From positions 1 to 64,000 of the forward strand of contig JAFXLS010000152.1 in assembly GCA_017530965.1 (NCBI GenBank): a DNA stretch of 64,000 nt, written 5' to 3'. The notes under the pieces are model-generated. The model worked only from the letters and a program-made list of their open reading frames with translations, was not told the origin of the DNA and did no database searches. Source of the DNA: Fibrobacter sp. Lineage in GTDB: Bacteria > Fibrobacterota > Fibrobacteria > Fibrobacterales > Fibrobacteraceae. A program made the position numbers and the translations under genes. Below, piece by piece: positions 1 to 64,000 of the stretch (the first letter of the stretch is position 1; each line of letters starts with the position of its first letter).

Positions 1-1088
1 CAGTAGAGACCGATGCGGTCGCCGCGGTGGGCGGCGTTCGCGAGTTCTTCTTCGGTGACGCTCACAACCATGCCGTTCGTCTTCTGGATGGCGCGCACGG
101 CCTTCGGATAGCTGACCGGGTTACCGATCTGGATAGCGCTAGCGAGAGTCTTCTTGGCCTGCATGGGAACGAGCTTGTCGAAGCCGCGTTCGTAAGCCTG
201 GAAGAACGGGTTGGCGTTTTCGGCCTGGGCGACGATGATGCGCGGGATGCGGTCGATAAGGCCCATGGCTTTGCAGTCTTCGAAACCCTTGGCCAAAGCA
301 CTGACGTTACCGAGGTTGCCGCCCGGGATAATCACGGTGTCGGGCACCTTCCAGCCCATTTCCTGGCAGATTTCCGGAGAAATCGTCTTCTGACCTTCCA
401 CGCGGAGGCTGTTCATGGAGTTCGCGAGGTAGATGCGGTTGTCGGCGGTGACCTGCTGGACAATCTTCATGCAACCGTCAAAGTCGGTGTCGAGGGCGAG
501 CACGATGCTGCCGTTGCTAATCGGCTGGATCAGCTGGGCAACGCTCGTCTTTCCGGCGGGGAGGAATACGATGCTCGGGATGCCGGCCTTCGCGCAGTAG
601 GCGCTCAAAGCTGCGGAGGTGTCGCCGGTAGAGGCGCATGCCACGGCGTCGATTTCGTGAATCTTCTTCTTGATAATGTGGTTCACCTGGCTTACGAGAA
701 CCGTCATGCCAAGGTCCTTGAAAGAACCCGTGTGGGAGTTGCCGCAAAGTTTCACCTTGAGGCTCTTGATGCCCATTTCCTTGGCGAGCGGAGCCGCGTC
801 AAACAGCGGGCTCCAGCCTTCGCGCATCGTAACGATATCTTCAATCGGCATGTCGGGGAGCACCATTTCGCGCTTGCTCCAGATACCGCTCATGTCGGCC
901 GGTTCAAAGCTCATGCGGCGTTCGGCGAAGAGCTTTTTCCATTCGTCGGGGCTCTTGCTTGCAAGGGCTGCGCGGTCGTGTTCGACCTCGAGCAGGCTTC
1001 CGTCCACCTTGCTGCGGTAAATGACGTCGGTCAGCGGGTAGGTGTCGTCGCCGTTGATGTTCCTAAAATGCGCGTTGAATTGAGACAT
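1..1088 (-). CDS. thrC: Threonine synthase, 3' end beyond the window edge
   Basis: This enzyme converts O-phosphohomoserine to threonine in the cytoplasm using pyridoxal phosphate (PLP). Translating the minus strand from the ATG at 1088-1086 gives an open frame to the window edge, with about 362 codons visible. The PLP-lysine segment reads NSHTGSFKDLGM, followed by a fold-type II core with ACASTGDTSAA and a glycine-rich phosphate-binding stretch IPGGNLGNVSA. The N-terminus (MSQFNAHFRN) fits the shorter bacterial ThrC type. The gene reads out of the window, so the C-terminus and any downstream partner are not visible. A long plus-strand open frame over the same bases is its mirror image. Identification is firm. 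Confidence 0.93.
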   Translation of the reverse strand, partial: MSQFNAHFRNINGDDTYPLTDVIYRSKVDGSLLEVEHDRAALASKSPDEWKKLFAERRMSFEPADMSGIWSKREMVLPDMPIEDIVTMREGWSPLFDAAPLAKEMGIKSLKVKLCGNSHTGSFKDLGMTVLVSQVNHIIKKKIHEIDAVACASTGDTSAALSAYCAKAGIPSIVFLPAGKTSVAQLIQPISNGSIVLALDTDFDGCMKIVQQVTADNRIYLANSMNSLRVEGQKTISPEICQEMGWKVPDTVIIPGGNLGNVSALAKGFEDCKAMGLIDRIPRIIVAQAENANPFFQAYERGFDKLVPMQAKKTLASAIQIGNPVSYPKAVRAIQKTNGMVVSVTEEELANAAHRGDRIGLY

Positions 1089-1206
1089 AGTATCCTCTTG
1101 ATTTTTACGAGGGTAAAGATAGTAAAACTTATAGCCAGTTATCGGTAATTTCTTACATCTAATTTGCTATATTCTCTTCCGGAATACAACAAACTCGGAG
1201 TTCTGA

Positions 1207-2691
1207 GTGAAAAAGAAAAATTTTTGGCTTTTATCGTTTTTTGCGGCAATAACGCTGTTTTTGTCTGCTTGCATTTTTGAGTCCGATAGCGATGGCCTCG
1301 AAACTTGGCTTTCTGACCGTGGAATGCCCAGCAATTATCCGGTGCAGGTCCTGAGCATCGAGAATCTCAAAACCTCGTCTGCTCGTGTGGTTTTTGATTC
1401 ATCGGCGCGATCCGGCAATGTTGATGCTATAGTTGGTCGTAGAGCCAATTTGAAGCATGATTTGGTTTTGGATTTTGCTTTTGAGGAACCCGAAGACACT
1501 TCTTTCATGAATGAATTCAAGGCTTCTGATTCTGCTGCAGCTCTTTTGTTTCTTTATTGGCAGCAGGAATTTTATAAGTCCAAGTGGATTCCTTCGAAAA
1601 CAGCACCGTTCTCTGAAGAACTTGATGTTGCCGTTAGCTGGAAATTTGATAATAGTTCTCGTTCCAAGTTCATTGATAGCATTGCTGATATTTCTGATTC
1701 TGCTTGGTATGAAGATCTCGCTAATTGGAAACCATCTGGCTCTGCAGATACTGTTTTCAAAATGAAGATGAAACTGGGTGATACAGCCGTTCACATACCG
1801 ATGCCTTCTGCATTGATAGATGATCTTAAAAAACTGAAGAAAGCAGCTCGTTTGCAACTTCGTATTTCTTTCCCTACGGCATCCCGTGAGTATCGTTTTT
1901 GGGGAAGTGCAACGGACTCCCATCCTTATTTGGCCATATATGCTAATGTCAAATCTAAGGTGTATTTCCCGCCCTATCCGTTCCGTGTGGCAAAACTCGT
2001 GAAAAGCGAAGAAGAGTGTTCTGATTGCTTTGTTTTGCATGGTGGTGGCTATGATTCTTTGGTGGTGGAGATTCCTCCCGAACCGATCCTTGATGCCTTG
2101 TCCGAGTTCTATGGCGATGAATTTCCTTACGAAGAAAAAAATGATGTTCGTCAGATGGTGATTCATGCGCAATTGACCATGGCGCGCGATGACTCCAGGG
2201 GTGAAAATGAACTTGGCTGGCCCATTCAGGTGGTGGCAAATTCCTATGTGGATAGTGCAGAAATGACTTATGAAGATTCTGTGGATGCGAGACTTCGTCA
2301 AAAGGAAGCGTATGCGATTTTTGATACTTCTTTGGTTGAGAAGTCTGGTCACCAGAACCTAGTATTCCATGCCGGAGATTCATTGACGCTGCAGTTGACT
2401 TATGGCTTGCGTGATTTTCTCAATAGGGCTCAAGATGGCCGCAGCATGAAATTCTCGATGTGTTTAGGTTTGCCGTACATGCAAGAAAAGAAAATAATCA
2501 ATGGAGATTACAGGACAACTGTAGAAGACACCCTTTATACAGCAGATGGTGAACCGTTCTACGTTGCCAAGAATGATACAGTGTCTAGATACGTTGGTTA
2601 CTTTGATTATAGCCGCTACGATTTCTCGACGACAGTGGAAAATCCTATGACCCTCAAACTTTGGCTTGCTTCCAAGCGGGGGGATGAATAA
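1207..2691 (+). CDS. Hypothetical lipoprotein, 494 aa
   Basis: No family was recognised. It starts with GTG at 1207, preceded by a weak CGGAG. The N-terminus is a lipoprotein signal: three lysines, a hydrophobic run, then the lipobox LSAC with Cys at residue 22, so the mature protein should be lipid-anchored. The rest is soluble, rich in Ser and Asp, with no membrane segment. It overlaps the next gene by one base (TAATG), so the two are probably translated together. With a lipoprotein followed by a predicted outer-membrane barrel, the pair may act at the outer membrane; that is inference. It has no recognisable catalytic motif. Confidence 0.8.
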   Translation: MKKKNFWLLSFFAAITLFLSACIFESDSDGLETWLSDRGMPSNYPVQVLSIENLKTSSARVVFDSSARSGNVDAIVGRRANLKHDLVLDFAFEEPEDTSFMNEFKASDSAAALLFLYWQQEFYKSKWIPSKTAPFSEELDVAVSWKFDNSSRSKFIDSIADISDSAWYEDLANWKPSGSADTVFKMKMKLGDTAVHIPMPSALIDDLKKLKKAARLQLRISFPTASREYRFWGSATDSHPYLAIYANVKSKVYFPPYPFRVAKLVKSEEECSDCFVLHGGGYDSLVVEIPPEPILDALSEFYGDEFPYEEKNDVRQMVIHAQLTMARDDSRGENELGWPIQVVANSYVDSAEMTYEDSVDARLRQKEAYAIFDTSLVEKSGHQNLVFHAGDSLTLQLTYGLRDFLNRAQDGRSMKFSMCLGLPYMQEKKIINGDYRTTVEDTLYTADGEPFYVAKNDTVSRYVGYFDYSRYDFSTTVENPMTLKLWLASKRGDE

Positions 2692-3929
2692 TGAAAAAGT
2701 TTTTGCTTGCGTTAAGTGTTTTTTCTGGCTATGCCTTTTCTTCGATGATCGGTATAGATGCCCTTGGTGAAGAACAGGTAATGGGGGGAACCACCTCTGC
2801 TGCCGCTCGTGGTTTTGCCGGTAATGCTAAGACCGGTGATGCTGAAGGTTTGTCTGTCGTCAACCCCGCCCGATTGGCCTTTGATGCGAAGGTTGTCTTT
2901 AACTTGAACTTCGCCATGGAGATGGAGGATGCCCGAAAGAATGGTCATCATTATTCTGTTTCCAACTTGTCGATGCCGTCCTTCAACCTGTCCTTCCCGA
3001 TGGGGTTGTTCGGTGCCATGGGTCTTTCGCTTTGGCAACATTATTCCTCTTCATTTAACGAGGAGTCTGAAAACAAAAGCATTGGCTCTAACGTAAAACT
3101 GGAATACCAGGGGAGCGTTTACGAAATAGTGCCGGCTTATGCGGTTCGTTTGCCGTTTTTACGTTCGTTCTCCCTTGGCGCCTCCGCTCATGTCGTTATG
3201 GGAAATACGTCCCGAAACCTGACCCTTGGTGCCGATGCATCGTCTGTTGCTAAAGAAGATACATGGGCGACGAGAAACTACTTGGTTTCTGATTATGTGG
3301 ACGGAACCTGGGAAATCAAGGATCATCCTGCATATTATACGGGAGCCCTTCAATACCGTGGAAAAATGGTATCCTATTTCTTCTCGTATACTACTGGCTA
3401 TACCTTGGAAAACGAGCTGGAATATACTTTCAGGTTTAGTGAACTAGATACGTTGGCAGCTTCTCGCTCGGTGCGTGAAATCGATGTCCCGGCCATGCTT
3501 GCGACCGGTATCAATTATCGCTTGGCCAAGCGTCATAACATTATGATGGATTTGACTTGGCGTGTTTGGGACGAGGATATCGAAAATATCGCGGGAAGCT
3601 GGAATATGCCAGAAGTAACCGAAACCCAGACGGACTTTATGGTTTCTCTTGGCTACCAGTTTGATGGAAGTCCCCTGTTTTACGAATCGTTCTGGAACCG
3701 CATTAACTATCGTGCAGGTGCATGGTACAGAAACTGGTATGTCAAAGATGTCTTTGAAGTCGGCGGCTCTCTTGGCGGAGGTTTCCCGCTGGGCCGTAAG
3801 GGAACCACCATCGATATTGCTCTGCAGGGTGGCAAGCGCTTTGCCGATACAAAATCGGAGTGGGAAGAAACGTTTATCGGTTTGCGAATCGGTTTGACCG
3901 GTATCGCGTCATGGGGACAAACCAGATAG
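2691..3929 (+). CDS. Predicted outer-membrane beta-barrel protein (UPF0164/PorV-like)
   Basis: The 412-residue protein begins with a signal peptide (MKKFLLALSVFSGYAFSS). Next comes a small-residue segment, TSAAARGFAGNA, then LSVVNPARLAF; this 'AARG..AG....NPA' start is seen in FadL/PorV-like outer-membrane barrels. The remainder alternates aromatic and polar residues, with repeated Tyr/Trp-rich strands and glycine turns, as expected of a barrel. It shares one base with the upstream lipoprotein gene, which suggests translational coupling and a joint role. The exact function (porin, export accessory or anchor) cannot be told from sequence alone. Confidence 0.7.
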   Translation: MKKFLLALSVFSGYAFSSMIGIDALGEEQVMGGTTSAAARGFAGNAKTGDAEGLSVVNPARLAFDAKVVFNLNFAMEMEDARKNGHHYSVSNLSMPSFNLSFPMGLFGAMGLSLWQHYSSSFNEESENKSIGSNVKLEYQGSVYEIVPAYAVRLPFLRSFSLGASAHVVMGNTSRNLTLGADASSVAKEDTWATRNYLVSDYVDGTWEIKDHPAYYTGALQYRGKMVSYFFSYTTGYTLENELEYTFRFSELDTLAASRSVREIDVPAMLATGINYRLAKRHNIMMDLTWRVWDEDIENIAGSWNMPEVTETQTDFMVSLGYQFDGSPLFYESFWNRINYRAGAWYRNWYVKDVFEVGGSLGGGFPLGRKGTTIDIALQGGKRFADTKSEWEETFIGLRIGLTGIASWGQTR

Positions 3930-3953
3930 GTTTTTTAATGAAGGAGGCCTAGT

Positions 3954-5162
3954 ATGGCTATAAAAAAAGAAACTGAAACAAAAACCAAGACTAAGTCTAC
4001 GGTAAAGGCCAAGGTCGTTACGGAATCTGCAGAAAAGGTGGCTAAGGTTGCTACCAAGAAGACGGCAACGAAGTCTGCGACTCTCAAGGCCATGAAAGAT
4101 GCCGAAGAAAAGGCTGTAAAGGCCGTTGCAAAAGTGAAAAAGGCCGCTGCAACAAAGGTGTCCAAGATTACGGACGAAGTGAAAAAGGTTGCTGCCAAGA
4201 AGACTGCTTCTAAGGCTACTGCCGCCAAGACGACCGCAACTAAGACTGCGGCAGCAAAGACTGTTGCAACGAAAACGGTTGCAACGAAGGCTGCTGCTAA
4301 AACGGCGGTCAAGGCGGCCGCAGCAAAGGCTTCCGCAAAGGTTGCCAAGGCTTCTGATAAGGAAGTGGCCAAGCTGGCCCAGTCCTTTGATGCCGAATAC
4401 CTGGTGCTTATGCAGAAGGATCCGAACTGGATGCACGCCTTCTGGGAAGTTTCTGAAAATAGAATTAACGAAGCGAAGACCGGCAAGGGGAAAATCGTTC
4501 TTCGTCTATTTGACATTGCTGACGACCTTACGGTGCAGCGCAGCAAAAAGCGCAAGTTCCGCGATATCGAAGTTCCGGCAAATGCCCGTAGCTGGTATGT
4601 GGAAAATACCGCCGGCAAGTCCTGCGTTGCCGTTCTCGGTGCCGTGTCAGGCAAGAACTTCAAGCCCATCGTGGAATCGGCTCCGGTCTTGACTTTTGAC
4701 AAGTCTGCTGCCGCTCCTGCTGCAGACGATGCCTTTGCAAAGGCTTCTCTCGGTGGCAATACCCTCGGCAACTTCATGAGTTCCGGATTCTCTAGCCAGA
4801 CCGCAGAATCCTGGCTCAATAGCCTGGGCGGAAACTTTGGCAGTTCTTCTGAATCCATGTTCTCCGGTGCTTTGTCCAGCGCAGCCTTGCAGTCCAACAA
4901 TATTGAAGTTTCCAAGGATTCCGTGAACTACGGTAAGGATTTCTTCTTGTGGGTCAAGACCCGTTTGATCGTTTACGGCGGTACTCGTCCGGATGCACAC
5001 CTCCAGGTGCGTGGCGAACCGTTCCCGTTGAACCCGGATGGCACCTTCAGCTTTGAAGAAGACCTGCCGGATTCTACGAAGATCATTCCGGTGTTTGCGA
5101 CCGACAAGGATGGCGATTTCCCGACTACCATCGTTCCTATTGTCGTAAAGCGCACGGAGTAA
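3954..5162 (+). CDS. DUF4912 protein with long Lys/Ala-rich histone-H1-like N-terminus
   Basis: The 402-residue protein has two parts. Residues 1 to about 135 are almost only Lys, Ala, Thr and Val in short KKA, AAK and ATK repeats, resembling histone H1 tails and likely disordered and strongly basic. From about 140 to 235 is a DUF4912 core (YLVLMQKDPNWMHAFWEVSE, then VLRLFDIAD). The C-terminal part (LIVYGGTRPDAHLQVRGEPF, then PDGTFSFEEDLPD) matches the second half of DUF4912 proteins. DUF4912 genes commonly lie next to GH57 branching-enzyme genes, and one follows here after 9 bases, supporting a link to storage-glucan metabolism. A strong ribosome site (AAGGAGG, 3941-3947) fixes the start. 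The tail could bind DNA or a polyanion; this is inference. Confidence 0.85.
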   Translation: MAIKKETETKTKTKSTVKAKVVTESAEKVAKVATKKTATKSATLKAMKDAEEKAVKAVAKVKKAAATKVSKITDEVKKVAAKKTASKATAAKTTATKTAAAKTVATKTVATKAAAKTAVKAAAAKASAKVAKASDKEVAKLAQSFDAEYLVLMQKDPNWMHAFWEVSENRINEAKTGKGKIVLRLFDIADDLTVQRSKKRKFRDIEVPANARSWYVENTAGKSCVAVLGAVSGKNFKPIVESAPVLTFDKSAAAPAADDAFAKASLGGNTLGNFMSSGFSSQTAESWLNSLGGNFGSSSESMFSGALSSAALQSNNIEVSKDSVNYGKDFFLWVKTRLIVYGGTRPDAHLQVRGEPFPLNPDGTFSFEEDLPDSTKIIPVFATDKDGDFPTTIVPIVVKRTE

Positions 5163-5171
5163 TCCGTTTTA

Positions 5172-6770
5172 ATGGGAGCTCCCGGAAAAATCATTTTCCT
5201 GATGCACGCACATTTACCCTTTGTGCGGCATCCGGATTATAAACGCTTTTTCGAAGAGAACTGGCTTTTTGAAGCTATTGCTGAAACGTACCTGCCTTTG
5301 GTACAGGCGATGCGCCGTCTCTTGGAAAAGGGCGTTCCCGGGACGCTCAATTTAAGCGTTTCGCCTCCGCTTATCGAAATGCTTTCTGACGAAAACCTGC
5401 TTGACAAGTTTTCGCTGCATTTGAAACATCAGCTGGAGCTGATTGAAAAAGAAGTGGCCCGCAATGCGGGAACGGATTTAGAGCAACTTTCCCGTTTTTA
5501 TCTTTCTCGCCAGCATACCTTAATCGACTTGTGGGAAAATCGTATTCACCACAATCTGCTGGCAGAATTTTTAGAACTTGAAAAAGCCGGAAAGCTGAAC
5601 TTGCTCACTTGCGTGGGCACACACCCGTTCTTGCCGGCGTACCAGAGCGATCCTGCATCTATTCGTATGCAACTCAATGTCACGGTGCGTACATTCGAAC
5701 GCGCCTTCGGCAGAAAGCCCATGGGCGTGTGGCTTCCGGAATGCGGCTATTTTCCGGGGCTCGACAAATATCTCGCAGAATTTGGCTTGCATTACTTCTT
5801 TTTGGAAACTCATGGAGTGTTGCTGGCGTCGCCCACGCCCAAGTACGGCGTGTTCACGCCGCTGCGTACCACGCAGGGGCTTTACTGCATGGGCCGCGAA
5901 CAGAAGAGCTCCATGGAAGTATGGAGCCGCCGTACAGGTTATCCGGGACACCCCGAGTACCGCGAATTCTTTACGGACATCGCCAGAGAACGCCCCCGTG
6001 ATTATTTGGGCGAATACTTCTTTGCCGGCGATACTCCCATCGATTCGGGCTTCAAGTATAACCGTATTACGGGTGGCGAGCATAAGGAAATTTACCGCCC
6101 GTGGAATGCCATGAAACTTGCCGAAGACCATGCGCGACTTTTCGTGGTGAACCGCGAAGCCACCATTTCGGAATTGCTGGTGAATATGGAAGGTCACAAG
6201 GCGGCCATGCTTTGCCCTTATGACGCTGAACTTTTTGGACACTGGTGGTTCGAAGGACCCATATTCCTTGAAGAAATGCTGATGCGTGCCGCTTCTTCGT
6301 CGGTGATTGAATTTGCTGGTGCGGATCAGGTGATGACTGATTCTGCAGATCCCAGCGCCCATGAACCGGCGTTTTCAAGTTGGGGCGAAGGTGGGTTCGG
6401 GTCTGTGTGGATTAACGGAGAAACGGATAAGTATTATCCGCAATCTTACCGTATGCGGGCCATGATTGACCATTTGATGTCTATCCGAGAAAAAATGGGT
6501 GCGACATCTCCCCGCGGAAAATTGCTGACCCGCTATATCAAGCAAATGGAACGGGAATTGATGCTGTTCCAGTCTTCGGACTGGGCCTTTATGATTCACA
6601 ATCATTCGGCAGAAGGCTATGCCCGTCGCCGTCTAGAAGACCATTATAATAATGCCCACGAGTTGTTTGCTGAAGCTTGCAAGGCCGTATTACGCAATAC
6701 GGATAAATTAACTGCTAATTCTGTATTGCCCGCTATCGAAAAACAGAATAATATTTTCAGTTGGTTGTAA
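5172..6770 (+). CDS. GH57 1,4-alpha-glucan branching enzyme (DUF1957 type)
   Basis: This protein is expected to form alpha-1,6 branches in glycogen-like glucan in the cytoplasm. It has 532 residues, close to the usual length for this family. The N-terminal GH57 barrel opens with MHAHLPFVRHPDY. The nucleophile motif WLPECGY places the catalytic Glu at residue 190, and CPYDAELFGHWWFEG places the catalytic Asp at 351; both are intact. The C-terminus has the helical SSDWAFMIHN segment typical of DUF1957 proteins. No signal peptide is present. It follows the DUF4912 gene closely, a common family neighbour. Branching activity is inferred from the family; some GH57 relatives are amylases. Confidence 0.88.
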   Translation: MGAPGKIIFLMHAHLPFVRHPDYKRFFEENWLFEAIAETYLPLVQAMRRLLEKGVPGTLNLSVSPPLIEMLSDENLLDKFSLHLKHQLELIEKEVARNAGTDLEQLSRFYLSRQHTLIDLWENRIHHNLLAEFLELEKAGKLNLLTCVGTHPFLPAYQSDPASIRMQLNVTVRTFERAFGRKPMGVWLPECGYFPGLDKYLAEFGLHYFFLETHGVLLASPTPKYGVFTPLRTTQGLYCMGREQKSSMEVWSRRTGYPGHPEYREFFTDIARERPRDYLGEYFFAGDTPIDSGFKYNRITGGEHKEIYRPWNAMKLAEDHARLFVVNREATISELLVNMEGHKAAMLCPYDAELFGHWWFEGPIFLEEMLMRAASSSVIEFAGADQVMTDSADPSAHEPAFSSWGEGGFGSVWINGETDKYYPQSYRMRAMIDHLMSIREKMGATSPRGKLLTRYIKQMERELMLFQSSDWAFMIHNHSAEGYARRRLEDHYNNAHELFAEACKAVLRNTDKLTANSVLPAIEKQNNIFSWL

Positions 6771-6791
6771 CCAATAATTGCGGCGAATTCG

Positions 6792-8438
6792 CTAGTAGAC
6801 GATAATAAAGTCTTTCAGCTTGCCGCTGTTTTCGACTCTAAAGCGATACACCCCTGGAACCATGAGTGATTTGACTTCGGCTTCATCCATACATAGGGTG
6901 TGGTTTTCGTATTTGACTTTCTTGACCAGGTTTCCGCGGCGGTTTCTGATTTCAATGTAGTCTTTGTCGCGGGGGAGAGGGGTAAAGCAAAGGGCTCCGT
7001 TTCGCCAGGGAGTGGGATAGGCTCGCAGTGTAGAATCCTTGAAGAAGGTGGGGATAATCTCTTCTTCGTTAAAGCGGCTGAAAACCCAAAGGATGGAGTC
7101 CACGCTAGATTCCCTAAGGAATTCGGTGCGGGCAGAATCGATGCTGTTGGACGATGGTAAAAAACGGATGGAATAAGTATTGGGCTTAATTGCTATGGCA
7201 GTGGCTCTGCCGACGAAGTTGGATATATCGGGTATCCCGTTTGCATAATAGTAATAGGCTGTATTATCAAGGGCGGTGGGTTCAAAAGTCTCTTTCTTGG
7301 ACTTGGTCTGGAACCCAGGCCAACGGGGTTGATCACTTGTAATCCAGAAGGTTGAATCAGCTAGGGAACTTCTGTCACCTGTAAAAGAGAGCCTGATAGC
7401 AAAATCGTGGAACAGGGAATCTGCGGAAAGGCCCTGTTTTTGGGCTACTTGCTCCAATTGATATTGGTACGTCTTGGTCGGTTCTTTAGCGAAATTTTCC
7501 CAAATAAGTCTGTTGGTTTTGTGGCTTACGTGGTTGTGCAAGTACAAAAAGAATATTCCTGCGCCATAGGGCTGTTCCAGATTCTTGTATGGAAAACCCA
7601 TATTCTGGGACATTTTAGGGAGATAGGTGAAGTAGTCGTCCACGTCGGGTACGGCGAGTTCTTCAACACCGGAGGCCGAGGCTTCGAACCAGAAATTGTA
7701 TCGGGGCATCTTGCTGGAATAACGGAATTGAACGGCATGGTACAATTCGTGAGCCGTAGTGACGCGAATAGCCTGGTTGAATTTTTTTGCGTATGAATAA
7801 TTGTAAGTGTCGTTGGTGAGTTCCACTGTGGCACGGGGGTATGTGCAGACTTTATCATTGAAAGTCACTGTGTCAACAATGGCAGTGCCTTCGGGAACGT
7901 GCTTGAAATCGTTCTCTATCAGCATTTCGCTTTCTTCGTTATCGAAGGGGATTGTAAGCCCAAAGCATGTGCGGCACTGAGAGTCCATTACGGCCTTGTA
8001 ATTCTGCAGAAGGTATATGTCAATGACTTCGACGGGGTAGAGTCCGTCATGAACCTTTTTTTCGTAATGGTGCGTTTCGGTTGTTCCCTTGGGCGGACGC
8101 ATCCCTGATTTGTTGACATGGAAGTCCCAGGCGTATTCAAGTGCTTTTTCCAAGGAATCAATGTGTGCGACAGTAGTCTTGTGCGGACCATTTAAGGTAT
8201 AGAATATTTCGAAATGTTTTGTGGTACGGGTATAGACACTGTCGTAATAATCTTTGGCGGTGCAGCCGGAACTTGTCGTACGTGCGTAAGCCTTGGTGGA
8301 GGCGAGCATCTGTTTGACGGTCTTATGGTTGCTGTTTAGATAATTCAATATCTGTGCTGTGCCGCAGGTGCGTTCCGCAAAGGCTTGCGTTGCAAGACTC
8401 AAAAAAAGTGTTGCCGATAAAAAGGTTATGAACCTCAT
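6792..8438 (-). CDS. Secreted HExxH metallopeptidase-like protein with C-terminal sorting-like domain
   Basis: Start chosen at ATG 8438-8436 (MRFITFLSATLFLSLATQAFA), because the signal peptide begins there and longer frames run into the ubiD-like gene. This gives 548 residues. A zinc-protease motif HELYH (in TAHELYHAVQF) is followed by FWFEASASGVEELAV, which resembles the glutamate-containing second motif of large secreted gluzincin-like proteins. The last 70 residues (IEIRNRRGNLVKK...GVYRFRVENSGKLKDFIIVY) look like a small beta-sandwich of the kind that ends type IX-secreted proteins in Bacteroidetes and Fibrobacteres. The start overlaps the upstream decarboxylase stop in an ATGA, an odd pairing of secreted and cytosolic products. 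Substrate unknown. Confidence 0.78.
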   Translation of the reverse strand: MRFITFLSATLFLSLATQAFAERTCGTAQILNYLNSNHKTVKQMLASTKAYARTTSSGCTAKDYYDSVYTRTTKHFEIFYTLNGPHKTTVAHIDSLEKALEYAWDFHVNKSGMRPPKGTTETHHYEKKVHDGLYPVEVIDIYLLQNYKAVMDSQCRTCFGLTIPFDNEESEMLIENDFKHVPEGTAIVDTVTFNDKVCTYPRATVELTNDTYNYSYAKKFNQAIRVTTAHELYHAVQFRYSSKMPRYNFWFEASASGVEELAVPDVDDYFTYLPKMSQNMGFPYKNLEQPYGAGIFFLYLHNHVSHKTNRLIWENFAKEPTKTYQYQLEQVAQKQGLSADSLFHDFAIRLSFTGDRSSLADSTFWITSDQPRWPGFQTKSKKETFEPTALDNTAYYYYANGIPDISNFVGRATAIAIKPNTYSIRFLPSSNSIDSARTEFLRESSVDSILWVFSRFNEEEIIPTFFKDSTLRAYPTPWRNGALCFTPLPRDKDYIEIRNRRGNLVKKVKYENHTLCMDEAEVKSLMVPGVYRFRVENSGKLKDFIIVY

Positions 8439-10288
8439 TGATTCCCCCCAAGAATTTTTTCTTCCGCCAAGACTTGGCGCGCGCGTTCTTGAATTTCTGC
8501 GGGCACGGAAAGCGCTTTCTGATGATGCGGCTTGATGCGGGCGTCTACAATCAGCGGGGCTTCGCATGCCCAATGCTTTTCGCTCATGCGGGCTTGATAG
8601 CCGAAAACATCCTTCGCCGGGTCCGAACGCGTAAAGGTCAGCCACAAGAAATCGCGCAGATTGCTAGTGTCCAGAGAAGAATCGAGTTCAGAATCGACAA
8701 TCGAAATCCAGGGATAATTCTCGCGGAATTCCCAATGGGCGAGAGCATCTTCGATTTGTGCGATGAAGTTTTCGCGGTCAGTGCTATCAAAGGTGGGGCC
8801 TTGTAAAACGATGACGCCCGGCATCGGAATCTTGGCCGTGGTGATTCCCGGAATCTCGAGCGATTGCAAATCTTCGGGATTGCGGCGGAGCTCGCGTTTC
8901 TTTAAGCCGGCGGCAGCGAGCGTCAGCTTGGAGCCGTGATTCAGCTTGCTTCCGGTGTAGTCCAGCGTATCGATGCTCGTGCTTGTTTCAAAATGCAAGT
9001 CGCGGCTAAAGTCAATGCGTTCCAGCACATGGCCGAAGAATCCGGCAACGTCGTTGACGTCGATTTTATGGCCGGCCTCTTCGTCTTCGGTGGCGGCAAT
9101 CAAAAGGTACTTGGTCAGGCTTGCCTGATTGAATCCGAGAATGGCGTTTGCCGTCTTCAAGAGCTCGAGAGGCTCGCGGTCTTCGGGCTTGGCGTAAGGC
9201 CTAAAGCGTTCGTGGGCAAGAGCCAGGCAAAGCGGGTGTACGCCGGCATCATCGACGGCGTGGAGTGCCACAAGTCCCGGAATCGAGGCGGGCACCATGG
9301 GTCTAGTAACCTGGTGAATAAAACTTCCGAACAGGGTGTCTTCTTGCGGCGGGCGCCCTACGACGGTAAAGGGGTAGATGGCGTTTTTCTTGCACAAGAC
9401 TTTCTTGATTTTCAAGAATGGGAACGGATGCTTATCGGAATAGTAGCCGATGTGATCGCCGAAGGGACCTTCGGGCTTTAAATCCGGCTGGAGTTCGCCC
9501 AGAATGCAAAAGTCCGCATCGCTCGAAACCAGGTAGCCGTCGTGAATAAAGTAGCGGAATCGCCTGCCGCCGAGCATGCCTGCAAACAGGAGCTCGCTCA
9601 GGTTTTCGGGCATGGGCATGACGGCTGCAACCGTCTGCGCGGGCGTGCCTCCGATAAAGATGCTCACCTTGAGGGGGCGGCCTTCTTCAATGGCCTTCTG
9701 GTGGTGTCTGGCAATGTCGCGCTTAATCTGGTAATGCAGCCCGCATTCGTCGCAGGCGTAATTGTTTCCCGAAATTTGTACTCGATACATGCCTACGTTT
9801 GTCGTCATGACCGAGGCGTTCTCGGCGGGGCGCGTGGCCACTTGCGGGAGCGTCAAGAAGGCGCCTCCGTCATTAGGCCAGCAGACAATCTGCGGCAAGT
9901 CCGTAAGCTTGCATTCCTTAAAATCCTTAAGGCTTCCGCCTTTTTTCGGGAGCGAATGCAGGCCTGTGCGGGCGGCCCTCAAAAGCTTGGCGGGGGAGGC
10001 GTGCTTGAAAAAATCCACCGGATTTGACTTGAACAAGACCGCAGTCTGGGTTCCTTTCAGGGTATCGCGGAACAGAAAATCAAGCCGTTCCTGCGTGCCA
10101 AAGATATTGCAAACAGCCCTGAACGGGCTCCCTTTCACATGTTCGAAAAGAATGGCGGGGCCCTTGTTTTCGAAAGCCTGGCGGGCGATTTCTGCCATTT
10201 CCAAGTACGGATCCACCTCGCGCTGAATGCGCTTGAGCATGCCTGCTCGTTCAAGATCTAGCAGTGCCTGTTCCAGGTTTCTGTACAT
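8435..10288 (-). CDS. UbiD-family prenylated-FMN decarboxylase
   Basis: This is a UbiD-type decarboxylase that uses prenylated FMN to remove carboxylate from an aromatic or related acid, as in quinone synthesis. At 617 residues it is longer than E. coli UbiD (about 497) and nearer in size to the menaquinone-pathway decarboxylases of the SCO4490/MqnL type. The signature EGPFGDHIGYYS matches the UbiD core that binds metal and cofactor, and the N-terminus (LEQALLDLERAGMLKRI) is typical. The start is preceded by GGAG at good spacing. No futalosine-pathway genes or UbiX lie nearby, so the exact substrate is unsettled. Its stop overlaps the start of the metallopeptidase gene. Confidence 0.88.
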   Translation of the reverse strand: MYRNLEQALLDLERAGMLKRIQREVDPYLEMAEIARQAFENKGPAILFEHVKGSPFRAVCNIFGTQERLDFLFRDTLKGTQTAVLFKSNPVDFFKHASPAKLLRAARTGLHSLPKKGGSLKDFKECKLTDLPQIVCWPNDGGAFLTLPQVATRPAENASVMTTNVGMYRVQISGNNYACDECGLHYQIKRDIARHHQKAIEEGRPLKVSIFIGGTPAQTVAAVMPMPENLSELLFAGMLGGRRFRYFIHDGYLVSSDADFCILGELQPDLKPEGPFGDHIGYYSDKHPFPFLKIKKVLCKKNAIYPFTVVGRPPQEDTLFGSFIHQVTRPMVPASIPGLVALHAVDDAGVHPLCLALAHERFRPYAKPEDREPLELLKTANAILGFNQASLTKYLLIAATEDEEAGHKIDVNDVAGFFGHVLERIDFSRDLHFETSTSIDTLDYTGSKLNHGSKLTLAAAGLKKRELRRNPEDLQSLEIPGITTAKIPMPGVIVLQGPTFDSTDRENFIAQIEDALAHWEFRENYPWISIVDSELDSSLDTSNLRDFLWLTFTRSDPAKDVFGYQARMSEKHWACEAPLIVDARIKPHHQKALSVPAEIQERARQVLAEEKILGGNQ

Positions 10289-10302
10289 GGAAATCTCCGC
10301 TG

Positions 10303-10797
10303 CTATCCGGCGGTAGCGGATTGGTCGATGGCGCTGAACCCTTGGGTCTGTTTCTTGCTTTCGATGGCAGCGAGTGTATCGCGGGCGTCCTTACGGCTAG
10401 CCACGGCGTAAACAACCGAAGCGTTGTCCATCACTTTTGCAAAAGCTTCTTCAGGGAATTCACTGAAACCCTGGAACGAAAAATCGTCGTAGCAGGCAGT
10501 CAAATTGCCTTCGTCTACAAATTCGTGGCTCGCATTGAATCCGCGGAAAGGACCTTTGTCCAGGCGGACCATGATTTTGCCCTTGTTGATAGCACTGATA
10601 CGACCCGTCCAGCAAATCTTGCGGAATCCGACTACAACAGTGTAGCGCACGATTTCGCCGGCTTCGATTGCCTTGGGCAGCGTATAGTGTACAACAGGGG
10701 ATTTTCCGATAGTCACGTTCATGGGCGCATAGCGCATGGTCTCCAGCATATTTGCCAGAGTATATTCTTGCCATGAAGTTTGACTGTATTGAACCAT
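10303..10797 (-). CDS. SRPBCC-like (START-domain) protein
   Basis: The 164-residue product resembles small ligand-binding SRPBCC proteins. The pattern WTGRISAINKGKIMVRLDKG, then GFNASHEFVDEGN, then YDDFSF matches the central strands of that fold, where a conserved 'GPFR.....H.F' segment is seen. The ATG at 10797 was preferred over an upstream in-frame TTG at 10803; neither has a clear ribosome site. It lies 14 bases upstream of the ubiD-like gene on the same strand and may be cotranscribed. No ligand can be named. Confidence 0.65.
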   Translation of the reverse strand: MVQYSQTSWQEYTLANMLETMRYAPMNVTIGKSPVVHYTLPKAIEAGEIVRYTVVVGFRKICWTGRISAINKGKIMVRLDKGPFRGFNASHEFVDEGNLTACYDDFSFQGFSEFPEEAFAKVMDNASVVYAVASRKDARDTLAAIESKKQTQGFSAIDQSATAG

Positions 10798-10875
10798 ATT
10801 CAATAATTTAGCAAAAAGAAATGTGATTTGTCGTGAGTCTTACAAAATAAAATGCGTTTTTTCAAAGCTCAACGA

Positions 10876-11193
10876 TTAGAACTCGAAATCAACTGCACGG
10901 CGTTCTGTTACGACTTTTTTAACAAATGATACAATTGCCAAATGTTCCGGATGGTTCTGGTAAACATCCAGTGCTGCTTTGGTGTGGAACGTGGTGTCGA
11001 GTGCAACATCGTATTCCACGTCTCCGTTACCCAGTTCGGCCTTGTTGAAGTTCAAACCCGATTCAATGCTCAGGAGTCCAGGAATCTTTCCTGCCAAGGC
11101 ATGGAATGCATCGACCATTTTCTGGCCGTTCTCTTTTGCTGTGGCACCTTCGGCTTCGCTCTTCAATTTCCAAAATACAATGTGACGGATCAT
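10876..11193 (-). CDS. Dabb-family stress-responsive alpha/beta barrel protein
   Basis: The 105-residue protein starts MIRHIVFWKLK and has the internal pattern YDVALDTTFHTKAALDVYQNHPEH, both hallmarks of the dimeric Dabb domain (PF07876). Family members are small cytosolic ferredoxin-like barrels; most have no known reaction. Its ATG overlaps the stop of the upstream glycosyltransferase gene in an ATGA, and GAGG lies just ahead, so it is probably translated with that gene. Confidence 0.88.
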   Translation of the reverse strand: MIRHIVFWKLKSEAEGATAKENGQKMVDAFHALAGKIPGLLSIESGLNFNKAELGNGDVEYDVALDTTFHTKAALDVYQNHPEHLAIVSFVKKVVTERRAVDFEF

Positions 11194-12377
11194 GATTTCC
11201 TCTTTTGATTATAAATTTGTTTGTAAAGGTCCAATTGCCTCTTGAAGCAATCGTTCCAGCTGAATTTTTCGGCGTAGGTTCGGGCATTGGCCTTCTTTTG
11301 GCTCAAGTCCGAACGGTAAAGTTCAACGATGGCGTTTGCCAGGGCTTCGGGGGTTCGCTTTTTCAAGACAATGCCTGCACCAGAGTTTTGTACATGCTGG
11401 GCGGCAGCACCAGTGCTAGCGCCAATCTGGGCGTTCCCGCAGGCCATGCTTTCCAGAATCGAAAGGCCGAAAGTTTCCCAGCCCGAAAGGGCGAGTCCCA
11501 TGTCTACGCTGGCGTAATGCCTTGCCATTTCATCGATGGACGAAATGAATCCGGCGTACTGAATGTGGGAATGCTTCTGGACGGCTTCTTCCACTTGGGG
11601 TAAGTAGGGTCCCGTACCTGCAAAGACAAGGGCCGGTTCGCACCCAAGCTTTTCTGCAATCAGGGGGTAGGCTCCCAGCAAAAGTTCGATTCCCTTTTCT
11701 TCGCAAAAACGGTGGGGGAAAAAGATTGTGAGTCGTTCAGGTCTTCCGGCCTTCAGTTGCAAAACCAGCTTTTCATCTCGCTTTTCGGGCGAGAACATCT
11801 GAATGTCGCAACCCAGCGGAATCCAATGAGATTTCGGCAGGTGATTCTTTTCGAGCCGTTTCAGGACTTCGTTGCAAGAAACCTGGATGCCGTCAAAGTG
11901 CTTGAATTCTTGCTTGGCGTACCAGAAGGCAACCTTCTTGGCTAAAATTCCTAGCGTGCGACCAAACTTGTTCGTGACCGGGCGCTGCACATAGGTAATG
12001 GGAAAATCCGCATGCCAGAAACTCAAAAGAATCGCTTCTGGCACCACCTTCTTGGCCACATGGCGCACCACAGTGGGTAAAATATAGGGCGAACCGACTT
12101 CAATCACTTGGGGCTTGTATTTTTCAAGCACGGGCCTAATCTGCGATGGTCTCCACATAAAGCGGTATTCCCACTTGCCAGGGAATCGATACGCTTCCAC
12201 GTGCTCGATAATGAGCCCCTTGCTTTTTTGCTCGGTATATGTCTTGGAATCTGGCATTACAAAGACGGACAGGACTTCTTCCTGGTTTTCGTAAAAAGCC
12301 ATCTTCTGCAAATGATACCTGCGAACGCCTCCGCCAGAAGGACTCCAGAAATTATTGAAATCAACAATCGTGAACAT
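11190..12377 (-). CDS. Family 4 glycosyltransferase (GT-B fold)
   Basis: This 395-residue enzyme should transfer a sugar from a nucleotide-sugar donor with retention of configuration, acting on a glycan or lipid at the inner membrane face. The N-terminal segment WSPSGGGVRRYH is the glycine-rich acceptor-side loop of GT4 enzymes. The C-terminal half has FPHRFCEEKGIELLLGAY and the E-x7-E-type motif SGWETFGLSILESMACG that binds the donor. The gene overlaps the upstream primase-like gene by one base (TAATG) and the downstream Dabb gene by four. No cell-wall or capsule cluster surrounds it, so the acceptor is unknown. Confidence 0.88.
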   Translation of the reverse strand: MFTIVDFNNFWSPSGGGVRRYHLQKMAFYENQEEVLSVFVMPDSKTYTEQKSKGLIIEHVEAYRFPGKWEYRFMWRPSQIRPVLEKYKPQVIEVGSPYILPTVVRHVAKKVVPEAILLSFWHADFPITYVQRPVTNKFGRTLGILAKKVAFWYAKQEFKHFDGIQVSCNEVLKRLEKNHLPKSHWIPLGCDIQMFSPEKRDEKLVLQLKAGRPERLTIFFPHRFCEEKGIELLLGAYPLIAEKLGCEPALVFAGTGPYLPQVEEAVQKHSHIQYAGFISSIDEMARHYASVDMGLALSGWETFGLSILESMACGNAQIGASTGAAAQHVQNSGAGIVLKKRTPEALANAIVELYRSDLSQKKANARTYAEKFSWNDCFKRQLDLYKQIYNQKRKS

Positions 12378-14269
12378 TAAAGGAGCTCGATTTCTTCTTG
12401 CATGCGGTTCGAAAGCGGGTCGATAGAAAGGGTGCCCTGGTACAGCTGGTTGTTGCCGAGACGCTTTGAATCGACGGTCAGGAACATGTTGCCGTCTTTG
12501 GAATCCAGCCAGTAAATGGCGTCGGAATCGCGCAGGTAGGCTCTCGGTCCCACAAGTCCCTCTTCTGAATCGATGAGTTCTCCGCCCAAGAACAGCGGTA
12601 TGTCCAGCGCCTTGTACAAGTCAAGAATTACCGAAGAGCGCCTTTCGTGAATATCCGAAAGGTCCGCATGGTCCGAGACCTTCAAGTGGTCTAAACCGTC
12701 TATGATAACGACAAGGTTGCGGTGTTCCTTCACTTCTTCTTTCAAGTTCTGGAGCAGCACGATGTTGTCGAAATTGTTTTGGTCATCCCAAATTTCTAGG
12801 CGATTGTTGCGCACGAAAGCCATCAAGTCGCGAGTAGCTTCCAGAATTTTCTGGTTCACGGATTCGTCAATGCTCTGCTTGCGAACGGTCAGTACCGATT
12901 CGCCAATGAGCATGGCCACGAGCCTGTCAAAAATCTGGCGGCGTGGCGTTTCAAGGGCGATGTAAATCAGCTTCAGATTGGGATTGCTCTGGACCAAGTC
13001 CAAGGCGAGGCTTGAAAGGAGAGTCGTCTTCAGGCCGAAGGGCTTGGAAGATACGTAGAAACAACCGGACTGAATGCCGTCGATTTCTTGCGTCAGTTTC
13101 GGGAAGGTATTCAGGGCGTAACCCACGCTGACATCGGGCGGGCAACCCATGGCCGTATCGAAGTTTTCCTTGATATCCTGCAACAGCATGGAACGACGGT
13201 GGGTGTGTACCGTATCTTCGCCGGTATTTTGCACCAAAGAAATTAACTGGTCGGCCCCGTTCTTGCGAACCACCAGGTCTACGGTCTCTTCCTTCGGAAG
13301 TACGATGGACTTGAATTTCAAGTTCAGACGTTCCGCCATTTTCAGATATCTTTGAATGCGGAATTCCTGCTCGCGACGATCCAGTTCCCGTCTGAGAATG
13401 ACCGTGACAGATTCTGCGCCGCATGCCTTTAACTTGTACAGGTGGCTCAGTGAGAGTTCCTGGTACATGGTGGAAACCACGCCTGGTATGCCGGCAAGGT
13501 CTGCGGTCAGGGCGTCAAAGAACCCTTCTACAATGATGGGCTTCGTTACGTCGGACTGGATGTTGAACGGAATGTCACTGGGGCCCGAGGCATAAGAAAC
13601 GTAGGTGTGCGGTCCGTCGGATTCGTCAATGAGACGGCCATAAACGGAATGAATCAATCCCTTGGAATTGCGGGCGGGGATCGTGATGCGGGGTTCGTGG
13701 TAAGCGTCCAGGTTGTCTAGGTAGAAACTAATCTGGTGTCGTTCGATACCCGACATCATGCAGAAGCTGACAAAGGGTTCCGGGTCACCGCTGTAATAAC
13801 CGATGCCGTAAAGCTGGGCCTGTCCTATGCTCCAGCCTCGGGCAGCCAAGAAGTCTGCCGAAGAAGGGCTCTTGCAAGCGGCCCAGTGGCAGTAGCGCAC
13901 AAAGTTTTCCAGGACCTTATTCTTTTCTCCGCCGATTTCCTTGATCCACGGGTGTTCTTCTTGCAGTTCGTGTTCCTGTTCAAGGGTCCCTAAAAAGTTA
14001 ACGGCTTCGGCCCTGGCGGCCGGTTCTTCCATACCGTTAAAGCGGCTACGCATTACAAATTCGACTAAATCGCCTTCGCTTCCGCACTGTAGGCAGCGGT
14101 AGCGCCAATAACCCAAGGCGTCGTAAAAGAATAGCGAGGTTTCTTCGGGAGAATGGAACGGACAGCATGCAATCAGGTTTCGACCCCAGCGACTTAAAGG
14201 GATTCCCAGCTGTCGCGGATGGGTCTTGGCTCGCATGACAATTCCTGCATGTTCTTGATCAATAATCAT
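12377..14269 (-). CDS. Primase-helicase-like fusion (CHC2 zinc finger, Toprim-like, DnaB-like ATPase)
   Basis: The 630-residue protein has the domain order of phage T7 gp4 and Twinkle. A DnaG-type zinc finger lies at about 36-62 (CPFH, then CLQC). A Toprim-like region contains IIVEGFFDAL (Glu 248). A RecA/DnaB-like ATPase spans about 380-625. Key motifs deviate: the Toprim Asp-x-Asp is replaced by RRELD near 293-297. The Walker A reads SSKPFGLKTT (Lys 414), with Leu in place of the usual Gly before Lys. Walker B (LVVIIDGLD, 519-527) looks sound. Start ATG has GAGAGG ahead. It faces ruvC across 75 bases, consistent with DNA metabolism. It may be a domesticated phage or plasmid gene; catalytic activity is uncertain. 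Confidence 0.78.
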   Translation of the reverse strand: MIIDQEHAGIVMRAKTHPRQLGIPLSRWGRNLIACCPFHSPEETSLFFYDALGYWRYRCLQCGSEGDLVEFVMRSRFNGMEEPAARAEAVNFLGTLEQEHELQEEHPWIKEIGGEKNKVLENFVRYCHWAACKSPSSADFLAARGWSIGQAQLYGIGYYSGDPEPFVSFCMMSGIERHQISFYLDNLDAYHEPRITIPARNSKGLIHSVYGRLIDESDGPHTYVSYASGPSDIPFNIQSDVTKPIIVEGFFDALTADLAGIPGVVSTMYQELSLSHLYKLKACGAESVTVILRRELDRREQEFRIQRYLKMAERLNLKFKSIVLPKEETVDLVVRKNGADQLISLVQNTGEDTVHTHRRSMLLQDIKENFDTAMGCPPDVSVGYALNTFPKLTQEIDGIQSGCFYVSSKPFGLKTTLLSSLALDLVQSNPNLKLIYIALETPRRQIFDRLVAMLIGESVLTVRKQSIDESVNQKILEATRDLMAFVRNNRLEIWDDQNNFDNIVLLQNLKEEVKEHRNLVVIIDGLDHLKVSDHADLSDIHERRSSVILDLYKALDIPLFLGGELIDSEEGLVGPRAYLRDSDAIYWLDSKDGNMFLTVDSKRLGNNQLYQGTLSIDPLSNRMQEEIELL

Positions 14270-14344
14270 TGGAAGCCTCTCTTTTATACAGTAAAAATCT
14301 AGTTATTTCTGTTGCGCGGGAGTACAGAAATTTATTTTTACGGT

Positions 14345-14923
14345 ATGATTGTCCTTGGTATAGATCCTGGGTCCATTACGACCGGTTACGCTTTTATCGA
14401 AGTGGGCTTAACGAAGCCAACGGTTTTGGAATACGGAACTTTACATGCTCCTGCTGCCCATGCCCTTGAAGATCGGTTGCTTCATATTGTGTCGGGACTG
14501 GAAAAGCTGCTGGACAAGTACAAACCGGAATCTTTCGGGATGGAAGGGATTTTTTTTGCCAAGAATGCCAAGAGCGCCCTGGTGTTGGGGCATATTCGCG
14601 GAGCTGTCTTGGTGGCATGCCGTAAGCGGGGAATGACCTATTCTGAATACAGTCCCCGCATGGTAAAGCAGGCGGTTACCGGAGACGGTAACGCGTCCAA
14701 GGAGCAGGTGGCGAATATGATTTTTGCCCGTCTCGGAATTCAGGGGGGAGACTTGCCGCTGGATGCGTCGGATGCATTGGCCATTGCCTGGACCCATGCC
14801 AATCCGTCTCCTTTAAGCGAGGCCGTGTCAAAGGCGATAGGCAAAAAGAAAGTGGTCCGTAAAAAGAAGGCCACAACCAAGCAATGGCTGGATTTGATTG
14901 AAAAGATGGGAGGGCATGTTTGA
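14345..14923 (+). CDS. ruvC: Holliday junction resolvase RuvC
   Basis: RuvC cuts four-way DNA junctions during recombination, acting as a dimer with RuvAB. The start was placed at ATG 14345 (MIVLGIDPGS), giving 192 residues; a longer frame from TTG 14312 adds an unlikely leader. The acidic active site is intact: Asp 7 in GIDPGS, Glu 67 in GMEGIFF, and Asp 140 and Asp 143 in LDASDALAIAW. A basic tail after residue 165 (KKKVVRKKKATTK) makes it about 20 residues longer than E. coli RuvC. ruvA and ruvB are not adjacent. The stop overlaps the next start (TGATG). Confidence 0.94.
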   Translation: MIVLGIDPGSITTGYAFIEVGLTKPTVLEYGTLHAPAAHALEDRLLHIVSGLEKLLDKYKPESFGMEGIFFAKNAKSALVLGHIRGAVLVACRKRGMTYSEYSPRMVKQAVTGDGNASKEQVANMIFARLGIQGGDLPLDASDALAIAWTHANPSPLSEAVSKAIGKKKVVRKKKATTKQWLDLIEKMGGHV

Positions 14924-15588
14924 TGGATTGTTATGGGCTTCGTGGTGTAGACTGTCCCGATTTTGTTAAGGTAGACGGCTACATTGTAGATAAATTAATT
15001 CTAGAGGATTACAATAAATTAAAGGAGTCGCTGGCGAAATTCGGCTTTGCGCTCCGCATCGAGTCGGCATACCGCCCCTTCGAAAGGCAACTTTCTATTT
15101 GGAATCGCAAGGCCAGCGGTGAACTGAAGCTTCTTTCTGCCGAAGGACTCCCCATGGAGCGCCCGACAGATGAAGAAGAATTGATGTATGCGATTTTAAC
15201 TTGGTCGGCGCTCCCTGGTGCAAGCCGTCACCATTTGGGAACCGACCTGGATGTAGTGGATGGCAACGCTTGTCCCGCCGGTTACGAGGTGGAACTTACG
15301 CCCGCCGAATGTGACGGCATGTTCCGCCCCTTCCATGAGAAATTGACCGAATTGATGGGGGCGGGGGAGTCCTTCGGCTTCCAGCGGGTTTTCGTGCCTG
15401 GCCGAGGTCGAATTCAACCTGAAATGTGGCATATAGCGCACTTGCCCACATCTCGAAAATATCTGGAAAGCTTTTCGCTCAAGGGTCTCCGTACTCTTTA
15501 CGAGAAAACGGATATTGCTTGCAAATCCGCCTTGTTGGACAATCTTGAAAGTCTTGCCTACGATTACATCTACCCCTATTTTGTGTAA
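14923..15588 (+). CDS. M15-family D-Ala-D-Ala carboxypeptidase-like protein (VanY type)
   Basis: The 221-residue protein carries the M15 zinc-peptidase motifs: SAYRPF near 49, SRHHLGTDLD with zinc ligands His 103 and Asp 110, and EMWHIAH with catalytic Glu 167 and zinc ligand His 170. Family members trim peptidoglycan stem peptides. No signal peptide is visible, which suggests action on recycled muropeptides in the cytoplasm, though a non-classical export route cannot be excluded. ATG 14923 shares its first base with the ruvC stop; TTG 14920 is an alternative. The next gene encodes another stem-peptide hydrolase, strengthening the recycling reading. Confidence 0.85.
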   Translation: MDCYGLRGVDCPDFVKVDGYIVDKLILEDYNKLKESLAKFGFALRIESAYRPFERQLSIWNRKASGELKLLSAEGLPMERPTDEEELMYAILTWSALPGASRHHLGTDLDVVDGNACPAGYEVELTPAECDGMFRPFHEKLTELMGAGESFGFQRVFVPGRGRIQPEMWHIAHLPTSRKYLESFSLKGLRTLYEKTDIACKSALLDNLESLAYDYIYPYFV

Positions 15589-15593
15589 AATCG

Positions 15594-16268
15594 ATGCGCT
15601 CTACCCTTTCACAGACTTTGACTGAATATGGCCAATCCGTTCTCGGTACGCCGCTTCGCTATATCCCCTGTACGGGACGGTGTCGCCTTTTGGTAATCGC
15701 CGGTATTCATGGCGAAGAACCGGAAACCACATTCTTGTTGAGTCGCGTATTGCGGGCGTTTGAAAAGCCTTTTGAATCGGTCGCCTTTGTCTTATGTGCA
15801 AATCCTGACGGCATGACGCTTGGCACCCGCGGTAATGCCAATGGGGTAGACCTGAACCGTAACTTTCCGACGGACAACTGGAGCGAAAATCCGGTCCAAG
15901 TCCGGTCTGTTTTAGAGGCTCCGCGGGATACATCCCTTTCTGCCGGAGCGACTTCTGGGAGTGAACCAGAAACGGCCGCCCTCGTCTCGTTGATTCAAAA
16001 GCTAGCCCCCGAAACAATACTTTCGATGCATGCTCCTATTGCCTGTGTCGATGCTCCTGTGCGCTCTGCATTGGTAGCGACCTTATGTGAGGCTTTCGGT
16101 GTTCCCTGGCAACCCGATATCGGATACCCTACGCCGGGGAGTCTTGGAACCTGGTGCAAACAACAAAAAAGTCCAGAGTGTATTACCCTGGAACTTCCTA
16201 GAATGTCTTTAGAGGCCTTGTTTGACCGCTATGCCATATCCTTTGCGGAATGGCTTAAGAACGTCTAG
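15594..16268 (+). CDS. M14-family murein peptide amidase (MpaA-like)
   Basis: The 224-residue protein resembles E. coli MpaA, which splits the gamma-D-Glu to diaminopimelate bond of murein tripeptide in the cytoplasm. Metal-binding motif HGEE (His 39, Glu 42) and the later LSMHAP (His 146) are the M14 ligands. NANGVDLNRNFP is the substrate-binding asparagine-arginine motif. ITLELP near the C-terminus is where the catalytic Glu is expected. No signal peptide is seen. It begins 5 bases after the M15 gene stop, so ruvC, the M15 peptidase and this gene form one likely transcript. Its 3' end overlaps pssA by 4 bases tail to tail. Confidence 0.85.
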   Translation: MRSTLSQTLTEYGQSVLGTPLRYIPCTGRCRLLVIAGIHGEEPETTFLLSRVLRAFEKPFESVAFVLCANPDGMTLGTRGNANGVDLNRNFPTDNWSENPVQVRSVLEAPRDTSLSAGATSGSEPETAALVSLIQKLAPETILSMHAPIACVDAPVRSALVATLCEAFGVPWQPDIGYPTPGSLGTWCKQQKSPECITLELPRMSLEALFDRYAISFAEWLKNV

Positions 16269-17074
16269 CGGCGTTCTTCAACCTTGTTTCTTTCGGCTTC
16301 TTCGATAATGCTTTTGCGCTGAATGAGGCCGACTGTGAACCCGATAATCAGGTAAGAGCTGCAAAGAACCAGCAGGTATTCCAGAATGAACGGAACCTTT
16401 TCCGAAATAAACAGGAATCCGCAGACATAGGTAATGACTATCAGAATAGCTTGGCCGATATTGAACAGCTGGTTCTTACGGGGCTGAAGCTTGGGCAAGA
16501 ACAGCGGGCTTACCATCAGGAGACCAGTCACGAGCATCACCAAAACGGGAATAATCATCATGGGATTTTCGGGATTCTCGAACAGACCGTTGGACTTCAG
16601 GTACACAATCAGGATTGCGTTGATCGCTCCGGCGAAGGTAGACGGAAGGCCAGAGAAGTGATGGTGGTAGACGTCGCTATCGCAGGCATTGTACTTGGCA
16701 AGACGCATGGCTGCGCAAAGCACGTAGATGGAGAACGTAACGATCAGGAGCGCACCGTTAGCCTGGAACCATTCCGGGGCCAGGGTCTTGTAGGTGAAGA
16801 AAACGGTAAAAGCCGGAGCGAGGCCGAAAGCGATCAGGTCGGCAAGGCTGTCGAACTGGGCTCCGAACTCGGAACTTGCGTTCACCAGGCGAGCGGCAAA
16901 TCCGTCCAATTTGTCCAAGAGTACGCTCAAGATAATGAAATAGGCACCGGTGCGGATAGGGTCAGAAGAGGTAAAGGAACTGAATGCGCCGGTCACCCAG
17001 CAAATGGCAAAAACGCCCAGAAGAAAGTTCATGCTGGTAAAGGCATTCGGCAAAATAAAACGAGACTTACCCAT
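16265..17074 (-). CDS. pssA: CDP-diacylglycerol-serine O-phosphatidyltransferase
   Basis: PssA makes phosphatidylserine, the precursor of phosphatidylethanolamine, from CDP-diacylglycerol and serine at the inner membrane. The CDP-alcohol phosphotransferase motif DG-x2-AR-x8-G-x3-D-x3-D is complete (LDGFAAR, then GAQFDSLADL). Several hydrophobic helices follow, ending in a long C-terminal membrane region, as in the type II enzyme. The start at 17074 (MGKSRFILPN) was chosen because GGAGG lies 6 bases ahead; an in-frame ATG at 17086 overlaps that ribosome site. Length is 269 residues. No psd gene is adjacent. Confidence 0.92.
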   Translation of the reverse strand: MGKSRFILPNAFTSMNFLLGVFAICWVTGAFSSFTSSDPIRTGAYFIILSVLLDKLDGFAARLVNASSEFGAQFDSLADLIAFGLAPAFTVFFTYKTLAPEWFQANGALLIVTFSIYVLCAAMRLAKYNACDSDVYHHHFSGLPSTFAGAINAILIVYLKSNGLFENPENPMMIIPVLVMLVTGLLMVSPLFLPKLQPRKNQLFNIGQAILIVITYVCGFLFISEKVPFILEYLLVLCSSYLIIGFTVGLIQRKSIIEEAERNKVEERR

Positions 17075-17120
17075 AAGGGCCTCCAATAAGAAGTTCGAGT
17101 CAAAGATAATAATTTGGGCC

Positions 17121-18920
17121 TTAATTGGCGGGCTTAATGCTCCAGAGAGCCTTTACGCCTGCGGCTACTACAAGGCTCTGGGGCGGTGCATAAGGATTTT
17201 CTTCGGTGGGGAAGTTTGTCCAATGCTTGGTCGAGAACTGATAGTACTGCGTGGGGCGGTACATGACCGGAATCACCGGAATAGTTTCCATGAAGATGCG
17301 GTTCAAGTCACGATAGGCCGCAATCAGGTCCTTTTCGTTGGTGAGTGCCGGGATCTTCTGTATCAGCTTGTCGGCTTCTTCGTTCTTGTAACGACCCTGG
17401 TTAGCGAATGCTTCTTCGCCGATTTCCTTGAAGGAAACCAAACCCATCACCTGGTCGAAACGATTCCAAGGGGAGGCTGCTGAAAGTTCTGCCGTCTGAG
17501 TCTTCATGGCCAAGTCGAAGGTGCCGAGTCTCAGGTTCTTGTCCCATACGCTGTAGTCAACGAATTTTTCTTCGGCGGCGAGCCCGATTTCGTGGAGCGA
17601 TTCTACGATAACCTTGATGGCGTCTTCCCAGTCGGTCCAGCCTTGCGGGCATTCAATGGTGAAATTGCGGACGGGCTGTTTTTTCTTGTCTAGAAGTCTT
17701 CCGCTTTCGTCCCAGCTGTAACCGGCATCGGTCAAGATTGCCTTTGCTTTTTCGATATCGTAACTGTAGCCGTACTTGTCGGCATCGTCTTTGTTGAAGA
17801 ATTTGGATTCTGTACCGAAGGGCAGAATGAATCCCGGCTGAATCATGGGAGTATAGTTGGATACGGCGCGGGACTTGATCTTTTCAAAGTTGATGGCGTG
17901 CATCATGGCGCGACGGAGTGCCACGTCATTAAAGGGGGCGTTCTGGTGTGCAATAAGAAGGGTGGTGATTGAGCCGGGAAGGTGATAAGGCTCGTTTCTG
18001 CTCCAGGCGCGGATACTGTCCTTTGCCTTATCCCAAATACGGGGAAGGAACACCGACGAAATATCCAAATTGCCCTTGGTCATGGCACTATTAAAGTGGT
18101 TGTTGCCATTGTACAGGGAATGAATGATATACTTGGGAGAGGGCTTTTTACCGCCAAACTTGTAGTTGCCCCAGTAGTTATCGTTACGGACCAATACAAT
18201 CTGATCGGGGGAGTAGGTCTTAATGTTGTAAGGACCGGAAACCACCGGCATGGAGTCGTTCTTGAAGGCGGTAATGCGGCTCATGTCGTAGTTCTTGCCG
18301 GACTTCGCCCCCTGGACTAGGGGTTCAAATACTGCCTTGGGCAAAATGGATGTTTCCGCAATGGCGTTCAGGATGATTAAGGGATTCTTGTTCTTGCCAA
18401 AGTGGAACGAAATATTGTTGTTGCCGTCGTTGGTAATTTCGCTCAAGAAGTTCCAGTTGCCGTGACGCGGCGTCGGCAAGATGGAATCGATCTTGAATGT
18501 GTAGAGAACATCGTCTACGGTGACGGGGGTGCCGTCACTCCATTTGGCCTTGGGATCCAGGTGAACTGTAATCTTGTCTTCGCTGCTGGAGTAGCTGTCG
18601 GCAAGCATGGGCTCCAGTTCACCGCTCAGCTGATTGTAGGCCAGCAGGGCTTCGTAGGTGATTCGGCAGTTGCCGTCAATGGGGAAGTTAGGATCATAAT
18701 CCAACGGATTGAATGTAGAAGGAGGTGCCCAGTCGAAGCCTCCGATGTACAGAGTCTCGCTGCGGTTGTACTCTGATTCGACCGTCTCGGGCGTAGCCTT
18801 GTTTTCTTCTTTGCAACCAGCAAAGAACAAGGTACCGAGGGCGGTTGCCAGGGTGAACAATTGCTTCGCACGAACTTTAGCAGTGCATCCCAAAGAATTC
18901 TTTATATTCCCATAATCCAT
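17121..18920 (-). CDS. ABC transporter substrate-binding lipoprotein, family 5 (oligopeptide/oligosaccharide type)
   Basis: The 599-residue protein starts with an extended lipoprotein signal ending in the lipobox FAGC (Cys 36), so it should be anchored in the envelope. The body matches DppA/OppA-type binding proteins: LADSYSSSEDKITVHLDPKAKWSDGTPVTVDDV is the family pattern, and NAPFNDVALRRAMMHAINFEKI follows in the second lobe. Relatives bind peptides, nickel or, in Thermotoga, cello-oligosaccharides; ligand cannot be told. No permease or ATPase genes are next to it, so it is an orphan or serves a transporter encoded elsewhere. pssA lies 46 bases downstream. Confidence 0.87.
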   Translation of the reverse strand: MDYGNIKNSLGCTAKVRAKQLFTLATALGTLFFAGCKEENKATPETVESEYNRSETLYIGGFDWAPPSTFNPLDYDPNFPIDGNCRITYEALLAYNQLSGELEPMLADSYSSSEDKITVHLDPKAKWSDGTPVTVDDVLYTFKIDSILPTPRHGNWNFLSEITNDGNNNISFHFGKNKNPLIILNAIAETSILPKAVFEPLVQGAKSGKNYDMSRITAFKNDSMPVVSGPYNIKTYSPDQIVLVRNDNYWGNYKFGGKKPSPKYIIHSLYNGNNHFNSAMTKGNLDISSVFLPRIWDKAKDSIRAWSRNEPYHLPGSITTLLIAHQNAPFNDVALRRAMMHAINFEKIKSRAVSNYTPMIQPGFILPFGTESKFFNKDDADKYGYSYDIEKAKAILTDAGYSWDESGRLLDKKKQPVRNFTIECPQGWTDWEDAIKVIVESLHEIGLAAEEKFVDYSVWDKNLRLGTFDLAMKTQTAELSAASPWNRFDQVMGLVSFKEIGEEAFANQGRYKNEEADKLIQKIPALTNEKDLIAAYRDLNRIFMETIPVIPVMYRPTQYYQFSTKHWTNFPTEENPYAPPQSLVVAAGVKALWSIKPAN

Positions 18921-18975
18921 ATCTTAAATTTAGTGTGTTTTTAATAAAAAAACCACCAAAATTTATTTACAAGAG

Positions 18976-19007
18976 TTAAAAAGTACCCGTTTCAAGGGTG
19001 TTTTTTT
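18976..19007. terminator. Possible bidirectional terminator
   Basis: ACCC and GGGT arms around a 7-base loop (GTTTCAA) are flanked by A-run and T-run on the two sides. The T7 run at 19001-19007 serves the plus strand. CTTTTT on the complementary strand follows the hairpin after the propeller gene stop at 19011. The GC stem is only 4 bp, so strength is doubtful. Confidence 0.4.
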
Positions 19008-19010
19008 ACG

Positions 19011-21530
19011 TTATAAAGAAAATCCGTACAAAAGACGTTTCGGAGACGCGCTAAATAACGTGTGATTTAGGATAAATGGTGTTCCTGCACCGCCCGGAGT
19101 GCTGAACCGTTGTTCTTTTTTACCGGTTTTTAAAGAAATCCCCACAACCTCGTTTCCTTGGTCAATCCATGCAAAACCGTCTTTCACGAAGGGTTTCGGG
19201 AAAATGGCGTTCTTGCCGGCGTATTTCCACAGAGGGGCGCCCGCTTCGGAGTAAAGCAGAATTGTCTGATCCGAAAGACTGACGAGGAATTTCTTTTCAC
19301 CATGATCAGAGATAATTTGCAACGATGAAATGGCGTTTTCCATCAAGATTTGAAGAGGAGGGTCTTTCTTTTTCTGGTTGAAAAGATATAACTTGTTTCC
19401 GCTAGCTGCGGCCGTAATGGAATCGGTGCTGAGCAGGTGAGAAATCTGACCTGGAATTTTGCGTGTGGAATTTTCCTGGGTTTGGCCGGCTTCGTCGTCA
19501 AGAACCACAAGGTCACCTTCCAGGTTGCAGATGAAAATCTCCCGGTCTGATTTGGAATGCAAGAAGGGTACCGAGAATACCTTTCTGGACCAGGCCAGTT
19601 TGTTTTCTGGCCTTAATATTTTGAGCAGGAATCCGTTCCATGTGGAAATATAAATGGCGTTTTCGGTTACGTCCATTTTAAAAGCCTTGCCGGGAAGCTG
19701 CAATGTAACGGGAGCGACATCCTTGTTTAAATCGTAAATGGAAATGTTGTAGCCTGATGCGATGGCCAATGCGTTTTCGTCGTTTTCGATAACGGGGCTG
19801 TTATCCAGGGCTCCGATATATTTGGCCCAGCGGATTTCTCCTGATTCGGCATTGATGCAGAACAGTCTGTCTGCTGCGGGGTCAATGGTGTACAGATATT
19901 TCTTGCTGCTAAAGAATTGGGGATAGCGCGTTTTCGGTGAAATGGGAAGCATCGTCACGAATTTAGCCCCGATTGCTTTCCCGTAGCGGCTTAAAATGAG
20001 TTGTGTCGTTTGTGGGTTGCTACCGGAAAGCCGTACGGCTTCAGACCATGCCTTTTGTTTTTCACGTTCGTTGTCTTTGTTCTGTTCCAGGTAAAGGGCC
20101 TTGAAGAACCAGCCTTCGGCATTGCCGGGTTCCAGCTTAAATAAGGAGTCAAGAATCGGAGGCAGGTCTTCCCATTCTTCGTGTTCGACTATATCTGCCG
20201 CTTGCCGCGCAAGAATTTCAGAAAGCAGAATCTTTTTGCCGTAGTAATGGGGCGAAAGAGAAACGAGCTTGCGGTCGCCAAAGTATAGGTACAGGCTTCC
20301 ATTAGTGTAAATGGGGGCCTGTTCAACGGGCTTGGCAAAGTTGAAATGCCATAGCGGATTCAAAAGGGTGTCTACAGCAGTGATGGCGCCTTCGTCAGAA
20401 AATAGTCCAAGGGTTCCTTTGGCAAGTGGGTAAATGGAGGATGCGTCGCTCCGAATGGCTTTGCGGGTTAAACCGCTTCTCTTGTCAATAAGCGAGATTC
20501 TTCCAGAAGCTTCAAGCAGAACGATTTCTTTTTCAAAGGAAAAAAGACTTTCGATGTTGCTTGCCGAAATTTTCCAAAAGGGGGAGGTCCTTTGCTTGGG
20601 ATAGTAGGCGTAAAGGTAATTGCCGGATATTAGGTAGAGAGAACTCTTGTCTATCAGAACATTCTTGATGACGTCAAATTGGGCGATGGATTTTCTTGGG
20701 GATCCGTCTTCGGCCGAAATAAAGTGAAGGGCATTGTCGGTGCAGTTTAAAACAAATTCGTTTGTCGGTGCAAAGAATCCTTCGGGGACGCAACCGTTAT
20801 ATTTGTCTTCGATTTGCGAGACGATTCGCTTGTTGTTTAAAATTGAAAGTTGACGTTCGGTCTGAACGAGTACCCTGTTGCCTTCGCTCCAGAAGTGCGT
20901 GATGCCGGTGATGGGGTAGCTCTTGTTAGGGGTGTTTGCATACAAAGCCTTGAATACAAGGCTGTCCTGGTCGGCGGGCTGGTACCAAATACCTTGGCGG
21001 TCAATGTTGAAAATTTGCTGATGGGCGGGTGCCGTCGTGATGATATCGAGTCGGTCATCCTTGATTTTGCAAATGGAGCCATCGTTCAACAGCAGGAACG
21101 TGGGATTTTTTCCGAAGGTCTTTTGAATTGGGCTCTTTAATTGAATCGGTGTGCGCAACAGGGCTTCGGGCTTGGTGCTGGTTGCGCTCTCTCGTTCCGA
21201 AAGCCAATAGGCTTTCGCGACTTCATTTGTCCTGGCGAGGCTTTGCTCGTAGTAAAAGTTTGCGGAAGTCTTGTTGTCCGAAAGTTCCTGGATTTTGCCT
21301 AGGTAAAAATATGCTTTTTCTTTGTCGTCTTCATCGCCTTTCATGGCGGCATTTTCAAGCATCTTTATCGCTTCGGAGGTTTCGCCTTTCATTTCGAACA
21401 GGTAAAGTGCTTCTTGGATGCTTGTTTCCATTTTCTCGGCAAATGTGAAAGAAACAAGTCCGCATAACCACACGAGCGCAAGCGTCGTGCGAATGTTCAT
21501 ACACTTTATGTCTGTTCTAATCCGTTTCAT
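19011..21530 (-). CDS. Periplasmic TPR / beta-propeller protein, 839 aa
   Basis: A signal peptide (TTLALVWLCGLVSFTFA) begins near residue 14; the true start may be M1 at 21530 or M11 at 21500, neither with a clear ribosome site. Residues about 35-110 form TPR-like helices (AIKMLENAAMKGDEDDKEKAYFYLG). Most of the rest is repeated four-stranded blades of the PQQ-like type (for example LFCINAESGEIRWAKYIG), split by a second TPR-like helix pair near residues 440-510. It begins directly after the response regulator stop and is the last gene of the kinase operon. A scaffold or sensing role in the envelope is inferred; no enzyme motif was found. Confidence 0.75.
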   Translation of the reverse strand: MKRIRTDIKCMNIRTTLALVWLCGLVSFTFAEKMETSIQEALYLFEMKGETSEAIKMLENAAMKGDEDDKEKAYFYLGKIQELSDNKTSANFYYEQSLARTNEVAKAYWLSERESATSTKPEALLRTPIQLKSPIQKTFGKNPTFLLLNDGSICKIKDDRLDIITTAPAHQQIFNIDRQGIWYQPADQDSLVFKALYANTPNKSYPITGITHFWSEGNRVLVQTERQLSILNNKRIVSQIEDKYNGCVPEGFFAPTNEFVLNCTDNALHFISAEDGSPRKSIAQFDVIKNVLIDKSSLYLISGNYLYAYYPKQRTSPFWKISASNIESLFSFEKEIVLLEASGRISLIDKRSGLTRKAIRSDASSIYPLAKGTLGLFSDEGAITAVDTLLNPLWHFNFAKPVEQAPIYTNGSLYLYFGDRKLVSLSPHYYGKKILLSEILARQAADIVEHEEWEDLPPILDSLFKLEPGNAEGWFFKALYLEQNKDNEREKQKAWSEAVRLSGSNPQTTQLILSRYGKAIGAKFVTMLPISPKTRYPQFFSSKKYLYTIDPAADRLFCINAESGEIRWAKYIGALDNSPVIENDENALAIASGYNISIYDLNKDVAPVTLQLPGKAFKMDVTENAIYISTWNGFLLKILRPENKLAWSRKVFSVPFLHSKSDREIFICNLEGDLVVLDDEAGQTQENSTRKIPGQISHLLSTDSITAAASGNKLYLFNQKKKDPPLQILMENAISSLQIISDHGEKKFLVSLSDQTILLYSEAGAPLWKYAGKNAIFPKPFVKDGFAWIDQGNEVVGISLKTGKKEQRFSTPGGAGTPFILNHTLFSASPKRLLYGFSL

Positions 21531-22235
21531 TTATGCATCAAATTTGTATCCGGCTCCTCTCACCGAAATAATGAATTTGGGGTTATCCAAATCGTCTTCG
21601 ATTTTACGGCGGAGATTGGCGATATGGTTGTCGACAGTGCGGGTCGAGGGCATGTTCTCGTCTGTATAGCCCCAGATTTCCTTAAGCAGGGTTTCGCGCA
21701 AAATGACTTCGCCTCGGTGCGCCCAGAAGAATTTCATAATCAGGTATTCGCGGGTGGTCAAATCCAGAGGAACTCCGCCTTTAGTCGCTTCAAATTTCTT
21801 CACGTTGATGCTGATGTTTGCAAATTCGAGAACGTCGGGAACAGCAATGGTGTTGTTGCTGGCCTGAGGCTCGATACGGCGGCGGAATGCCTTGACTCGG
21901 GCGAGTAATTCAAGAATCGAGAAGGGCTTGGTCACGTAGTCGTCAGCTCCCATTTCGAGGCCTGCCACCTTGCTGGTTTCTTCCGTCTTGGCGGTCAGCA
22001 TGATGATGTAGGTTTCGGGGTGCTTGTTGCGGATATAACGGCAGACTTCAAAACCGCTTTTCTTGGGAATCATCAAGTCCAGAAGCACCAAGTGGGGCTG
22101 GTAGGAATCCGCTTTTGCAATGGCTTCTTCACCATCGCAGGCGGTTTCTACGGTGTAGCCTTCCATTTCAAAATTGTCCTGGAGGCCCAAGCGAATAATT
22201 TCTTCGTCTTCTACGATGAGTATTTTGAAGTTCAT
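21531..22235 (-). CDS. OmpR/PhoB-family response regulator
   Basis: The 234-residue regulator has a receiver domain (ILIVEDEE at the acidic pocket, phosphoacceptor Asp 53 in LLDLMIP, Thr in MLTAKTEE, Lys in YVTKPFS). A C-terminal winged helix (LTTREYLIMKFFWAHRGEVILRE, then RTVDNHIANLRRKIE and VRGAGYKF) completes the OmpR/PhoB pattern. It starts 2 bases after the sensor kinase stop, so the two form a cognate pair. Targets are unknown; the neighbouring LysM and propeller genes are the natural candidates. Confidence 0.95.
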   Translation of the reverse strand: MNFKILIVEDEEIIRLGLQDNFEMEGYTVETACDGEEAIAKADSYQPHLVLLDLMIPKKSGFEVCRYIRNKHPETYIIMLTAKTEETSKVAGLEMGADDYVTKPFSILELLARVKAFRRRIEPQASNNTIAVPDVLEFANISINVKKFEATKGGVPLDLTTREYLIMKFFWAHRGEVILRETLLKEIWGYTDENMPSTRTVDNHIANLRRKIEDDLDNPKFIISVRGAGYKFDA

Positions 22236-22237
22236 GG

Positions 22238-24301
22238 TTATTCTGCCTTTTTAAACTTGACGATGAACGTGGAACCCTTACCGGGCTTGCTGACCAACGA
22301 AATGGTTGCCTTGTGAGTTTCGGCCACACGCTTGACCGTTGCAAGGCCGAGTCCGGAGCCCTTGGTACTGCGGGTCATTTCGTCACCCACTCTATAAAAA
22401 TCATTAAATATATTTTTTTGTTCAGAAACAGCGATGCCGATGCCGGTGTCTGCCACCGAGAATATGACCCAATCGCTGTCGCTTTTGACTTCAACCTTGA
22501 TGTCTCCGGGGGCGTTGGTATACTTAATGGCATTGTCAATAAGATTCTGTACCAAACTGTACAGCGCCGTGTAGTCGCCCATAACGAATACATTAGGTTC
22601 AAAATGAGTGTAGAAGGTAAGGCCCTTTTCTACGCCGATATCTTCGACAGCGTCAAAGACCTTCTTGGCGCAAATGGAAAAGTCGAGACGTTCCCACTTG
22701 AATGCTCCTGTACCGTGTTCCATGCGGGTGTAGTTGAGAATGGCCCCGATCAGGTTCTCTAGTCTAGAAGCTTCTTTGCCAATGAGGGTGGAATATTCCT
22801 GCACCTTCTCGGCTCGCTGCAATCGGCCGCGGGCCATCATTTCTGCAAACATCTTGATAGAGGTCAGAGGAGTCTTTAGTTCGTGGGAAACGCTGGACAA
22901 AAAGTTTGCCTTCATGGCCAAAAGCTTTCGCTCTTGGGTAATGAATCGGAACATAAAGAATGATCCGAAAATGACGGTGATGAGGGCGAACAACATCAAA
23001 CCGTACATCAAGAACATGCGGTGTCTGGTTTCTTTGTGAATATCTTGCATGTCTTTTTCGTACAGGGTAAATTCCCATTCCAGCGCTTCTGAAATGTAAT
23101 GCTGGGTGATGATGGGAGCGCTTTCCGGGATTTCACCCATAATGACTTTTTCGTTGTTTTCGGTAATGGAAAACGGAATGTTCTTGAATGTCTGTATGAC
23201 GGGTTTCAGCTTGTTTTGTAGTCTTGCCTTGTATGAATCCCGGTTTATAACGGCAATCACCACCTGGTCTCCCGAAAGGTAGGGATAGGACATTTTGAAC
23301 AAAGTCATTTCGTCTGTGTTCTTGTACAGGATGCCTTCTTTTGAGGAAACATCGTCATCCAGTATTTCTTGGAACAGGTCGCGGTTGTAGTACAATATGT
23401 CCATGTAGCCAAGCTGGCGGTTGAAGTTCTCCCGCAAGTTCCAGAAGGCTTCGCGCTTTTCTTGGGACAGATTTTCAAAAGAAAGAATTTGGGTGAAGGT
23501 GGACTCAAAGAAGTACCTGGACGAAGAAATATCGTCGATGTTCTGCTTCTCAAGGAATTGGGCTAGCACCGACAGACAGTAATCTTGGGCTTCCTGGTGC
23601 TTTCTCTGGTTTACCAGGATTTCGAAATGGAGCAGGTTTACGGCATATGTCAGGTCGGCATGCAAATAGCCCTGCTGATGGGGATTGTTTTCAAGAATGG
23701 CAAGCAGATGCAACGCTTCGTCATATTGTTTTCTTTTGAAGTAGAAGCGGATAAGTCCCAGAATGCTCTGGACTTGTTCGTCCTTGGTTTCAAAGAAAAA
23801 GCTTGCTGGTCTAAGGCTTCTGGCTCGTTGTTCCAAATAGATTTTTTGGGAAATGCTGTCCTTCAGTCCCTTTACTTCTTCTTGATAGAGCCTTTTGTCC
23901 AGAGCCGAGGGGACGCTGCTTGAAAAGTTCGAAGAATTGAAGAATTTCTTCGACGACAGGTCCGGATAAATCAGGTTCCTGTTATTGAACAGGAATATGG
24001 CGTCGATTCCTTCCACGGACTTGAATTCGGTGGCATGTCCAAAGTCCAGCAAACCCTGGGGTTGCTCGTACAAAAATAGGGATGCCGCCTTGGTTTCTTG
24101 GTAAATCTTCGCCTGTTCTTTTTCGATGGCGTCTTCGACTTCGTTCTGAAAGGCATTCAGGTTTTCGTCGAAGTTTTTCTGTGAAAGGTATATCTCGTTC
24201 TGGATATTCCTGAAACTCAGAACCGACAGAATTGCCGTCGGGAGGACAATTCCTCCCGCGAACAAAAGGACGAACAGCAGATTATTACGTGAAACCTGCA
24301 T
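22238..24301 (-). CDS. Sensor histidine kinase with large periplasmic sensor domain
   Basis: The 687-residue kinase has a first membrane helix at about 8-30, a periplasmic domain of some 395 residues, and a second helix at about 429-453. The HisKA motif follows (FLSSVSHELKTPLTS, His 473), then an HATPase domain with NLIDNAIKYT, VADTGIGIA and GSGLGLATVKR. The periplasmic part contains helical repeats near 175-250 that look TPR-like (FKRKQYDEALHLLAILENN), unusual for a sensor and suggestive of protein binding. The gene sits 40 bases downstream of the LysM gene and 2 bases upstream of the regulator. The signal is unknown; an envelope or peptidoglycan cue is inferred from context. Confidence 0.93.
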   Translation of the reverse strand: MQVSRNNLLFVLLFAGGIVLPTAILSVLSFRNIQNEIYLSQKNFDENLNAFQNEVEDAIEKEQAKIYQETKAASLFLYEQPQGLLDFGHATEFKSVEGIDAIFLFNNRNLIYPDLSSKKFFNSSNFSSSVPSALDKRLYQEEVKGLKDSISQKIYLEQRARSLRPASFFFETKDEQVQSILGLIRFYFKRKQYDEALHLLAILENNPHQQGYLHADLTYAVNLLHFEILVNQRKHQEAQDYCLSVLAQFLEKQNIDDISSSRYFFESTFTQILSFENLSQEKREAFWNLRENFNRQLGYMDILYYNRDLFQEILDDDVSSKEGILYKNTDEMTLFKMSYPYLSGDQVVIAVINRDSYKARLQNKLKPVIQTFKNIPFSITENNEKVIMGEIPESAPIITQHYISEALEWEFTLYEKDMQDIHKETRHRMFLMYGLMLFALITVIFGSFFMFRFITQERKLLAMKANFLSSVSHELKTPLTSIKMFAEMMARGRLQRAEKVQEYSTLIGKEASRLENLIGAILNYTRMEHGTGAFKWERLDFSICAKKVFDAVEDIGVEKGLTFYTHFEPNVFVMGDYTALYSLVQNLIDNAIKYTNAPGDIKVEVKSDSDWVIFSVADTGIGIAVSEQKNIFNDFYRVGDEMTRSTKGSGLGLATVKRVAETHKATISLVSKPGKGSTFIVKFKKAE

Positions 24302-24341
24302 TGCCAGTCCTTACGGAAATTTGGGACTTAAAGCAGTTGTC

Positions 24342-25523
24342 TTATTGGGCAATCTTTGCACGGTGGGTCACCGATACCCTGTGTCCAACTTCGATTCTTC
24401 TGCTGTTGGAGTAAATTTCGCGAATCAGAATGCTGGATTCGTTTTCGGCAGCTCTTGCGATAATGCCGCGGCCAATCAGGCGGGGCGGAAGGGATTCGTC
24501 GGTCTTGTCTTCTTCCCACACGGCAACGGCGTCACCGGTATTGTAACCTTGCTGAATACCCTTGTCGATCAACACGTAAGAGAATGCTCCAATAATCAGC
24601 ATGGGGTCCATGGAGTAACGGATCATGGCAAGGGAATCAAGCTTGGCTTCCTTAACCTTGGAGTATCCGGCTACGTTCAAAGTCTTGAGGGGCTGCTTCA
24701 TGCGAGCCTTGGACTGGCTAATCTTGATTTCGCGGAAGGTGGTGACAATCTTTGCTCGAGAAAGGGTGTCGCCAATGGCGGTAATCTTGGCAATGCCGGA
24801 AAGGCGGAGCAGGGCGTAACGGTCGAAACCGCTTCCCTTGGCAGCCGGAACGTCAATGGCCTTGGCGTCGATGATTTCGACGAGGTCGCCACGCTTCAAG
24901 TTGGCGTTGGTCTTTTTACCGATTCCCACCACCACTTCGGCTTCGGGCATGTGAATCAGGGGTTCTTTCTTTTCGCCCGACTTGATCGAGATAAAGCGCT
25001 TGTCTTTTTTCAAGGAATCAAGCGTATAGATTTCGGGGGCGTGCATCTGGTAGTAGCCATTGAAAATCTTGGGAGCCGGACGCTGCTTGTAGTAGTATTC
25101 GTCGTTGGCCTTGGCCTTCTTGATTCCCTTCTTGTCCTTGTCGCGCAGGTTGCCGAGCATGCCTTCGAAATCGCTGTTGCGTTCGTCGCCATCATCGCAA
25201 CCGGCGTTAGCGACCGTCAGCCCCTTGCCTTTGGGGAGTGCTGAATCCGAAATGCTTGCGTTACAGGGATACTTGCTCTTGTTTTCGACCTGCAACACAT
25301 TGCCTTCGCGAATGGTATCACCCAGATAAATGGAGTCGCCCGGATAAATCCAGTGCGGGTCCTCGATATGGCGGTTATTTTCCCAAAGATCCGGCCAGGC
25401 AAAGGGGTCTTTGAGGAATTCGTCGCTCAAATCCCAAAGGGTATCACCTTCTTTAACGATGTAGGCAGATGCCAACAAGGCAGAAAGTCCCAGACAGATG
25501 GATGCACATTTCAAAAATCGCAT
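24342..25523 (-). CDS. LysM-domain envelope protein, 393 aa
   Basis: A signal peptide ([20 protein letters not shown]) is followed at once by a LysM peptidoglycan-binding domain ([20 protein letters not shown], then [10 protein letters not shown]), about residues 21-70. A polar linker with [11 protein letters not shown] follows. The C-terminal half contains repeated small beta strands ([23 protein letters not shown]) as in other proteins annotated only as 'LysM domain-containing'. It is the first gene of a run with a sensor kinase, a regulator and a propeller protein, so it may supply or sense the signal at the cell wall. No catalytic motif is visible. Confidence 0.85.
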
Positions 25524-25555
25524 AATAATCCCTTACAGGCTGTTATACCAATAAT

Positions 25556-26884
25556 TTAACCTTTTCTTTGCTTAAAGGTAGGGGCTTTTTGGCTAAAACG
25601 TGGAATTTCTTGCGTTTTTTGGCTAAAAACGCGTTCTTGTGGGCGTTGTATGGTCCTGGAACGCTGCTTTTGGGCTGGATTCTGCCCTAAAATCCCGACG
25701 CGATCCGGTACAAACAAGAAGAGCAGTTCGAACTTTCCGGAACCCGGTTCCAGGTACAGGGGGATGTTCTTGCGGAGCATGTACCCTTCGTTGCGGAATT
25801 GCTTGATTGAACGTGCGGCAATTTCGAGATTCGAGGTCTGCAAGAGAATGCGCTCCGGTCTGGAGAAGGCTGCTGCCTGCACGACGCCCGGGGCCAACGG
25901 CTCATCACCGGGCAAGTTGAAGTAGAATGTCCAGCGGCCTTCGTTTTCTTCTTTCCCGAAGAATTTGCCGAAGAAATCCTGTTCCACATGGGAGCGGACA
26001 AACTTCATGTTTTCGCTCATGGCGTTGCGAGCGTTCAGTCGGGAAGACATCATGGCGTATTCGCGGCAGTCCATGGATACGACGCGCTTGAATTGGTTTG
26101 CAAGGGATGCCGAAACGAAAGAGGAACCCGAGTAGAATTCAAAGAAGGAATCTTCTGCATTGGGGTGAATGGCATTCTGGATGCGGAGGGGAAGCCCAAT
26201 CCAGGGATCGCGAATGCGGGGGGCCCAATCCAAAACATGCATGCTGATTCCTGTGTCACCGATGGGCATAAAGTCCCTACCGAAGGCGCTCTTGGCTTCG
26301 ACCTTGACGGGAGTTGTTCCCGCAGGATCAAAGAGAATGTCCGGCAGGCATTGGATGTGGTGACAACTGATAACTTCGGGGCAGTTTCTTTGTACGAAAT
26401 CAATGAAGGTCTTGTAACCGTGAGCTGAAAAACGTCCCTTCAGGTTTACCTGAACCAACATGGCATAGCGTCCGTCACCAGTGGCGCGGAACCAAATTTG
26501 ACGCAGAGCCTTCTTAAAGATATGCAGGTGTTCTTTTTTGAGTTGCTCAAAGACGTTAGTTACGATCTCGGGCGTATCCATGTCGCGGGCGGGAGCTTCA
26601 ATGGAAAGCTTTTCTTGTTCGCCATGGTAAGTTTTGAGAATGCGCCAGTCGGAATGTTCTGGCACGGCTTCGGCAGTGTACCAGGCCTGGAACTTGCCTG
26701 GGATATGTTCGTTCTGGGCCCAGGCTGCGAGTTGTTGCTTGATGTCTTCAAAAGTCAGCGCTGCTTTACGTACAGGCTTTTCTGCCTTCGGGGCTTTGTC
26801 TTGAATCTTGTCGCGACGTACGGAATTTCCGCGTGCGCGATTGTTTGTACTTCTAAAATTGTCTTTCATTCTTTCTTGTTTCAT
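25556..26884 (-). CDS. TrmA/RlmD-like methyltransferase-fold protein with altered catalytic motif
   Basis: The 442-residue protein resembles the C-terminal half of uracil-C5 RNA methyltransferases. FFEFYSGSSFVSASLANQFKRVVSMDC aligns with their SAM site 'lDlYCGvGtFsl.la....V.g.E'. The stretch RILLQTSNLEIAARSI aligns with 'rivYvSCnpaTlaRDl', with Ser where the nucleophile Cys should be. The first 45 residues and the last 35 are basic and Gln/Arg-rich, probably disordered. Starts at 26884 or 26869 are both possible. It may be a non-catalytic RNA-binding relative or act differently. It lies 64 bases downstream of the PrimPol/RepA-like gene on the same strand. Confidence 0.65.
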   Translation of the reverse strand: MKQERMKDNFRSTNNRARGNSVRRDKIQDKAPKAEKPVRKAALTFEDIKQQLAAWAQNEHIPGKFQAWYTAEAVPEHSDWRILKTYHGEQEKLSIEAPARDMDTPEIVTNVFEQLKKEHLHIFKKALRQIWFRATGDGRYAMLVQVNLKGRFSAHGYKTFIDFVQRNCPEVISCHHIQCLPDILFDPAGTTPVKVEAKSAFGRDFMPIGDTGISMHVLDWAPRIRDPWIGLPLRIQNAIHPNAEDSFFEFYSGSSFVSASLANQFKRVVSMDCREYAMMSSRLNARNAMSENMKFVRSHVEQDFFGKFFGKEENEGRWTFYFNLPGDEPLAPGVVQAAAFSRPERILLQTSNLEIAARSIKQFRNEGYMLRKNIPLYLEPGSGKFELLFLFVPDRVGILGQNPAQKQRSRTIQRPQERVFSQKTQEIPRFSQKAPTFKQRKG

Positions 26885-26948
26885 TACACATTACTCAATA
26901 CTAATCTCAATACTAAATCACTAACCACTGTCTACTTCCTACTTCCAA

Positions 26949-28703
26949 CTACACCAGGAATCTCGGATAGATCCAGGAGCATTCGCGGGCAAGCATCTTC
27001 GGGAATTCGCGGAAGGTTCCGTTGATCTGGTAGAGGTTCAGGCTACCTTCCACAGGTGAAAGCTTAATCAGCGAGTCGGCTCGGGCTTCCAGGTAGGGGT
27101 ATTCGTCGATGTTGCAGGACGATACCACGGCGCAGCCCGTGAGAGCGATAATGGTGTCCACCATCTGCATCAGAATCTGGTGGGGCGCGCCATTCAGTCG
27201 CGTGGACTTCGGGTTATGCAACACTGCAGAAATGGGGTCGATTACCACCACGCGGTAATCGTGGTTTTCCAGTCGCTTGGCACCTTGGATACGCTTGGCA
27301 ATCAGCTGCGCCGTTTCAATCGGCGAAAGAGCTGTTCCGCGCAGGTTCAAGAAACCGAACTTCGGGGTGCTGGCGTTCAGGTTGCGCTTTCCGCCCAGCA
27401 AGTAAAGACGGTTCAGGAATACGGACTTGGTCAGTTCGAAGTTGATGAACAGGACGTCGCTTGAAGAGGTGGCGTTTCCAAACCAGTCTTCTCCGTAGCA
27501 AATGGAGAGGCCCAAGTCCATAAGTGCAAGGGATTTGCCGCTTTTCGGAGGTGCGGTGAACAAGAAAAATTCACCGGCACGGAGCATGTTCTCTACGATG
27601 GTCTGGTCTTTCTTGGGCGCTTCTTCGGTATCGCTGGCAAGCTCAATGAGGGGCTTTCCGTCCAGGGAATATTCCACCCATTCCTGCCATTCCTTGAAGT
27701 TCTTGGCGCCCTGTTCAAGACCAATCAGGTACTGCTGCTTACCGCCACGGAGCACGCCCGGCATGCGGACCATCATGTGCGGGTTGCGATTGCTGGAATC
27801 AACCTTGAATCCCTGGGAGTCCAAAGTCTTGAAAAGGAAATCGACTCTTTCGTAGTATTCTTCTTCGTCGTTGGCGAAAATCTTGATCCAGGCCTGTACG
27901 GAGTTTGCACCGGTGTTTACCAAGGCGGCACAGGGGAGGTTCAAGGCCTTAAAGTAGGCCAGCTGCTTGGCCAAGGACATTTTGGGATTGTCGACAACGA
28001 CATAGCGGTAGCGCCAGGATTCATCGGAGGCGTCTTCGCCGCCTTTGACGGCGTTGATGCAAAGAAGGGCGCCTTCGGGACTGTCGAGACTCTTCATGAT
28101 TTTCTTGATAGAGTCGTCCTGCCCGATGATGTTCGAAACGAGTTCTTCGGTGGAATCTGGAGTATTCGATACCTTGAACGAAATGGTTTCGTCAGGGTCG
28201 AAGGTTGCTTCGAGAAGCTTGGCCAGGTCTTTACGCCAGTCTGCGGCGGGCCATGGAATGGAAAGGGCTTCGGGATCGATTTTGAAGTTCTGCAACAGTT
28301 CCAGGGATTGGGTATCCAGTCCCATGGCCAGCATCTGCTCCATGGAAATCATGTTCGCCGAAAGCGGGGTGATAATCGGCATGGCCACGGTTTGCGGAGC
28401 CGAGGGCGCTTGAGCGGGGGCACCCTCCGCAACCGGGGCTGCGTTCTGTGCCGGCGCGGGCTGTTCCTGGGGGCGTTCTGCGGAGCGCTTTTCGGCAGAG
28501 AACGCACGGCGCAGGGTCTGTTCGACTTCTTCGCCGTCCATGCCGTCATCGCGGGCCTTGCCGCCCAGCTGGAAACTCGCGTCCATGAACGTCCAACCTT
28601 CTTCCATGGCGGCAACGCCCGCCTTGTACAATTCGGTTTTGAGTTCGTTCGGACTAAAAGTGCCTTTTAAGAACAGGTTGATGGTCTTTTTTGCGTTTTC
28701 CAT
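26949..28703 (-). CDS. PrimPol-like / RepA-type RecA ATPase fusion, 584 aa
   Basis: The protein has four parts. An N-terminal helical domain spans about 1-70 and is followed by a Pro/Ala/Gln linker. An archaeo-eukaryotic-primase-like region lies at about 155-330: YRYVVVDNPKMSLAKQLAY, NTGANSVQAWIKIF, then NRNPHMMVRMPGVLRGGKQQ. A RepA-type (AAA_25) ATPase follows, with Walker A APPKSGKS near 384-391 and Walker B VVVIDPIS. In relatives from phages and plasmids the middle motif is SGGKS-x-H; here His is replaced by Gln 270 and the upstream acidic motif is weakened, so the primase is probably inactive. The ribosome site TGAGG precedes ATG. It may be a domesticated replication protein; its present job is unknown. 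Confidence 0.72.
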   Translation of the reverse strand: MENAKKTINLFLKGTFSPNELKTELYKAGVAAMEEGWTFMDASFQLGGKARDDGMDGEEVEQTLRRAFSAEKRSAERPQEQPAPAQNAAPVAEGAPAQAPSAPQTVAMPIITPLSANMISMEQMLAMGLDTQSLELLQNFKIDPEALSIPWPAADWRKDLAKLLEATFDPDETISFKVSNTPDSTEELVSNIIGQDDSIKKIMKSLDSPEGALLCINAVKGGEDASDESWRYRYVVVDNPKMSLAKQLAYFKALNLPCAALVNTGANSVQAWIKIFANDEEEYYERVDFLFKTLDSQGFKVDSSNRNPHMMVRMPGVLRGGKQQYLIGLEQGAKNFKEWQEWVEYSLDGKPLIELASDTEEAPKKDQTIVENMLRAGEFFLFTAPPKSGKSLALMDLGLSICYGEDWFGNATSSSDVLFINFELTKSVFLNRLYLLGGKRNLNASTPKFGFLNLRGTALSPIETAQLIAKRIQGAKRLENHDYRVVVIDPISAVLHNPKSTRLNGAPHQILMQMVDTIIALTGCAVVSSCNIDEYPYLEARADSLIKLSPVEGSLNLYQINGTFREFPKMLARECSWIYPRFLV

Positions 28704-28780
28704 AAGCGCCTCAGATTCTTTATCATACTGAATGTAGCTTTTTTATTTACAAAAGGGTACTTAAAAGTGCAAAATGCATG

Positions 28781-28811
28781 AAAAAACGCCCCGGAATCGC
28801 TCCGGAGTGTT
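28781..28811 (-). terminator. Rho-independent terminator of glnS
   Basis: Read on the minus strand, ACACTCCGGA and TCCGGGGCGT arms pair around a GCGAT loop and are followed by TTTTTT (28786-28781). It stands about 150 bases after the glnS stop and ahead of the next gene start at 28703, so it should separate the two transcripts. Confidence 0.8.
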
Positions 28812-28863
28812 GGTTTTAATTTGTTTGTAACAAGCCGTGGCGGAATTAATCAAATAATGAATC

Positions 28864-28971
28864 GTAATTCGCCTAGAAACGAGCAAGACGAGAAATGCGA
28901 GCCGAAGCTGTATTGAATCATACAGCGAGAGCTCGCATGACGTTGTATTGCGATGTTTATCGGCGAATTAC
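28864..28971. repeat. 108-bp nested imperfect palindrome covering the glnS stop
   Basis: Three sets of inverted arms share one centre. The outer arms are GTAATTCGCC (28864-28873) and GGCGAATTAC (28962-28971). The middle arms are ATGCGAGC (28895-28902) and GCTCGCAT (28931-28938). The inner arms are GCTGTAT (28907-28913) and ATACAGC (28920-28926). All are perfect, and the spacers between outer and middle arms partly pair too. The right outer arm contains the glnS stop codon. It could be a small non-autonomous mobile element or a 3' UTR structure that protects mRNA. Confidence 0.75.
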
Positions 28972-30647
28972 TTCGACGGGTTGAAACTATCCTTCAGACC
29001 AACCGTGCGGTTAAACACCAAGTGACCCGGCTTGGAATCTTCGCTGTCGAGGCAGAAGTAGCCCTGGCGCATGAACTGGAAGCGGTCTTCGAGCTTGGCG
29101 TCGGCGAGGCTCGGTTCCACCTTGGCCTGCTTGATGACCATGGATTCCGGGTTCAGGTAGTCGTGCCAGTCTTCGCCTTCCGGGACCTGGGACGGATCTT
29201 CGAGTGTGAAGAGATTGTCGATCAGGCGCACTTCGGCGTCCACAGCGTGAGCAGCAGATACCCAGTGGATGGTGCCCTTGACCTTGCGGCCATCGGGAGT
29301 TTCGCCACCCTTGCTCTGCGGGTCGTAGACGCAGTGAATCACCTTCACCTTGCCGTCGGCGTCCTTTTCGACGCTCTTGCAAGTCACGAAGTAGGCGCCC
29401 TTCAGACGGACTTCGCCTTCCGGCTTCAGGCGGAAGTACTTCTTCGGCGGTTCTTCCATAAAGTCGTCGGCTTCGATGTAGAGTTCGCCGCTGAACGGTA
29501 CCTGGCGCGTGCCTGCGTTCGGATCGTTCGGGTTATTTTCCACTTCGATCATTTCAACCTTGCCGGCTTCCCAGTTGTCGATTACGAGCTTGACCGGATC
29601 GATCACGGCCATCACGCGGTTGGCGGTCTGGTTCAGTTCTTCGCGGATGCAGAAGTAGAGCAGGTTTACGTCGACCATGGAGTCGGCCTTGGAAACACCG
29701 ATGCGGTCGCAGAATTCGCGGATGGAACTCGGGGTAAAGCCACGGCGGCGGTAACCGCAGACCGTCGGCATACGCGGGTCGTTCCAGCCCATCACGGCCT
29801 TCGTCTGCACCAGTTCGAGGAGCTTACGCTTACTCATCATGGTGTAGGTGAGGTTCAAGCGGGCAAATTCAATCTGCTGCGGGCGATTGTCGAGGCCCAG
29901 TTCAATCAAGAACCAGTCGTACAGCGGACGGTGAGCTTCGAATTCCAGCGTACAGATAGAGTGGGTAATGCCTTCAATCCAGTCGGAAAGCGGGTGCGCA
30001 AAATCATACATCGGGTAGATGCACCACTTGTCACCGGTGCGGTGGTGGGTGCAGTGCTTAATACGGTAGATGACCGGGTCGCGCATGTTCATGTTCGGGC
30101 TAGAAAGGTCCACCTTGGCACGGAGGCACTTTTCGCCGTCGGCATACTTGCCGTCGCGCATTTCGCGGAAGAGCTTCATGTTCTCTTCGACGCTGCGGTC
30201 GCGGTAGGGGCTCGGACGGCTGGGCTTACCAGCATCGTTGCCACGGTATTCCTGCATTTCGTCGCGGGTCAGGTCTTCCACGTAAGCCTTGCCCATTTCA
30301 ATCAGCTTTTCGGCAAAGGCGTAAATCTGGTCGTAGTAGTCGCTTGCGAAATATTCGCCGCCCTTCCATTCAAAGCCGAGCCACTTCACGTCTTCGCGGA
30401 TGGAGTCCACGTATTCCACGTCTTCTTTAGTGGGATTCGTGTCGTCGAAGCGGAGGTTCGTGACACCACCGAAGTCCTTGTACTTGTTTGCCGTACCGAA
30501 GTTCAGGCAGATAGACTTGGCGTGTCCGATGTGGATGTAGCCGTTCGGTTCAGGAGGGAAACGGGTGTGCACATTCTTGCGCTTGCCCGTAGCGAGGTCG
30601 TTAACGATGATGTCCTGTACAAAATTCGAAGATTCAGGGATTTCCAT
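28968..30647 (-). CDS. glnS: Glutaminyl-tRNA synthetase
   Basis: GlnRS charges tRNA-Gln in the cytoplasm. The 559-residue length is close to E. coli GlnRS (554). The class I signatures are intact: [16 protein letters not shown] (HIGH motif) near residue 33 and MMSKRKL (KMSKS equivalent) near residue 270. [10 protein letters not shown] and GWNDPRMPT are further GlnRS marks, and the C-terminal anticodon-binding beta-barrels are complete. AAGGA precedes ATG at good spacing. A tRNA-Gln(CUG) gene lies elsewhere in this window at 45784. The 3' end runs into a large palindrome and then a terminator. Confidence 0.96.
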
Positions 30648-30692
30648 GGTTAATCCTTTAGTTTTTTAACGCTGGAAAATATAGTAAAATGG

Positions 30693-31045
30693 TTATTCGT
30701 CACCGAAGAACCAGTCGCGGTCATGGCAGACAATGGTGGTGTGTGAAGTCCTGTTGGAAATGACTGCGATTTTATCAACATCGGTGCAAGCGGGCCCATT
30801 TTCAAGTTTTGAAAAAAGATCATGGTCTTCGTAGTCGACCCAATACTCATCTTGACATATATAGCCAACTTTCTCTTTATTTAAGTATACAACGACACCC
30901 TCTAAAGCGGCCTTGCAGGGGTATTGCGAGGTCTTGGGGGTATTTTGGTATCTTGAATGGAATCTGTCGAAGCGTCGGTAGAGCCTTTTCCGCCGCAGGC
31001 GGCTAGGAAAAAGGCTACAGGAAGAATGCTGAATAAAGATTTCAT
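30693..31045 (-). pseudogene. Small lipoprotein gene with a one-base frameshift
   Basis: From ATG 31045 the frame encodes a clear lipoprotein signal, MKSLFSILPVAFFLAACGG (lipobox LAAC), then reaches a premature TAG after 47 codons. In another frame the rest of a sensible protein follows: KTSQYPCKAALEGVVVYLNK, then CQDEYWVDYEDHD, ending DRDWFFGDE and TAA at 30693. The frames join exactly if the C5 run at 30940-30936 (G5 on the plus strand) had six bases; the repaired gene would encode 117 residues with four Cys after the lipobox. A sequencing error, a recent mutation or phase variation are all possible. Function unknown. Confidence 0.72.
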
Positions 31046-31073
31046 GAATAATCTTGCATCTTGGCGATGAAAT

Positions 31074-32141
31074 TTACTTTCTCATACTTTTGCCAAAGCC
31101 ACCGCGGCTGTTGCCGCTATGTCCGTTACCGCGGTTGCTGCGATCGCTGCGGTCGTTACGATCGCTGCTACGCCTGTCATCCTGCCAGTAATAATCGTTT
31201 GCGGTGCGGGCGTTCATTGGCCGCGAAGTCGTCGTTGCAGAGGGCTGGGCGGGGATGTAGGTCCGTGTTGCCGGAGCGGTGCGATGGTTCATGGGAACCT
31301 TGGCCGGCTTGCTGGGAGGAACCGCGTAACGGTCTTTTCTCGGCGGAGGCGGATTGTGGTGCCTTGGGGGCGGAGGGTTGTGGTAGTGTGCCGGATGGTG
31401 CGGGCGAGGCCTGTTGTGGTACCAGCGGTAATCGTGAACATAAATTAAATGGGTGTCCCATTCAAAGCGGCTGGAACCCCAGCCCCAGTAATCGTAATAG
31501 CCGCCGACCCAAACGCCGGTGCGGTAGCGAAGTCCCGGATATCCGTTGGAGTAAACGTAGTAGACCACATGGGGGTTGTACACGGGAACATATACATATT
31601 CCTTTCGCACAGGTTCAATGACAATCGTCTTTTCCTTGATGACCTTTACCTGCTCGTTACTTTTTAAGTGCCCGTGGTTATAGGCTGCATTTCTCATGCG
31701 CTGGACTGCGTCCATCACGTCTTCTTTTTGCGTTGCGACGGCATCGCCCAATTGGTCTGTCCAAACTTGGTATTTGGCCATGGTGGCAAGTACGGTGGGA
31801 AAGGGAATCAAAGCCTGAACGCTTTCGTCGTAGGGGAGGTCCTCTAACTTGATTCGGTCTGCAAGCTCTTGCCCTTTAAGGTTCTTGTTTTGGTTTGCCC
31901 AGTCGGCAGCACCCGGAATTTCATCCCCATGTACGGAGGCGGCGAGCACCTGGACCAAGAGCGGATCCGGGTAGAGAGCAATAGTAGAAACGAGTGTATC
32001 CAGTTCCGCTGGGGTAAATTTTTCGCTTGCACGGGAAGAGGTGGGCAGGCATAAAACGATTGCCAGCAAAAACCACAGCCAGGTGTGCTTGGCGGCAAAC
32101 GGAAACGCTAAATTTTTTTGAGCTTTTGATTCGGTAAACAT
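31074..32141 (-). CDS. DUF3300 secreted protein
   Basis: The 355-residue protein has a signal peptide (LWFLLAIVLCLPTSSRA) and then the DUF3300 pattern: ELDTLVSTIALYPDPLLVQVL, AADWANQNKNLKGQELADRI and SVQALIPFPTVLATM. After about 190 the sequence is rich in Tyr, His and Pro (HPAHYHNPPPPRHHNPPPP) and ends in a basic Ser/Arg/Gly tail, likely disordered and extracellular or periplasmic. AGGAGGT lies just ahead of the ATG. The His-rich region might bind metal, which is inference. Family function is unknown. Confidence 0.87.
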   Translation of the reverse strand: MFTESKAQKNLAFPFAAKHTWLWFLLAIVLCLPTSSRASEKFTPAELDTLVSTIALYPDPLLVQVLAASVHGDEIPGAADWANQNKNLKGQELADRIKLEDLPYDESVQALIPFPTVLATMAKYQVWTDQLGDAVATQKEDVMDAVQRMRNAAYNHGHLKSNEQVKVIKEKTIVIEPVRKEYVYVPVYNPHVVYYVYSNGYPGLRYRTGVWVGGYYDYWGWGSSRFEWDTHLIYVHDYRWYHNRPRPHHPAHYHNPPPPRHHNPPPPRKDRYAVPPSKPAKVPMNHRTAPATRTYIPAQPSATTTSRPMNARTANDYYWQDDRRSSDRNDRSDRSNRGNGHSGNSRGGFGKSMRK

Positions 32142-32505
32142 GATTTACCTCCTATAGCCATGTGTTACCAATATTATACAAAAATTCGATGCCAATTAGA
32201 TGCTAAAAAATCGTTTTTGGTTGCAGACAGACCTATTTTTCGGGAATAAAATTCCCGTGTTGAGATTTGTCCATGATGGACAGTTTTATTCTTACACGCT
32301 TTTTAAACGAAATGATGAATTTGACGTTGTATATTTAGTGTGTTAAAATGTGCTTGAATCAGCCTTAGAAAAGGGTTGATTCTTTTGAAATTTGCGGAAA
32401 TTGTGTGATTTGGGCGTTGTTGTTTTACACAACACATTAACTAAAATTAACATAAAATCTTACACGTTTGAATCTATTTTTACAACAGATAGTTGGAGGC
32501 ACTAT
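32142..32505. other. Divergent intergenic region upstream of the CotH-family gene
   Basis: This 364-base AT-rich stretch holds no convincing gene. It contains a perfect palindrome CGGGAAT-AAA-ATTCCCG (32241-32257). A second palindrome, TGTCCAT-G-ATGGACA, lies at 32268-32282, and imperfect AATCAGCC/GGGTTGATT arms come shortly after. GGAGG at 32495-32499 is the ribosome site of the CotH gene. The palindromes may be operator sites for one of the flanking genes. Confidence 0.5.
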
Positions 32506-34272
32506 ATGGGCAATTGGGCTAAAATTATATCTACAACGGCGCTATTTGCGTCCTTTACGTTTGCGCAGACGTATGATCTGCCGATTGTGTTCATTGACAC
32601 GAAAAACAAATGTCTAGACCAGAATGTCACCGAAAAAATACCCGCCACGATGAGCGTGCTGGACGCGGCAACGAACAACGTTGCCGATAGCGCCAAGGGT
32701 ACGCACTACGACATCGGTATCAAGGTTCGCGGCCAGTCTTCGGCCAAGTTTCCCAAGCCCGGTTACAGCGTAGAAGTTCGCGACGAAAAAGGCGAAGGCA
32801 TGGACGTGAGCATGTTTGGACTTCCTCCTGGTGACGACTGGGTGTTCCACGGTCCGTATGTAGACAAGAGCCTGATGCGCAATGCACTGGCCCATTGGCT
32901 CTTTAGGCAGGCTGGACACTATAGTCCCCGTAGCAGGCATTTTGACTTGTACATTAACGGCGTTTATCGCGGTGTGTACGTGCTTCTCGAAAAGATCAAA
33001 CGCGGCAAGTATCGTGTAAACGTGAGCAAACTTAAAGAAACCGATGTAGCAGGCGACAGCGTTACCGGTGGCTACATTTGGGCCTTCGACAAGACGGGTA
33101 CCAATACCGGTGGCATGGGCATGGAAGATATCAACAAGGAAGGTTTCAGCACGGCTGACGGCCTGAATGTCATTATGCACTACCCCAAGAAGGAAAACCT
33201 GCAAACTCAGCAGCAGGCCTACCTGAAAAAGTACCTGGAAGATCTCGAAAATCTGTTCAAGAACGGTAAGAATGGTAGCGGCTACGAAAATTATGTGGAT
33301 ATGACTTCTGCGCTTGACTATGTGCTGCACGAAGAAGTGACCAACAATTCCGACTCCTATTGGTGCAGTTTCTTCTTGCACAAACCCAAGGACAGCAAGG
33401 GGGGCAAGGTGACGCTTGGTCCGGCTTGGGATTTCAATCTTGCCATGAGTAATGGTGGCGGCATGGGGTCGACAACGACCGACGGCTGGCAAATCGAGAA
33501 TCCTCAGAAGCAGGGCCAAGGCGGAATGATGATGATGGGCGGTGGCCTGAAAGCTCCTAACTGGCTTATCGGCATGTGGAAAGACAGCCACTACCAAAGT
33601 GAATTGAAAAAACGCTGGGCTGAACTCCGTAGCGGTGTATGGCATACTAAGACGATGGATGTGTATTTGGATTCTATGAAAGCGTATCTCACCAAGGCTG
33701 CAGACCGCAACTTTAAGCGTTGGCCTAACTTGGGGCAGGGTAGCGGCCAGGGTGATCCCGATCCGGAACCGATGAAATTCTGCAACCAGAGCCAGGGTGG
33801 TCAGAACCAGAACCCTTGGGGAATGTGGGGTGGCGGTGGTGGTGGCATCACCATGGGTGGCAATAACGCCAACACGTGGGACGGCGAATTCGAACATCTC
33901 CGCAAGAAGATGAAAGAACGAATGGCCTGGATGGACCGTCAGCTCGGATTTACCGAACCTGCACAGCCTATTGTGACCGAACCCGTGATTCATGATCCGG
34001 ATTGGAAGAAGGATTCCGTAACCCAGTCAACTTACAGGAATGTTCAGATGGAAAACCTGAGTAGGCTTTCTCCGACGAACTATTTTGCCGTGAATGGCGA
34101 CCATCTCGAAATCCAGACGAGTCTGGGCGGAATGTTTGCTCTTGTCGATTTGAACGGAACGGTGCTGTACAAGACGCGAATTGGTAAGGGCCTCACGACC
34201 TTGAAGGTCCCAGCCAAGGCGATGAACCGGCATTGGATTGCAACCCTCAACGGGAAAATGCTTGGTCGGTAA
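32506..34272 (+). CDS. CotH-family secreted protein (spore-coat-kinase-like)
   Basis: The start at 32506 (MGNWAKIISTTALFASFTFAQ) follows GGAGG and a signal peptide; an upstream in-frame start at 32392 lacks both. It gives 588 residues. The CotH pattern is clear: IGIKVRGQSSAKFPKPGYSVEV, DDWVFHGPYVDKSLMRNALA, YINGVYRGVYVLLEKIKR and GPAWDFNLAM. Family members are atypical protein kinases in spore formers; in fibre degraders CotH domains occur in secreted or cellulosome-linked proteins. Glycine/Met-rich stretches (GMMMMGGG, MWGGGGGG) interrupt the C-terminal half. The last 45 residues form a sorting-like beta domain ending LNGKMLGR. Substrate unknown. Confidence 0.87.
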   Translation: MGNWAKIISTTALFASFTFAQTYDLPIVFIDTKNKCLDQNVTEKIPATMSVLDAATNNVADSAKGTHYDIGIKVRGQSSAKFPKPGYSVEVRDEKGEGMDVSMFGLPPGDDWVFHGPYVDKSLMRNALAHWLFRQAGHYSPRSRHFDLYINGVYRGVYVLLEKIKRGKYRVNVSKLKETDVAGDSVTGGYIWAFDKTGTNTGGMGMEDINKEGFSTADGLNVIMHYPKKENLQTQQQAYLKKYLEDLENLFKNGKNGSGYENYVDMTSALDYVLHEEVTNNSDSYWCSFFLHKPKDSKGGKVTLGPAWDFNLAMSNGGGMGSTTTDGWQIENPQKQGQGGMMMMGGGLKAPNWLIGMWKDSHYQSELKKRWAELRSGVWHTKTMDVYLDSMKAYLTKAADRNFKRWPNLGQGSGQGDPDPEPMKFCNQSQGGQNQNPWGMWGGGGGGITMGGNNANTWDGEFEHLRKKMKERMAWMDRQLGFTEPAQPIVTEPVIHDPDWKKDSVTQSTYRNVQMENLSRLSPTNYFAVNGDHLEIQTSLGGMFALVDLNGTVLYKTRIGKGLTTLKVPAKAMNRHWIATLNGKMLGR

Positions 34273-34309
34273 AAGACCGCTCGGCTCTATCGCAGATTAA
34301 AAATGTGAT
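34272..34309 (+). repeat. 38-bp direct repeat, copy 1
   Basis: This copy begins on the last base of the CotH stop codon and matches copy 2 at 34363-34400 in 36 of 38 positions. It contains GACCGCTCGG and GATTAAAAATGTGAT. Confidence 0.8.
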
Positions 34310-34330
34310 ATCGCCTCGCTCTCGCAACCA

Positions 34331-34354
34331 CGCCCCGTTAATACGGGGCGTTTG
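34331..34354 (+). terminator. Rho-independent terminator after the CotH gene
   Basis: CGCCCCGT and ACGGGGCG arms pair perfectly around TAAT (34331-34350) and are followed by TTTGTTG. It lies between the two 38-bp repeats and should end the CotH transcript. Confidence 0.75.
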
Positions 34355-34362
34355 TTGCTCAC

Positions 34363-34400
34363 AAAGACCGCTCGGTTCTATCGCGGATTAAAAATGTGAT
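34363..34400 (+). repeat. 38-bp direct repeat, copy 2
   Basis: Copy 2 of the repeat, 91 bases from copy 1, ends two bases from the stop codon of the convergent UreE-like gene. Confidence 0.8.
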
Positions 34401-34401
34401 G

Positions 34402-34671
34402 CTAAAGATAATGCTTGACCTTGTTGACGGGGTCAAGGTTTTCTTTTGGCGGCTTGGGAACGTAGATTTTTACAGCGTACACGTAGTGATCTGTTTCGAC
34501 CAATATGTCGCCTTCTTGCATGTCTTCGTTGATTTCGATTTCAATTTCTACACCGTCGCGGGCGATGCGGCGGATAGAATGTTCCTTGAGTTCGTGTTTC
34601 TCGAACAGGACGTCGACGACTTTCTTGTAGGTGCCGTGATGAATGGTACCTAGAATACTGTTGCAAATCAT
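34402..34671 (-). CDS. UreE N-domain-like small protein
   Basis: The 89-residue protein follows the pattern of the N-terminal domain of the urease nickel chaperone UreE: RRIARDGVEIEIEINEDMQEGDILVETDHYVYAVKI aligns with its 'R.R....G.e..i.l......GDil......v.v' strands. The UreE C-terminal metal-binding domain and His-rich tail are absent, and no urease genes are nearby, so a nickel role is not supported by context. It starts 14 bases after the nucleotidyltransferase-like gene stop and likely shares its transcript. The name is tentative. Confidence 0.6.
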   Translation of the reverse strand: MICNSILGTIHHGTYKKVVDVLFEKHELKEHSIRRIARDGVEIEIEINEDMQEGDILVETDHYVYAVKIYVPKPPKENLDPVNKVKHYL

Positions 34672-34685
34672 TTTATTTTCCCGTT

Positions 34686-35375
34686 TTAAACCGCATCCAT
34701 GGAGTCGACATGGTTTACGATTTCAGTGACGGTGGCAATATAGCTATTTATGCTTTCGATGAAAGCCTTTTCGTTCCGGCTGCTGATGGGAGCACGGAGT
34801 GCAGGGTAGGCGTTAAAGATTTGCTGGTGGTTTTCAGGATAAATCCGGTGAATCAGGTAGTAGACCCCGTACATAATAGGGAGTAGCGTCGCGTTGGCGC
34901 GGGCGAAGAATCCCAGTGGATTGCGGTCTTGTTGCAGGTAGATGTAGGCTTCGCGCAGGTGAATCAGGAGTCCGCGGAGTTCACGTTCGCATTCCAGACG
35001 TAGGCATTCCACATTCGGCTGGTAGTTGGGCAGGGGCTTGGCCCCGGCAATTGCGACGTTCCTGTTGGCGATGTGCAAAAATTCCAGGGGGAAAACGTCT
35101 TCGGAGGTCTGGATTTCTTTAAGGGTAAAGAAATAGCGGAACTCGATGTTTTCTTTCTTGGCTTCATTCAAAAGCTCTTGCAGGGGCTTGATGCTTGCGG
35201 TAGAATTATCGCGCAGGATAAAGCTTACGGTCCAGGGGTTTTCCAGGGCGTTGAAACCTTCGACAAGGCAATCGCCGTGGATGAAGGCCGATATCAGATT
35301 GTCGCCCAGGGCTTGCTGAAGCATGCCCGGCCACTTGGATCTTTGAAGTTCTACGATGCTCAGGTTCTTTTTCAT
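34686..35375 (-). CDS. Nucleotidyltransferase-fold-like protein, 229 aa
   Basis: The layout resembles standalone nucleotidyltransferases: a strand-turn IHGDCLVEGF where GS-x-RG is expected, a following strand (WTVSFILRD), then a helical C-terminal half with LRLECERELRGLLIHLREAY. The usual Ser and the paired Asp residues of the active site are not evident, so it may be inactive or only distantly related. It starts 8 bases after the TPM-domain gene, making a three-gene run with the TPM and UreE-like genes. No partner toxin was recognised. Confidence 0.6.
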   Translation of the reverse strand: MKKNLSIVELQRSKWPGMLQQALGDNLISAFIHGDCLVEGFNALENPWTVSFILRDNSTASIKPLQELLNEAKKENIEFRYFFTLKEIQTSEDVFPLEFLHIANRNVAIAGAKPLPNYQPNVECLRLECERELRGLLIHLREAYIYLQQDRNPLGFFARANATLLPIMYGVYYLIHRIYPENHQQIFNAYPALRAPISSRNEKAFIESINSYIATVTEIVNHVDSMDAV

Positions 35376-35383
35376 GATCTACC

Positions 35384-36211
35384 TTACCAAGAATTCTTTT
35401 TCCCGAAACTGCTGCCGCCGAAACTGCCTCCGAGGCCACCACCAAAACCTCCGCCGAAGCCTCTCGGGCTGCTCCCGAAGCCACCGATGAATCCTGTTTC
35501 GGGTTCATCCTTTTTCTTGTTCTTGATTGCGCCTCCGAATAGGAACCAGAAGATTCCGTTCCCGCGTCCGCCGCTGAACTTGGCCATCAGGAGTAAAAAA
35601 GATACGAAGAGAATAAACAGAATCATAAGGGAGGACGTACTGTTCTCGCTTATCTTGTACGGCGTTTCGTCAATGTCGAGTTTAATGCCTTTTGCTTTAG
35701 CTCCCATCTGGGCGATTGCGTAGGCGAAGGAAAGAATGCCTTCGCCGTAGTTGTATTCGCGGAAGGCCGGGAGCAATGTCTTCTTCTGGATTTTCGCAAG
35801 AGCCTTTTCGCTATAATATTTTTCTGCGCCGGGAGTGACGACGATGTTTTTCCAATGCTGTTTCTGGGAGACAAAAATCATGACGCCTTCGCCGCTTTCT
35901 TTTCCGAGCTGCCATGCGTCTGCCGTACTTTGTGCGTATTTGTCGCCTTTTTCAAACTGGTTGGTGTGTCCAATGTCGTCTACGATGACGCAGGTGAGTT
36001 CAATACCGGTTTTTTGGTAGAGATTGTCTGCCAAGTCATCGAAAAGTCGCGTTTCTGACGGGTTTAGCAGGTGGTTGTCGTCGTAAATTTTGCTTTCGGA
36101 AGGTTTTTGCGGGAATCTAGGCGTGTCGAGTGGTGCTTCTGCCATTGCCCCGAGCGTAAGACTCAGGCAAAGGAGTGTAATACGTATGGAAAATCGCCTT
36201 AATAGAAACAT
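35384..36211 (-). CDS. TPM-domain protein (membrane-anchored, Gly-rich tail)
   Basis: The 275-residue protein has a signal peptide (LCLSLTLGAMA) and a TPM domain at about 40-170: VYDDNHLLNPSE-like start, TGIELTCVIVDDIG, and GVMIFVSQKQHWKNIVVTPG. A membrane helix follows near 195-215 (SSLMILFILFVSFLLLM), then a short basic stretch and a tail of repeated GFGGGFGG ending in KKNSW. This matches 'TPM_phosphatase' proteins of the YgcG type, often paired with LemA, which is absent here. The periplasmic domain is inferred. ATG 36211 was preferred over GTG 36214. Confidence 0.85.
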   Translation of the reverse strand: MFLLRRFSIRITLLCLSLTLGAMAEAPLDTPRFPQKPSESKIYDDNHLLNPSETRLFDDLADNLYQKTGIELTCVIVDDIGHTNQFEKGDKYAQSTADAWQLGKESGEGVMIFVSQKQHWKNIVVTPGAEKYYSEKALAKIQKKTLLPAFREYNYGEGILSFAYAIAQMGAKAKGIKLDIDETPYKISENSTSSLMILFILFVSFLLLMAKFSGGRGNGIFWFLFGGAIKNKKKDEPETGFIGGFGSSPRGFGGGFGGGLGGSFGGSSFGKKNSW

Positions 36212-36412
36212 CACTTTGAAAATATAAAGTTTATTTCCAAAAAGGTGCGCGTGAACTTATTTTTTCATATGATTTTGGCAATAAAGTTTATATGTATCTT
36301 ACGAAATGGAATATTCCTGTTTGGAATATGATTTTTTTTCTTTGGTTGGTGCTCTATGCAAAAAAAACTCTATATATTTAGGAATGGGTTACGAACAGAA
36401 CAATAGGATTGG

Positions 36413-37057
36413 ATGATTATGAACGAAAAATGGACATGGCTCCCGGATTTTGCCTCGGATATGGGGATATGGGAAGACGATCTGATCGGCATTGCGCCAG
36501 ATGCGGAGCATCTTTTTGTGTCCTACGAAACGATGGTTTCGTTCCTTGATAATCTTTACGATATGCCCGGCCTTGCCGAGGCCTCTACCGTCGTGGGTTG
36601 GGGTTTTGGTGCTTTTGTCCTTTTGAAAAATGCGGACAAACGCCCTAAGAACCAGAAATGGATTTTGCTTGCCCCCTATGCCGATTATTGTTCAGAGCAC
36701 AGTGAATGGAATACTGAAAATCTGGCCTTTATTGCCCACCAGACCTTGACTGCCGTAGATGCTACGTTGAACGCCTTCTATGAGTTGATTGAAAATGAAT
36801 TTGGCGAATGGCAGGACGACTGGATGAAAACGGCAAGAAACATGAGCCCGGAATCGATGCTCAAGGGGCTTCTGTATATTGCCAAAAACCGAATTGAAGA
36901 ACCTGTTCCTATCACAGGCGAAACCCAGGTGCTCTATGGCAGGATGGACGGAGCTGTCCCGCCTGCAATGACGCTTGAACTCAAGGCGTTTATGCCCGGG
37001 GTGGAATTCAGGGAGCGTCCCAAGGCGGGGCACTGGCCGCCAATGCTTCTGTTCTAG
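36413..37057 (+). CDS. Alpha/beta-hydrolase-fold protein lacking the nucleophile Ser (BioH/BioG-like)
   Basis: The 214-residue protein has the layout of small carboxylesterases such as BioH. The opening WLPDFASDMGIWEDDL resembles the 'HGW....W' start, VGWGFGAFV stands where the nucleophile elbow VGWSLGG should be, YGRMDGAVPP holds the acid Asp, and AGHWPP holds the His. The nucleophile Ser is Gly, so normal hydrolysis is unlikely. Start may be ATG 36413 or 36419. A GGAATATTCC palindrome (36308-36317) lies upstream. It overlaps lnt tail to tail by 4 bases. No biotin genes are adjacent. Confidence 0.68.
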   Translation: MIMNEKWTWLPDFASDMGIWEDDLIGIAPDAEHLFVSYETMVSFLDNLYDMPGLAEASTVVGWGFGAFVLLKNADKRPKNQKWILLAPYADYCSEHSEWNTENLAFIAHQTLTAVDATLNAFYELIENEFGEWQDDWMKTARNMSPESMLKGLLYIAKNRIEEPVPITGETQVLYGRMDGAVPPAMTLELKAFMPGVEFRERPKAGHWPPMLLF

Positions 37058-38985
37058 TTGGCTTTGTACTTTCTAATGATGCTGAGCAATGCGGTTAGAA
37101 GGTAGACGGCAAAGAACAAAAGCAAGGAAATTTCAACTGTATCGCCGATGTGGCTGTAAAGGGTGTCGCGGGTCTTGAGCGGCACCTTTCTCTGTACAAC
37201 GCGATCGGTGAAAATTTCGGTGTTCTTGTCGAAGTGACCGTACTGGTCGATAAATGCGGAAATGCCGCTGTTGGCGAGTCGTGCCACCGGCATGCCGTTT
37301 TCGATAGCGCGGTAGCGGATCAAGTTCAGGTGCTGGTAGGGGGCGGTGCTGCGGCCGAACCAACCGTCGTTGGTAATGTTGACCATGAGGCGGGAGCCTT
37401 CGCGGATGGCTTCACGCACCAGGTCACCAAAGATGGCGTCGTAGCAAATGTAGGGAGTCCAAAGGAACGGCTCGTATACGGGAGTTTCCTTGCCGGCCAC
37501 AAAGTCTCCTTCACCCAGGTCCACGTAATTCAGGATGGGGAAGACTTCGTCGAAGGGGATGCGTTCGCTGAAGGGAACTAGGTGTTTTTTGATGTAACGC
37601 TGCGGGAATTTGAAAACTTTTGGCGTGAACAGGAAGGAGGCGTTGTAGATGTCGAACTTACGGATGCTTCCGCGGGGATTGCGGCGGTAGTCCAGGGCAC
37701 CAACCAAAAGCTGTGCGTTTTTCTGGTCGGCAACTTTGTGAAGTCGTTCGATGACACCGGGTTGCCGGCGGATGTGGTCTGGAATGGCTGTTTCGGCAAG
37801 GACGATGATGTCGGCATAATCCTTGATGCTGTCGTTCACCATGCCAAGAGTCTTGTTCACGATGAAATCAAAGCGATCCTTGCTCCACTTGGCGCCTTGT
37901 TCAATGCTGGGCTGCACCAGGGCGATGGAGGGGTTATCTTCGGTTTCTGCGTTATAGAAAGGTTGTGCTTCGGGCTTCGATAAGACAATGCTCCCTTGAA
38001 TGAGCAACAGTGCAAAAATTGCTACAGGTACAGCCAATGCCGGAATCGCTTTTTTGATGTCCTTGACTTTGCAAAGTGCATGGGCCACGGCCTGGTTCGA
38101 TGCGACAACTAGAATGGTGTAGCCGAAAATGCCGATGTAAGGGAGCATCTGTAAAAGTTCCAGGCTGTTTCCGAAAACGTAACCCAGGTGGCTCCATGGG
38201 AATGCGAAGTCGCCGTAGGTACGGGTCATTTCGAGGCCTGCATAAAATACGGGGTAAAGAACCAGGAGAATGGGGCGGATCTTGGCGGGAGCGTCTTTGG
38301 CCAAAGTGTAGATGTATCCGGCCAAGGTGTTGTAGGCGCTAAAGAAGGCGATGAGCAGGAACAGACCAAAGAGAATCAGTCCCGAAGGGGCTGTCTCTAC
38401 ATGCATCACATTGTAGATCCAATAGTAATTGATGGTATTGTAGAGCATGCCCGACCAGAAGGTGGCAAACAGGGCTTGCCCGCGACTGAATCGGTTTAGG
38501 ACGATGAACCATGGCACCAGAATCAGGAGTGCTGCGGGGCCCAGTGGCATGGGGGGATAGGCGAGTGCAAATAGCCCCCATGCAAAACAGGAAAGAATGA
38601 GTGCCGTACGGGATTCACGAGTCTTGATGTGTCTAAAGTTCCAACGGGCAAAAAGGATAATCCAGAATAATCCGATAGGACAGGATGTCAATATGATTTG
38701 AATCAGTCCGGCGTGCCCCACTTTGTTTGTGTCGCCAATGTTGTAATCAAGGACCAAAAACAGGAAGGATAGTAAAGCGAATGCGTATAGGGCGGGTTTG
38801 AAATTCTTGCGAATTTTCTTGAAGAACAAGAATGGAAGCGCGGTTAGCAAGGGCAGGTATTGTGCCCCGTGAGTGTAGAGCCCCGGTGTGTCTGGGCGCA
38901 GAGAAAAGGCTATGGTCTCGGCGACAATGATAACCGCTACATAAATCCAGTAAACTTTCGGGAAATCCTTAAATTTTTTCAACAT
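37054..38985 (-). CDS. lnt: Apolipoprotein N-acyltransferase
   Basis: Lnt adds the third acyl chain to the N-terminal Cys of lipoproteins at the periplasmic face of the inner membrane, using a phospholipid donor. The 643-residue protein has multiple N-terminal membrane helices (about 1-330). A nitrilase-type domain follows (ALVQPSIEQGAKW) with the Glu-Lys-Cys triad visible in IIVLAETAIP, KKHLVPFSER and TPYICYDAIFG. A C-terminal membrane helix ends the protein (LLLFFAVYLLTALLSII). It is longer than E. coli Lnt (512) because of extra N-terminal helices. Many lipoproteins in this window fit its presence. Confidence 0.93.
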   Translation of the reverse strand: MLKKFKDFPKVYWIYVAVIIVAETIAFSLRPDTPGLYTHGAQYLPLLTALPFLFFKKIRKNFKPALYAFALLSFLFLVLDYNIGDTNKVGHAGLIQIILTSCPIGLFWIILFARWNFRHIKTRESRTALILSCFAWGLFALAYPPMPLGPAALLILVPWFIVLNRFSRGQALFATFWSGMLYNTINYYWIYNVMHVETAPSGLILFGLFLLIAFFSAYNTLAGYIYTLAKDAPAKIRPILLVLYPVFYAGLEMTRTYGDFAFPWSHLGYVFGNSLELLQMLPYIGIFGYTILVVASNQAVAHALCKVKDIKKAIPALAVPVAIFALLLIQGSIVLSKPEAQPFYNAETEDNPSIALVQPSIEQGAKWSKDRFDFIVNKTLGMVNDSIKDYADIIVLAETAIPDHIRRQPGVIERLHKVADQKNAQLLVGALDYRRNPRGSIRKFDIYNASFLFTPKVFKFPQRYIKKHLVPFSERIPFDEVFPILNYVDLGEGDFVAGKETPVYEPFLWTPYICYDAIFGDLVREAIREGSRLMVNITNDGWFGRSTAPYQHLNLIRYRAIENGMPVARLANSGISAFIDQYGHFDKNTEIFTDRVVQRKVPLKTRDTLYSHIGDTVEISLLLFFAVYLLTALLSIIRKYKAN

Positions 38986-39010
38986 AACCGTTAACTTTTT
39001 TGCTTTTAAT

Positions 39011-39694
39011 CTACAGTCCGCTTTTGTCCTGGGGATTGAATATCAGCACGAATTCGCCTTTAGGCGGGTGAGCCTTGAAGTGTGCTGAAATTTCGGAGGG
39101 GGTTCCAATAAGGTGTTCTTCGAATTTCTTGGTGAGCTCGCGCATCAGGGCAATCTTGATTTCTCCAAAGACCTGGCCGATTTCTTCCACAAACTTGTCG
39201 ATATTGTGGGGGCTAGCGTAAAAAATCTGGGTCGCTTCTTCGTCTTTCAGCTTTTCCAACAGGTGAATGCGCTGTGCGCTTTTTTTAGGTGAAAAATACT
39301 GGAAGGTAAAGTGGTCGGTAGGCATGCCGCTTGAAACAAGGGCGGTAATCATGGCGCAGGGGCCAGGAATCGCACGGACATCGATGCCTTCTCGGACGCA
39401 TTCACGCACTAAATTGAATGCAGGGTCGGCGACACCCGGAGTACCAGCGTCGCTTACCAGCGCGATGTCGCCTTCGTTCTTTAAAAATTCCACATACTTG
39501 GGCGTCACTTTCTCTTTGTTGAAGTCGTGGTAGGCTTCCATGGGGGTGTTGATGCCATAGTTGTCGAACAGTACGCGGCTGTGGCGAGTGTCTTCGGCCA
39601 ATACCAGCGGCACTTCTTTTAAAATCCGCACGGCACGGTAGGTGATATCTTCCATGTTCCCGATGGGGGTTGCGACGATATAGAGTGTGTGCAT
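39011..39694 (-). CDS. rsmI: 16S rRNA 2'-O-ribose C1402 methyltransferase
   Basis: RsmI methylates the ribose of C1402 in 16S rRNA using SAM. The 227-residue protein carries the tetrapyrrole-methylase-fold signatures: LYIVATPIGNMEDITYRAVRIL, LAEDTRHSRVL, VSDAGTPGVADPAF and IPGPCAMITALVSSG, with MRELTKKFEE near the end. It lacks the extra C-terminal domain of E. coli RsmI (about 286 residues), as some homologues do. The gene lies between lnt and a lipoprotein gene, separated from them by 25 and 2 bases, so all three may be one transcript. Confidence 0.93.
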   Translation of the reverse strand: MHTLYIVATPIGNMEDITYRAVRILKEVPLVLAEDTRHSRVLFDNYGINTPMEAYHDFNKEKVTPKYVEFLKNEGDIALVSDAGTPGVADPAFNLVRECVREGIDVRAIPGPCAMITALVSSGMPTDHFTFQYFSPKKSAQRIHLLEKLKDEEATQIFYASPHNIDKFVEEIGQVFGEIKIALMRELTKKFEEHLIGTPSEISAHFKAHPPKGEFVLIFNPQDKSGL

Positions 39695-39696
39695 AA

Positions 39697-40251
39697 CTAA
39701 AAATCCTGTGCCAAATTTAGGTCGGTGTTTCGGCCGAGGCGGGTTTCGAATTTCAGCCGTTCCAAAAGCTTGCGGTGCATTTCTTGCGAGGCATCGTTTA
39801 CCAGGTCTGCACGCATACGGCCGTACCAGAACGCTTTGACATGTTCGCTTTCTTCAAATTCTACCCTGAAGGTGAGGGCACCGTGGCAGAAAATTCGGGC
39901 TTCCATGTGGTAATGCCATGTTTCGCTTACTGGGAGCATGGGCCAAAAGGGAATGATTGTTGCACCGATATTCCATGCGCTGGGCTCGTCATCGGGGGTG
40001 ACGGATGCGTCGATATGTGCTACTCCGCGGCAGGATTCCATGGGGTAGCTTGCGGAATCTACCGCAAAAGAGTACGCTCTTTGCAAATTCGTGTCCAAAT
40101 AAACCGTTTTTTCGCCGAAAGTAAGTGTAATTGGTTCAAAAAAGGGAATTGTTTTCGGGAATTCTTGCAAGTCATATTTTGTGAGACTCATAGAACAACC
40201 GACAAGTATTCCGCAACATAAGATTGCAATTTTTGAATAAAAGCGTCTCAT
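39697..40251 (-). CDS. Hypothetical lipoprotein, 184 aa
   Basis: The start at 40251 (MRRFYSKIAILCCGILVGC) gives a standard lipoprotein signal with lipobox LVGC; an in-frame upstream start at 40275 would add eight residues. The mature part has no recognised domain. It contains aromatic-rich strands (WNIGATIIPFWPMLPVSETWHYHME) and a helical C-terminus with MHRKLLERLKFETRLGR. It precedes rsmI by 2 bases on the same strand and diverges from lpxH. An envelope location is the only supported inference. Confidence 0.7.
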   Translation of the reverse strand: MRRFYSKIAILCCGILVGCSMSLTKYDLQEFPKTIPFFEPITLTFGEKTVYLDTNLQRAYSFAVDSASYPMESCRGVAHIDASVTPDDEPSAWNIGATIIPFWPMLPVSETWHYHMEARIFCHGALTFRVEFEESEHVKAFWYGRMRADLVNDASQEMHRKLLERLKFETRLGRNTDLNLAQDF

Positions 40252-40353
40252 TGTAATAAAATATAATAAACTCACGTCTCACACTTGGATGCTTCATTTC
40301 TCATCACACATTTCACATTCCTCATTTATCATAGTTTTCTATATTCTTTCTCG

Positions 40354-41079
40354 ATGTCTTTGCCTGCATATTTTTTATCTGATGCGCATCTCGGGGTGAA
40401 TCCGCCGGGTGCTGTTCCTGACCGTGAAAGGGCTCTAGTCCGGTTCCTGGAATCGATTAGAGGCAAAGCCTCCCATTTGGTTGTTGTGGGCGATTTGTTT
40501 GAATTCTGGTACGAATACAACGATTACGTGTGCCGTAATCATTTTGATTTGTTCTTTGCCATGCGCGAATTGGTAAAATCGGGCTGCGAAATCCACTTGT
40601 TACAAGGCAATCACGACTTTGCCTATGGCGATTTTTTTCCGAAAACGGTCGGCGCGCAGGTCCATAAGGAGCTTGTTTTAGAAATACAGGGGAAACGGGT
40701 CTATTTCTGCCATGGTGATGGTGTGGCCAAGTCCGACTTCGGTTACCGGTTGTTTCGCCGGATCCTTGATTTCCCGCTGAATCGCTTCCTTTTCCGCCAA
40801 ATCCATCCGGATTGGGGGATGGCCTTAGCCCGATTTGTGGGCCGCAGCAGTCGAAAGGTGGGGGAATCCCGCGTCATTAAAATGGACGAATACCTGCACT
40901 GGGCGAACAAAATGCTTAAAAAGACCGATTCTAGCCACTGTATTTTGGGACACCACCATGTTTCAGGGATTTGGAACGTGGAGAACGGTGTTGTCGCTTC
41001 TGCTGGGGACTGGATGAAAAAACTCACCTACATCCAGATGGATGCAGGTGAGCTTAATCTCAAGGAATTCGGAATCTAG
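40354..41079 (+). CDS. lpxH: UDP-2,3-diacylglucosamine diphosphatase
   Basis: LpxH cleaves UDP-2,3-diacylglucosamine to lipid X in lipid A synthesis at the inner membrane. The calcineurin-type metal ligands are in place: FLSDAHLG, VVGDLFEFW, LQGNHD, YFCHGDG and LGHHHVSG. Length from ATG 40354 is 241 residues, matching E. coli LpxH (240); the longer open frame from 40285 adds an implausible leader. No strong ribosome site is visible. The Arg-rich helical segment in the middle (FRRILDFPLNRFLFRQIHPD) is typical of LpxH and its membrane contacts. It confirms a Gram-negative outer membrane. Confidence 0.92.
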   Translation: MSLPAYFLSDAHLGVNPPGAVPDRERALVRFLESIRGKASHLVVVGDLFEFWYEYNDYVCRNHFDLFFAMRELVKSGCEIHLLQGNHDFAYGDFFPKTVGAQVHKELVLEIQGKRVYFCHGDGVAKSDFGYRLFRRILDFPLNRFLFRQIHPDWGMALARFVGRSSRKVGESRVIKMDEYLHWANKMLKKTDSSHCILGHHHVSGIWNVENGVVASAGDWMKKLTYIQMDAGELNLKEFGI

Positions 41080-41081
41080 GG

Positions 41082-41531
41082 CTAGTTTCCCTGGATGTCG
41101 CTAGCGCGGGATTCTGTAGACTTCATCATTTTCTTGCTGGAGTTTTCACCCCAAATCTTGGCGACAAGGTCGGTATTTGCGAACTTGTCCCACATTGCGT
41201 CTACCCAGCACCAGTGATGGGTTTCTCCCTTGCTGTCGGTAATAGTCCATTTCTCCGGGGTTGCGGTGAAGGTCATCTTAATCGGCTGGGCCTCACTGTA
41301 ACTGCCGTATTCGTTCGGCGTTGCTGCGGGAGGGTCGATTTCGATGGTCCAGGACTTACCTTCGGTTCTTTTGTAGATACCGACATTATACACTATAAGG
41401 AGTACGCCGACAATAATGGCTCCCTTGAAGTTCTTCTTTGATAAGAAGAAAATCAAGAGCATGAGCAATAAAATCGCTACAGCACCCAAATTATAGTGCG
41501 TCGTATAGAACAACTTGAGAACGTCGATCAT
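41082..41531 (-). CDS. Hypothetical membrane protein, 149 aa
   Basis: No family recognised. Two membrane helices lie near the N-terminus (AVAILLLMLLIFFLS and GAIIVGVLLIVYNVGIY). They are followed by a soluble domain with a Trp-rich patch (GETHHWCWVDAMWDKF) and a Ser/Lys tail. GGAG precedes the ATG. It sits 16 bases after the stop of the gene at 41548 on the same strand, so the two are probably cotranscribed. The soluble part is likely periplasmic by its orientation after two helices only if the N-terminus is outside; topology is uncertain. Confidence 0.65.
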   Translation of the reverse strand: MIDVLKLFYTTHYNLGAVAILLLMLLIFFLSKKNFKGAIIVGVLLIVYNVGIYKRTEGKSWTIEIDPPAATPNEYGSYSEAQPIKMTFTATPEKWTITDSKGETHHWCWVDAMWDKFANTDLVAKIWGENSSKKMMKSTESRASDIQGN

Positions 41532-41547
41532 GGGAGACTCCGACTAA

Positions 41548-42297
41548 TTATTTCTTGGAACCCTTTTCGGCAGCCTTCTGCTCGGCGACCAGCGCGGCGA
41601 CACTGAATGTAATCGTCTTGCCTTCAACCTTGCATTCGGTACGGAAGCTCTGTTTGGGGAGTGCCAGACCGTGAGAAGAGAAGGTGCCCATGAAAGAGGC
41701 GTTTGCGTGACTTGCGATGGTACGGACGTTGATGAAACCCTTGTCCTTGCTGAAGGAAAGCTTGAAGACCTTCTTTGTACGATCGTAATCGGCAATCATG
41801 GTCTTGTTCACCTGGGTATTCACTGCGTCTCTAGTCTTGCGGTCAAAAATGATGGTTCCGCGAGAGTCAATGGAGAGCATGGTCTTATTTGCGATGGAAT
41901 TGCGGCAAGCGATCAGTTTCCACGGACCTTTTTTCTTGGTAGAATTCTTGCTCGTGAAAATGTACTTGTTGCCTTCTTTTTCCAACTCGTACGGACCGGT
42001 GGCGATTTTTTCGCCGATGGCGTTCAGCGCGCCCTTGAAGTAAAGGAACTTTGACTTTGTAGAGTTGACACCAACAATGAAACGGAAGGACGTGGTTTTT
42101 GCTTCTTTGGTGGGAGTGATCGCAACGCGCTTTCCGATGGGATCCACTTCGATGTCAGCGTAGGGGCCGATTTCGACGACTTCGCCTTTCTTGGAGGATT
42201 CCTGCTTTGCCATCTTGTCGAGTTTCATCGTCTTGATGGCTTGATCCGGAAATCGCAGAAAACCGCGAATATCCATTTTCACAATGATAGTATCCAT
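41548..42297 (-). CDS. Hypothetical Lys-rich protein, 249 aa
   Basis: No family recognised. The start was set at ATG 42297 (MDTIIVKMDIRGFLRF), which has GAGG five bases ahead; a GTG at 42303 is also in frame. The protein is basic, without signal peptide or membrane segment. Two similar halves may exist: GEVVEIGPYADIEVDPIGKRVAITP and KTMLSIDSRGTIIFDRKTRD both read as strand-turn-strand units with a following basic stretch (FRFIVG and VFKLSFS). A cytosolic location is inferred. It precedes the small membrane protein gene on the same strand. Confidence 0.65.
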   Translation of the reverse strand: MDTIIVKMDIRGFLRFPDQAIKTMKLDKMAKQESSKKGEVVEIGPYADIEVDPIGKRVAITPTKEAKTTSFRFIVGVNSTKSKFLYFKGALNAIGEKIATGPYELEKEGNKYIFTSKNSTKKKGPWKLIACRNSIANKTMLSIDSRGTIIFDRKTRDAVNTQVNKTMIADYDRTKKVFKLSFSKDKGFINVRTIASHANASFMGTFSSHGLALPKQSFRTECKVEGKTITFSVAALVAEQKAAEKGSKK

Positions 42298-42415
42298 AAA
42301 CACCTCTTTTTGTTTATTTGTGGTTTTCTAGGTAAACTAATAATTTTTCGTAATACGGGCAATACTGATAAGAAAAAAAGCAACAAATTCTGTTCCCAAA
42401 AGGTTTTCCATTTGG

Positions 42416-43234
42416 TCAGAATTTGTCCGCTTTTATTGGTATAAATTGCCTTTTTAAGCTTAAAATAAGCAGTTTTTGTAAACTTTCTCCATTGCGAAGA
42501 ACCAATTTTGCGTTTCCCAACTTGGAATATTCCAAGTAAGTACGATTTTCAAATTGCTTTCTGTCACTGACTACAGTTGTGTTGTTTTGTGCGCTTTTTA
42601 ACTTGTCTGTGGCTACTTTGAAATCAGTGCGGACAAGGAATCTGGGGTACAGAAAACCGTATTTTTGATGTATAGCTTCGGCGATGTCGAAGATGGGATC
42701 GATGAGTATAATTTGTTCGTAATTTCGATGCTGGTTAATTGCCGAGATGGCGCCCATCCCGCGTCCTACAAGGATTTGCGGGGCGTTGCCGTTTACTTGT
42801 GTAGCGCATTCTGCAATTTGTGCGGCGTCTTGTGCGAAGGTCTTTTCACTGGGAGTTCCCTTGTTTTGGGCCGAGCCTCGATAATTGAATGTGATGACGC
42901 TCACACCTGGGAGCGAATCTACCTGCGCTAAAAATTGTGCGGCGTCTTCATCTGCTTCGGGGTAGTAAAGTAGGGTGGGGTCAGTTTCGTTTCCGAGGAT
43001 GAATCCATTCAATACTGTTCCGTCTTCCAGTGTGCAGGAAAGTTGCTTCGCCTTATTCTGGATAGCTTCGTTCGCTTCTTTGTGGTAGATCGCTCGCGGG
43101 AATGCATTCCTGCGTTCGGTCAGCGCGAGGTAAAACACCATGCTCACATATATGACGGCAAGAATTCCTGCAAGCCGAAGAATGCGGAAAAGAGCCCCTT
43201 TTAAGATGGTGGTGATTTTAGAATTGCTGATCAT
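42416..43234 (-). CDS. Membrane-anchored alpha/beta-hydrolase-like protein lacking the nucleophile Ser
   Basis: The 272-residue protein from ATG 43234 (MISNSKITTILKG) begins with a membrane helix (LAGILAVIYVSMVFYLAL), then an alpha/beta-hydrolase layout: VLNGFILGNETDPTLLYYPE, GVSVITFNYRGSAQNKGTPSE and ILVGRGMGAISAI. The last is the nucleophile elbow, with Gly where Ser is normal; ILIDPIFD could hold the acid residue. The longer frame to 43468 crosses a terminator-like hairpin and is unlikely to be coding. A perfect 16-bp palindrome, CTTGGAATATTCCAAG, lies inside the gene at 42521. The function is unknown and probably non-hydrolytic. Confidence 0.65.
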   Translation of the reverse strand: MISNSKITTILKGALFRILRLAGILAVIYVSMVFYLALTERRNAFPRAIYHKEANEAIQNKAKQLSCTLEDGTVLNGFILGNETDPTLLYYPEADEDAAQFLAQVDSLPGVSVITFNYRGSAQNKGTPSEKTFAQDAAQIAECATQVNGNAPQILVGRGMGAISAINQHRNYEQIILIDPIFDIAEAIHQKYGFLYPRFLVRTDFKVATDKLKSAQNNTTVVSDRKQFENRTYLEYSKLGNAKLVLRNGESLQKLLILSLKRQFIPIKADKF

Positions 43235-43487
43235 CGGGCGCAAATTTAGAAAAAAAATTAAAAAAACACGTTTGTAATGAAAAAGGACTTTCGTCTGTTT
43301 CCAAACGAAAGTCCAAAGGATGGGATTGGGTGTTCCTTGAATATATCTAAAAAATTTGGGGAGCGTATCACTTCTTTTTTCAAAAGTGTTCACGAATTGT
43401 TCTTTTTTGCAAGATTTACGGGAATTTACAAAACTATTTCGGGAATAGGTGTTCCCAAAAATTGACAAAAAAAGTATATTTAGATTG
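43235..43487. other. Divergent regulatory region upstream of the TIGR02147 gene
   Basis: A 253-base AT-rich region without a supported gene. It carries the minus-strand terminator-like hairpin and a 15-bp near-repeat, GGGATTGGGTGTTCC at 43322 and GGGAATAGGTGTTCC at 43441 (13 of 15 identical). The second is also a partial palindrome, GGGAA...TTCCC. These could be operator sites for the adjacent regulator-like gene. Confidence 0.5.
43285..43314 (-). terminator. Terminator-like hairpin in the leader of the 42416-43234 gene
   Basis: On the minus strand GGACTTTCGT and ACGAAAGTCC arms pair perfectly and are followed by TTTTT (43284-43280). No gene lies upstream on this strand before the divergent plus-strand gene, so it is either an attenuator in the leader of the downstream gene or the end of a small RNA. 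Confidence 0.6.
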
Positions 43488-44339
43488 ATGAACGTATACG
43501 CTTACTACAATTACCGAAAGTTCTTGCAGGACTATTACGACTACCGTAAGTCCGTACAACGATACTTTTCATACAGGTCCTTTGCCAAGAAGGCGGGGTA
43601 TTCCTCGTCGGGCTTTTATTTGGATCTGGTCCGCGGGCGCAAGTCCCTTACGCCCCAGATGTTGCCCAAGTTTATTGCGGCTTTAGGCCTTAACGAAAAG
43701 GAAGGCCGCTACTTTACGTTGATGGTGGACTTTACCCATGCCACCACGCCGGCTTCCAAGCAGGCCATCTTCGAACAGATGTCTGCCCTTTTGCCGAATG
43801 CCATCAAGTCCTTGACCAAGAGCCAGCAGGAATATTATAGTAAGTGGTATTACGTTGCCGTCCGCGAAGCTCTGTCTGTCTTGAACATCGGTCCCAAGAA
43901 TATCCAGGAACTGGCTTTGTTCCTGAACCCCCGCATTACGCTTCCGCAGGCAAAGCAGGCTATCCAGCTGCTTTTGTCGATGCAGTTGATTGAACTTGAC
44001 GAAAATGGTTTCTACCGTTCGGTCAACAAGGCTATCTTTAGCGGTTCTGAAATTGCCCCCTTGTTTGTTCACCAGTTCCAAAAACAGATGATGGATCTGG
44101 GTAAAGACGCCCTGGATCATTACAGCACCGAACGCAGAAATGTATCTTGTATGACGATGAGCGTTTCTGCCGAAGGTTTGGAACGCATTATCAGCAAAAT
44201 AGACTTGTTCCGCAAGGAAGTGGTTGATATTGTCCGTTCGGACGAAGGTGAAACGATGGTGTGCCAGATGAATATCCAATTTTTCCCGCTTAGTAAGGAA
44301 AAGGTGGATCTGCCGCCAGAAACCGAGGAGGAAAAATGA
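43488..44339 (+). CDS. TIGR02147 family protein (Fibrobacter-type)
   Basis: The 283-residue protein opens with the family's Tyr-rich signature (YAYYNYRKFLQDYYDYRK), followed by SYRSFAKKAGYSSSGFYLDLVRGRKSLT, a helix-turn-helix-like stretch that resembles lambda-repressor folds. The centre is helical, with QAKQAIQLLLSMQLIELDENGFYR reading as a winged helix. The C-terminus ends in NIQFFPLSKEK as in family members. The start at 43488 excludes a poorly supported leader. It overlaps the following lipoprotein gene in an ATGA. TIGR02147 genes are expanded in Fibrobacter and commonly stand next to surface-protein genes, so a transcriptional role on the partner is plausible but unproven. Confidence 0.9.
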   Translation: MNVYAYYNYRKFLQDYYDYRKSVQRYFSYRSFAKKAGYSSSGFYLDLVRGRKSLTPQMLPKFIAALGLNEKEGRYFTLMVDFTHATTPASKQAIFEQMSALLPNAIKSLTKSQQEYYSKWYYVAVREALSVLNIGPKNIQELALFLNPRITLPQAKQAIQLLLSMQLIELDENGFYRSVNKAIFSGSEIAPLFVHQFQKQMMDLGKDALDHYSTERRNVSCMTMSVSAEGLERIISKIDLFRKEVVDIVRSDEGETMVCQMNIQFFPLSKEKVDLPPETEEEK

Positions 44340-45739
44340 ACAAGATAATTTCTTTGTTAGTTTGCCTAGCCTCTTTAGTAGTTGCCTTTTGGGGATGTAG
44401 TAACGAGAAGGTTGCCGGTACGGTGACTGATACGGGAAACACGGTTACAGCCGACGCCCAGGTGACGGGTGTGGTTCTCCGTGTGGATGGCTCGCCTGCA
44501 TCGGATGCCATGGTTCGCATGGCCCGTATGGCTGTTTTCGATAGCGTGTTGCATGTTCCCGAACAGATCGAAGTGCTGACGGACTCCGATGGTGTTTACG
44601 CCTTTGATTCGGCTTTGTCGGATACCTTCCAGTTGGCTGTGATTGATACGTCTGCGGTGGAAGTGTTCTACTTGCCACGTACGACTTTGCAGGCAAAGGC
44701 TTATGACAGCATCCAGCTTGCCAAGGCCGCAGTCGTGTCTACTGTACTTTTCTTTAACGAAGTCGAAGATTCCGCTGTGTCTGTGGGCGGCCACTTTATG
44801 ACCTGCCTTTCGGGTACGCCCTTCTGCGATGACGTGTTTGCTGCGGATAGCTTCTCTATGCTGGTGCCGGCCGGTAACTGGAACCTGGAAATCTTCCCCG
44901 GAGATTCCATGATGGTTGCACGTATGCAGACTCTCGGCTTTGCCGATAGCTTGATTTACCGCAGCTTGAGCTTGGATCGCCTTTATGAAGGCGATACGAT
45001 TAGCCTCGGCCCCATTGTTTGGAGTACGACCGCCAAGGCCGATACACTGATCAAGGAGTCCGAAAAGGAAGCGAAGAATGTGGCCCGTATTTCGGGAACG
45101 GTCCTTTGCAAGAACGGAAAGCCTTGCGCCGATGTCGAAGTGATGACCATTAAGGATATTTATGGTTTCAACTTTGTCGAAGGTGATTCGATGCAGTATG
45201 AGTCTCAGACCACGACCGACAGTCTCGGCCGCTGGTGGTTGCCGCTTCCAGATTCCCTGCCGGGCGATTCCTTCAGAATTGAATTCCGCAAGTTGCAGGA
45301 CGATATCGTGACCCAGGTGGGCGTGTCTCGCTACATGACTGCAAGCGAAATCAAGGACTTGAACGACACTCTTGATGCGGGTAAGGTGACGCTTACTCTT
45401 CCTTCGAAGCTGGTAAGTGGCGTGAACCTGGTGATCGATCGCGAAGATACCACTCAGTCTAGTAACTGCATGGTGAACAGCGTGGTCGTGGGTATCAAGG
45501 GAACCTCGCATTTTGTTCGAGACGCGACCTGCGATAAGCTCATCCTTTCGGGTTTGCCGAAGGGAAGTCAGCAGATTGTCCTCTATTCGGGTGTTCCGAA
45601 GGCTATCGCCAAAATGAGAGCATCTGATGTTCCGATGCACTATTATGTGACCTTTACGGCCGTTTCGTTGCCCGAAGGTGATGTGCAGGAGGTTCAGTGG
45701 ATGACTTATACTCCGCCTAATCAAAATATTTTTGAATAA
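44336..45739 (+). CDS. Lipoprotein with carboxypeptidase-regulatory-like repeats, 467 aa
   Basis: A lipoprotein signal (SLLVCLASLVVAFWGC) is followed by a short linker and a CarboxypepD-regulatory-like beta-sandwich (AQVTGVVLRVDGSPASDAMVRM, then SDGVYAFDSAL). A second similar unit comes later (ARISGTVLCKNGKPCADVEVMTI, then DSLGRWWLPLPDSLPGDSF). Such domains are common in extracellular adhesion or polymer-binding proteins. The gene is translationally coupled to the TIGR02147 gene. The rest is Asp/Ser rich with no catalytic motif. Outer-membrane surface exposure is likely but inferred. Confidence 0.82.
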   Translation: MNKIISLLVCLASLVVAFWGCSNEKVAGTVTDTGNTVTADAQVTGVVLRVDGSPASDAMVRMARMAVFDSVLHVPEQIEVLTDSDGVYAFDSALSDTFQLAVIDTSAVEVFYLPRTTLQAKAYDSIQLAKAAVVSTVLFFNEVEDSAVSVGGHFMTCLSGTPFCDDVFAADSFSMLVPAGNWNLEIFPGDSMMVARMQTLGFADSLIYRSLSLDRLYEGDTISLGPIVWSTTAKADTLIKESEKEAKNVARISGTVLCKNGKPCADVEVMTIKDIYGFNFVEGDSMQYESQTTTDSLGRWWLPLPDSLPGDSFRIEFRKLQDDIVTQVGVSRYMTASEIKDLNDTLDAGKVTLTLPSKLVSGVNLVIDREDTTQSSNCMVNSVVVGIKGTSHFVRDATCDKLILSGLPKGSQQIVLYSGVPKAIAKMRASDVPMHYYVTFTAVSLPEGDVQEVQWMTYTPPNQNIFE

Positions 45740-45783
45740 CCCCTTGCCGAGGTGAAATTCTTTTACTAACTTTGGGGGCGCAT

Positions 45784-45854
45784 TGAGCTATGGTGTAATG
45801 GTAGCACAACAGATTCTGACTCTGTTTGTCTAGGTTCGAATCCTGGTAGCTCAA
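45784..45854 (+). tRNA. tRNA-Gln(CUG)
   Basis: The cloverleaf folds cleanly. Acceptor arms TGAGCTA/TAGCTCA pair fully. The D arm is GTG...CAC, and the anticodon stem ACAGA/TCTGT encloses the loop TTCTGAC with anticodon CTG. The T arm is CTAGG-TTCGAAT-CCTGG. The discriminator is A and CCA is not encoded. A terminator follows 6 bases later. Confidence 0.93.
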
Positions 45855-45860
45855 CGAAAC

Positions 45861-45900
45861 AACTCTTTGCTCATACCCCTGAGCAGAGAGTTTTTTTTTT
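45861..45900 (+). terminator. Rho-independent terminator of the tRNA-Gln gene
   Basis: AACTCTTTGCTC pairs with GAGCAGAGAG (one mismatch) and is followed by ten T (45891-45900). Confidence 0.88.
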
Positions 45901-45963
45901 ATAAGGTTGCTACTACTAATTACTGTCTACTTCTAACTTCCTACCGTCTACTATATTTATATC

Positions 45964-46725
45964 ATGGAATTTTTCGACTACTACGAGAAGCTTTTTGGTG
46001 ACCGTTGGCCGGCCTTGTTGGAGTCCCTGAAGGGGGAAGGCTGTGCAACGGAATTGCGTTTTGGCGAAGGCCTTGAACCTTATTATTTGGACGAAGCTTC
46101 CGTTTTTGCCGCAAAGGCTCTTGGGGTAGAACCAGGTGACGATGTACTTGATATGTGTGCAGCTCCGGGTGGAAAGACTCTCGTGATTGCATCACAGCTT
46201 AAAGGGGAAGGTTCCTTGCAGAGTAACGACCGTTCGCCGGATCGCCGTTTGAGACTCCAGCATGTGATTGAAAATTCCTTGCCTGAAAGTTGGCGCTCTG
46301 TCATCAAGGTGACTGGCTACGACGGTATGAAGTTTGGGCTCCATAAAAAGGAATGCTTTGACAGGATCCTGTTGGATGCTCCCTGTTCATCGGACCGCCA
46401 TGTGCTGAATTCGCCCGCCCATTTGGAAGTCTGGTCTGCAAAGCGTGTCAAAAGGCTTTCTGTAGAACAGGGGGCCCTGTTGGCGTCTGCTGTAGATGCC
46501 CTTAAACCGGGAGGAACTGTTGTTTATGGCACCTGCGCGCTTTCGCCGCTGGAAAACGACGATGTGGTTAGAAAAATCCTGAAAAAACGTCCTTCCATGC
46601 GCTTTGTGCAAATCGAGGACCTTTTGGAGGGGGCGGATCGCACCGAATTCGGTGTACACATCTTGCCTGACCGTTCCCAGGGGCGTGGGCCTATTTATTG
46701 TGCCAAGCTAGTGAAGGAAAAATAG
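45964..46725 (+). CDS. NOL1/NOP2/Sun-family 5-methylcytosine rRNA methyltransferase (NSUN4-like)
   Basis: The 253-residue enzyme should methylate C5 of a cytosine in rRNA with SAM. The motifs are complete: LDMCAAPGGKT (SAM site), DRILLDAPCSSDRH with the release Cys, and VVYGTCALSPLEND with the nucleophile Cys. The pattern 'DAPCSSDRH...PGGTVVYGTCALS' is close to mitochondrial NSUN4, which acts on small-subunit rRNA. There is no N-terminal NusB domain and no PUA domain, so it is shorter than RsmB or RsmF. It follows the tRNA-Gln gene but is separated by the terminator. Confidence 0.88.
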   Translation: MEFFDYYEKLFGDRWPALLESLKGEGCATELRFGEGLEPYYLDEASVFAAKALGVEPGDDVLDMCAAPGGKTLVIASQLKGEGSLQSNDRSPDRRLRLQHVIENSLPESWRSVIKVTGYDGMKFGLHKKECFDRILLDAPCSSDRHVLNSPAHLEVWSAKRVKRLSVEQGALLASAVDALKPGGTVVYGTCALSPLENDDVVRKILKKRPSMRFVQIEDLLEGADRTEFGVHILPDRSQGRGPIYCAKLVKEK

Positions 46726-46771
46726 CGGTTTTTTAGAGACATTTCCGCATTTTTTTATTTATCTTTACAAT

Positions 46772-48319
46772 ATGTTTAAGCGAATTGTTTTTTCGTCGTT
46801 TTTGACGCTGGCAACTGCACTTTCTTTTGCCGACGTCGCTGGTGGTGAACAACCTGTTCCGCAGGCTGAATCGTCGTCCTCGGTGGCTTTGTCCTCTTCT
46901 GCAGAGGTGGTGTCATCTTCGTCTGAAGAACTCGAAGGCCCCAAGCATCGCGAAGTTCCCGTTCGTTACTGGGTGAACGGGGATTCTGTAGAACTTGACG
47001 CGATTTTTGTGAAAATCGAAAACGATACGGTCTACCTGAAAAAGCCTACAGAAGCTGAACTGCGCCATATTGAACACCTTACGGACAAGAAGGCGGTCGC
47101 TCTTCAGGAAAGTAATGGCCAGGAAGTTGAACCGGTTGAAGACGAAAATGAAGAAGTGGATTTGACGAAGCCCGCTGCCGAAATCATTATGACGGATGCG
47201 ATTAAGGATTCCATGGCGGCCCAATCCGATACGACTACGGTTGAAGCGGCTCCGGTAGACGACGGTTCCGATGACGACTTGGAAACGGCTCTCCAGAAAG
47301 AAGACAAGCGTGTGAAAATGGAAGAAATCGCGAAAATGGAACAGGAAATCCGTGAACGCGAAATCCAGGATAGCATTGCCGCCGCGAAAAAGAATCCCTA
47401 CATCAAGATTTACAGGTTCGCTCTCAAGCGTCTTTATAACTTGGAAGACGACGTGATGATCGACCTGTCCCTTTCGAACTATTTTGTTCCTGAAAAGAAG
47501 GTTGTCGAAGAGACTATTGAACTTTATCCGCCGGGAAATGCAAACTTGCTGGTGGTTTCGGAACCGGAAGCCTGCTCCCTCTATGTGAATGGCATCCCGC
47601 TGAAACAGGTTGCTCCCGATACCATTAGGAATATCAAGCCTGGCAAGTACACCATTTCGGTAATGAAGGTCTTGAAGGATGTGGAATGGTGGGGCTCTGC
47701 CGTGGTGCGTATCAACGCTGACAGTCTGAATAAGGTGACCATTCCTGTGTTGCGTCCTTCCACGCGCTTGACGTTGAATTCGAACCCCGAAGCGGCAGAA
47801 GTCTATGTGGGTGAGGCTCCGTCTTTGAATAAGATGCCTCACTACATGACCGACATGATTGTAGATAACGTAAAGCCTCAGGTCAAGACGACGATCTACT
47901 TTAGAAAAGTGGGTTACCGTGATACATCGGTGACGATGGAAATCAAGCCCTTTATGCCTAACCTTGCATATGTAGACATGACGCCGGTGCTTGATGACCT
48001 TGAGTTTATTGAAGACCAGAATGCCTTTAACAAGGAACGTAGCCTGAGACGTATTGGCCGTGGCCTTTTGTGGAGCTCCATTGTTCCGATTATTGCCGGT
48101 GGCGTTATGTGGTACCTGGCAGAACGGGATTGGAGCAAGGCTGCCGACAAGAAACACGCCTACGAACGTTTGTCTGCATTCGATAGCGACGATACCCGAC
48201 AGATGGTCAAGGATAACCATGAGTTGAATGACAGTGGCGATACCAAGTGTGGCGTTGCCATCGGTCTTGGTGCCTTGGGCTTTGGTCTCTTGACCGCAGG
48301 CATTATTCTTGCGTTCTAG
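46772..48319 (+). CDS. PEGA-domain envelope protein, 515 aa
   Basis: A signal peptide (MFKRIVFSSFLTLATALSFA) leads into a Ser-rich spacer (SSSSVALSSSAEVVSSSSEE). Next is a charged helical region near 175-205 likely to be a coiled coil (MEEIAKMEQEIREREIQDSIAAAKK), then PEGA-type beta units at about 255-390 (NLLVVSEPEACSLYVNGIPL, then TRLTLNSNPEAAEVYVGEAP). Two C-terminal hydrophobic segments (LLWSSIVPIIAGGVMWYLA and IGLGALGFGLLTAGIILAF) suggest membrane anchoring. PEGA domains are extracellular beta-sandwiches of unclear role. It begins a run continuing to tldD. Confidence 0.85.
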   Translation: MFKRIVFSSFLTLATALSFADVAGGEQPVPQAESSSSVALSSSAEVVSSSSEELEGPKHREVPVRYWVNGDSVELDAIFVKIENDTVYLKKPTEAELRHIEHLTDKKAVALQESNGQEVEPVEDENEEVDLTKPAAEIIMTDAIKDSMAAQSDTTTVEAAPVDDGSDDDLETALQKEDKRVKMEEIAKMEQEIREREIQDSIAAAKKNPYIKIYRFALKRLYNLEDDVMIDLSLSNYFVPEKKVVEETIELYPPGNANLLVVSEPEACSLYVNGIPLKQVAPDTIRNIKPGKYTISVMKVLKDVEWWGSAVVRINADSLNKVTIPVLRPSTRLTLNSNPEAAEVYVGEAPSLNKMPHYMTDMIVDNVKPQVKTTIYFRKVGYRDTSVTMEIKPFMPNLAYVDMTPVLDDLEFIEDQNAFNKERSLRRIGRGLLWSSIVPIIAGGVMWYLAERDWSKAADKKHAYERLSAFDSDDTRQMVKDNHELNDSGDTKCGVAIGLGALGFGLLTAGIILAF

Positions 48320-48334
48320 CATAGTAGGCTAGTT

Positions 48335-48922
48335 ATGATTTGGAAGTCCTTGCTGGCGTGTTTACTTTGCGGGACTTCTTTTGTATTTGCCCACCCTCAT
48401 GTGTTTATTGATGCCACGGTCAAGGCTGTGTTTGATGATGCAGGCTTTTCGGCAATCAGGAATCATTGGGTCTACGATGAACTCTATAGCTCGGCCATGA
48501 TGTCGTCGGGGGATACCGATGGTGACGGCCAGATTTCGGATTCCGAAAACAAGTGGTTCTGTGAAACGATCTTGGCTCCACTTAAGGAATACAACTACTT
48601 CAACTATATACAGTCGGGTACAGCATTTCTGAAGGTTTTGGGCCTCTCGAACTTCAAGGCGACTTTTAAGAATAATCGTCTGGTGCTGGATTTTGAAACG
48701 AAGTTCTCGATTCCTATTGGCTCTGATTACACGATGCTTGTCATTGCGATTGCGGATATTTCGAATTATTTCCAGGTGACTGCCGATATGGAGAATGCCG
48801 ATGTAATTGGCCCGGATTCTTTTGACATTGAATTCTTTAACGACGGTCTGCGAGGGCTCACCTTGTTTAGGGCGTTCCGTTCGGATATTGAAGGCCTGTA
48901 TTTGAGGTTTAAAAAGAAGTAA
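48335..48922 (+). CDS. DUF1007 periplasmic protein
   Basis: The 195-residue protein has a signal peptide (LLACLLCGTSFVFA) then the DUF1007 start AHPHVFIDATVKAVFD. The insert DTDGDGQISDSE matches the loop of a calcium-binding EF-hand, and LVLDFETKFS and DIEFFNDGLRGL are later family landmarks. DUF1007 genes usually adjoin nickel/cobalt or zinc exporters; none is next to this copy. It begins 15 bases after the PEGA gene. Metal handling in the periplasm is a reasonable guess. Confidence 0.88.
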   Translation: MIWKSLLACLLCGTSFVFAHPHVFIDATVKAVFDDAGFSAIRNHWVYDELYSSAMMSSGDTDGDGQISDSENKWFCETILAPLKEYNYFNYIQSGTAFLKVLGLSNFKATFKNNRLVLDFETKFSIPIGSDYTMLVIAIADISNYFQVTADMENADVIGPDSFDIEFFNDGLRGLTLFRAFRSDIEGLYLRFKKK

Positions 48923-48972
48923 TTCGGATGATACTCCGGTTTTTTCTATTATTTGAAAGACAAGGAGATCAT

Positions 48973-49620
48973 ATGATTAAAAAGTTTATTGCGGCTTGTC
49001 TGCTTAGCCTGTCGTTTGCGTCGGCACAGTTGGTGGATGATCCTCATGCCTATACTTCCGGAGCACAAGAGAAAGAAACTCCTGTGATGAACGTGAATCA
49101 TACGGAAAACGATGAACCGTTGTTTGCGGTTTCCATCCACCCGGTGTCCATGTTTATTCTGACATTGTTCGACATACCATCGATTTATTTGACGATAGAA
49201 GGAAACCTGGCGAGCCACGTGTCCTTGATCACCAGGCCTTATGTTATCTGGAAGGATTTTTCGGATCGTGACGAAGAACTGGATGTTATGTTGTTTGGAA
49301 TTTCGGAAGGCTTGCGTTTTTACTTTGACGGTGGTCACCGCGGCCTGTATTTGGCGGGGCATTTCAATTATGACCGCGTGAGCCTGGAATATACTTATGA
49401 AGGTGACTCTAAGAAAGATGTCGATATCCATGTAAACGGCTTTGGCTTTGGCTTATATGTGGGCCATAAGTACCGTTCGGGACGCTTTACGACGTCATTT
49501 GAAGTGGGCTATGTTTATTCGCGCTACACGGGCTCGGATAAGGCAAAAGACGATGTCGATAGAATTACTTCCGTGGGCTCTGGCATTGACTTGAACTATA
49601 CGTTCGGCTTCGCGTTCTAG
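48973..49620 (+). CDS. Hypothetical outer-membrane beta-barrel protein, 215 aa
   Basis: AAGGAGA ahead of ATG 48973 fixes the start. A signal peptide (FIAACLLSLSFASA) is followed by alternating hydrophobic strands with aromatic ends and glycine turns (GLRFYFDGGHRGLYLAGHFNYD, FGFGLYVGHKYRSGRF), and the protein ends in LNYTFGFAF. A final Phe and strand are typical of Gram-negative barrels. The layout suits an eight-stranded OmpX/OmpW-size barrel, but no family was recognised. It lies between the DUF1007 and trxA genes. Confidence 0.75.
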   Translation: MIKKFIAACLLSLSFASAQLVDDPHAYTSGAQEKETPVMNVNHTENDEPLFAVSIHPVSMFILTLFDIPSIYLTIEGNLASHVSLITRPYVIWKDFSDRDEELDVMLFGISEGLRFYFDGGHRGLYLAGHFNYDRVSLEYTYEGDSKKDVDIHVNGFGFGLYVGHKYRSGRFTTSFEVGYVYSRYTGSDKAKDDVDRITSVGSGIDLNYTFGFAF

Positions 49621-49658
49621 TACATTTTTCTATTTTTAGAAAAAAATTGGAGATTTTT

Positions 49659-49982
49659 ATGCCAGCAATTCATTTGACTGCAGAAAATTTTGACTCAGTG
49701 ATTTCTTCGGGCCAGCTGGTCTTTGTGGACTTCTGGGCCACTTGGTGCCGTCCGTGCATGATGATGGGCCCTGTTATCGATGAACTTGCCGACGAATACG
49801 ATGGTCGCGCCGTCATTGCGAAGATTAATGTGGACGATGCCGGTGTGGGTGATATTTGCGCCCGCTTTGGCATTACGAACATTCCCAATATGAAGCTCTT
49901 CAAGAATGGAGTGGAAGTGGGCAATGTGGTAGGTGCCGTACCTAAGGCCACTGTTAAAGGCGTCATTGACCGCAATCTGTAA
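49659..49982 (+). CDS. trxA: Thioredoxin
   Basis: The 107-residue protein is a cytosolic dithiol reductant. It has the thioredoxin core: VFVDFWATWCRPCMMMGPVIDELA with active site Cys-Arg-Pro-Cys in place of the usual Cys-Gly-Pro-Cys, AKINVDDAG, and the cis-proline loop ITNIPNMKLF with GNVVGAVPKATV. No signal peptide is present. GGAG precedes ATG 49659; the 12-base longer frame is less likely. The CRPC variant may shift its redox potential. A thioredoxin-reductase-like gene lies 3 kb away at 53034. Confidence 0.92.
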   Translation: MPAIHLTAENFDSVISSGQLVFVDFWATWCRPCMMMGPVIDELADEYDGRAVIAKINVDDAGVGDICARFGITNIPNMKLFKNGVEVGNVVGAVPKATVKGVIDRNL

Positions 49983-49994
49983 TTTAGCGCTAAA

Positions 49995-50028
49995 AGCTTA
50001 GAATTTAGGACTTAGATTTTTCTAAGCT
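49995..50028 (+). terminator. Hairpin after trxA
   Basis: AGCTTAGAA (49995-50003) and TTCTAAGCT (50020-50028) are perfect inverted arms, followed only by CTTTC. It may be a weak terminator or mRNA 3'-end structure before hisF at 50044. Confidence 0.4.
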
Positions 50029-50043
50029 CTTTCAACTACTGCC

Positions 50044-50835
50044 ATGCTTACTAAACGTCTTATAGTTTGTCTCGATGTCCGCAACCGCAAGGTGACGAAG
50101 GGCGTCAAGTTTAAGGGTAATATCGATATCGGCGATCCTGTAGAAATGGGTGCTCAGTATAGCGCAGACGGTGTCGATGAATTAGTCTTTTATGATATTA
50201 CCGCAAGCGCAGAGAATCGCCCTTGCGATATGGAAATGATTCGCCAGATTGCTCACCGCGTGTTTATTCCTTTTGCGGTGGGTGGTGGCATCCGTAATCT
50301 GGATGATATGCACGAGGCCCTTTTGGCTGGTGCCGAAAAGGTGAGCGTGAATAGTCTTGCTGTGCTTCACCCGGAAATTATTGCCGATGGAGCAAAGGCT
50401 TTTGGTCGCCAGTGCGTGGTTTTGGGCATGGATGCGAAGTTCGTGGGCATTTCGGATAAGTTTCCGAGCGGCTACGAAGTGTACATTCGTGGCGGTCGCC
50501 AGGCCATGGGCCTTGACGCTGTTGAATGGGCCAAGAAGGCCGAAGGTTTGGGCGTTGGCGAAATTTGCTTGAACGCCATTGATACGGACGGTGTTCGCAA
50601 TGGCTACGAGTTGAACATTACTGATCAGGTGGCCCGTGCTGTACAGGTGCCGGTGATTGCAAGTGGCGGTGCCGGAACTCCGGCTCACATTGTGGACTTG
50701 TTCCGCAAGACTTCTGCCGATGCGGCCCTGGTTGCTTCCATGGTTCATTTTGGTGACTACACGGTGCCTGGAATCAAAAAAGAAATGCTTGCGGCAGGAA
50801 TCCCTGTGCGCAAGAAAATGAACGGCGAGGTGTAG
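50044..50835 (+). CDS. hisF: Imidazole glycerol phosphate synthase cyclase subunit
   Basis: HisF, with the glutaminase HisH, makes imidazole glycerol phosphate in histidine synthesis. The 263-residue barrel shows [12 protein letters not shown] with catalytic Asp 11, the phosphate-site loop [15 protein letters not shown] with the second catalytic Asp, and VIASGGAGT with the other phosphate loop. No other his genes are adjacent, so the pathway is dispersed in this genome. It ends one base before tldD. Confidence 0.94.
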
Positions 50836-50836
50836 T

Positions 50837-52219
50837 TTGAATCCTTCTGTTGCAGTCAAGATTTTTGAAGCAGGCAAAAGTGCCGGTGCGGATTTTGTCG
50901 AAATTTTCGAAGAAGAAACCCGCAGCTCTGTGCTGGGCCTTAAGTCTAGTCAGATTGAGTCTGCAACTGCAGGGACTGAATACGGCATCGGAATCCGTTT
51001 GATTTATGGGACCGAAGTCCTTTACGGTTTTACAAGCGACGACTCCGAGGAGGCGTTGGTAAAGCTGGTGCAAACCCTTGCCTTTGGCCGCATTGCGGGA
51101 CAGGCGGTGAAGCCTGTTGAATTTGCACCCCAGAAGCGTGTTGCCGATTATAATGTGGATGCCTTTAAGGATCCTCGAGTGCTGGGTCAGGCTGTCAAGC
51201 AGGATTTCTTGTTCCGTGCGGACCAGGCTGCCCGTAAAATTTCGGATAAAGTAGTGCAAGTGGGCGCTTCGGTGACCGATTCCTGCTCGGCGATTACGCT
51301 CATGAACAGTGAAGGGCTGAATTTGTCGATGAACCGCGCCCGTCTGCGTGTGAATGTGACGGTGACGGTATCCGACGGAACCGAGAGATTGACGACTCAC
51401 GAAGCTCCTGGCGCCTTGGGCGGTTACGAACTTTTGACAAATTATTCGCCCGAAGAATTGTCTACGGAAGCAACGGAACGCTTGTTGCGTATGCTCTCGG
51501 CTGGCTACATTAAGGGCGGCCAGATGCCTGTGGTGATGGGTAATGGCTTTGGTGGCGTAATTTTCCACGAAGCCTGCGGACATCCGCTGGAAACGGAATC
51601 TGTTCGTCGCGGTGCAAGCCCCTTCTGTAATAAGTTGGGCGAGGCTATTGGTCAGCCCTGCTTGACTGCTATCGATGACGGTACTATGGATGGCGTGTGG
51701 GGAAGTCTTAAGTATGATGACGAAGGAACTCCCACGCAGCGTACTACCTTGATTGAAAACGGCGTTTTGAAGACTTATATGAGTGACCGCGTGGGCGCCC
51801 AGGAAGTGGGAATTGCGCGCACGGGTTCTGCTCGCCGCGAAAGTTACAAGTATGCGCCTGTAAGCCGCATGCGCAATACCTTTATTGCTCCTGGAAAGGA
51901 TTCTCTGGATTCCATGATTGCCAGCGTGGACAATGGGCTTTATGCTGCCCGTATGGCCGGTGGCTCTGTGAATCCGGCAACGGGTGAATTTAACTTTGCG
52001 GTGGATGAAGGCTATGTTATCCGTAACGGTAAGATTTGTGAACCGGTACGCGGCGCAACCCTTATTGGAAAGGGCCACGAAATCATGCCCCGCATTAGCA
52101 TGGTGGGTTCTGATTGGGAATTGGCCGCAGGTGTTTGCGGTGCAAGTTCCGGACATGTTCCGGTGACTGTAGGACAGCCTTCTATTAAGGTTGACCAGAT
52201 TCTGGTGGGTGGCCGCTAA
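50837..52219 (+). CDS. tldD: TldD-family metalloprotease subunit
   Basis: TldD, with its partner TldE/PmbA, forms a zinc protease that trims unfolded peptides and modified peptide products. The 460-residue length is near E. coli TldD (481). The zinc motif FHEACGHPLE is intact, with later zinc-site residues in the C-terminal domain (YVIRNGKICEPVRGATLIGKG). The start is TTG 50837, one base after hisF, with GGCGAGG ahead. A TldE partner is not adjacent in this window. No modified-peptide gene cluster is seen next to it. Confidence 0.92.
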   Translation: MNPSVAVKIFEAGKSAGADFVEIFEEETRSSVLGLKSSQIESATAGTEYGIGIRLIYGTEVLYGFTSDDSEEALVKLVQTLAFGRIAGQAVKPVEFAPQKRVADYNVDAFKDPRVLGQAVKQDFLFRADQAARKISDKVVQVGASVTDSCSAITLMNSEGLNLSMNRARLRVNVTVTVSDGTERLTTHEAPGALGGYELLTNYSPEELSTEATERLLRMLSAGYIKGGQMPVVMGNGFGGVIFHEACGHPLETESVRRGASPFCNKLGEAIGQPCLTAIDDGTMDGVWGSLKYDDEGTPTQRTTLIENGVLKTYMSDRVGAQEVGIARTGSARRESYKYAPVSRMRNTFIAPGKDSLDSMIASVDNGLYAARMAGGSVNPATGEFNFAVDEGYVIRNGKICEPVRGATLIGKGHEIMPRISMVGSDWELAAGVCGASSGHVPVTVGQPSIKVDQILVGGR

Positions 52220-53025
52220 GCTTTTTTCCAGCGCTTTTGGGGGTTGGGGCAATGGTCTTCATGGCCATCGGGCCAGATCCAGATTTCGTCTATAAATGGA
52301 CAGGCGTCGCATTTGCCACCGACAGGGCAAAGACCCGAGGCGCCTTTAAAGAAAAGGCTTCCTTTGTTTTTAACCTTGCTTGAATGAAGGCTTCCCGAGA
52401 GGAATTCTTGCCGAAGGGTCTCGATTTCTTCAGTAGATATTCTAAAACGGTTCTGTAACGCTTGGGACGTGTTTTCGAGGAATACCACTGGATTCCATTT
52501 GATTCGTTGGATTCCTGCGTTTTCGGCCCAGTGGAGGATTGTTTCGACTTTGTCGATGTTTTCGCGGTGTAGCGTTACCTGTAGCGATAGGGTGGCGGGG
52601 GTGAAACTGCTTGATTGCCTACGGTATTCCAAGAGTTGCTCAACGTTTTCTCGCCAGCGCTCTTGGCTAATGCCGCCTACTTCGTAAGCGAGGGTACTGA
52701 TTTTGATGTCGCTGCAGGCCGTAAGCAAATTGACCATGCCCTGTCTACTATTCCATAGCCCGGGAAAAGTTCCGTTGGTGGTAAGGTTTATCTTGATTTG
52801 ACGCACCCTGCAGAAATCCAGCAATTCCTTGAATTTTGAATAAAGTAATGGTTCCCCCATGGTGGAGGGAATTAATTCCTGCGGGGAGTATTTTTCGATG
52901 GCCTCTTGCGCCAATTCAAAGGGCATTTCTCCATATGGAGTAGATGCGCCTCTTTGCCTTAAAAAACATAGCGGACAATGCAGGTTGCACAGGTCTGGAT
53001 TTGTAAGTAAGGTTATTCGGCGCAT
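52216..53025 (-). CDS. Radical SAM protein with C-terminal cysteine cluster
   Basis: The 269-residue enzyme has the iron-sulfur motif CNLHCPLC (Cys 13, 17, 20), which binds a 4Fe-4S cluster and SAM. The core strands PSTMGEPLL, INLTTNGTF and LSLQVTLHRENIDKV fit the radical SAM barrel. The C-terminal cysteines (CPVGGKCDACPFIDEIWIWPDG...HCPNP) resemble a SPASM/twitch-type auxiliary cluster. It overlaps tldD tail to tail by 4 bases. Its substrate is unknown; no peptide precursor was found nearby. Confidence 0.87.
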   Translation of the reverse strand: MRRITLLTNPDLCNLHCPLCFLRQRGASTPYGEMPFELAQEAIEKYSPQELIPSTMGEPLLYSKFKELLDFCRVRQIKINLTTNGTFPGLWNSRQGMVNLLTACSDIKISTLAYEVGGISQERWRENVEQLLEYRRQSSSFTPATLSLQVTLHRENIDKVETILHWAENAGIQRIKWNPVVFLENTSQALQNRFRISTEEIETLRQEFLSGSLHSSKVKNKGSLFFKGASGLCPVGGKCDACPFIDEIWIWPDGHEDHCPNPQKRWKKA

Positions 53026-53033
53026 CGCTTACT

Positions 53034-53900
53034 TTATGCTCGATGCTCTCGTATGTATTTGATGGCGGCAAGGCCTGCCTTGGCACCTTCGCCCACGGCG
53101 ACGGCCACCTGAAGTGTTCCTCCGGTGCAGTCTCCAGCGGCAAAAAGTCCCGGGAGCGTTGTCTGGAAATCTTGGTCGAGAACCAGCGCCGATCCTTCGA
53201 AACCTGCGCCAGCCTTCTTGGCCAGGTCGGTAGCACTGGCACTTCCGAGAGCCACAAAGAGCCCATCGAAATTTTCTTCGATGCCGTCTTCGTAATGCAC
53301 GCCCTTGAACTGGCCTTCGCCAACAAGGGATTGCAAGTGCCGATTCTCGATGCGAACATTGGGCGGAAAAGAGGTGGCCAAGGCGGCCCCGTTTGTAAGG
53401 AGTGTGACACTCTTGACAACGGACAAAAGTTCCTGGACCTCATGGAGTGCGTATTCGCCGTTACCAAGAACGGCCACATTTTTCTGACGGTAGAAGAATG
53501 CGTCGCATACGGCGCAGTAGCTGACTCCATGGCCTTCCAGTTCGGCCATGCCTGCGACAGGGTGCTTGTTTCGGGCGGCACCAGTAGCCATGATGCAGAC
53601 CTTCCCGTGGTATTCGCCTACAAGGCCTTTGGCGGAAAAGCCTTGGCCGTCAAACATGAGGTCGGTGATTTCGTCATCGGCGATGTTCGCTCCCAGGGCT
53701 ATAGCCTGTTTGTGGCCCACTTCCAAAAGTTGTTCTCCGGAAAGAGGCTTTTCAAGTCCATAATAGTTTTGGATCATGTGGGCCTTGGCGAGTGCACCTC
53801 CGTCTTTGCCCACCAGTTGAACAGAAAGGCCTGCTCGCAAACCATAGAGTGCAGCTGAAATTCCTGCCGGTCCGTAGCCTAGAATTAGCATGTCGAACAT
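53034..53900 (-). CDS. Thioredoxin-reductase-like flavoprotein
   Basis: The 288-residue protein is a pyridine-nucleotide-disulfide oxidoreductase of the TrxB type. LGYGPAGISAALYGLRAG binds FAD, SYCAVCDAFFY holds the active Cys pair, and GLFAAGDCTGG is the second FAD motif near the C-terminus. In the nucleotide domain VAVLGNGEYALHEV is present, but the HRRxxxR motif that reads NADPH is not evident (the region is VVKSVTLLTNGAALAT). Ferredoxin-linked TrxR-like enzymes lack it, so NADPH use is doubtful. AGAGG precedes ATG. Named TrxR-like rather than trxB for this reason. Confidence 0.82.
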   Translation of the reverse strand: MFDMLILGYGPAGISAALYGLRAGLSVQLVGKDGGALAKAHMIQNYYGLEKPLSGEQLLEVGHKQAIALGANIADDEITDLMFDGQGFSAKGLVGEYHGKVCIMATGAARNKHPVAGMAELEGHGVSYCAVCDAFFYRQKNVAVLGNGEYALHEVQELLSVVKSVTLLTNGAALATSFPPNVRIENRHLQSLVGEGQFKGVHYEDGIEENFDGLFVALGSASATDLAKKAGAGFEGSALVLDQDFQTTLPGLFAAGDCTGGTLQVAVAVGEGAKAGLAAIKYIREHRA

Positions 53901-53995
53901 AAAAAACCTCTTTGTTGTTCAATTTATACAATTACTATGATACAATTTATTTATTTTAGAAAAGGTTGTTGGAAAGATTCCATAAAAGGATCATT

Positions 53996-55108
53996 ATGCA
54001 AAGATATACTCCGCGCGATATGTTCGTTGAAGCTGGTTACGGCCCCAGTTTTGCTGCCCAGCTTATACAAAATGCCTATAGCAAGTTATTTGAAGGGGAC
54101 CCGATTAACGAAAGAGTTTGCTTTGATGCCTCTGATGACATGAGCTATATCATCGATATCGGACATGACGATATTCGTTCAGAAGGCATGAGTTATGGTA
54201 TGTACATTACCGCTCTGACAGGCCACGAACGGCAGTTCGATAAGTTGTGGAATTTCTCGAAGCGCTATTTGCGTAATGATGACGGTCCCCATGTCGGTTA
54301 TTTTGCTTGGCAGGTATCGACGACGGACTTTAGTAAGATGGACCCGGGTGCAGCTCCCGATGGTGAAGAATATTTTGCCATGGCCCTTTTGATTGCTGCA
54401 GAAAAATTTAATCGTCCAGATCTCAAGGATGAGGCTGTTGGCCTCATTAATTGGATGCGTAACAAGCCTAATAATGGAATTGTGGGGCCCATGATTGACC
54501 CTGAACGGAATCTAGTGAAGTTCTCTCCTGTATTGGGCAACGACTTTACGGACCCGAGCTACAATACCCTTGCTTTCTATCGTGCTTTTGCTGAAGCGAC
54601 CGGAGACGAAAGATGGTATACGACTGTAGAAAAAAGCCTTGAATATCTGCAGAAGGCTGCACACCCTGTGACGGGACTTTGCAGCGAGTACACCGAGTAT
54701 GACGGTACCCCGAGGGCGACGCCTTGGTATCCGGAAAGCGATTGCTTCAGTGGTGATGCTTGGCGTGTGGCCATGAACCTGAGCTTGGACTATGCTTTGT
54801 TCCAGGGCCATGAGTGTGAAAAGCAGATTTGCGAAAGAATGCTGAACTTCTTTAACAGCAAGCGTCCGTACCTGGCTGACTACGCAATTGATGGTGGCGA
54901 TTTCCCGCGTCCGGGCCGCAATGCGACACCTGGCGTGATTGCCATGAATGCCGCTGCAACTCAGGTGTTGCCTACGGATGACCCGCGTATCAAGCCTTTT
55001 GTGAAAGACTTGGCTGCGCTTTCGGTGCCTTACCGTTTCTGGCGTTATTATGATGGAATGCTTTATTTGATTGGACTTCTTGCCACTGCGGGAAAAATTA
55101 GAATCTAG
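53996..55108 (+). CDS. GH8 reducing-end xylose-releasing exo-oligoxylanase-like enzyme
   Basis: The 370-residue protein resembles GH8 exo-oligoxylanases (Rex), which remove xylose from the reducing end of short xylo-oligosaccharides. RSEGMSYGMYI holds the acid Glu 63, GYFAWQ, then APDGEEYFAMAL and FSGDAWRVAMNLSLDY match the family; the last is near the catalytic Asp. Start at ATG 53996 has AAGGA ahead; the 30-base longer frame is less likely. No signal peptide is present, so it should act in the cytoplasm on imported oligosaccharides. It is followed by the Fibrobacter paralogous lipoprotein gene. Confidence 0.88.
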   Translation: MQRYTPRDMFVEAGYGPSFAAQLIQNAYSKLFEGDPINERVCFDASDDMSYIIDIGHDDIRSEGMSYGMYITALTGHERQFDKLWNFSKRYLRNDDGPHVGYFAWQVSTTDFSKMDPGAAPDGEEYFAMALLIAAEKFNRPDLKDEAVGLINWMRNKPNNGIVGPMIDPERNLVKFSPVLGNDFTDPSYNTLAFYRAFAEATGDERWYTTVEKSLEYLQKAAHPVTGLCSEYTEYDGTPRATPWYPESDCFSGDAWRVAMNLSLDYALFQGHECEKQICERMLNFFNSKRPYLADYAIDGGDFPRPGRNATPGVIAMNAAATQVLPTDDPRIKPFVKDLAALSVPYRFWRYYDGMLYLIGLLATAGKIRI

Positions 55109-55133
55109 AGTTCTTTTAAAGGAGTAGAATAAC

Positions 55134-56060
55134 ATGAACAAATTAAATTCGCTGATGGTTTCGGGTGCCATCGCAGCAGCATTGGTCTTTGCTGGTTGCG
55201 AAGACGTTCGTACTGAAGAATATCCTAGCGGAAAGATCCGCATTCAGTCGACTTACGTTAAGGACAAGAAAGAAGGCCCTGAAAAAGAATATTACGAAAA
55301 CGGCAATGTGAAGCGCGAAGCGAATTATGTGAACGATCGTCGTGAAGGTGTCGTTAAGGAGTTCTACGAAGATGGAACGCCGGAAGCGGAATACAATTAC
55401 GCTGACGGCTATATCGAAGGCTTGGTGACCCGCTACCACAAGAATGGCAAGGTGGCTTCTAAGGCGGAGTACAAGCAGAACAAGCAGATTGCTTTCGGTG
55501 AATATTATGATGAAAACGGGGAGCCTGCTACTAGCGGTTCTTACAAGGATCCTCGCGATGGTTACTCTTACGAATGGATCCGTATCGGAACTCAGCTGTG
55601 GACTGCAGAAAACATGAACTATGCGACCGCTTCGGGTTCCCTTTGCGCCCAATGCAATCACTGGGGACGTCTCTACAACTTTGAAAATGCGAAGAAGGCT
55701 TGCCTTGATGGTTTCCATATGCCGACCAAGGAAGAATGGAATGTGCTGCTGACTTATGCGGGCACCAGCAAGCCTGTGGGCGTTGTGCTTAAGGCGGGTT
55801 ATGGCTGGGATCCTATCAAGGGTACCAACAACTACGGCAACGGCAAGGATGAACTTGGCTTCGGAGCCAAGGCCGGTGGCGGTCACTTTGCCAAGAGCGA
55901 CGTTCCTCTCAAGGAGCGCAAGCTGGAAGGTGCTGGCCAGAAGGCGTATTTCTGGACAGCCGAAGGCGAAGTGCTCGTGTTCTTCCACGACAAGGATGTG
56001 GCCAAGTTCGAAAAATTCAATCCCGAACATGGTGCCAGCTTACGTTGCTTGAAGGACTAA
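55134..56060 (+). CDS. Lipoprotein with MORN-like repeats and Fibrobacter major paralogous domain
   Basis: AAAGGAG precedes the ATG. The lipobox is FAGC (AAALVFAGC). From about 30 to 125 there are MORN/YwqK-like repeats (GKIRIQSTYVKDKKEGPEKEYY, then GNVKREANYVNDRREGVV). From about 145 to the end is the Fibrobacter succinogenes major paralogous domain: YEWIRIGTQLWTAENMNYAT, GRLYNFENAKKACLDGFHMP, TKEEWNVLL, then FWTAEGE and ASLRCLKD. The fold is thought to be C-type-lectin/sulfatase-modifying-like and extracellular. It is 25 bases downstream of the GH8 gene. This domain is the clearest taxon marker in the window. Confidence 0.9.
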   Translation: MNKLNSLMVSGAIAAALVFAGCEDVRTEEYPSGKIRIQSTYVKDKKEGPEKEYYENGNVKREANYVNDRREGVVKEFYEDGTPEAEYNYADGYIEGLVTRYHKNGKVASKAEYKQNKQIAFGEYYDENGEPATSGSYKDPRDGYSYEWIRIGTQLWTAENMNYATASGSLCAQCNHWGRLYNFENAKKACLDGFHMPTKEEWNVLLTYAGTSKPVGVVLKAGYGWDPIKGTNNYGNGKDELGFGAKAGGGHFAKSDVPLKERKLEGAGQKAYFWTAEGEVLVFFHDKDVAKFEKFNPEHGASLRCLKD

Positions 56061-56081
56061 TTTGATTTAAGATAAAAAAAG

Positions 56082-56106
56082 AAAGGCGCTCCGAAGAGCG
56101 CCTTTT
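56082..56106 (+). terminator. Rho-independent terminator of the GH8-lipoprotein pair
   Basis: AAAGGCGCTC and GAGCGCCTTT pair perfectly around CGAA and are followed by TCT. Confidence 0.85.
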
Positions 56107-56143
56107 CTAATGGTTTGAAATGTGTTCGCGATTATGCAATGTG

Positions 56144-56218
56144 GCGCTACTTTGTAGCGCATCTCGCTCGGCTCGGTCATGGGCAAGCAAGCTTGCCCGC
56201 GACACTCGCCTTAGGCGA
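56144..56218. repeat. Array of three short perfect hairpins across the yicC stop
   Basis: GCGCTAC/GTAGCGC (56144-56160, loop TTT), GGGCAAGC/GCTTGCCC (56181-56198, loop AA) and TCGCC/GGCGA (56206-56218, loop TTA) follow one another. The loop of the last holds the yicC stop codon. The spacer GCTCGGCTCGGTC shares GCTCGGCTC with the 34272 repeat. Confidence 0.7.
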
Positions 56219-57092
56219 TGTTCAAGGATTGTTCGCGGATGCATTCGACTTCGTTCTTGAGCTCGATGGCGAGGGCGGCGATGTCGGCACTCTGGCACTT
56301 GGTGCCCAGGGTGTTGGCTTCGCGGCCCATTTCTTGCAGAATGAAGCCGAGGTTCTTGCCTTGGGCGCCGCCTTCCTTGAGGGCGTTCAAGAAAAGCTTA
56401 TTGTGGCTACGGAAGCGGGTGATTTCTTCGTGGATGTCCAGCTTGTCGGCCATGATGCAGGCTTCCTGCAGCAGGCGGACGTCGTCGATTTCGCTGTCCT
56501 TCAAGAGCACGTTGATGCGTTCCTTGAACTTGTCTTTCCAGACTTCGATGCGCTGCGGGTCAAGAACTTCAATCTTGTCGAGAACGGCGTTCAAGTGATT
56601 CACGCGGCCTTCGAGATCGCGGGCGAGGTTTGCTCCTTCCTTGGCTCGCATTTCGTTCACCTGATCGAGCGCCTTGTCGAGTTCTGCGGCCAGGTGCTTT
56701 TCCAGAGCATCGGAATCAGCGTCGGCATCGGTGAACTGCAGCACTTCAGGGATTGCCAGAATGTTTTCCAGCGTAATGTTGCCTTCGATGCCGAATTTCT
56801 TCTGCATGGCGCGGGTGATGTCCACGAACTTGGCGATGGCAGCTTCGTTATAAGATACCGGAATGTTTCCGCCGGTGCCTGCGCCGAGTGTTACGCTGAA
56901 GATGACGGAACCGCGGACCAGCTTGTCCTTGATCTGGTTCTTGAAACTATTTTCGAGGTAGGCCAGGTTCTTGGGCAATTTGCAAGAGATGTCCAGAAAG
57001 CGGTTGTTCACGCTGCGGACTTCAATCACGCAACTTGCGCCCTGATACATGGACTCGCTCTTCCCAAACCCCGTCATCGATAAAATAGCCAT
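56211..57092 (-). CDS. YicC/YloC-family endoribonuclease
   Basis: The 293-residue protein has the YicC start MAILSMTGFGKSE and NNRFLDISCKLPKNL, and the C-terminal DUF1732 pattern QEMGREANTLGTKCQSADIAALAIELKNEVECIREQ. Its E. coli relative cleaves RNA and affects RNA turnover. It follows metX-metW by 15 bases and is the last gene of the dtd-metXW-yicC run. The stop codon lies in a small hairpin loop. Confidence 0.93.
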   Translation of the reverse strand: MAILSMTGFGKSESMYQGASCVIEVRSVNNRFLDISCKLPKNLAYLENSFKNQIKDKLVRGSVIFSVTLGAGTGGNIPVSYNEAAIAKFVDITRAMQKKFGIEGNITLENILAIPEVLQFTDADADSDALEKHLAAELDKALDQVNEMRAKEGANLARDLEGRVNHLNAVLDKIEVLDPQRIEVWKDKFKERINVLLKDSEIDDVRLLQEACIMADKLDIHEEITRFRSHNKLFLNALKEGGAQGKNLGFILQEMGREANTLGTKCQSADIAALAIELKNEVECIREQSLNIA

Positions 57093-57107
57093 AATTAATC
57101 CCTAAAT

Positions 57108-58907
57108 TTATTTCTTGCTCACCATGGCAATCACGTGTTCTGCGCCGAAGGTCGTGAGGCCGATAGCCGTCAGGAACTTGCTGAACTTGTGTTCGTTCTG
57201 GTAATGAATGGTTTCGACTTTCAAACCTTCTTTTTCACAAAGAGTATAGAAATCTTTGAGCGTGAGCACACGGATGTTCGGCGTGTCGTACCATTCGTAA
57301 GGCAATTCCTTGGACTTGGGCATGCGACCGCGCAGCATCAGGCTTCCGCGGGTTGTCCAGTGACCGAAATTCGGGAAGGTCACGATGGCACGCTTGGCCA
57401 CACGCAAGAGTTCGTTCAAGAGAGCCACCGGATCGCGGATTTCTTGAATGGTGCGGTTGATGATGGCGTAATCGAAGCTGCTGTCCTTAAAGTCGCGAAC
57501 GCCACTTTCGTCAAGGTCGCGCTGGATTACGGGCACATCGTTTTCGAGGCAGTCCATGATGCTCTTGAAGTTGCGTTCGATGCCGAGAACTTCGACATGC
57601 TTTTTCTTGTTCAAGAAATCGAGCAATTCGCCGTTACCGCAACCGAGGTCGAGTACTTTAGTGTTTTCCTTGACAAGGCTTCCGATGTAGTCGAAGTCTT
57701 CGGTGTCGTGGAATACCGGCATGACCTGCGTGTCGGCCGAGGCCGGAATAATCTTGCTATCGAGGAAACGGCCCACGGCCTTTCCCAGGTCGCCGACTTC
57801 GATGAGGAAGCCGTCGTGGCCGAATTGGGTGTCGAGTTCGAGGCTGGTGACCACTTTGCCGGTATTCAAGAGTGCGCTTGTGATGCGGCGGGATTCGTGG
57901 GGCGGGAAAAGCCAGTCGGTACTCAGGTTCACGTTCAGGAATTCAGCCTTTACTCCCTTGAATGCGTTTTCGAGAGAGCCGTATTCCGTTTCAAGATCGA
58001 AACTGTCAGTAGCGTGAGCAATGTGCAGGTAGCTGTTGGCGTCGAAGCGATCCACGAATTTTGCACCTTGGTAACGCAGGTAGCTTTCGAGCGGAAGATT
58101 CAAGTCGAAAGGAGTGCTGTAGGTGACTGCGTGGCTGCGACTTTCCTGGTCTTGGGCGCGCTTGAACTTTTGTTCCATGCCCACAGCGCTGAGGTAGGTG
58201 ATGTGGGCGAGCTTGCGGGCGTTGGAAAGACCGACGTCGGGGTGGGCGGATTCGTAGTAGTCGCCACCGTTAAAGTTCGGGTCTTGCGTAATCACGTCGC
58301 GGGCGACGATTTCAAAACCGAGGGCCTGGCTGCTGAAACGCGGAGAGCTTGCAATCACGATGCAACGGCGTACAAGGTCCGGGTAGTAAATGGCCCATTT
58401 CATGGCCTGGAAACCACCCATGGAACCGCCGATTACGCAGCAGAGCTGATCGATGCCGAGTCCCTTGGCGAGTTCTCGTTGGGCGTTCACCATGTCGCCG
58501 ATGGTAATCATGGGGAATGTACTGCCGTAGGGCTTGCCGGTGCGCGGATTGATGGAGGCGGGGCCAGTTGTGCCTTTGCAGCCACCCAAAATGTTACTGC
58601 ACACGACAAAGAATTTGTCTGTGTCGACCGGTTTTCCGGGGCCAATCAGGGCGTCCCACCAACCGGGTTTCTTGTCGTTTTCGGTATAGTATCCGGCTAC
58701 GTGGGCGTCTGCCGTAAGCGGAGAACACACCCAGACCACGTTGCTCTTGTCGGCGTTCAGCGATCCGTACGTTTCGTAACGGATTTCCAGCGCCGGAAGG
58801 GTCTTGCCACTTTCGAGCTTAAAACCCTCGTCCCCGTAATCCTTTGTAAAGGTCTGGGGCACCACAGGGCCGACGCTATGTTTATGCAAAAATTCACTCA
58901 TATGCAT
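57108..58907 (-). CDS. metX: MetX-MetW fusion: homoserine O-acyltransferase plus MetW domain
   Basis: MetX acylates homoserine, committing it to methionine synthesis. Residues about 1-385 are MetX: WVCSPLTADAHVAGYY, then the nucleophile elbow IGGSMGGFQAM, the acid STDWLFPP and the His FGHDGF. Residues about 395-599 form MetW, a methyltransferase-like domain (VLDLGCGNGELLDFL, then INRTIQEIRDPVALLNELLRVA, ending FGAEHVIAMVS). The two are usually separate adjacent genes; here they make one 599-residue protein. Two starts are possible, at 58907 and 58901. MetW is known to assist MetX, so a fusion fits. Confidence 0.93.
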   Translation of the reverse strand: MHMSEFLHKHSVGPVVPQTFTKDYGDEGFKLESGKTLPALEIRYETYGSLNADKSNVVWVCSPLTADAHVAGYYTENDKKPGWWDALIGPGKPVDTDKFFVVCSNILGGCKGTTGPASINPRTGKPYGSTFPMITIGDMVNAQRELAKGLGIDQLCCVIGGSMGGFQAMKWAIYYPDLVRRCIVIASSPRFSSQALGFEIVARDVITQDPNFNGGDYYESAHPDVGLSNARKLAHITYLSAVGMEQKFKRAQDQESRSHAVTYSTPFDLNLPLESYLRYQGAKFVDRFDANSYLHIAHATDSFDLETEYGSLENAFKGVKAEFLNVNLSTDWLFPPHESRRITSALLNTGKVVTSLELDTQFGHDGFLIEVGDLGKAVGRFLDSKIIPASADTQVMPVFHDTEDFDYIGSLVKENTKVLDLGCGNGELLDFLNKKKHVEVLGIERNFKSIMDCLENDVPVIQRDLDESGVRDFKDSSFDYAIINRTIQEIRDPVALLNELLRVAKRAIVTFPNFGHWTTRGSLMLRGRMPKSKELPYEWYDTPNIRVLTLKDFYTLCEKEGLKVETIHYQNEHKFSKFLTAIGLTTFGAEHVIAMVSKK

Positions 58908-58916
58908 AAATATAGC

Positions 58917-59351
58917 TTATTCCAACATAATCGTAAATGGTCCGTCGTTGGTTAAACTCACTTGCATGTCGGCGCCAAAGCGCCCTGTTTGTACTACAGG
59001 GATCTCTTTTTTGCATTCAGTTATAATATAATCATATAGCTCACTTGCTAAGGTTGGATTTCCGGCTCCGTTGAAGGTAGGACGGTTTCCCTTGTTGCAA
59101 TTTGCGTATAAAGTAAATTGCGAAACCAACAATAGTTCGCCGCCGACATCTTTGATCGAAAGATTTGTCTTGCCGTTTTCGTCTGCGAAGATGCGGAGCG
59201 CAAGCATTTTGCGGATGTAGCGGTCGGCAACTTCCTTGGTGTCGTCTTCGCCCACTCCGATAAGAATCATATAACCCTTGCCGATTTTTCCGACGGTTTC
59301 TCCATCGATGTCGACTTGGGCGTTGAGAACTCGTTGAATCAGGAATTTCAT
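58917..59351 (-). CDS. dtd: D-aminoacyl-tRNA deacylase
   Basis: Dtd removes D-amino acids from mischarged tRNA. The 144-residue protein has the signature [19 protein letters not shown] with the Ser-Gln-Phe-Thr motif. The Gly-cis-Pro motif is [10 protein letters not shown], where GPFT replaces the usual GPVT. Length is standard. It is the first gene of the run dtd, metXW, yicC, 9 bases upstream of metXW. Confidence 0.94.
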
Positions 59352-59538
59352 AGGCCTGCAAAATAATAAAAAATTCCTATAGCAGCTTTAGGAGACGGCG
59401 GAATCTGTCAGAAATCTTATAAAATTATATTTTCCTTACAAAATTGAGGGGGGATGCTCCAAAAGGGTAGGAAAAAATCCATTCTTTTCTAAATTTGGCG
59501 CGGTTTGTAAACAAAAAGTTAAGAAAAGAGGTGTTAAG

Positions 59539-60744
59539 ATGGTCGTTGAACCGATGATCCGCAGCAATATGTGCGTGAATGCACACCCCCAAGGCTGCGC
59601 AATGGATGTGAAGCGCCAGATTGAATACGTACAAAAGAAACGCGCTGAACGTGGTACTCCAAAAGATGCTCCGAAAACGGTTCTGGTGCTGGGATGCTCG
59701 ACCGGTTATGGACTTGCTAGCCGTATTTCGGCTGCTTTTGAATTCGGTGCTGCCACCATTGGTGTATCCTTCGAAAAAGAAGGTGCCGATGAACCTCGCC
59801 AAAAGAGCGGAACTCCGGGTTGGTACAACAATATGGCTTTCGACAAGTTCGCTCATGAAGCGGGCCTCGATGCAGTAACGTTCAATGGTGATGCGTTCTC
59901 TCATGAAATGCGTAAGAACGTGATTGACACTTTGAACAAAATGGGCCGCAAGGTAGATTTGCTGGTTTATAGCGTGGCATCCAGTGTGCGCGTGGATCCG
60001 GACAACGGAACGCTTTATCGCAGCGTGTTGAAGCCGATTGGCGAAACTTTCACCGGTGCGACCATCGACTGCATGACAGGTGCTATCAGCACCATCAGCG
60101 CAGAACCCGCTACAGAAGAAGAGGCTGCCAACTCCGTGAAGGTGATGGGTGGTGAAGACTGGGCACTTTGGGTGCGTCAGCTGAAGGATGCCGGCGTGCT
60201 TGCCGAAGGTGTCAAGACGGTGGCCTATTCTTACATTGGCCCGGCTTTGTCGCATGCAATTTACCGCGACGGTACCATCGGTGGTGCCAAGAAGCACTTG
60301 GAAGCGACTGCCAAGGAACTCAATGCGGAACTCCAGAAGGAATTGAAGGGCGAAGCCTATGTGTCCGTGAACAAGGGATTGGTGACACGTTCCAGCGCCG
60401 TGATTCCTATTATCCCGCTGTACCTTTCGGTGCTTTTCAAGGTGATGAAGGAACAGGGAACTCATGAAGGCTGCATTGAACAGATGGAACGCCTGATGAA
60501 CGAACGCCTTTACACGGGTAGCGCTGTTCCGACGGATGAAAACCATCTGATTCGCATTGACGATTGGGAACTTGACCCGAAGGTACAAGAAGAAGTGAAC
60601 AAGCGCATGGCTACCATCACTCAGGAAAATCTGGCTCAGGTGGGGGACTTGGAAGGCTACCGTCACGATTTCTTGGCCACGAACGGCTTTGATATCGAAG
60701 GTGTGGATTACACCGCTGATTTGAAGAGCATGATGACGATTTAA
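59539..60744 (+). CDS. fabV: Enoyl-ACP reductase FabV
   Basis: FabV reduces the trans-2 double bond of enoyl-ACP, with NADH, in the last step of each fatty-acid elongation cycle. At 401 residues it is the right size. LVLGCSTGYGLASRISAAFEFGA is the nucleotide-binding segment typical of FabV/TER, and IYRDGTIGGAK is the FabV-type Tyr-x8-Lys catalytic pair. The N-terminal HPQGCAMDVKRQI and GVDYTADL ending match the family. GAGG stands 8 bases ahead of the ATG. FabV is resistant to triclosan in other species. Confidence 0.93.
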   Translation: MVVEPMIRSNMCVNAHPQGCAMDVKRQIEYVQKKRAERGTPKDAPKTVLVLGCSTGYGLASRISAAFEFGAATIGVSFEKEGADEPRQKSGTPGWYNNMAFDKFAHEAGLDAVTFNGDAFSHEMRKNVIDTLNKMGRKVDLLVYSVASSVRVDPDNGTLYRSVLKPIGETFTGATIDCMTGAISTISAEPATEEEAANSVKVMGGEDWALWVRQLKDAGVLAEGVKTVAYSYIGPALSHAIYRDGTIGGAKKHLEATAKELNAELQKELKGEAYVSVNKGLVTRSSAVIPIIPLYLSVLFKVMKEQGTHEGCIEQMERLMNERLYTGSAVPTDENHLIRIDDWELDPKVQEEVNKRMATITQENLAQVGDLEGYRHDFLATNGFDIEGVDYTADLKSMMTI

Positions 60745-60766
60745 TTTGCGTTTTATGTTGTGAAGC

Positions 60767-60799
60767 TAAAAAAGGCGCGGGTAAAACCGCGTCTTTTTT
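60767..60799. terminator. Bidirectional terminator between fabV and the asparaginase gene
   Basis: AAAAAAGGCGCGG and CCGCGTCTTTTTT arms pair across a GTAAAA loop, with A- and T-runs on both sides. It serves fabV on the plus strand and the convergent asparaginase gene on the minus strand, whose stop it overlaps. Confidence 0.8.
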
Positions 60800-61745
60800 A
60801 TAGGGCGAAAACCCGCTTGATGTCGTCGGTGCGGCTTGTTTGCGTGAGCACGAGCTTGAGGAGGACTGCGGCCTTTTGAGGCGGCAGTCGTCCGGCACAG
60901 ATGCGGCCTGGCGCAAGGGATTCGTTGAGTGTCACGAGCCCGTGGTGAGTGCGGCTTGCGATGACGACCGGAATGTCGATGTTTTCGAGGGCGCGGGCCC
61001 AGGCGATGCTGAATTCGCCAGCGCCGGCGCCCGCAATCACGAGGCCGTCGGAGACGCAGGCCGCGTATTCTAGAATTTTCGGGTTCGCATCTACGGTAAA
61101 GTAGACCACGTTGACGCGGGGGAGGCTTTCGATCTTGGAGACGTCAAAGAAGTTCTGTTCCTTGAGGGCGTTCCAGTTAGAGCCTTCGCCGGGAGCGCTG
61201 ACGCCCATCGCGTTAATCGCCGAGGCAGAGCACTTTTGAACGCTCCGGGCGTCAAAAAGTTCGCCAGCAAAATACACCCACACTAAATTCGCCGGAGGAT
61301 CGTCGTCGACGGCGAAGCCGGCTGCCGCACGTACGGCACCTAACAAGTTCTCGGGACCGTCGGGATCCTTGGCGGTAGCGGGCTTCATGGAGCCTGTAAA
61401 GATGACCGCCTTTTCGCACTTGACCGTAAGGCTTACGAAGTAGGCCGTTTCATCCATGGTGTCGGTGCCGTGGGTGACGACGATGCCGTCCACTGAATCG
61501 TCGGTCTGCAAGTCAGCGATGCGGTTTGAAAGCGCTATCCACAGCTTGTCTGTCATGTCGTCGGAATTCACGTTGCAAATCTGTTCGGCGGTAATTTCGG
61601 CATACTCCGAAAGTTCCGGCACGGACGCTACCAAGTCCGCGGCAGAAATCTGCCCAGACACGTAGCCCGTATTTTTGCCGGGTTCACCGACACCTGCAAT
61701 AGTGCCGCCAGTAGCAAGAATCACGATGTGTTTTTTCTTTGCCAT
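60798..61745 (-). CDS. L-asparaginase
   Basis: The enzyme hydrolyses asparagine to aspartate and ammonia. The 315-residue protein has both active-site threonine motifs, ILATGGTIAGV and VVTHGTDTMDET, and the Lys site TGSMKPATAKDPDGP. No signal peptide is present, so a cytosolic location is expected though the sequence looks like the periplasmic type II family. GGAGG precedes ATG. It begins 12 bases after the TPR/peptidase gene and is the last gene of a four-gene run. Confidence 0.93.
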   Translation of the reverse strand: MAKKKHIVILATGGTIAGVGEPGKNTGYVSGQISAADLVASVPELSEYAEITAEQICNVNSDDMTDKLWIALSNRIADLQTDDSVDGIVVTHGTDTMDETAYFVSLTVKCEKAVIFTGSMKPATAKDPDGPENLLGAVRAAAGFAVDDDPPANLVWVYFAGELFDARSVQKCSASAINAMGVSAPGEGSNWNALKEQNFFDVSKIESLPRVNVVYFTVDANPKILEYAACVSDGLVIAGAGAGEFSIAWARALENIDIPVVIASRTHHGLVTLNESLAPGRICAGRLPPQKAAVLLKLVLTQTSRTDDIKRVFAL

Positions 61746-61757
61746 AGAAAGCCTCCG

Positions 61758-62744
61758 CTATTTCACTTCGTCGAGCAACTGTTGCGCCGTGACGCCGTAG
61801 TATTTTTTGAGGGCTTCGTCGTTGCCGAGGGTGCGCATGTCTTGAATGAATTTTCTGAAGTGCACCAGGTCTGCGTTGCGGGCCAAAAGGCGTTCTACCA
61901 TGGCTTGAGAATACCAATAAAGTTTTACAGCGGCTCCGGTGTTGTTTTCGTTTATGAATGGGGTCGTGAGCGCTTCGATGTTGGGGGCCTCGGTGTCGGG
62001 CCTTGCCATACCTGTACGGGAGGCGTCGATTACTTGAGCGATACCCTCGTTCACCCACAGCGGAACATGATGTCGGGTCATGGCGCGGATAAAGGCGTGG
62101 GTGAGTTCGTGGAAGAACATAGGGCGGTAAATTTCGCGGTAAGCCATCACGTTTACGGGAATGCGAAGCTTGCCGTCGAATACGGCGCCGACCCATTCGG
62201 GGCGGGGGCCAATACCTTGGTACTGTGACGATTCGTAAAGAACCAAACTCATCTTGTTTTCGGGGTGGAAATCAAACAGATGACAGAGCGAATCGTAAGC
62301 GACCTCTAGTACCGCCAAAGCTTCCATAATGTCTTTGCGGGCGGGGCGACCTTCGAATTCCACGCGGAAGTGCATGGAACGTTCCAAACCCAGAGTCTCT
62401 ATTTCGCGAATCAGGGATTCGCTTTTCTGCTTCAGGTAATCCATGTCGGCGTTGCTGAATTTTCGGGACTGTATATAGGCAATGCAGTCTTCGTAGCGTT
62501 CCTGCTCAAAGAGAATTCCTGCCAAGTGCAGTTGCAGATTTTGGTCGTCAGGCGTTTCTTTGAGGAGCGCACGCACATTCTTTTCGGCACAATTCCATTC
62601 GGCCATTTCCAAGCATTCATTGGTTTCGATAATCAGGGCTTCATGCTTTTCAAAAGCCTCTTTGGCCGCCGATTGTTGCATGTACCAGCGGATTCCAACG
62701 AGTAAGACGACTACGCCTATGACTATTGTGACGATGTTTTTCAA
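61758..62744 (-). CDS. TPR and peptidase-MA-like membrane protein
   Basis: The 328-residue protein starts with a membrane helix (IVTIVIGVVVLLVGIRW). A TPR-like helical region follows at about 25-115 (EWNCAEKNVRALLKETPDDQNLQLHLAGILF). A C-terminal metallopeptidase domain (peptidase MA superfamily) comes last, with HELTH in MFFHELTHAFIRAM, WVNEGIAQVID and MVERLLARN. The HExxH zinc site and following Glu are intact. It overlaps the DUF4416 gene stop in an ATGA. Substrate unknown; a periplasmic catalytic domain is inferred. Confidence 0.82.
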   Translation of the reverse strand: MKNIVTIVIGVVVLLVGIRWYMQQSAAKEAFEKHEALIIETNECLEMAEWNCAEKNVRALLKETPDDQNLQLHLAGILFEQERYEDCIAYIQSRKFSNADMDYLKQKSESLIREIETLGLERSMHFRVEFEGRPARKDIMEALAVLEVAYDSLCHLFDFHPENKMSLVLYESSQYQGIGPRPEWVGAVFDGKLRIPVNVMAYREIYRPMFFHELTHAFIRAMTRHHVPLWVNEGIAQVIDASRTGMARPDTEAPNIEALTTPFINENNTGAAVKLYWYSQAMVERLLARNADLVHFRKFIQDMRTLGNDEALKKYYGVTAQQLLDEVK

Positions 62745-63307
62745 AGCCTTACCGCCGTTTCGTTAGAAGAAGTTTTTCCACCACCGGCTTTTTTGAACCT
62801 TTCGCGGATTAATTGCAGGTCGTGCTGGTAGGGATTGCGCTTAAAGTCTTCGAATGCCCAGGCGGTGGGGTGGAATTGCCCTTTTGCGTAGGTGAGGAGC
62901 ATGTCGAGCCAAACGCCTTTGCCTGCGTAAAGCTTAAAGGGACCGCGCTTGTAGCTGGGGAGTACAACCTTGTCCAAGTCCATGTAGCCGATGTCGATGT
63001 TCACGCGACGGGACTCGGGGTTGTCTGCCATAGCCATGGTGAGTTCCAGCGCATTGCTGCGTTCTTTTTCTTCGGCAATGGTTTCGGGTGGAATAGTCTT
63101 TTCAAAAGAGATGACACCGCGGTATAGGCCTTCTCCCATTTCGGGGGTGTAATAGGGCGTCTTGTCGAAGGCGAAAAGTTTGCCTTTGTGGCGGATTTTG
63201 CCCCAAGTGCGTTCCAACGCGTCGATTACTTCGGGGAGCCATTCGGCACCGGGTTGCAAAACAAAAGCCAAAAGTTGGGCGTTTTCAGAAAATTGGGAAG
63301 ACTTCAT
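62741..63307 (-). CDS. DUF4416 family protein
   Basis: The 188-residue protein follows the DUF4416 pattern: LFAFDKTPYYTPEMGEGLYRG, VISFEKTIPPE, RRVNIDIGYMDLDKVVLPSYK and KLYAGKGVWLDMLLTYAKG. The function of the family is unknown. The start at ATG 63307 is favoured over an in-frame TTG at 63316, though neither has a clear ribosome site. It lies between the metzincin gene and the TPR/peptidase gene and overlaps the latter by 4 bases. Confidence 0.88.
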   Translation of the reverse strand: MKSSQFSENAQLLAFVLQPGAEWLPEVIDALERTWGKIRHKGKLFAFDKTPYYTPEMGEGLYRGVISFEKTIPPETIAEEKERSNALELTMAMADNPESRRVNIDIGYMDLDKVVLPSYKRGPFKLYAGKGVWLDMLLTYAKGQFHPTAWAFEDFKRNPYQHDLQLIRERFKKAGGGKTSSNETAVRL

Positions 63308-63312
63308 AAAAA

Positions 63313-64000
63313 TCAATGGGGATAAATCATCAGTGACTTGCGGATGATTTCAAGTTGCTGTTTGCTAAAGGAGAGTTCCTTGCCATTTACGATGGTGGGG
63401 AACATGTAGTTGCTAGCATCTGGGCAGTTGCTTAGGTCAGAATTCGATGCGTTGCTAGAAACATAAATCCTAGGTAAGGCTGCGTTAATATCTGTTTTTG
63501 AAACTTTCAACAAGGCCCAGCGTGTTTTGCCGTTACAACGGGGGGTGTCGTCAAGCCCGTCTTCTATGTTTGAATAGTCCCCAAAATCGTAATTGTCTAT
63601 AATATATTCGATGTCTGCAATGGTGGTGGTGGTGTGCCTAAGTCCAAAGAAATGTCCCGTTTCGTGCAATGCTGTTTCAACGATATCTTTCATAGATACT
63701 GCTTCTTCTCCGTAGGGGGCCTTGACATGGGTGCCCAATACGACGGTGCTTCCGATTCCCTTCCCGAGATTCCCGCTGAACAGGTTTGAATAACCTAAAA
63801 CGCCTTCGTCGTTGATATAGTGCACGAATACGATGTCAAGTGCGTTTTCGATACCGGGCCATCCGCCTAGCTCAGATAAAAAGTGGTCTTTGGACGAGTA
63901 GCCTGCAAGCCAGGGCTCGTTGGCGGGGTATTTTTTACCTAGGGTGGGGTGCTTTGCGGCGTGGTTAATGTAGATGGTGTCTATAGTTACCGAGGTGTAC
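63313..64000 (-). CDS. Metzincin-type metalloprotease (M43-like), N-terminus beyond the window
   Basis: The gene enters from the right edge; about 228 codons are visible. The full metzincin zinc motif HETGHFFGLRH is present, and SNYMFPTI near the C-terminus may be the Met-turn. The part reading out of the window (EPWLAGYSSKDHF, then GGWPGIENALDIVFVHYIND) resembles pappalysin or cytophagalysin relatives, which are secreted. Signal peptide not visible. It stands at the head of the run DUF4416, TPR/peptidase, asparaginase. Extracellular proteolysis is inferred. Confidence 0.8.
   Translation of the reverse strand, partial: YTSVTIDTIYINHAAKHPTLGKKYPANEPWLAGYSSKDHFLSELGGWPGIENALDIVFVHYINDEGVLGYSNLFSGNLGKGIGSTVVLGTHVKAPYGEEAVSMKDIVETALHETGHFFGLRHTTTTIADIEYIIDNYDFGDYSNIEDGLDDTPRCNGKTRWALLKVSKTDINAALPRIYVSSNASNSDLSNCPDASNYMFPTIVNGKELSFSKQQLEIIRKSLMIYPH

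Follow-up and report, generated by a model that had tools for sequence, protein, structure and literature searches.

Primases of the PrimPol-PV1 group are described as being encoded almost only by mobile elements, and one family of this group, InversePrim, has the architecture PriCT – AEP – RepA ATPase; all the InversePrim elements examined by the authors who described them were prophages (Kazlauskas et al. 2018, PMC5862659). Among the papers searched, the term 'InversePrim' occurs in this original description only, and the two that name F. succinogenes together with primase looked unrelated to judge by title and abstract. Among enzymes with an AEP domain, the active primase-polymerase PolpTN2 requires its motif I acids and its motif IV Arg (a DID-to-LIL mutant, from which both motif I acids are removed, is dead), and it natively has Gln at motif II, as does the RepB' family (PMC5862659). 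RepA-type helicases for their part require Lys, Glu, Asp, the motif 3 His and an arginine finger, the position of the last differing between RepA and GP46 (PMC8965321).

The stretch of Fibrobacter sp. DNA analyzed here (the window, 64,000 nucleotides) has on its reverse strand an ORF of 584 codons, with start ATG and stop TAG (26949..28703, -), whose product we call pseudo-PrimPol. A sequence-only reading of the window had likened it to phage and plasmid PrimPol-RepA fusions, and this kinship proved to be far beyond chance. Residues 157-527 match PHROG 2597 'DNA primase' in a profile search of the window ORF (E 2.5e-71), residues 357-527 match the Pfam family AAA_25 (E 5.5e-20), the ATPase part matches a RepA profile (E 7.8e-9), and tblastn against phages gives matches, annotated as primase/helicase, with ~30% identity and E values down to 3e-48. 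The AEP domain is not seen by Pfam alone; hhalign of the AEP parts of the cellular clade and of the phage proteins gives E 7.8e-39. In phages the homologous gene lies in a replication module with genes for a helicase, RusA/resolvase and terminase. Like the InversePrim/PHROG 2597 proteins, pseudo-PrimPol has an AEP domain followed by a C-terminal RepA-type RecA ATPase, with homology over residues 157-527, and it has the RecA-type AAA_25 core in common with the hexameric helicase RepA of plasmid RSF1010 (1g8y, 1nlf). Unlike phage InversePrim proteins (~745 aa) it has 584 aa and no C-terminal extension; unlike them it is a core gene rather than prophage or phage encoded, has Gln rather than His at motif II and D-x-P at motif I, and lacks the motif 3 His, the arginine finger and a detectable PriCT-2. 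Because defining features, when tested, were not found, pseudo-PrimPol is not a functional InversePrim member.

The place of the phage PriCT-2 is occupied by an N-terminal helical domain (residues 1-75; 28479..28703, -), which is followed by a variable, disordered Pro/Ala linker (residues 76-148; 28260..28478, -). Both segments had been proposed from the sequence and both are seen in the AlphaFold2 model of the window protein, which runs from N-terminal helices (2-75) through a disordered stretch (~72-148, pLDDT mostly <50) to an AEP-like part and a RecA core. Mean pLDDT is 76 and pTM 0.43, so that domain placement in this model is unreliable. PriCT_2 (PF08707) is found in the phage members with E values of about 1e-19 to 1e-20, as is AAA_25, but is absent from the window protein and from the proteins of loci L217, L220 and L093, and the N-terminal domain scores an hhalign probability of 1.5% against PriCT-2. 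The AlphaFold2 model of a phage protein has the AEP strands and helices in the same order as the Fibrobacter protein, and in Foldseek searches of a viral library the Fibrobacter model matches phage primase-helicases. Against the PDB the best folds were Rad51-like for the Fibrobacter model and RepA for the phage model; the top 50 of both searches held RecA folds only and no AEP structure. The AEP identity therefore rests on sequence family and motifs; for the phage family it rests on the annotation of PHROG and of phage records, on the published architecture and on the pattern of motifs.

Does the AEP domain retain the residues of a primase? Motif I (VVVDNPKM; 27978..28001, -) reads D238-N-P240 where the phage proteins have ExD, the second acid having become Pro240, and motif II (TGANSVQAW; 27888..27914, -) reads S-V-Q270 where they have SGxKSxHAI, the His being replaced by Q270 and the Ile by W272. 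The 'weak acidic motif' and the His-to-Gln change on which the sequence-only reading had remarked are thus both real. The region of motifs III-IV (KVDSSNRNPHMMVRMPGVLR; 27747..27806, -) retains D302, R313 and R319 in Fibrobacter. D238, P240 and Q270 occur in 84 of 84 Fibrobacter rows, and D302 and R313 in 85 of 85, but some genomes are counted twice in these rows, so that independent genomes are fewer than 84-85. All four Pro codons are seen at site 240. Across the clade Q270 and W272 are present in 22 of 22 members aligned and missing from the phage proteins, and the second motif I acid is replaced by Pro, Asn, Arg or Lys in 22 of 22. In some genera outside Fibrobacter motif III is N, S or E (Asn or Ser in three sequences, from genera g18, g19 and g20). 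The motif IV Arg, a likeness to InversePrim, was assigned by choosing phage R303/R309 from their position after motif III, and is present in all Fibrobacteraceae (f1) sequences aligned; in the sister family f2 both motif IV Arg are gone and motif I is E-N-R/K. By contrast, the 79 phage proteins from the viral collection show no variation at the E and D of motif I, the S and H of motif II, the D of motif III or the Arg of motif IV. Since the pattern search that gathered these proteins was built on HHHSK and MAxFxNQ, without primase motifs, this count is unselected, whereas the HHHSK count is selected. An orthologue with an intact primase was sought among the Fibrobacter and clade sequences and none was found.

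That the primase is inactive is a claim that survives on grounds other than those first given for it. The His-to-Gln change is not diagnostic, because PolpTN2 has Gln yet is active, and Gln at motif II together with D302 remains compatible with catalysis in some AEPs. Loss of primer synthesis is inferred mainly because the second motif I acid is missing everywhere, and the erosion of motifs III and IV points the same way; PolpTN2 and RepB', which resemble pseudo-PrimPol at motif II, keep their metal-binding acids, and PolpTN2 also the motif IV Arg with Asn. An unusual primase-polymerase that is still active, with D238 and D302 binding one metal through a displaced ligand, would suit the Gln of PolpTN2 and RepB' and the conservation of D302, R313 and R319 in Fibrobacter. 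We nevertheless consider it very improbable, given that joint loss of both motif I acids abolished PolpTN2 activity and the second is gone in every clade member, that three sequences of g18, g19 and g20 have Asn or Ser in place of the motif III acid, and that f2 lacks the motif IV Arg. The fixed Q270-x-W272 site beside the old nucleotide pocket looks, from its sequence, like remodelling more than plain decay.

The ATPase part had been called sound, and here the outcome is divided. Its Walker A (APPKSGKS; 27531..27554, -) and Walker B (VVVIDPIS; 27228..27251, -) are retained, K390 and D489 being invariant in the motif alignment (22 of 22 clade members for each). The catalytic Glu423 of motif 1a (INFELTK; 27426..27446, -) drifts within the clade (E in 16 of 22, D in five, N in one), and the region of motif 3 and the arginine finger (SSCNIDEYPYLEARAD plus a deletion; 27075..27122, -) is degenerate where phages have HHHSKG..DRxSGSG..RDPDA. 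In 22 of 22 clade members the HHHSKG and DRxSGSGxxxRDPDA stretches are replaced and partly deleted, with ~15 phage-invariant residues gone around the motif 3 His and the arginine-finger segment; we take the Arg of DRxSGSG to be the finger, from its alignment with RepA. RSF1010 RepA has both of these elements and pseudo-PrimPol has neither. ATP binding is likely to judge from these motifs, and residual ATPase activity is possible because every member has Walker A and B intact; unwinding has most likely been lost because two of the elements required in RepA helicases are missing, and autonomous DNA unwinding is not likely. The primase alone might have died, leaving the RecA-type part as a working helicase or translocase. 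The invariant K390 and D489 and the motif 1a Glu of most members speak for such a motor, and a trans arginine could come from another protein in a hetero-oligomer, but with the phage-invariant motif 3 His and finger segment gone and Glu423 changed to Asp or Asn in 6 of 22 we think it unlikely.

All 80 Fibrobacter genomes carry the pseudo-PrimPol gene, as do Fibrobacteraceae genera g16 and g18-g24 and both f2 genomes. It was not found in genus g15 (1 genome) or g17 (12 genomes, some >90% complete), and in other families no orthologue was found, the rest of the phylum giving more distant matches only. In nearly all genomes it is single copy, at a fixed locus. In the tree the cellular forms are set apart by a branch whose support is 100/100, and the branches between phage and cellular forms are very long. 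Searched with the window protein alone, the viral collection yielded no close relative; searched with the clade alignment it gave one distant match (32%), and a plasmid search gave one match, a phage-type homologue. Estimates of dN/dS are about 0.03-0.07 for the AEP domain, 0.02-0.10 for the ATPase and higher for the linker, with dS often near saturation. The methyltransferase-like, LysM and kinase proteins encoded next to it all diverge faster than pseudo-PrimPol. On these comparisons, phage ancestry, vertical inheritance, loss of catalytic residues and purifying selection can be taken as established, as can, as far as the data tell, a single origin of the cellular form. The simplest history would be one domestication before the f1/f2 split, with later loss in g15 and g17. 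The proposal of a core chromosomal protein derived from a replication module and devoid of primase chemistry thus holds, with its 80 of 80 Fibrobacter genomes, conserved gene order and motif loss. The role of a DNA-stress ATPase, also put forward from the sequence alone, is conjectural.

Directly downstream on the same strand lies a gene for a TrmA/RlmD-like methyltransferase-fold protein without the catalytic Cys (25556..26884, -), then come genes for a LysM protein (24342..25523, -), a histidine kinase (22238..24301, -) and a response regulator (21531..22235, -). Every Fibrobacter locus of sufficient length has this order, and it recurs in other Fibrobacteraceae genera where the flank suffices. 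The LysM, kinase and regulator genes (21531-25523, -) are separated by 2-40 bp, are conserved beside the RlmD-like gene across the order, and look like an envelope-signalling operon. Upstream genes vary: only close relatives of the window have glnS as the next gene upstream, on the same strand. A stem-loop behind glnS (28789..28807, -), terminator-like by consensus match only, suggests that pseudo-PrimPol may begin its own transcription unit. No RNA element at the locus was matched in Rfam. The RlmD-like protein has a TrmA/RlmD-type fold (5xj1, E 4.5e-20); in f1 and f2 its catalytic Cys is replaced by Ser, Gly or another residue and its DPPR is degraded, whereas both are intact in the class-level outgroup f3, the Fibrobacter count at the Cys position being taken from tblastn best matches that may include paralogues. 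Further, more distant RlmD-like matches occur elsewhere in the same genomes.

The locus bears on three other readings. A recent prophage remnant or pseudogene, for which only the phage ancestry speaks, is refuted for practical purposes: a prophage was looked for around the gene and none was seen, the loci compared across Fibrobacteraceae genera have no phage genes beside it, the gene is conserved across the family and order, and dN/dS is far below 1. An anti-phage decoy would act as a dominant-negative copy and poison the replisome of any phage that has the intact protein; this would fit the presence, in the bin of a Fibrobacter MAG, of a contig with an intact phage-type homologue (L095). The decoy reading seems to us a long shot, since a slowly evolving gene, universal in Fibrobacter and single copy nearly everywhere at a fixed locus, is unlike typical defence genes and no PADLOC model matched; a defence gene in general was rejected on the latter ground. 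More weight is due to a reading in which pseudo-PrimPol serves RNA or ribosomes together with the RlmD-like pseudo-methyltransferase, instead of acting on DNA. The pseudo-PrimPol and RlmD-like genes are adjacent on the same strand, with gaps of ~1-64 bp, in every Fibrobacteraceae genus examined that has pseudo-PrimPol, and the RlmD-like Cys was lost in the order Fibrobacterales and is present in the class-level outgroup. Against a dedicated pair, g15 and g17 retain the RlmD-like gene without pseudo-PrimPol, and in f2 the RlmD-like gene adjoins LysM and pseudo-PrimPol is located elsewhere; because f2 has the methyltransferase-LysM pair without pseudo-PrimPol, that order is the older. An RNA factor is accordingly an idea worth keeping in mind, albeit an unlikely one. 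Phage-derived DnaC/DnaI offered an analogy for a replacement of the helicase loader DciA; this candidate was rejected, as DciA occurs in nearly all genomes with or without pseudo-PrimPol.

A possible partner by shared distribution is a degenerate fusion of DnaG (Zn ribbon and TOPRIM) with a DnaB-like protein (630 aa; 12377..14269, -), which keeps the Zn ribbon but lacks the TOPRIM DxD and has a broken P-loop. Its gene shares one base with the start of a glycosyltransferase gene and lies 13 kb from pseudo-PrimPol in the window and about 12-16 kb in the genomes compared. The fusion is found in all Fibrobacter and most Fibrobacteraceae genomes and is absent in g15, g17 and f2; within Fibrobacteraceae its distribution is nearly identical to that of pseudo-PrimPol. 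The joint absence in g15 and g17 could go back to a single event and gives weak support to a partnership. One may go further and imagine a 'pseudo-primosome', a single lineage-specific, non-catalytic nucleoprotein complex of pseudo-PrimPol-RepA, pseudo-DnaG-DnaB and the Cys-less RlmD-like protein, in which the DnaB-like partner, whose own P-loop is lost and whose RxYxRDxD stretch is mostly retained, would complete the intact Walker site of pseudo-PrimPol in trans; we offer this as a speculation with rather poor prospects. Members of genus g17 (G102, G104, G106, G107) have neither pseudo-PrimPol nor the DnaG-DnaB-like protein and carry the RlmD-like gene in a different neighbourhood, so that the genus is a natural knock-out for comparison.

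The reading we favor, and hold to be probable, is that a phage replication protein was domesticated once, in ancient times, and became a nucleotide-binding scaffold that neither primes nor unwinds. A Fibrobacterales ancestor would have captured a PriCT-AEP-RepA ('InversePrim'-type) replication protein from a phage, which then became a vertically inherited cellular gene. Primer synthesis would have gone with the second motif I acid, the motif II His-to-Gln change and, in some lineages, the erosion of motifs III and IV, and DNA unwinding most likely with the RepA motif 3 His and arginine-finger segment; the N-terminal PriCT-2 and a C-terminal region with helix-turn-helix-like segments would also have been shed, while the AEP and RecA folds, Walker A and B and the remodelled Q270-x-W272 site were kept. 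We infer for the product a new cellular job, non-enzymatic or ATP-switched. It may be an ATP-binding, oligomerizing scaffold that would act together with the neighboring RlmD-like protein. Its pseudo-primase domain would bind, but not chemically alter, a nucleotide, the end of a nucleic acid or a partner, and its variable linker would tether the N-terminal helical adaptor; the scaffold mode, the ATP switch, the nucleic-acid role and the partnership are all predictions of this reading.

What would be new is a phage InversePrim-type protein turned cellular pseudo-enzyme, which perhaps works like a non-catalytic primase subunit. PriX, a subunit of archaeal primase, is such a non-catalytic, primase-associated protein; it is comparable in its way of working and is no orthologue, since it resembles PriCT/PriL, unlike the AEP catalytic domain (PMC5862659). 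A broader parallel is Prp8, an inactivated reverse transcriptase (PMC8987985). Here a PrimPol-PV1 member was captured long enough ago to span a bacterial order and has lost its chemistry, yet most of the proteins encoded around it are less strongly conserved; it is a rare and clean example of a pseudo-enzyme exapted from phage replication. Its hosts are important cellulose-degrading bacteria of rumen and gut, and P240, Q270, W272 and K390 are handles for asking what a dead primase is good for.

Two kinds of further homologue were noted in the genomes. The intact phage-type PrimPol-RepA of L095 (L095:1482-3713, G028:C64; 744 aa, with ExD, SxH and HHHSKG) is flanked by genes for a DEAD-type helicase and a RusA-like protein on a 5-kb contig of a Fibrobacter MAG; its host is unsure because that MAG has 8% contamination. 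Extra ATPase-only RepA-like proteins of ~360 aa occur in genera g16 and g21 (L222, G095:C49; L223, G161:C24) and have ~25% identity to the ATPase part of pseudo-PrimPol.
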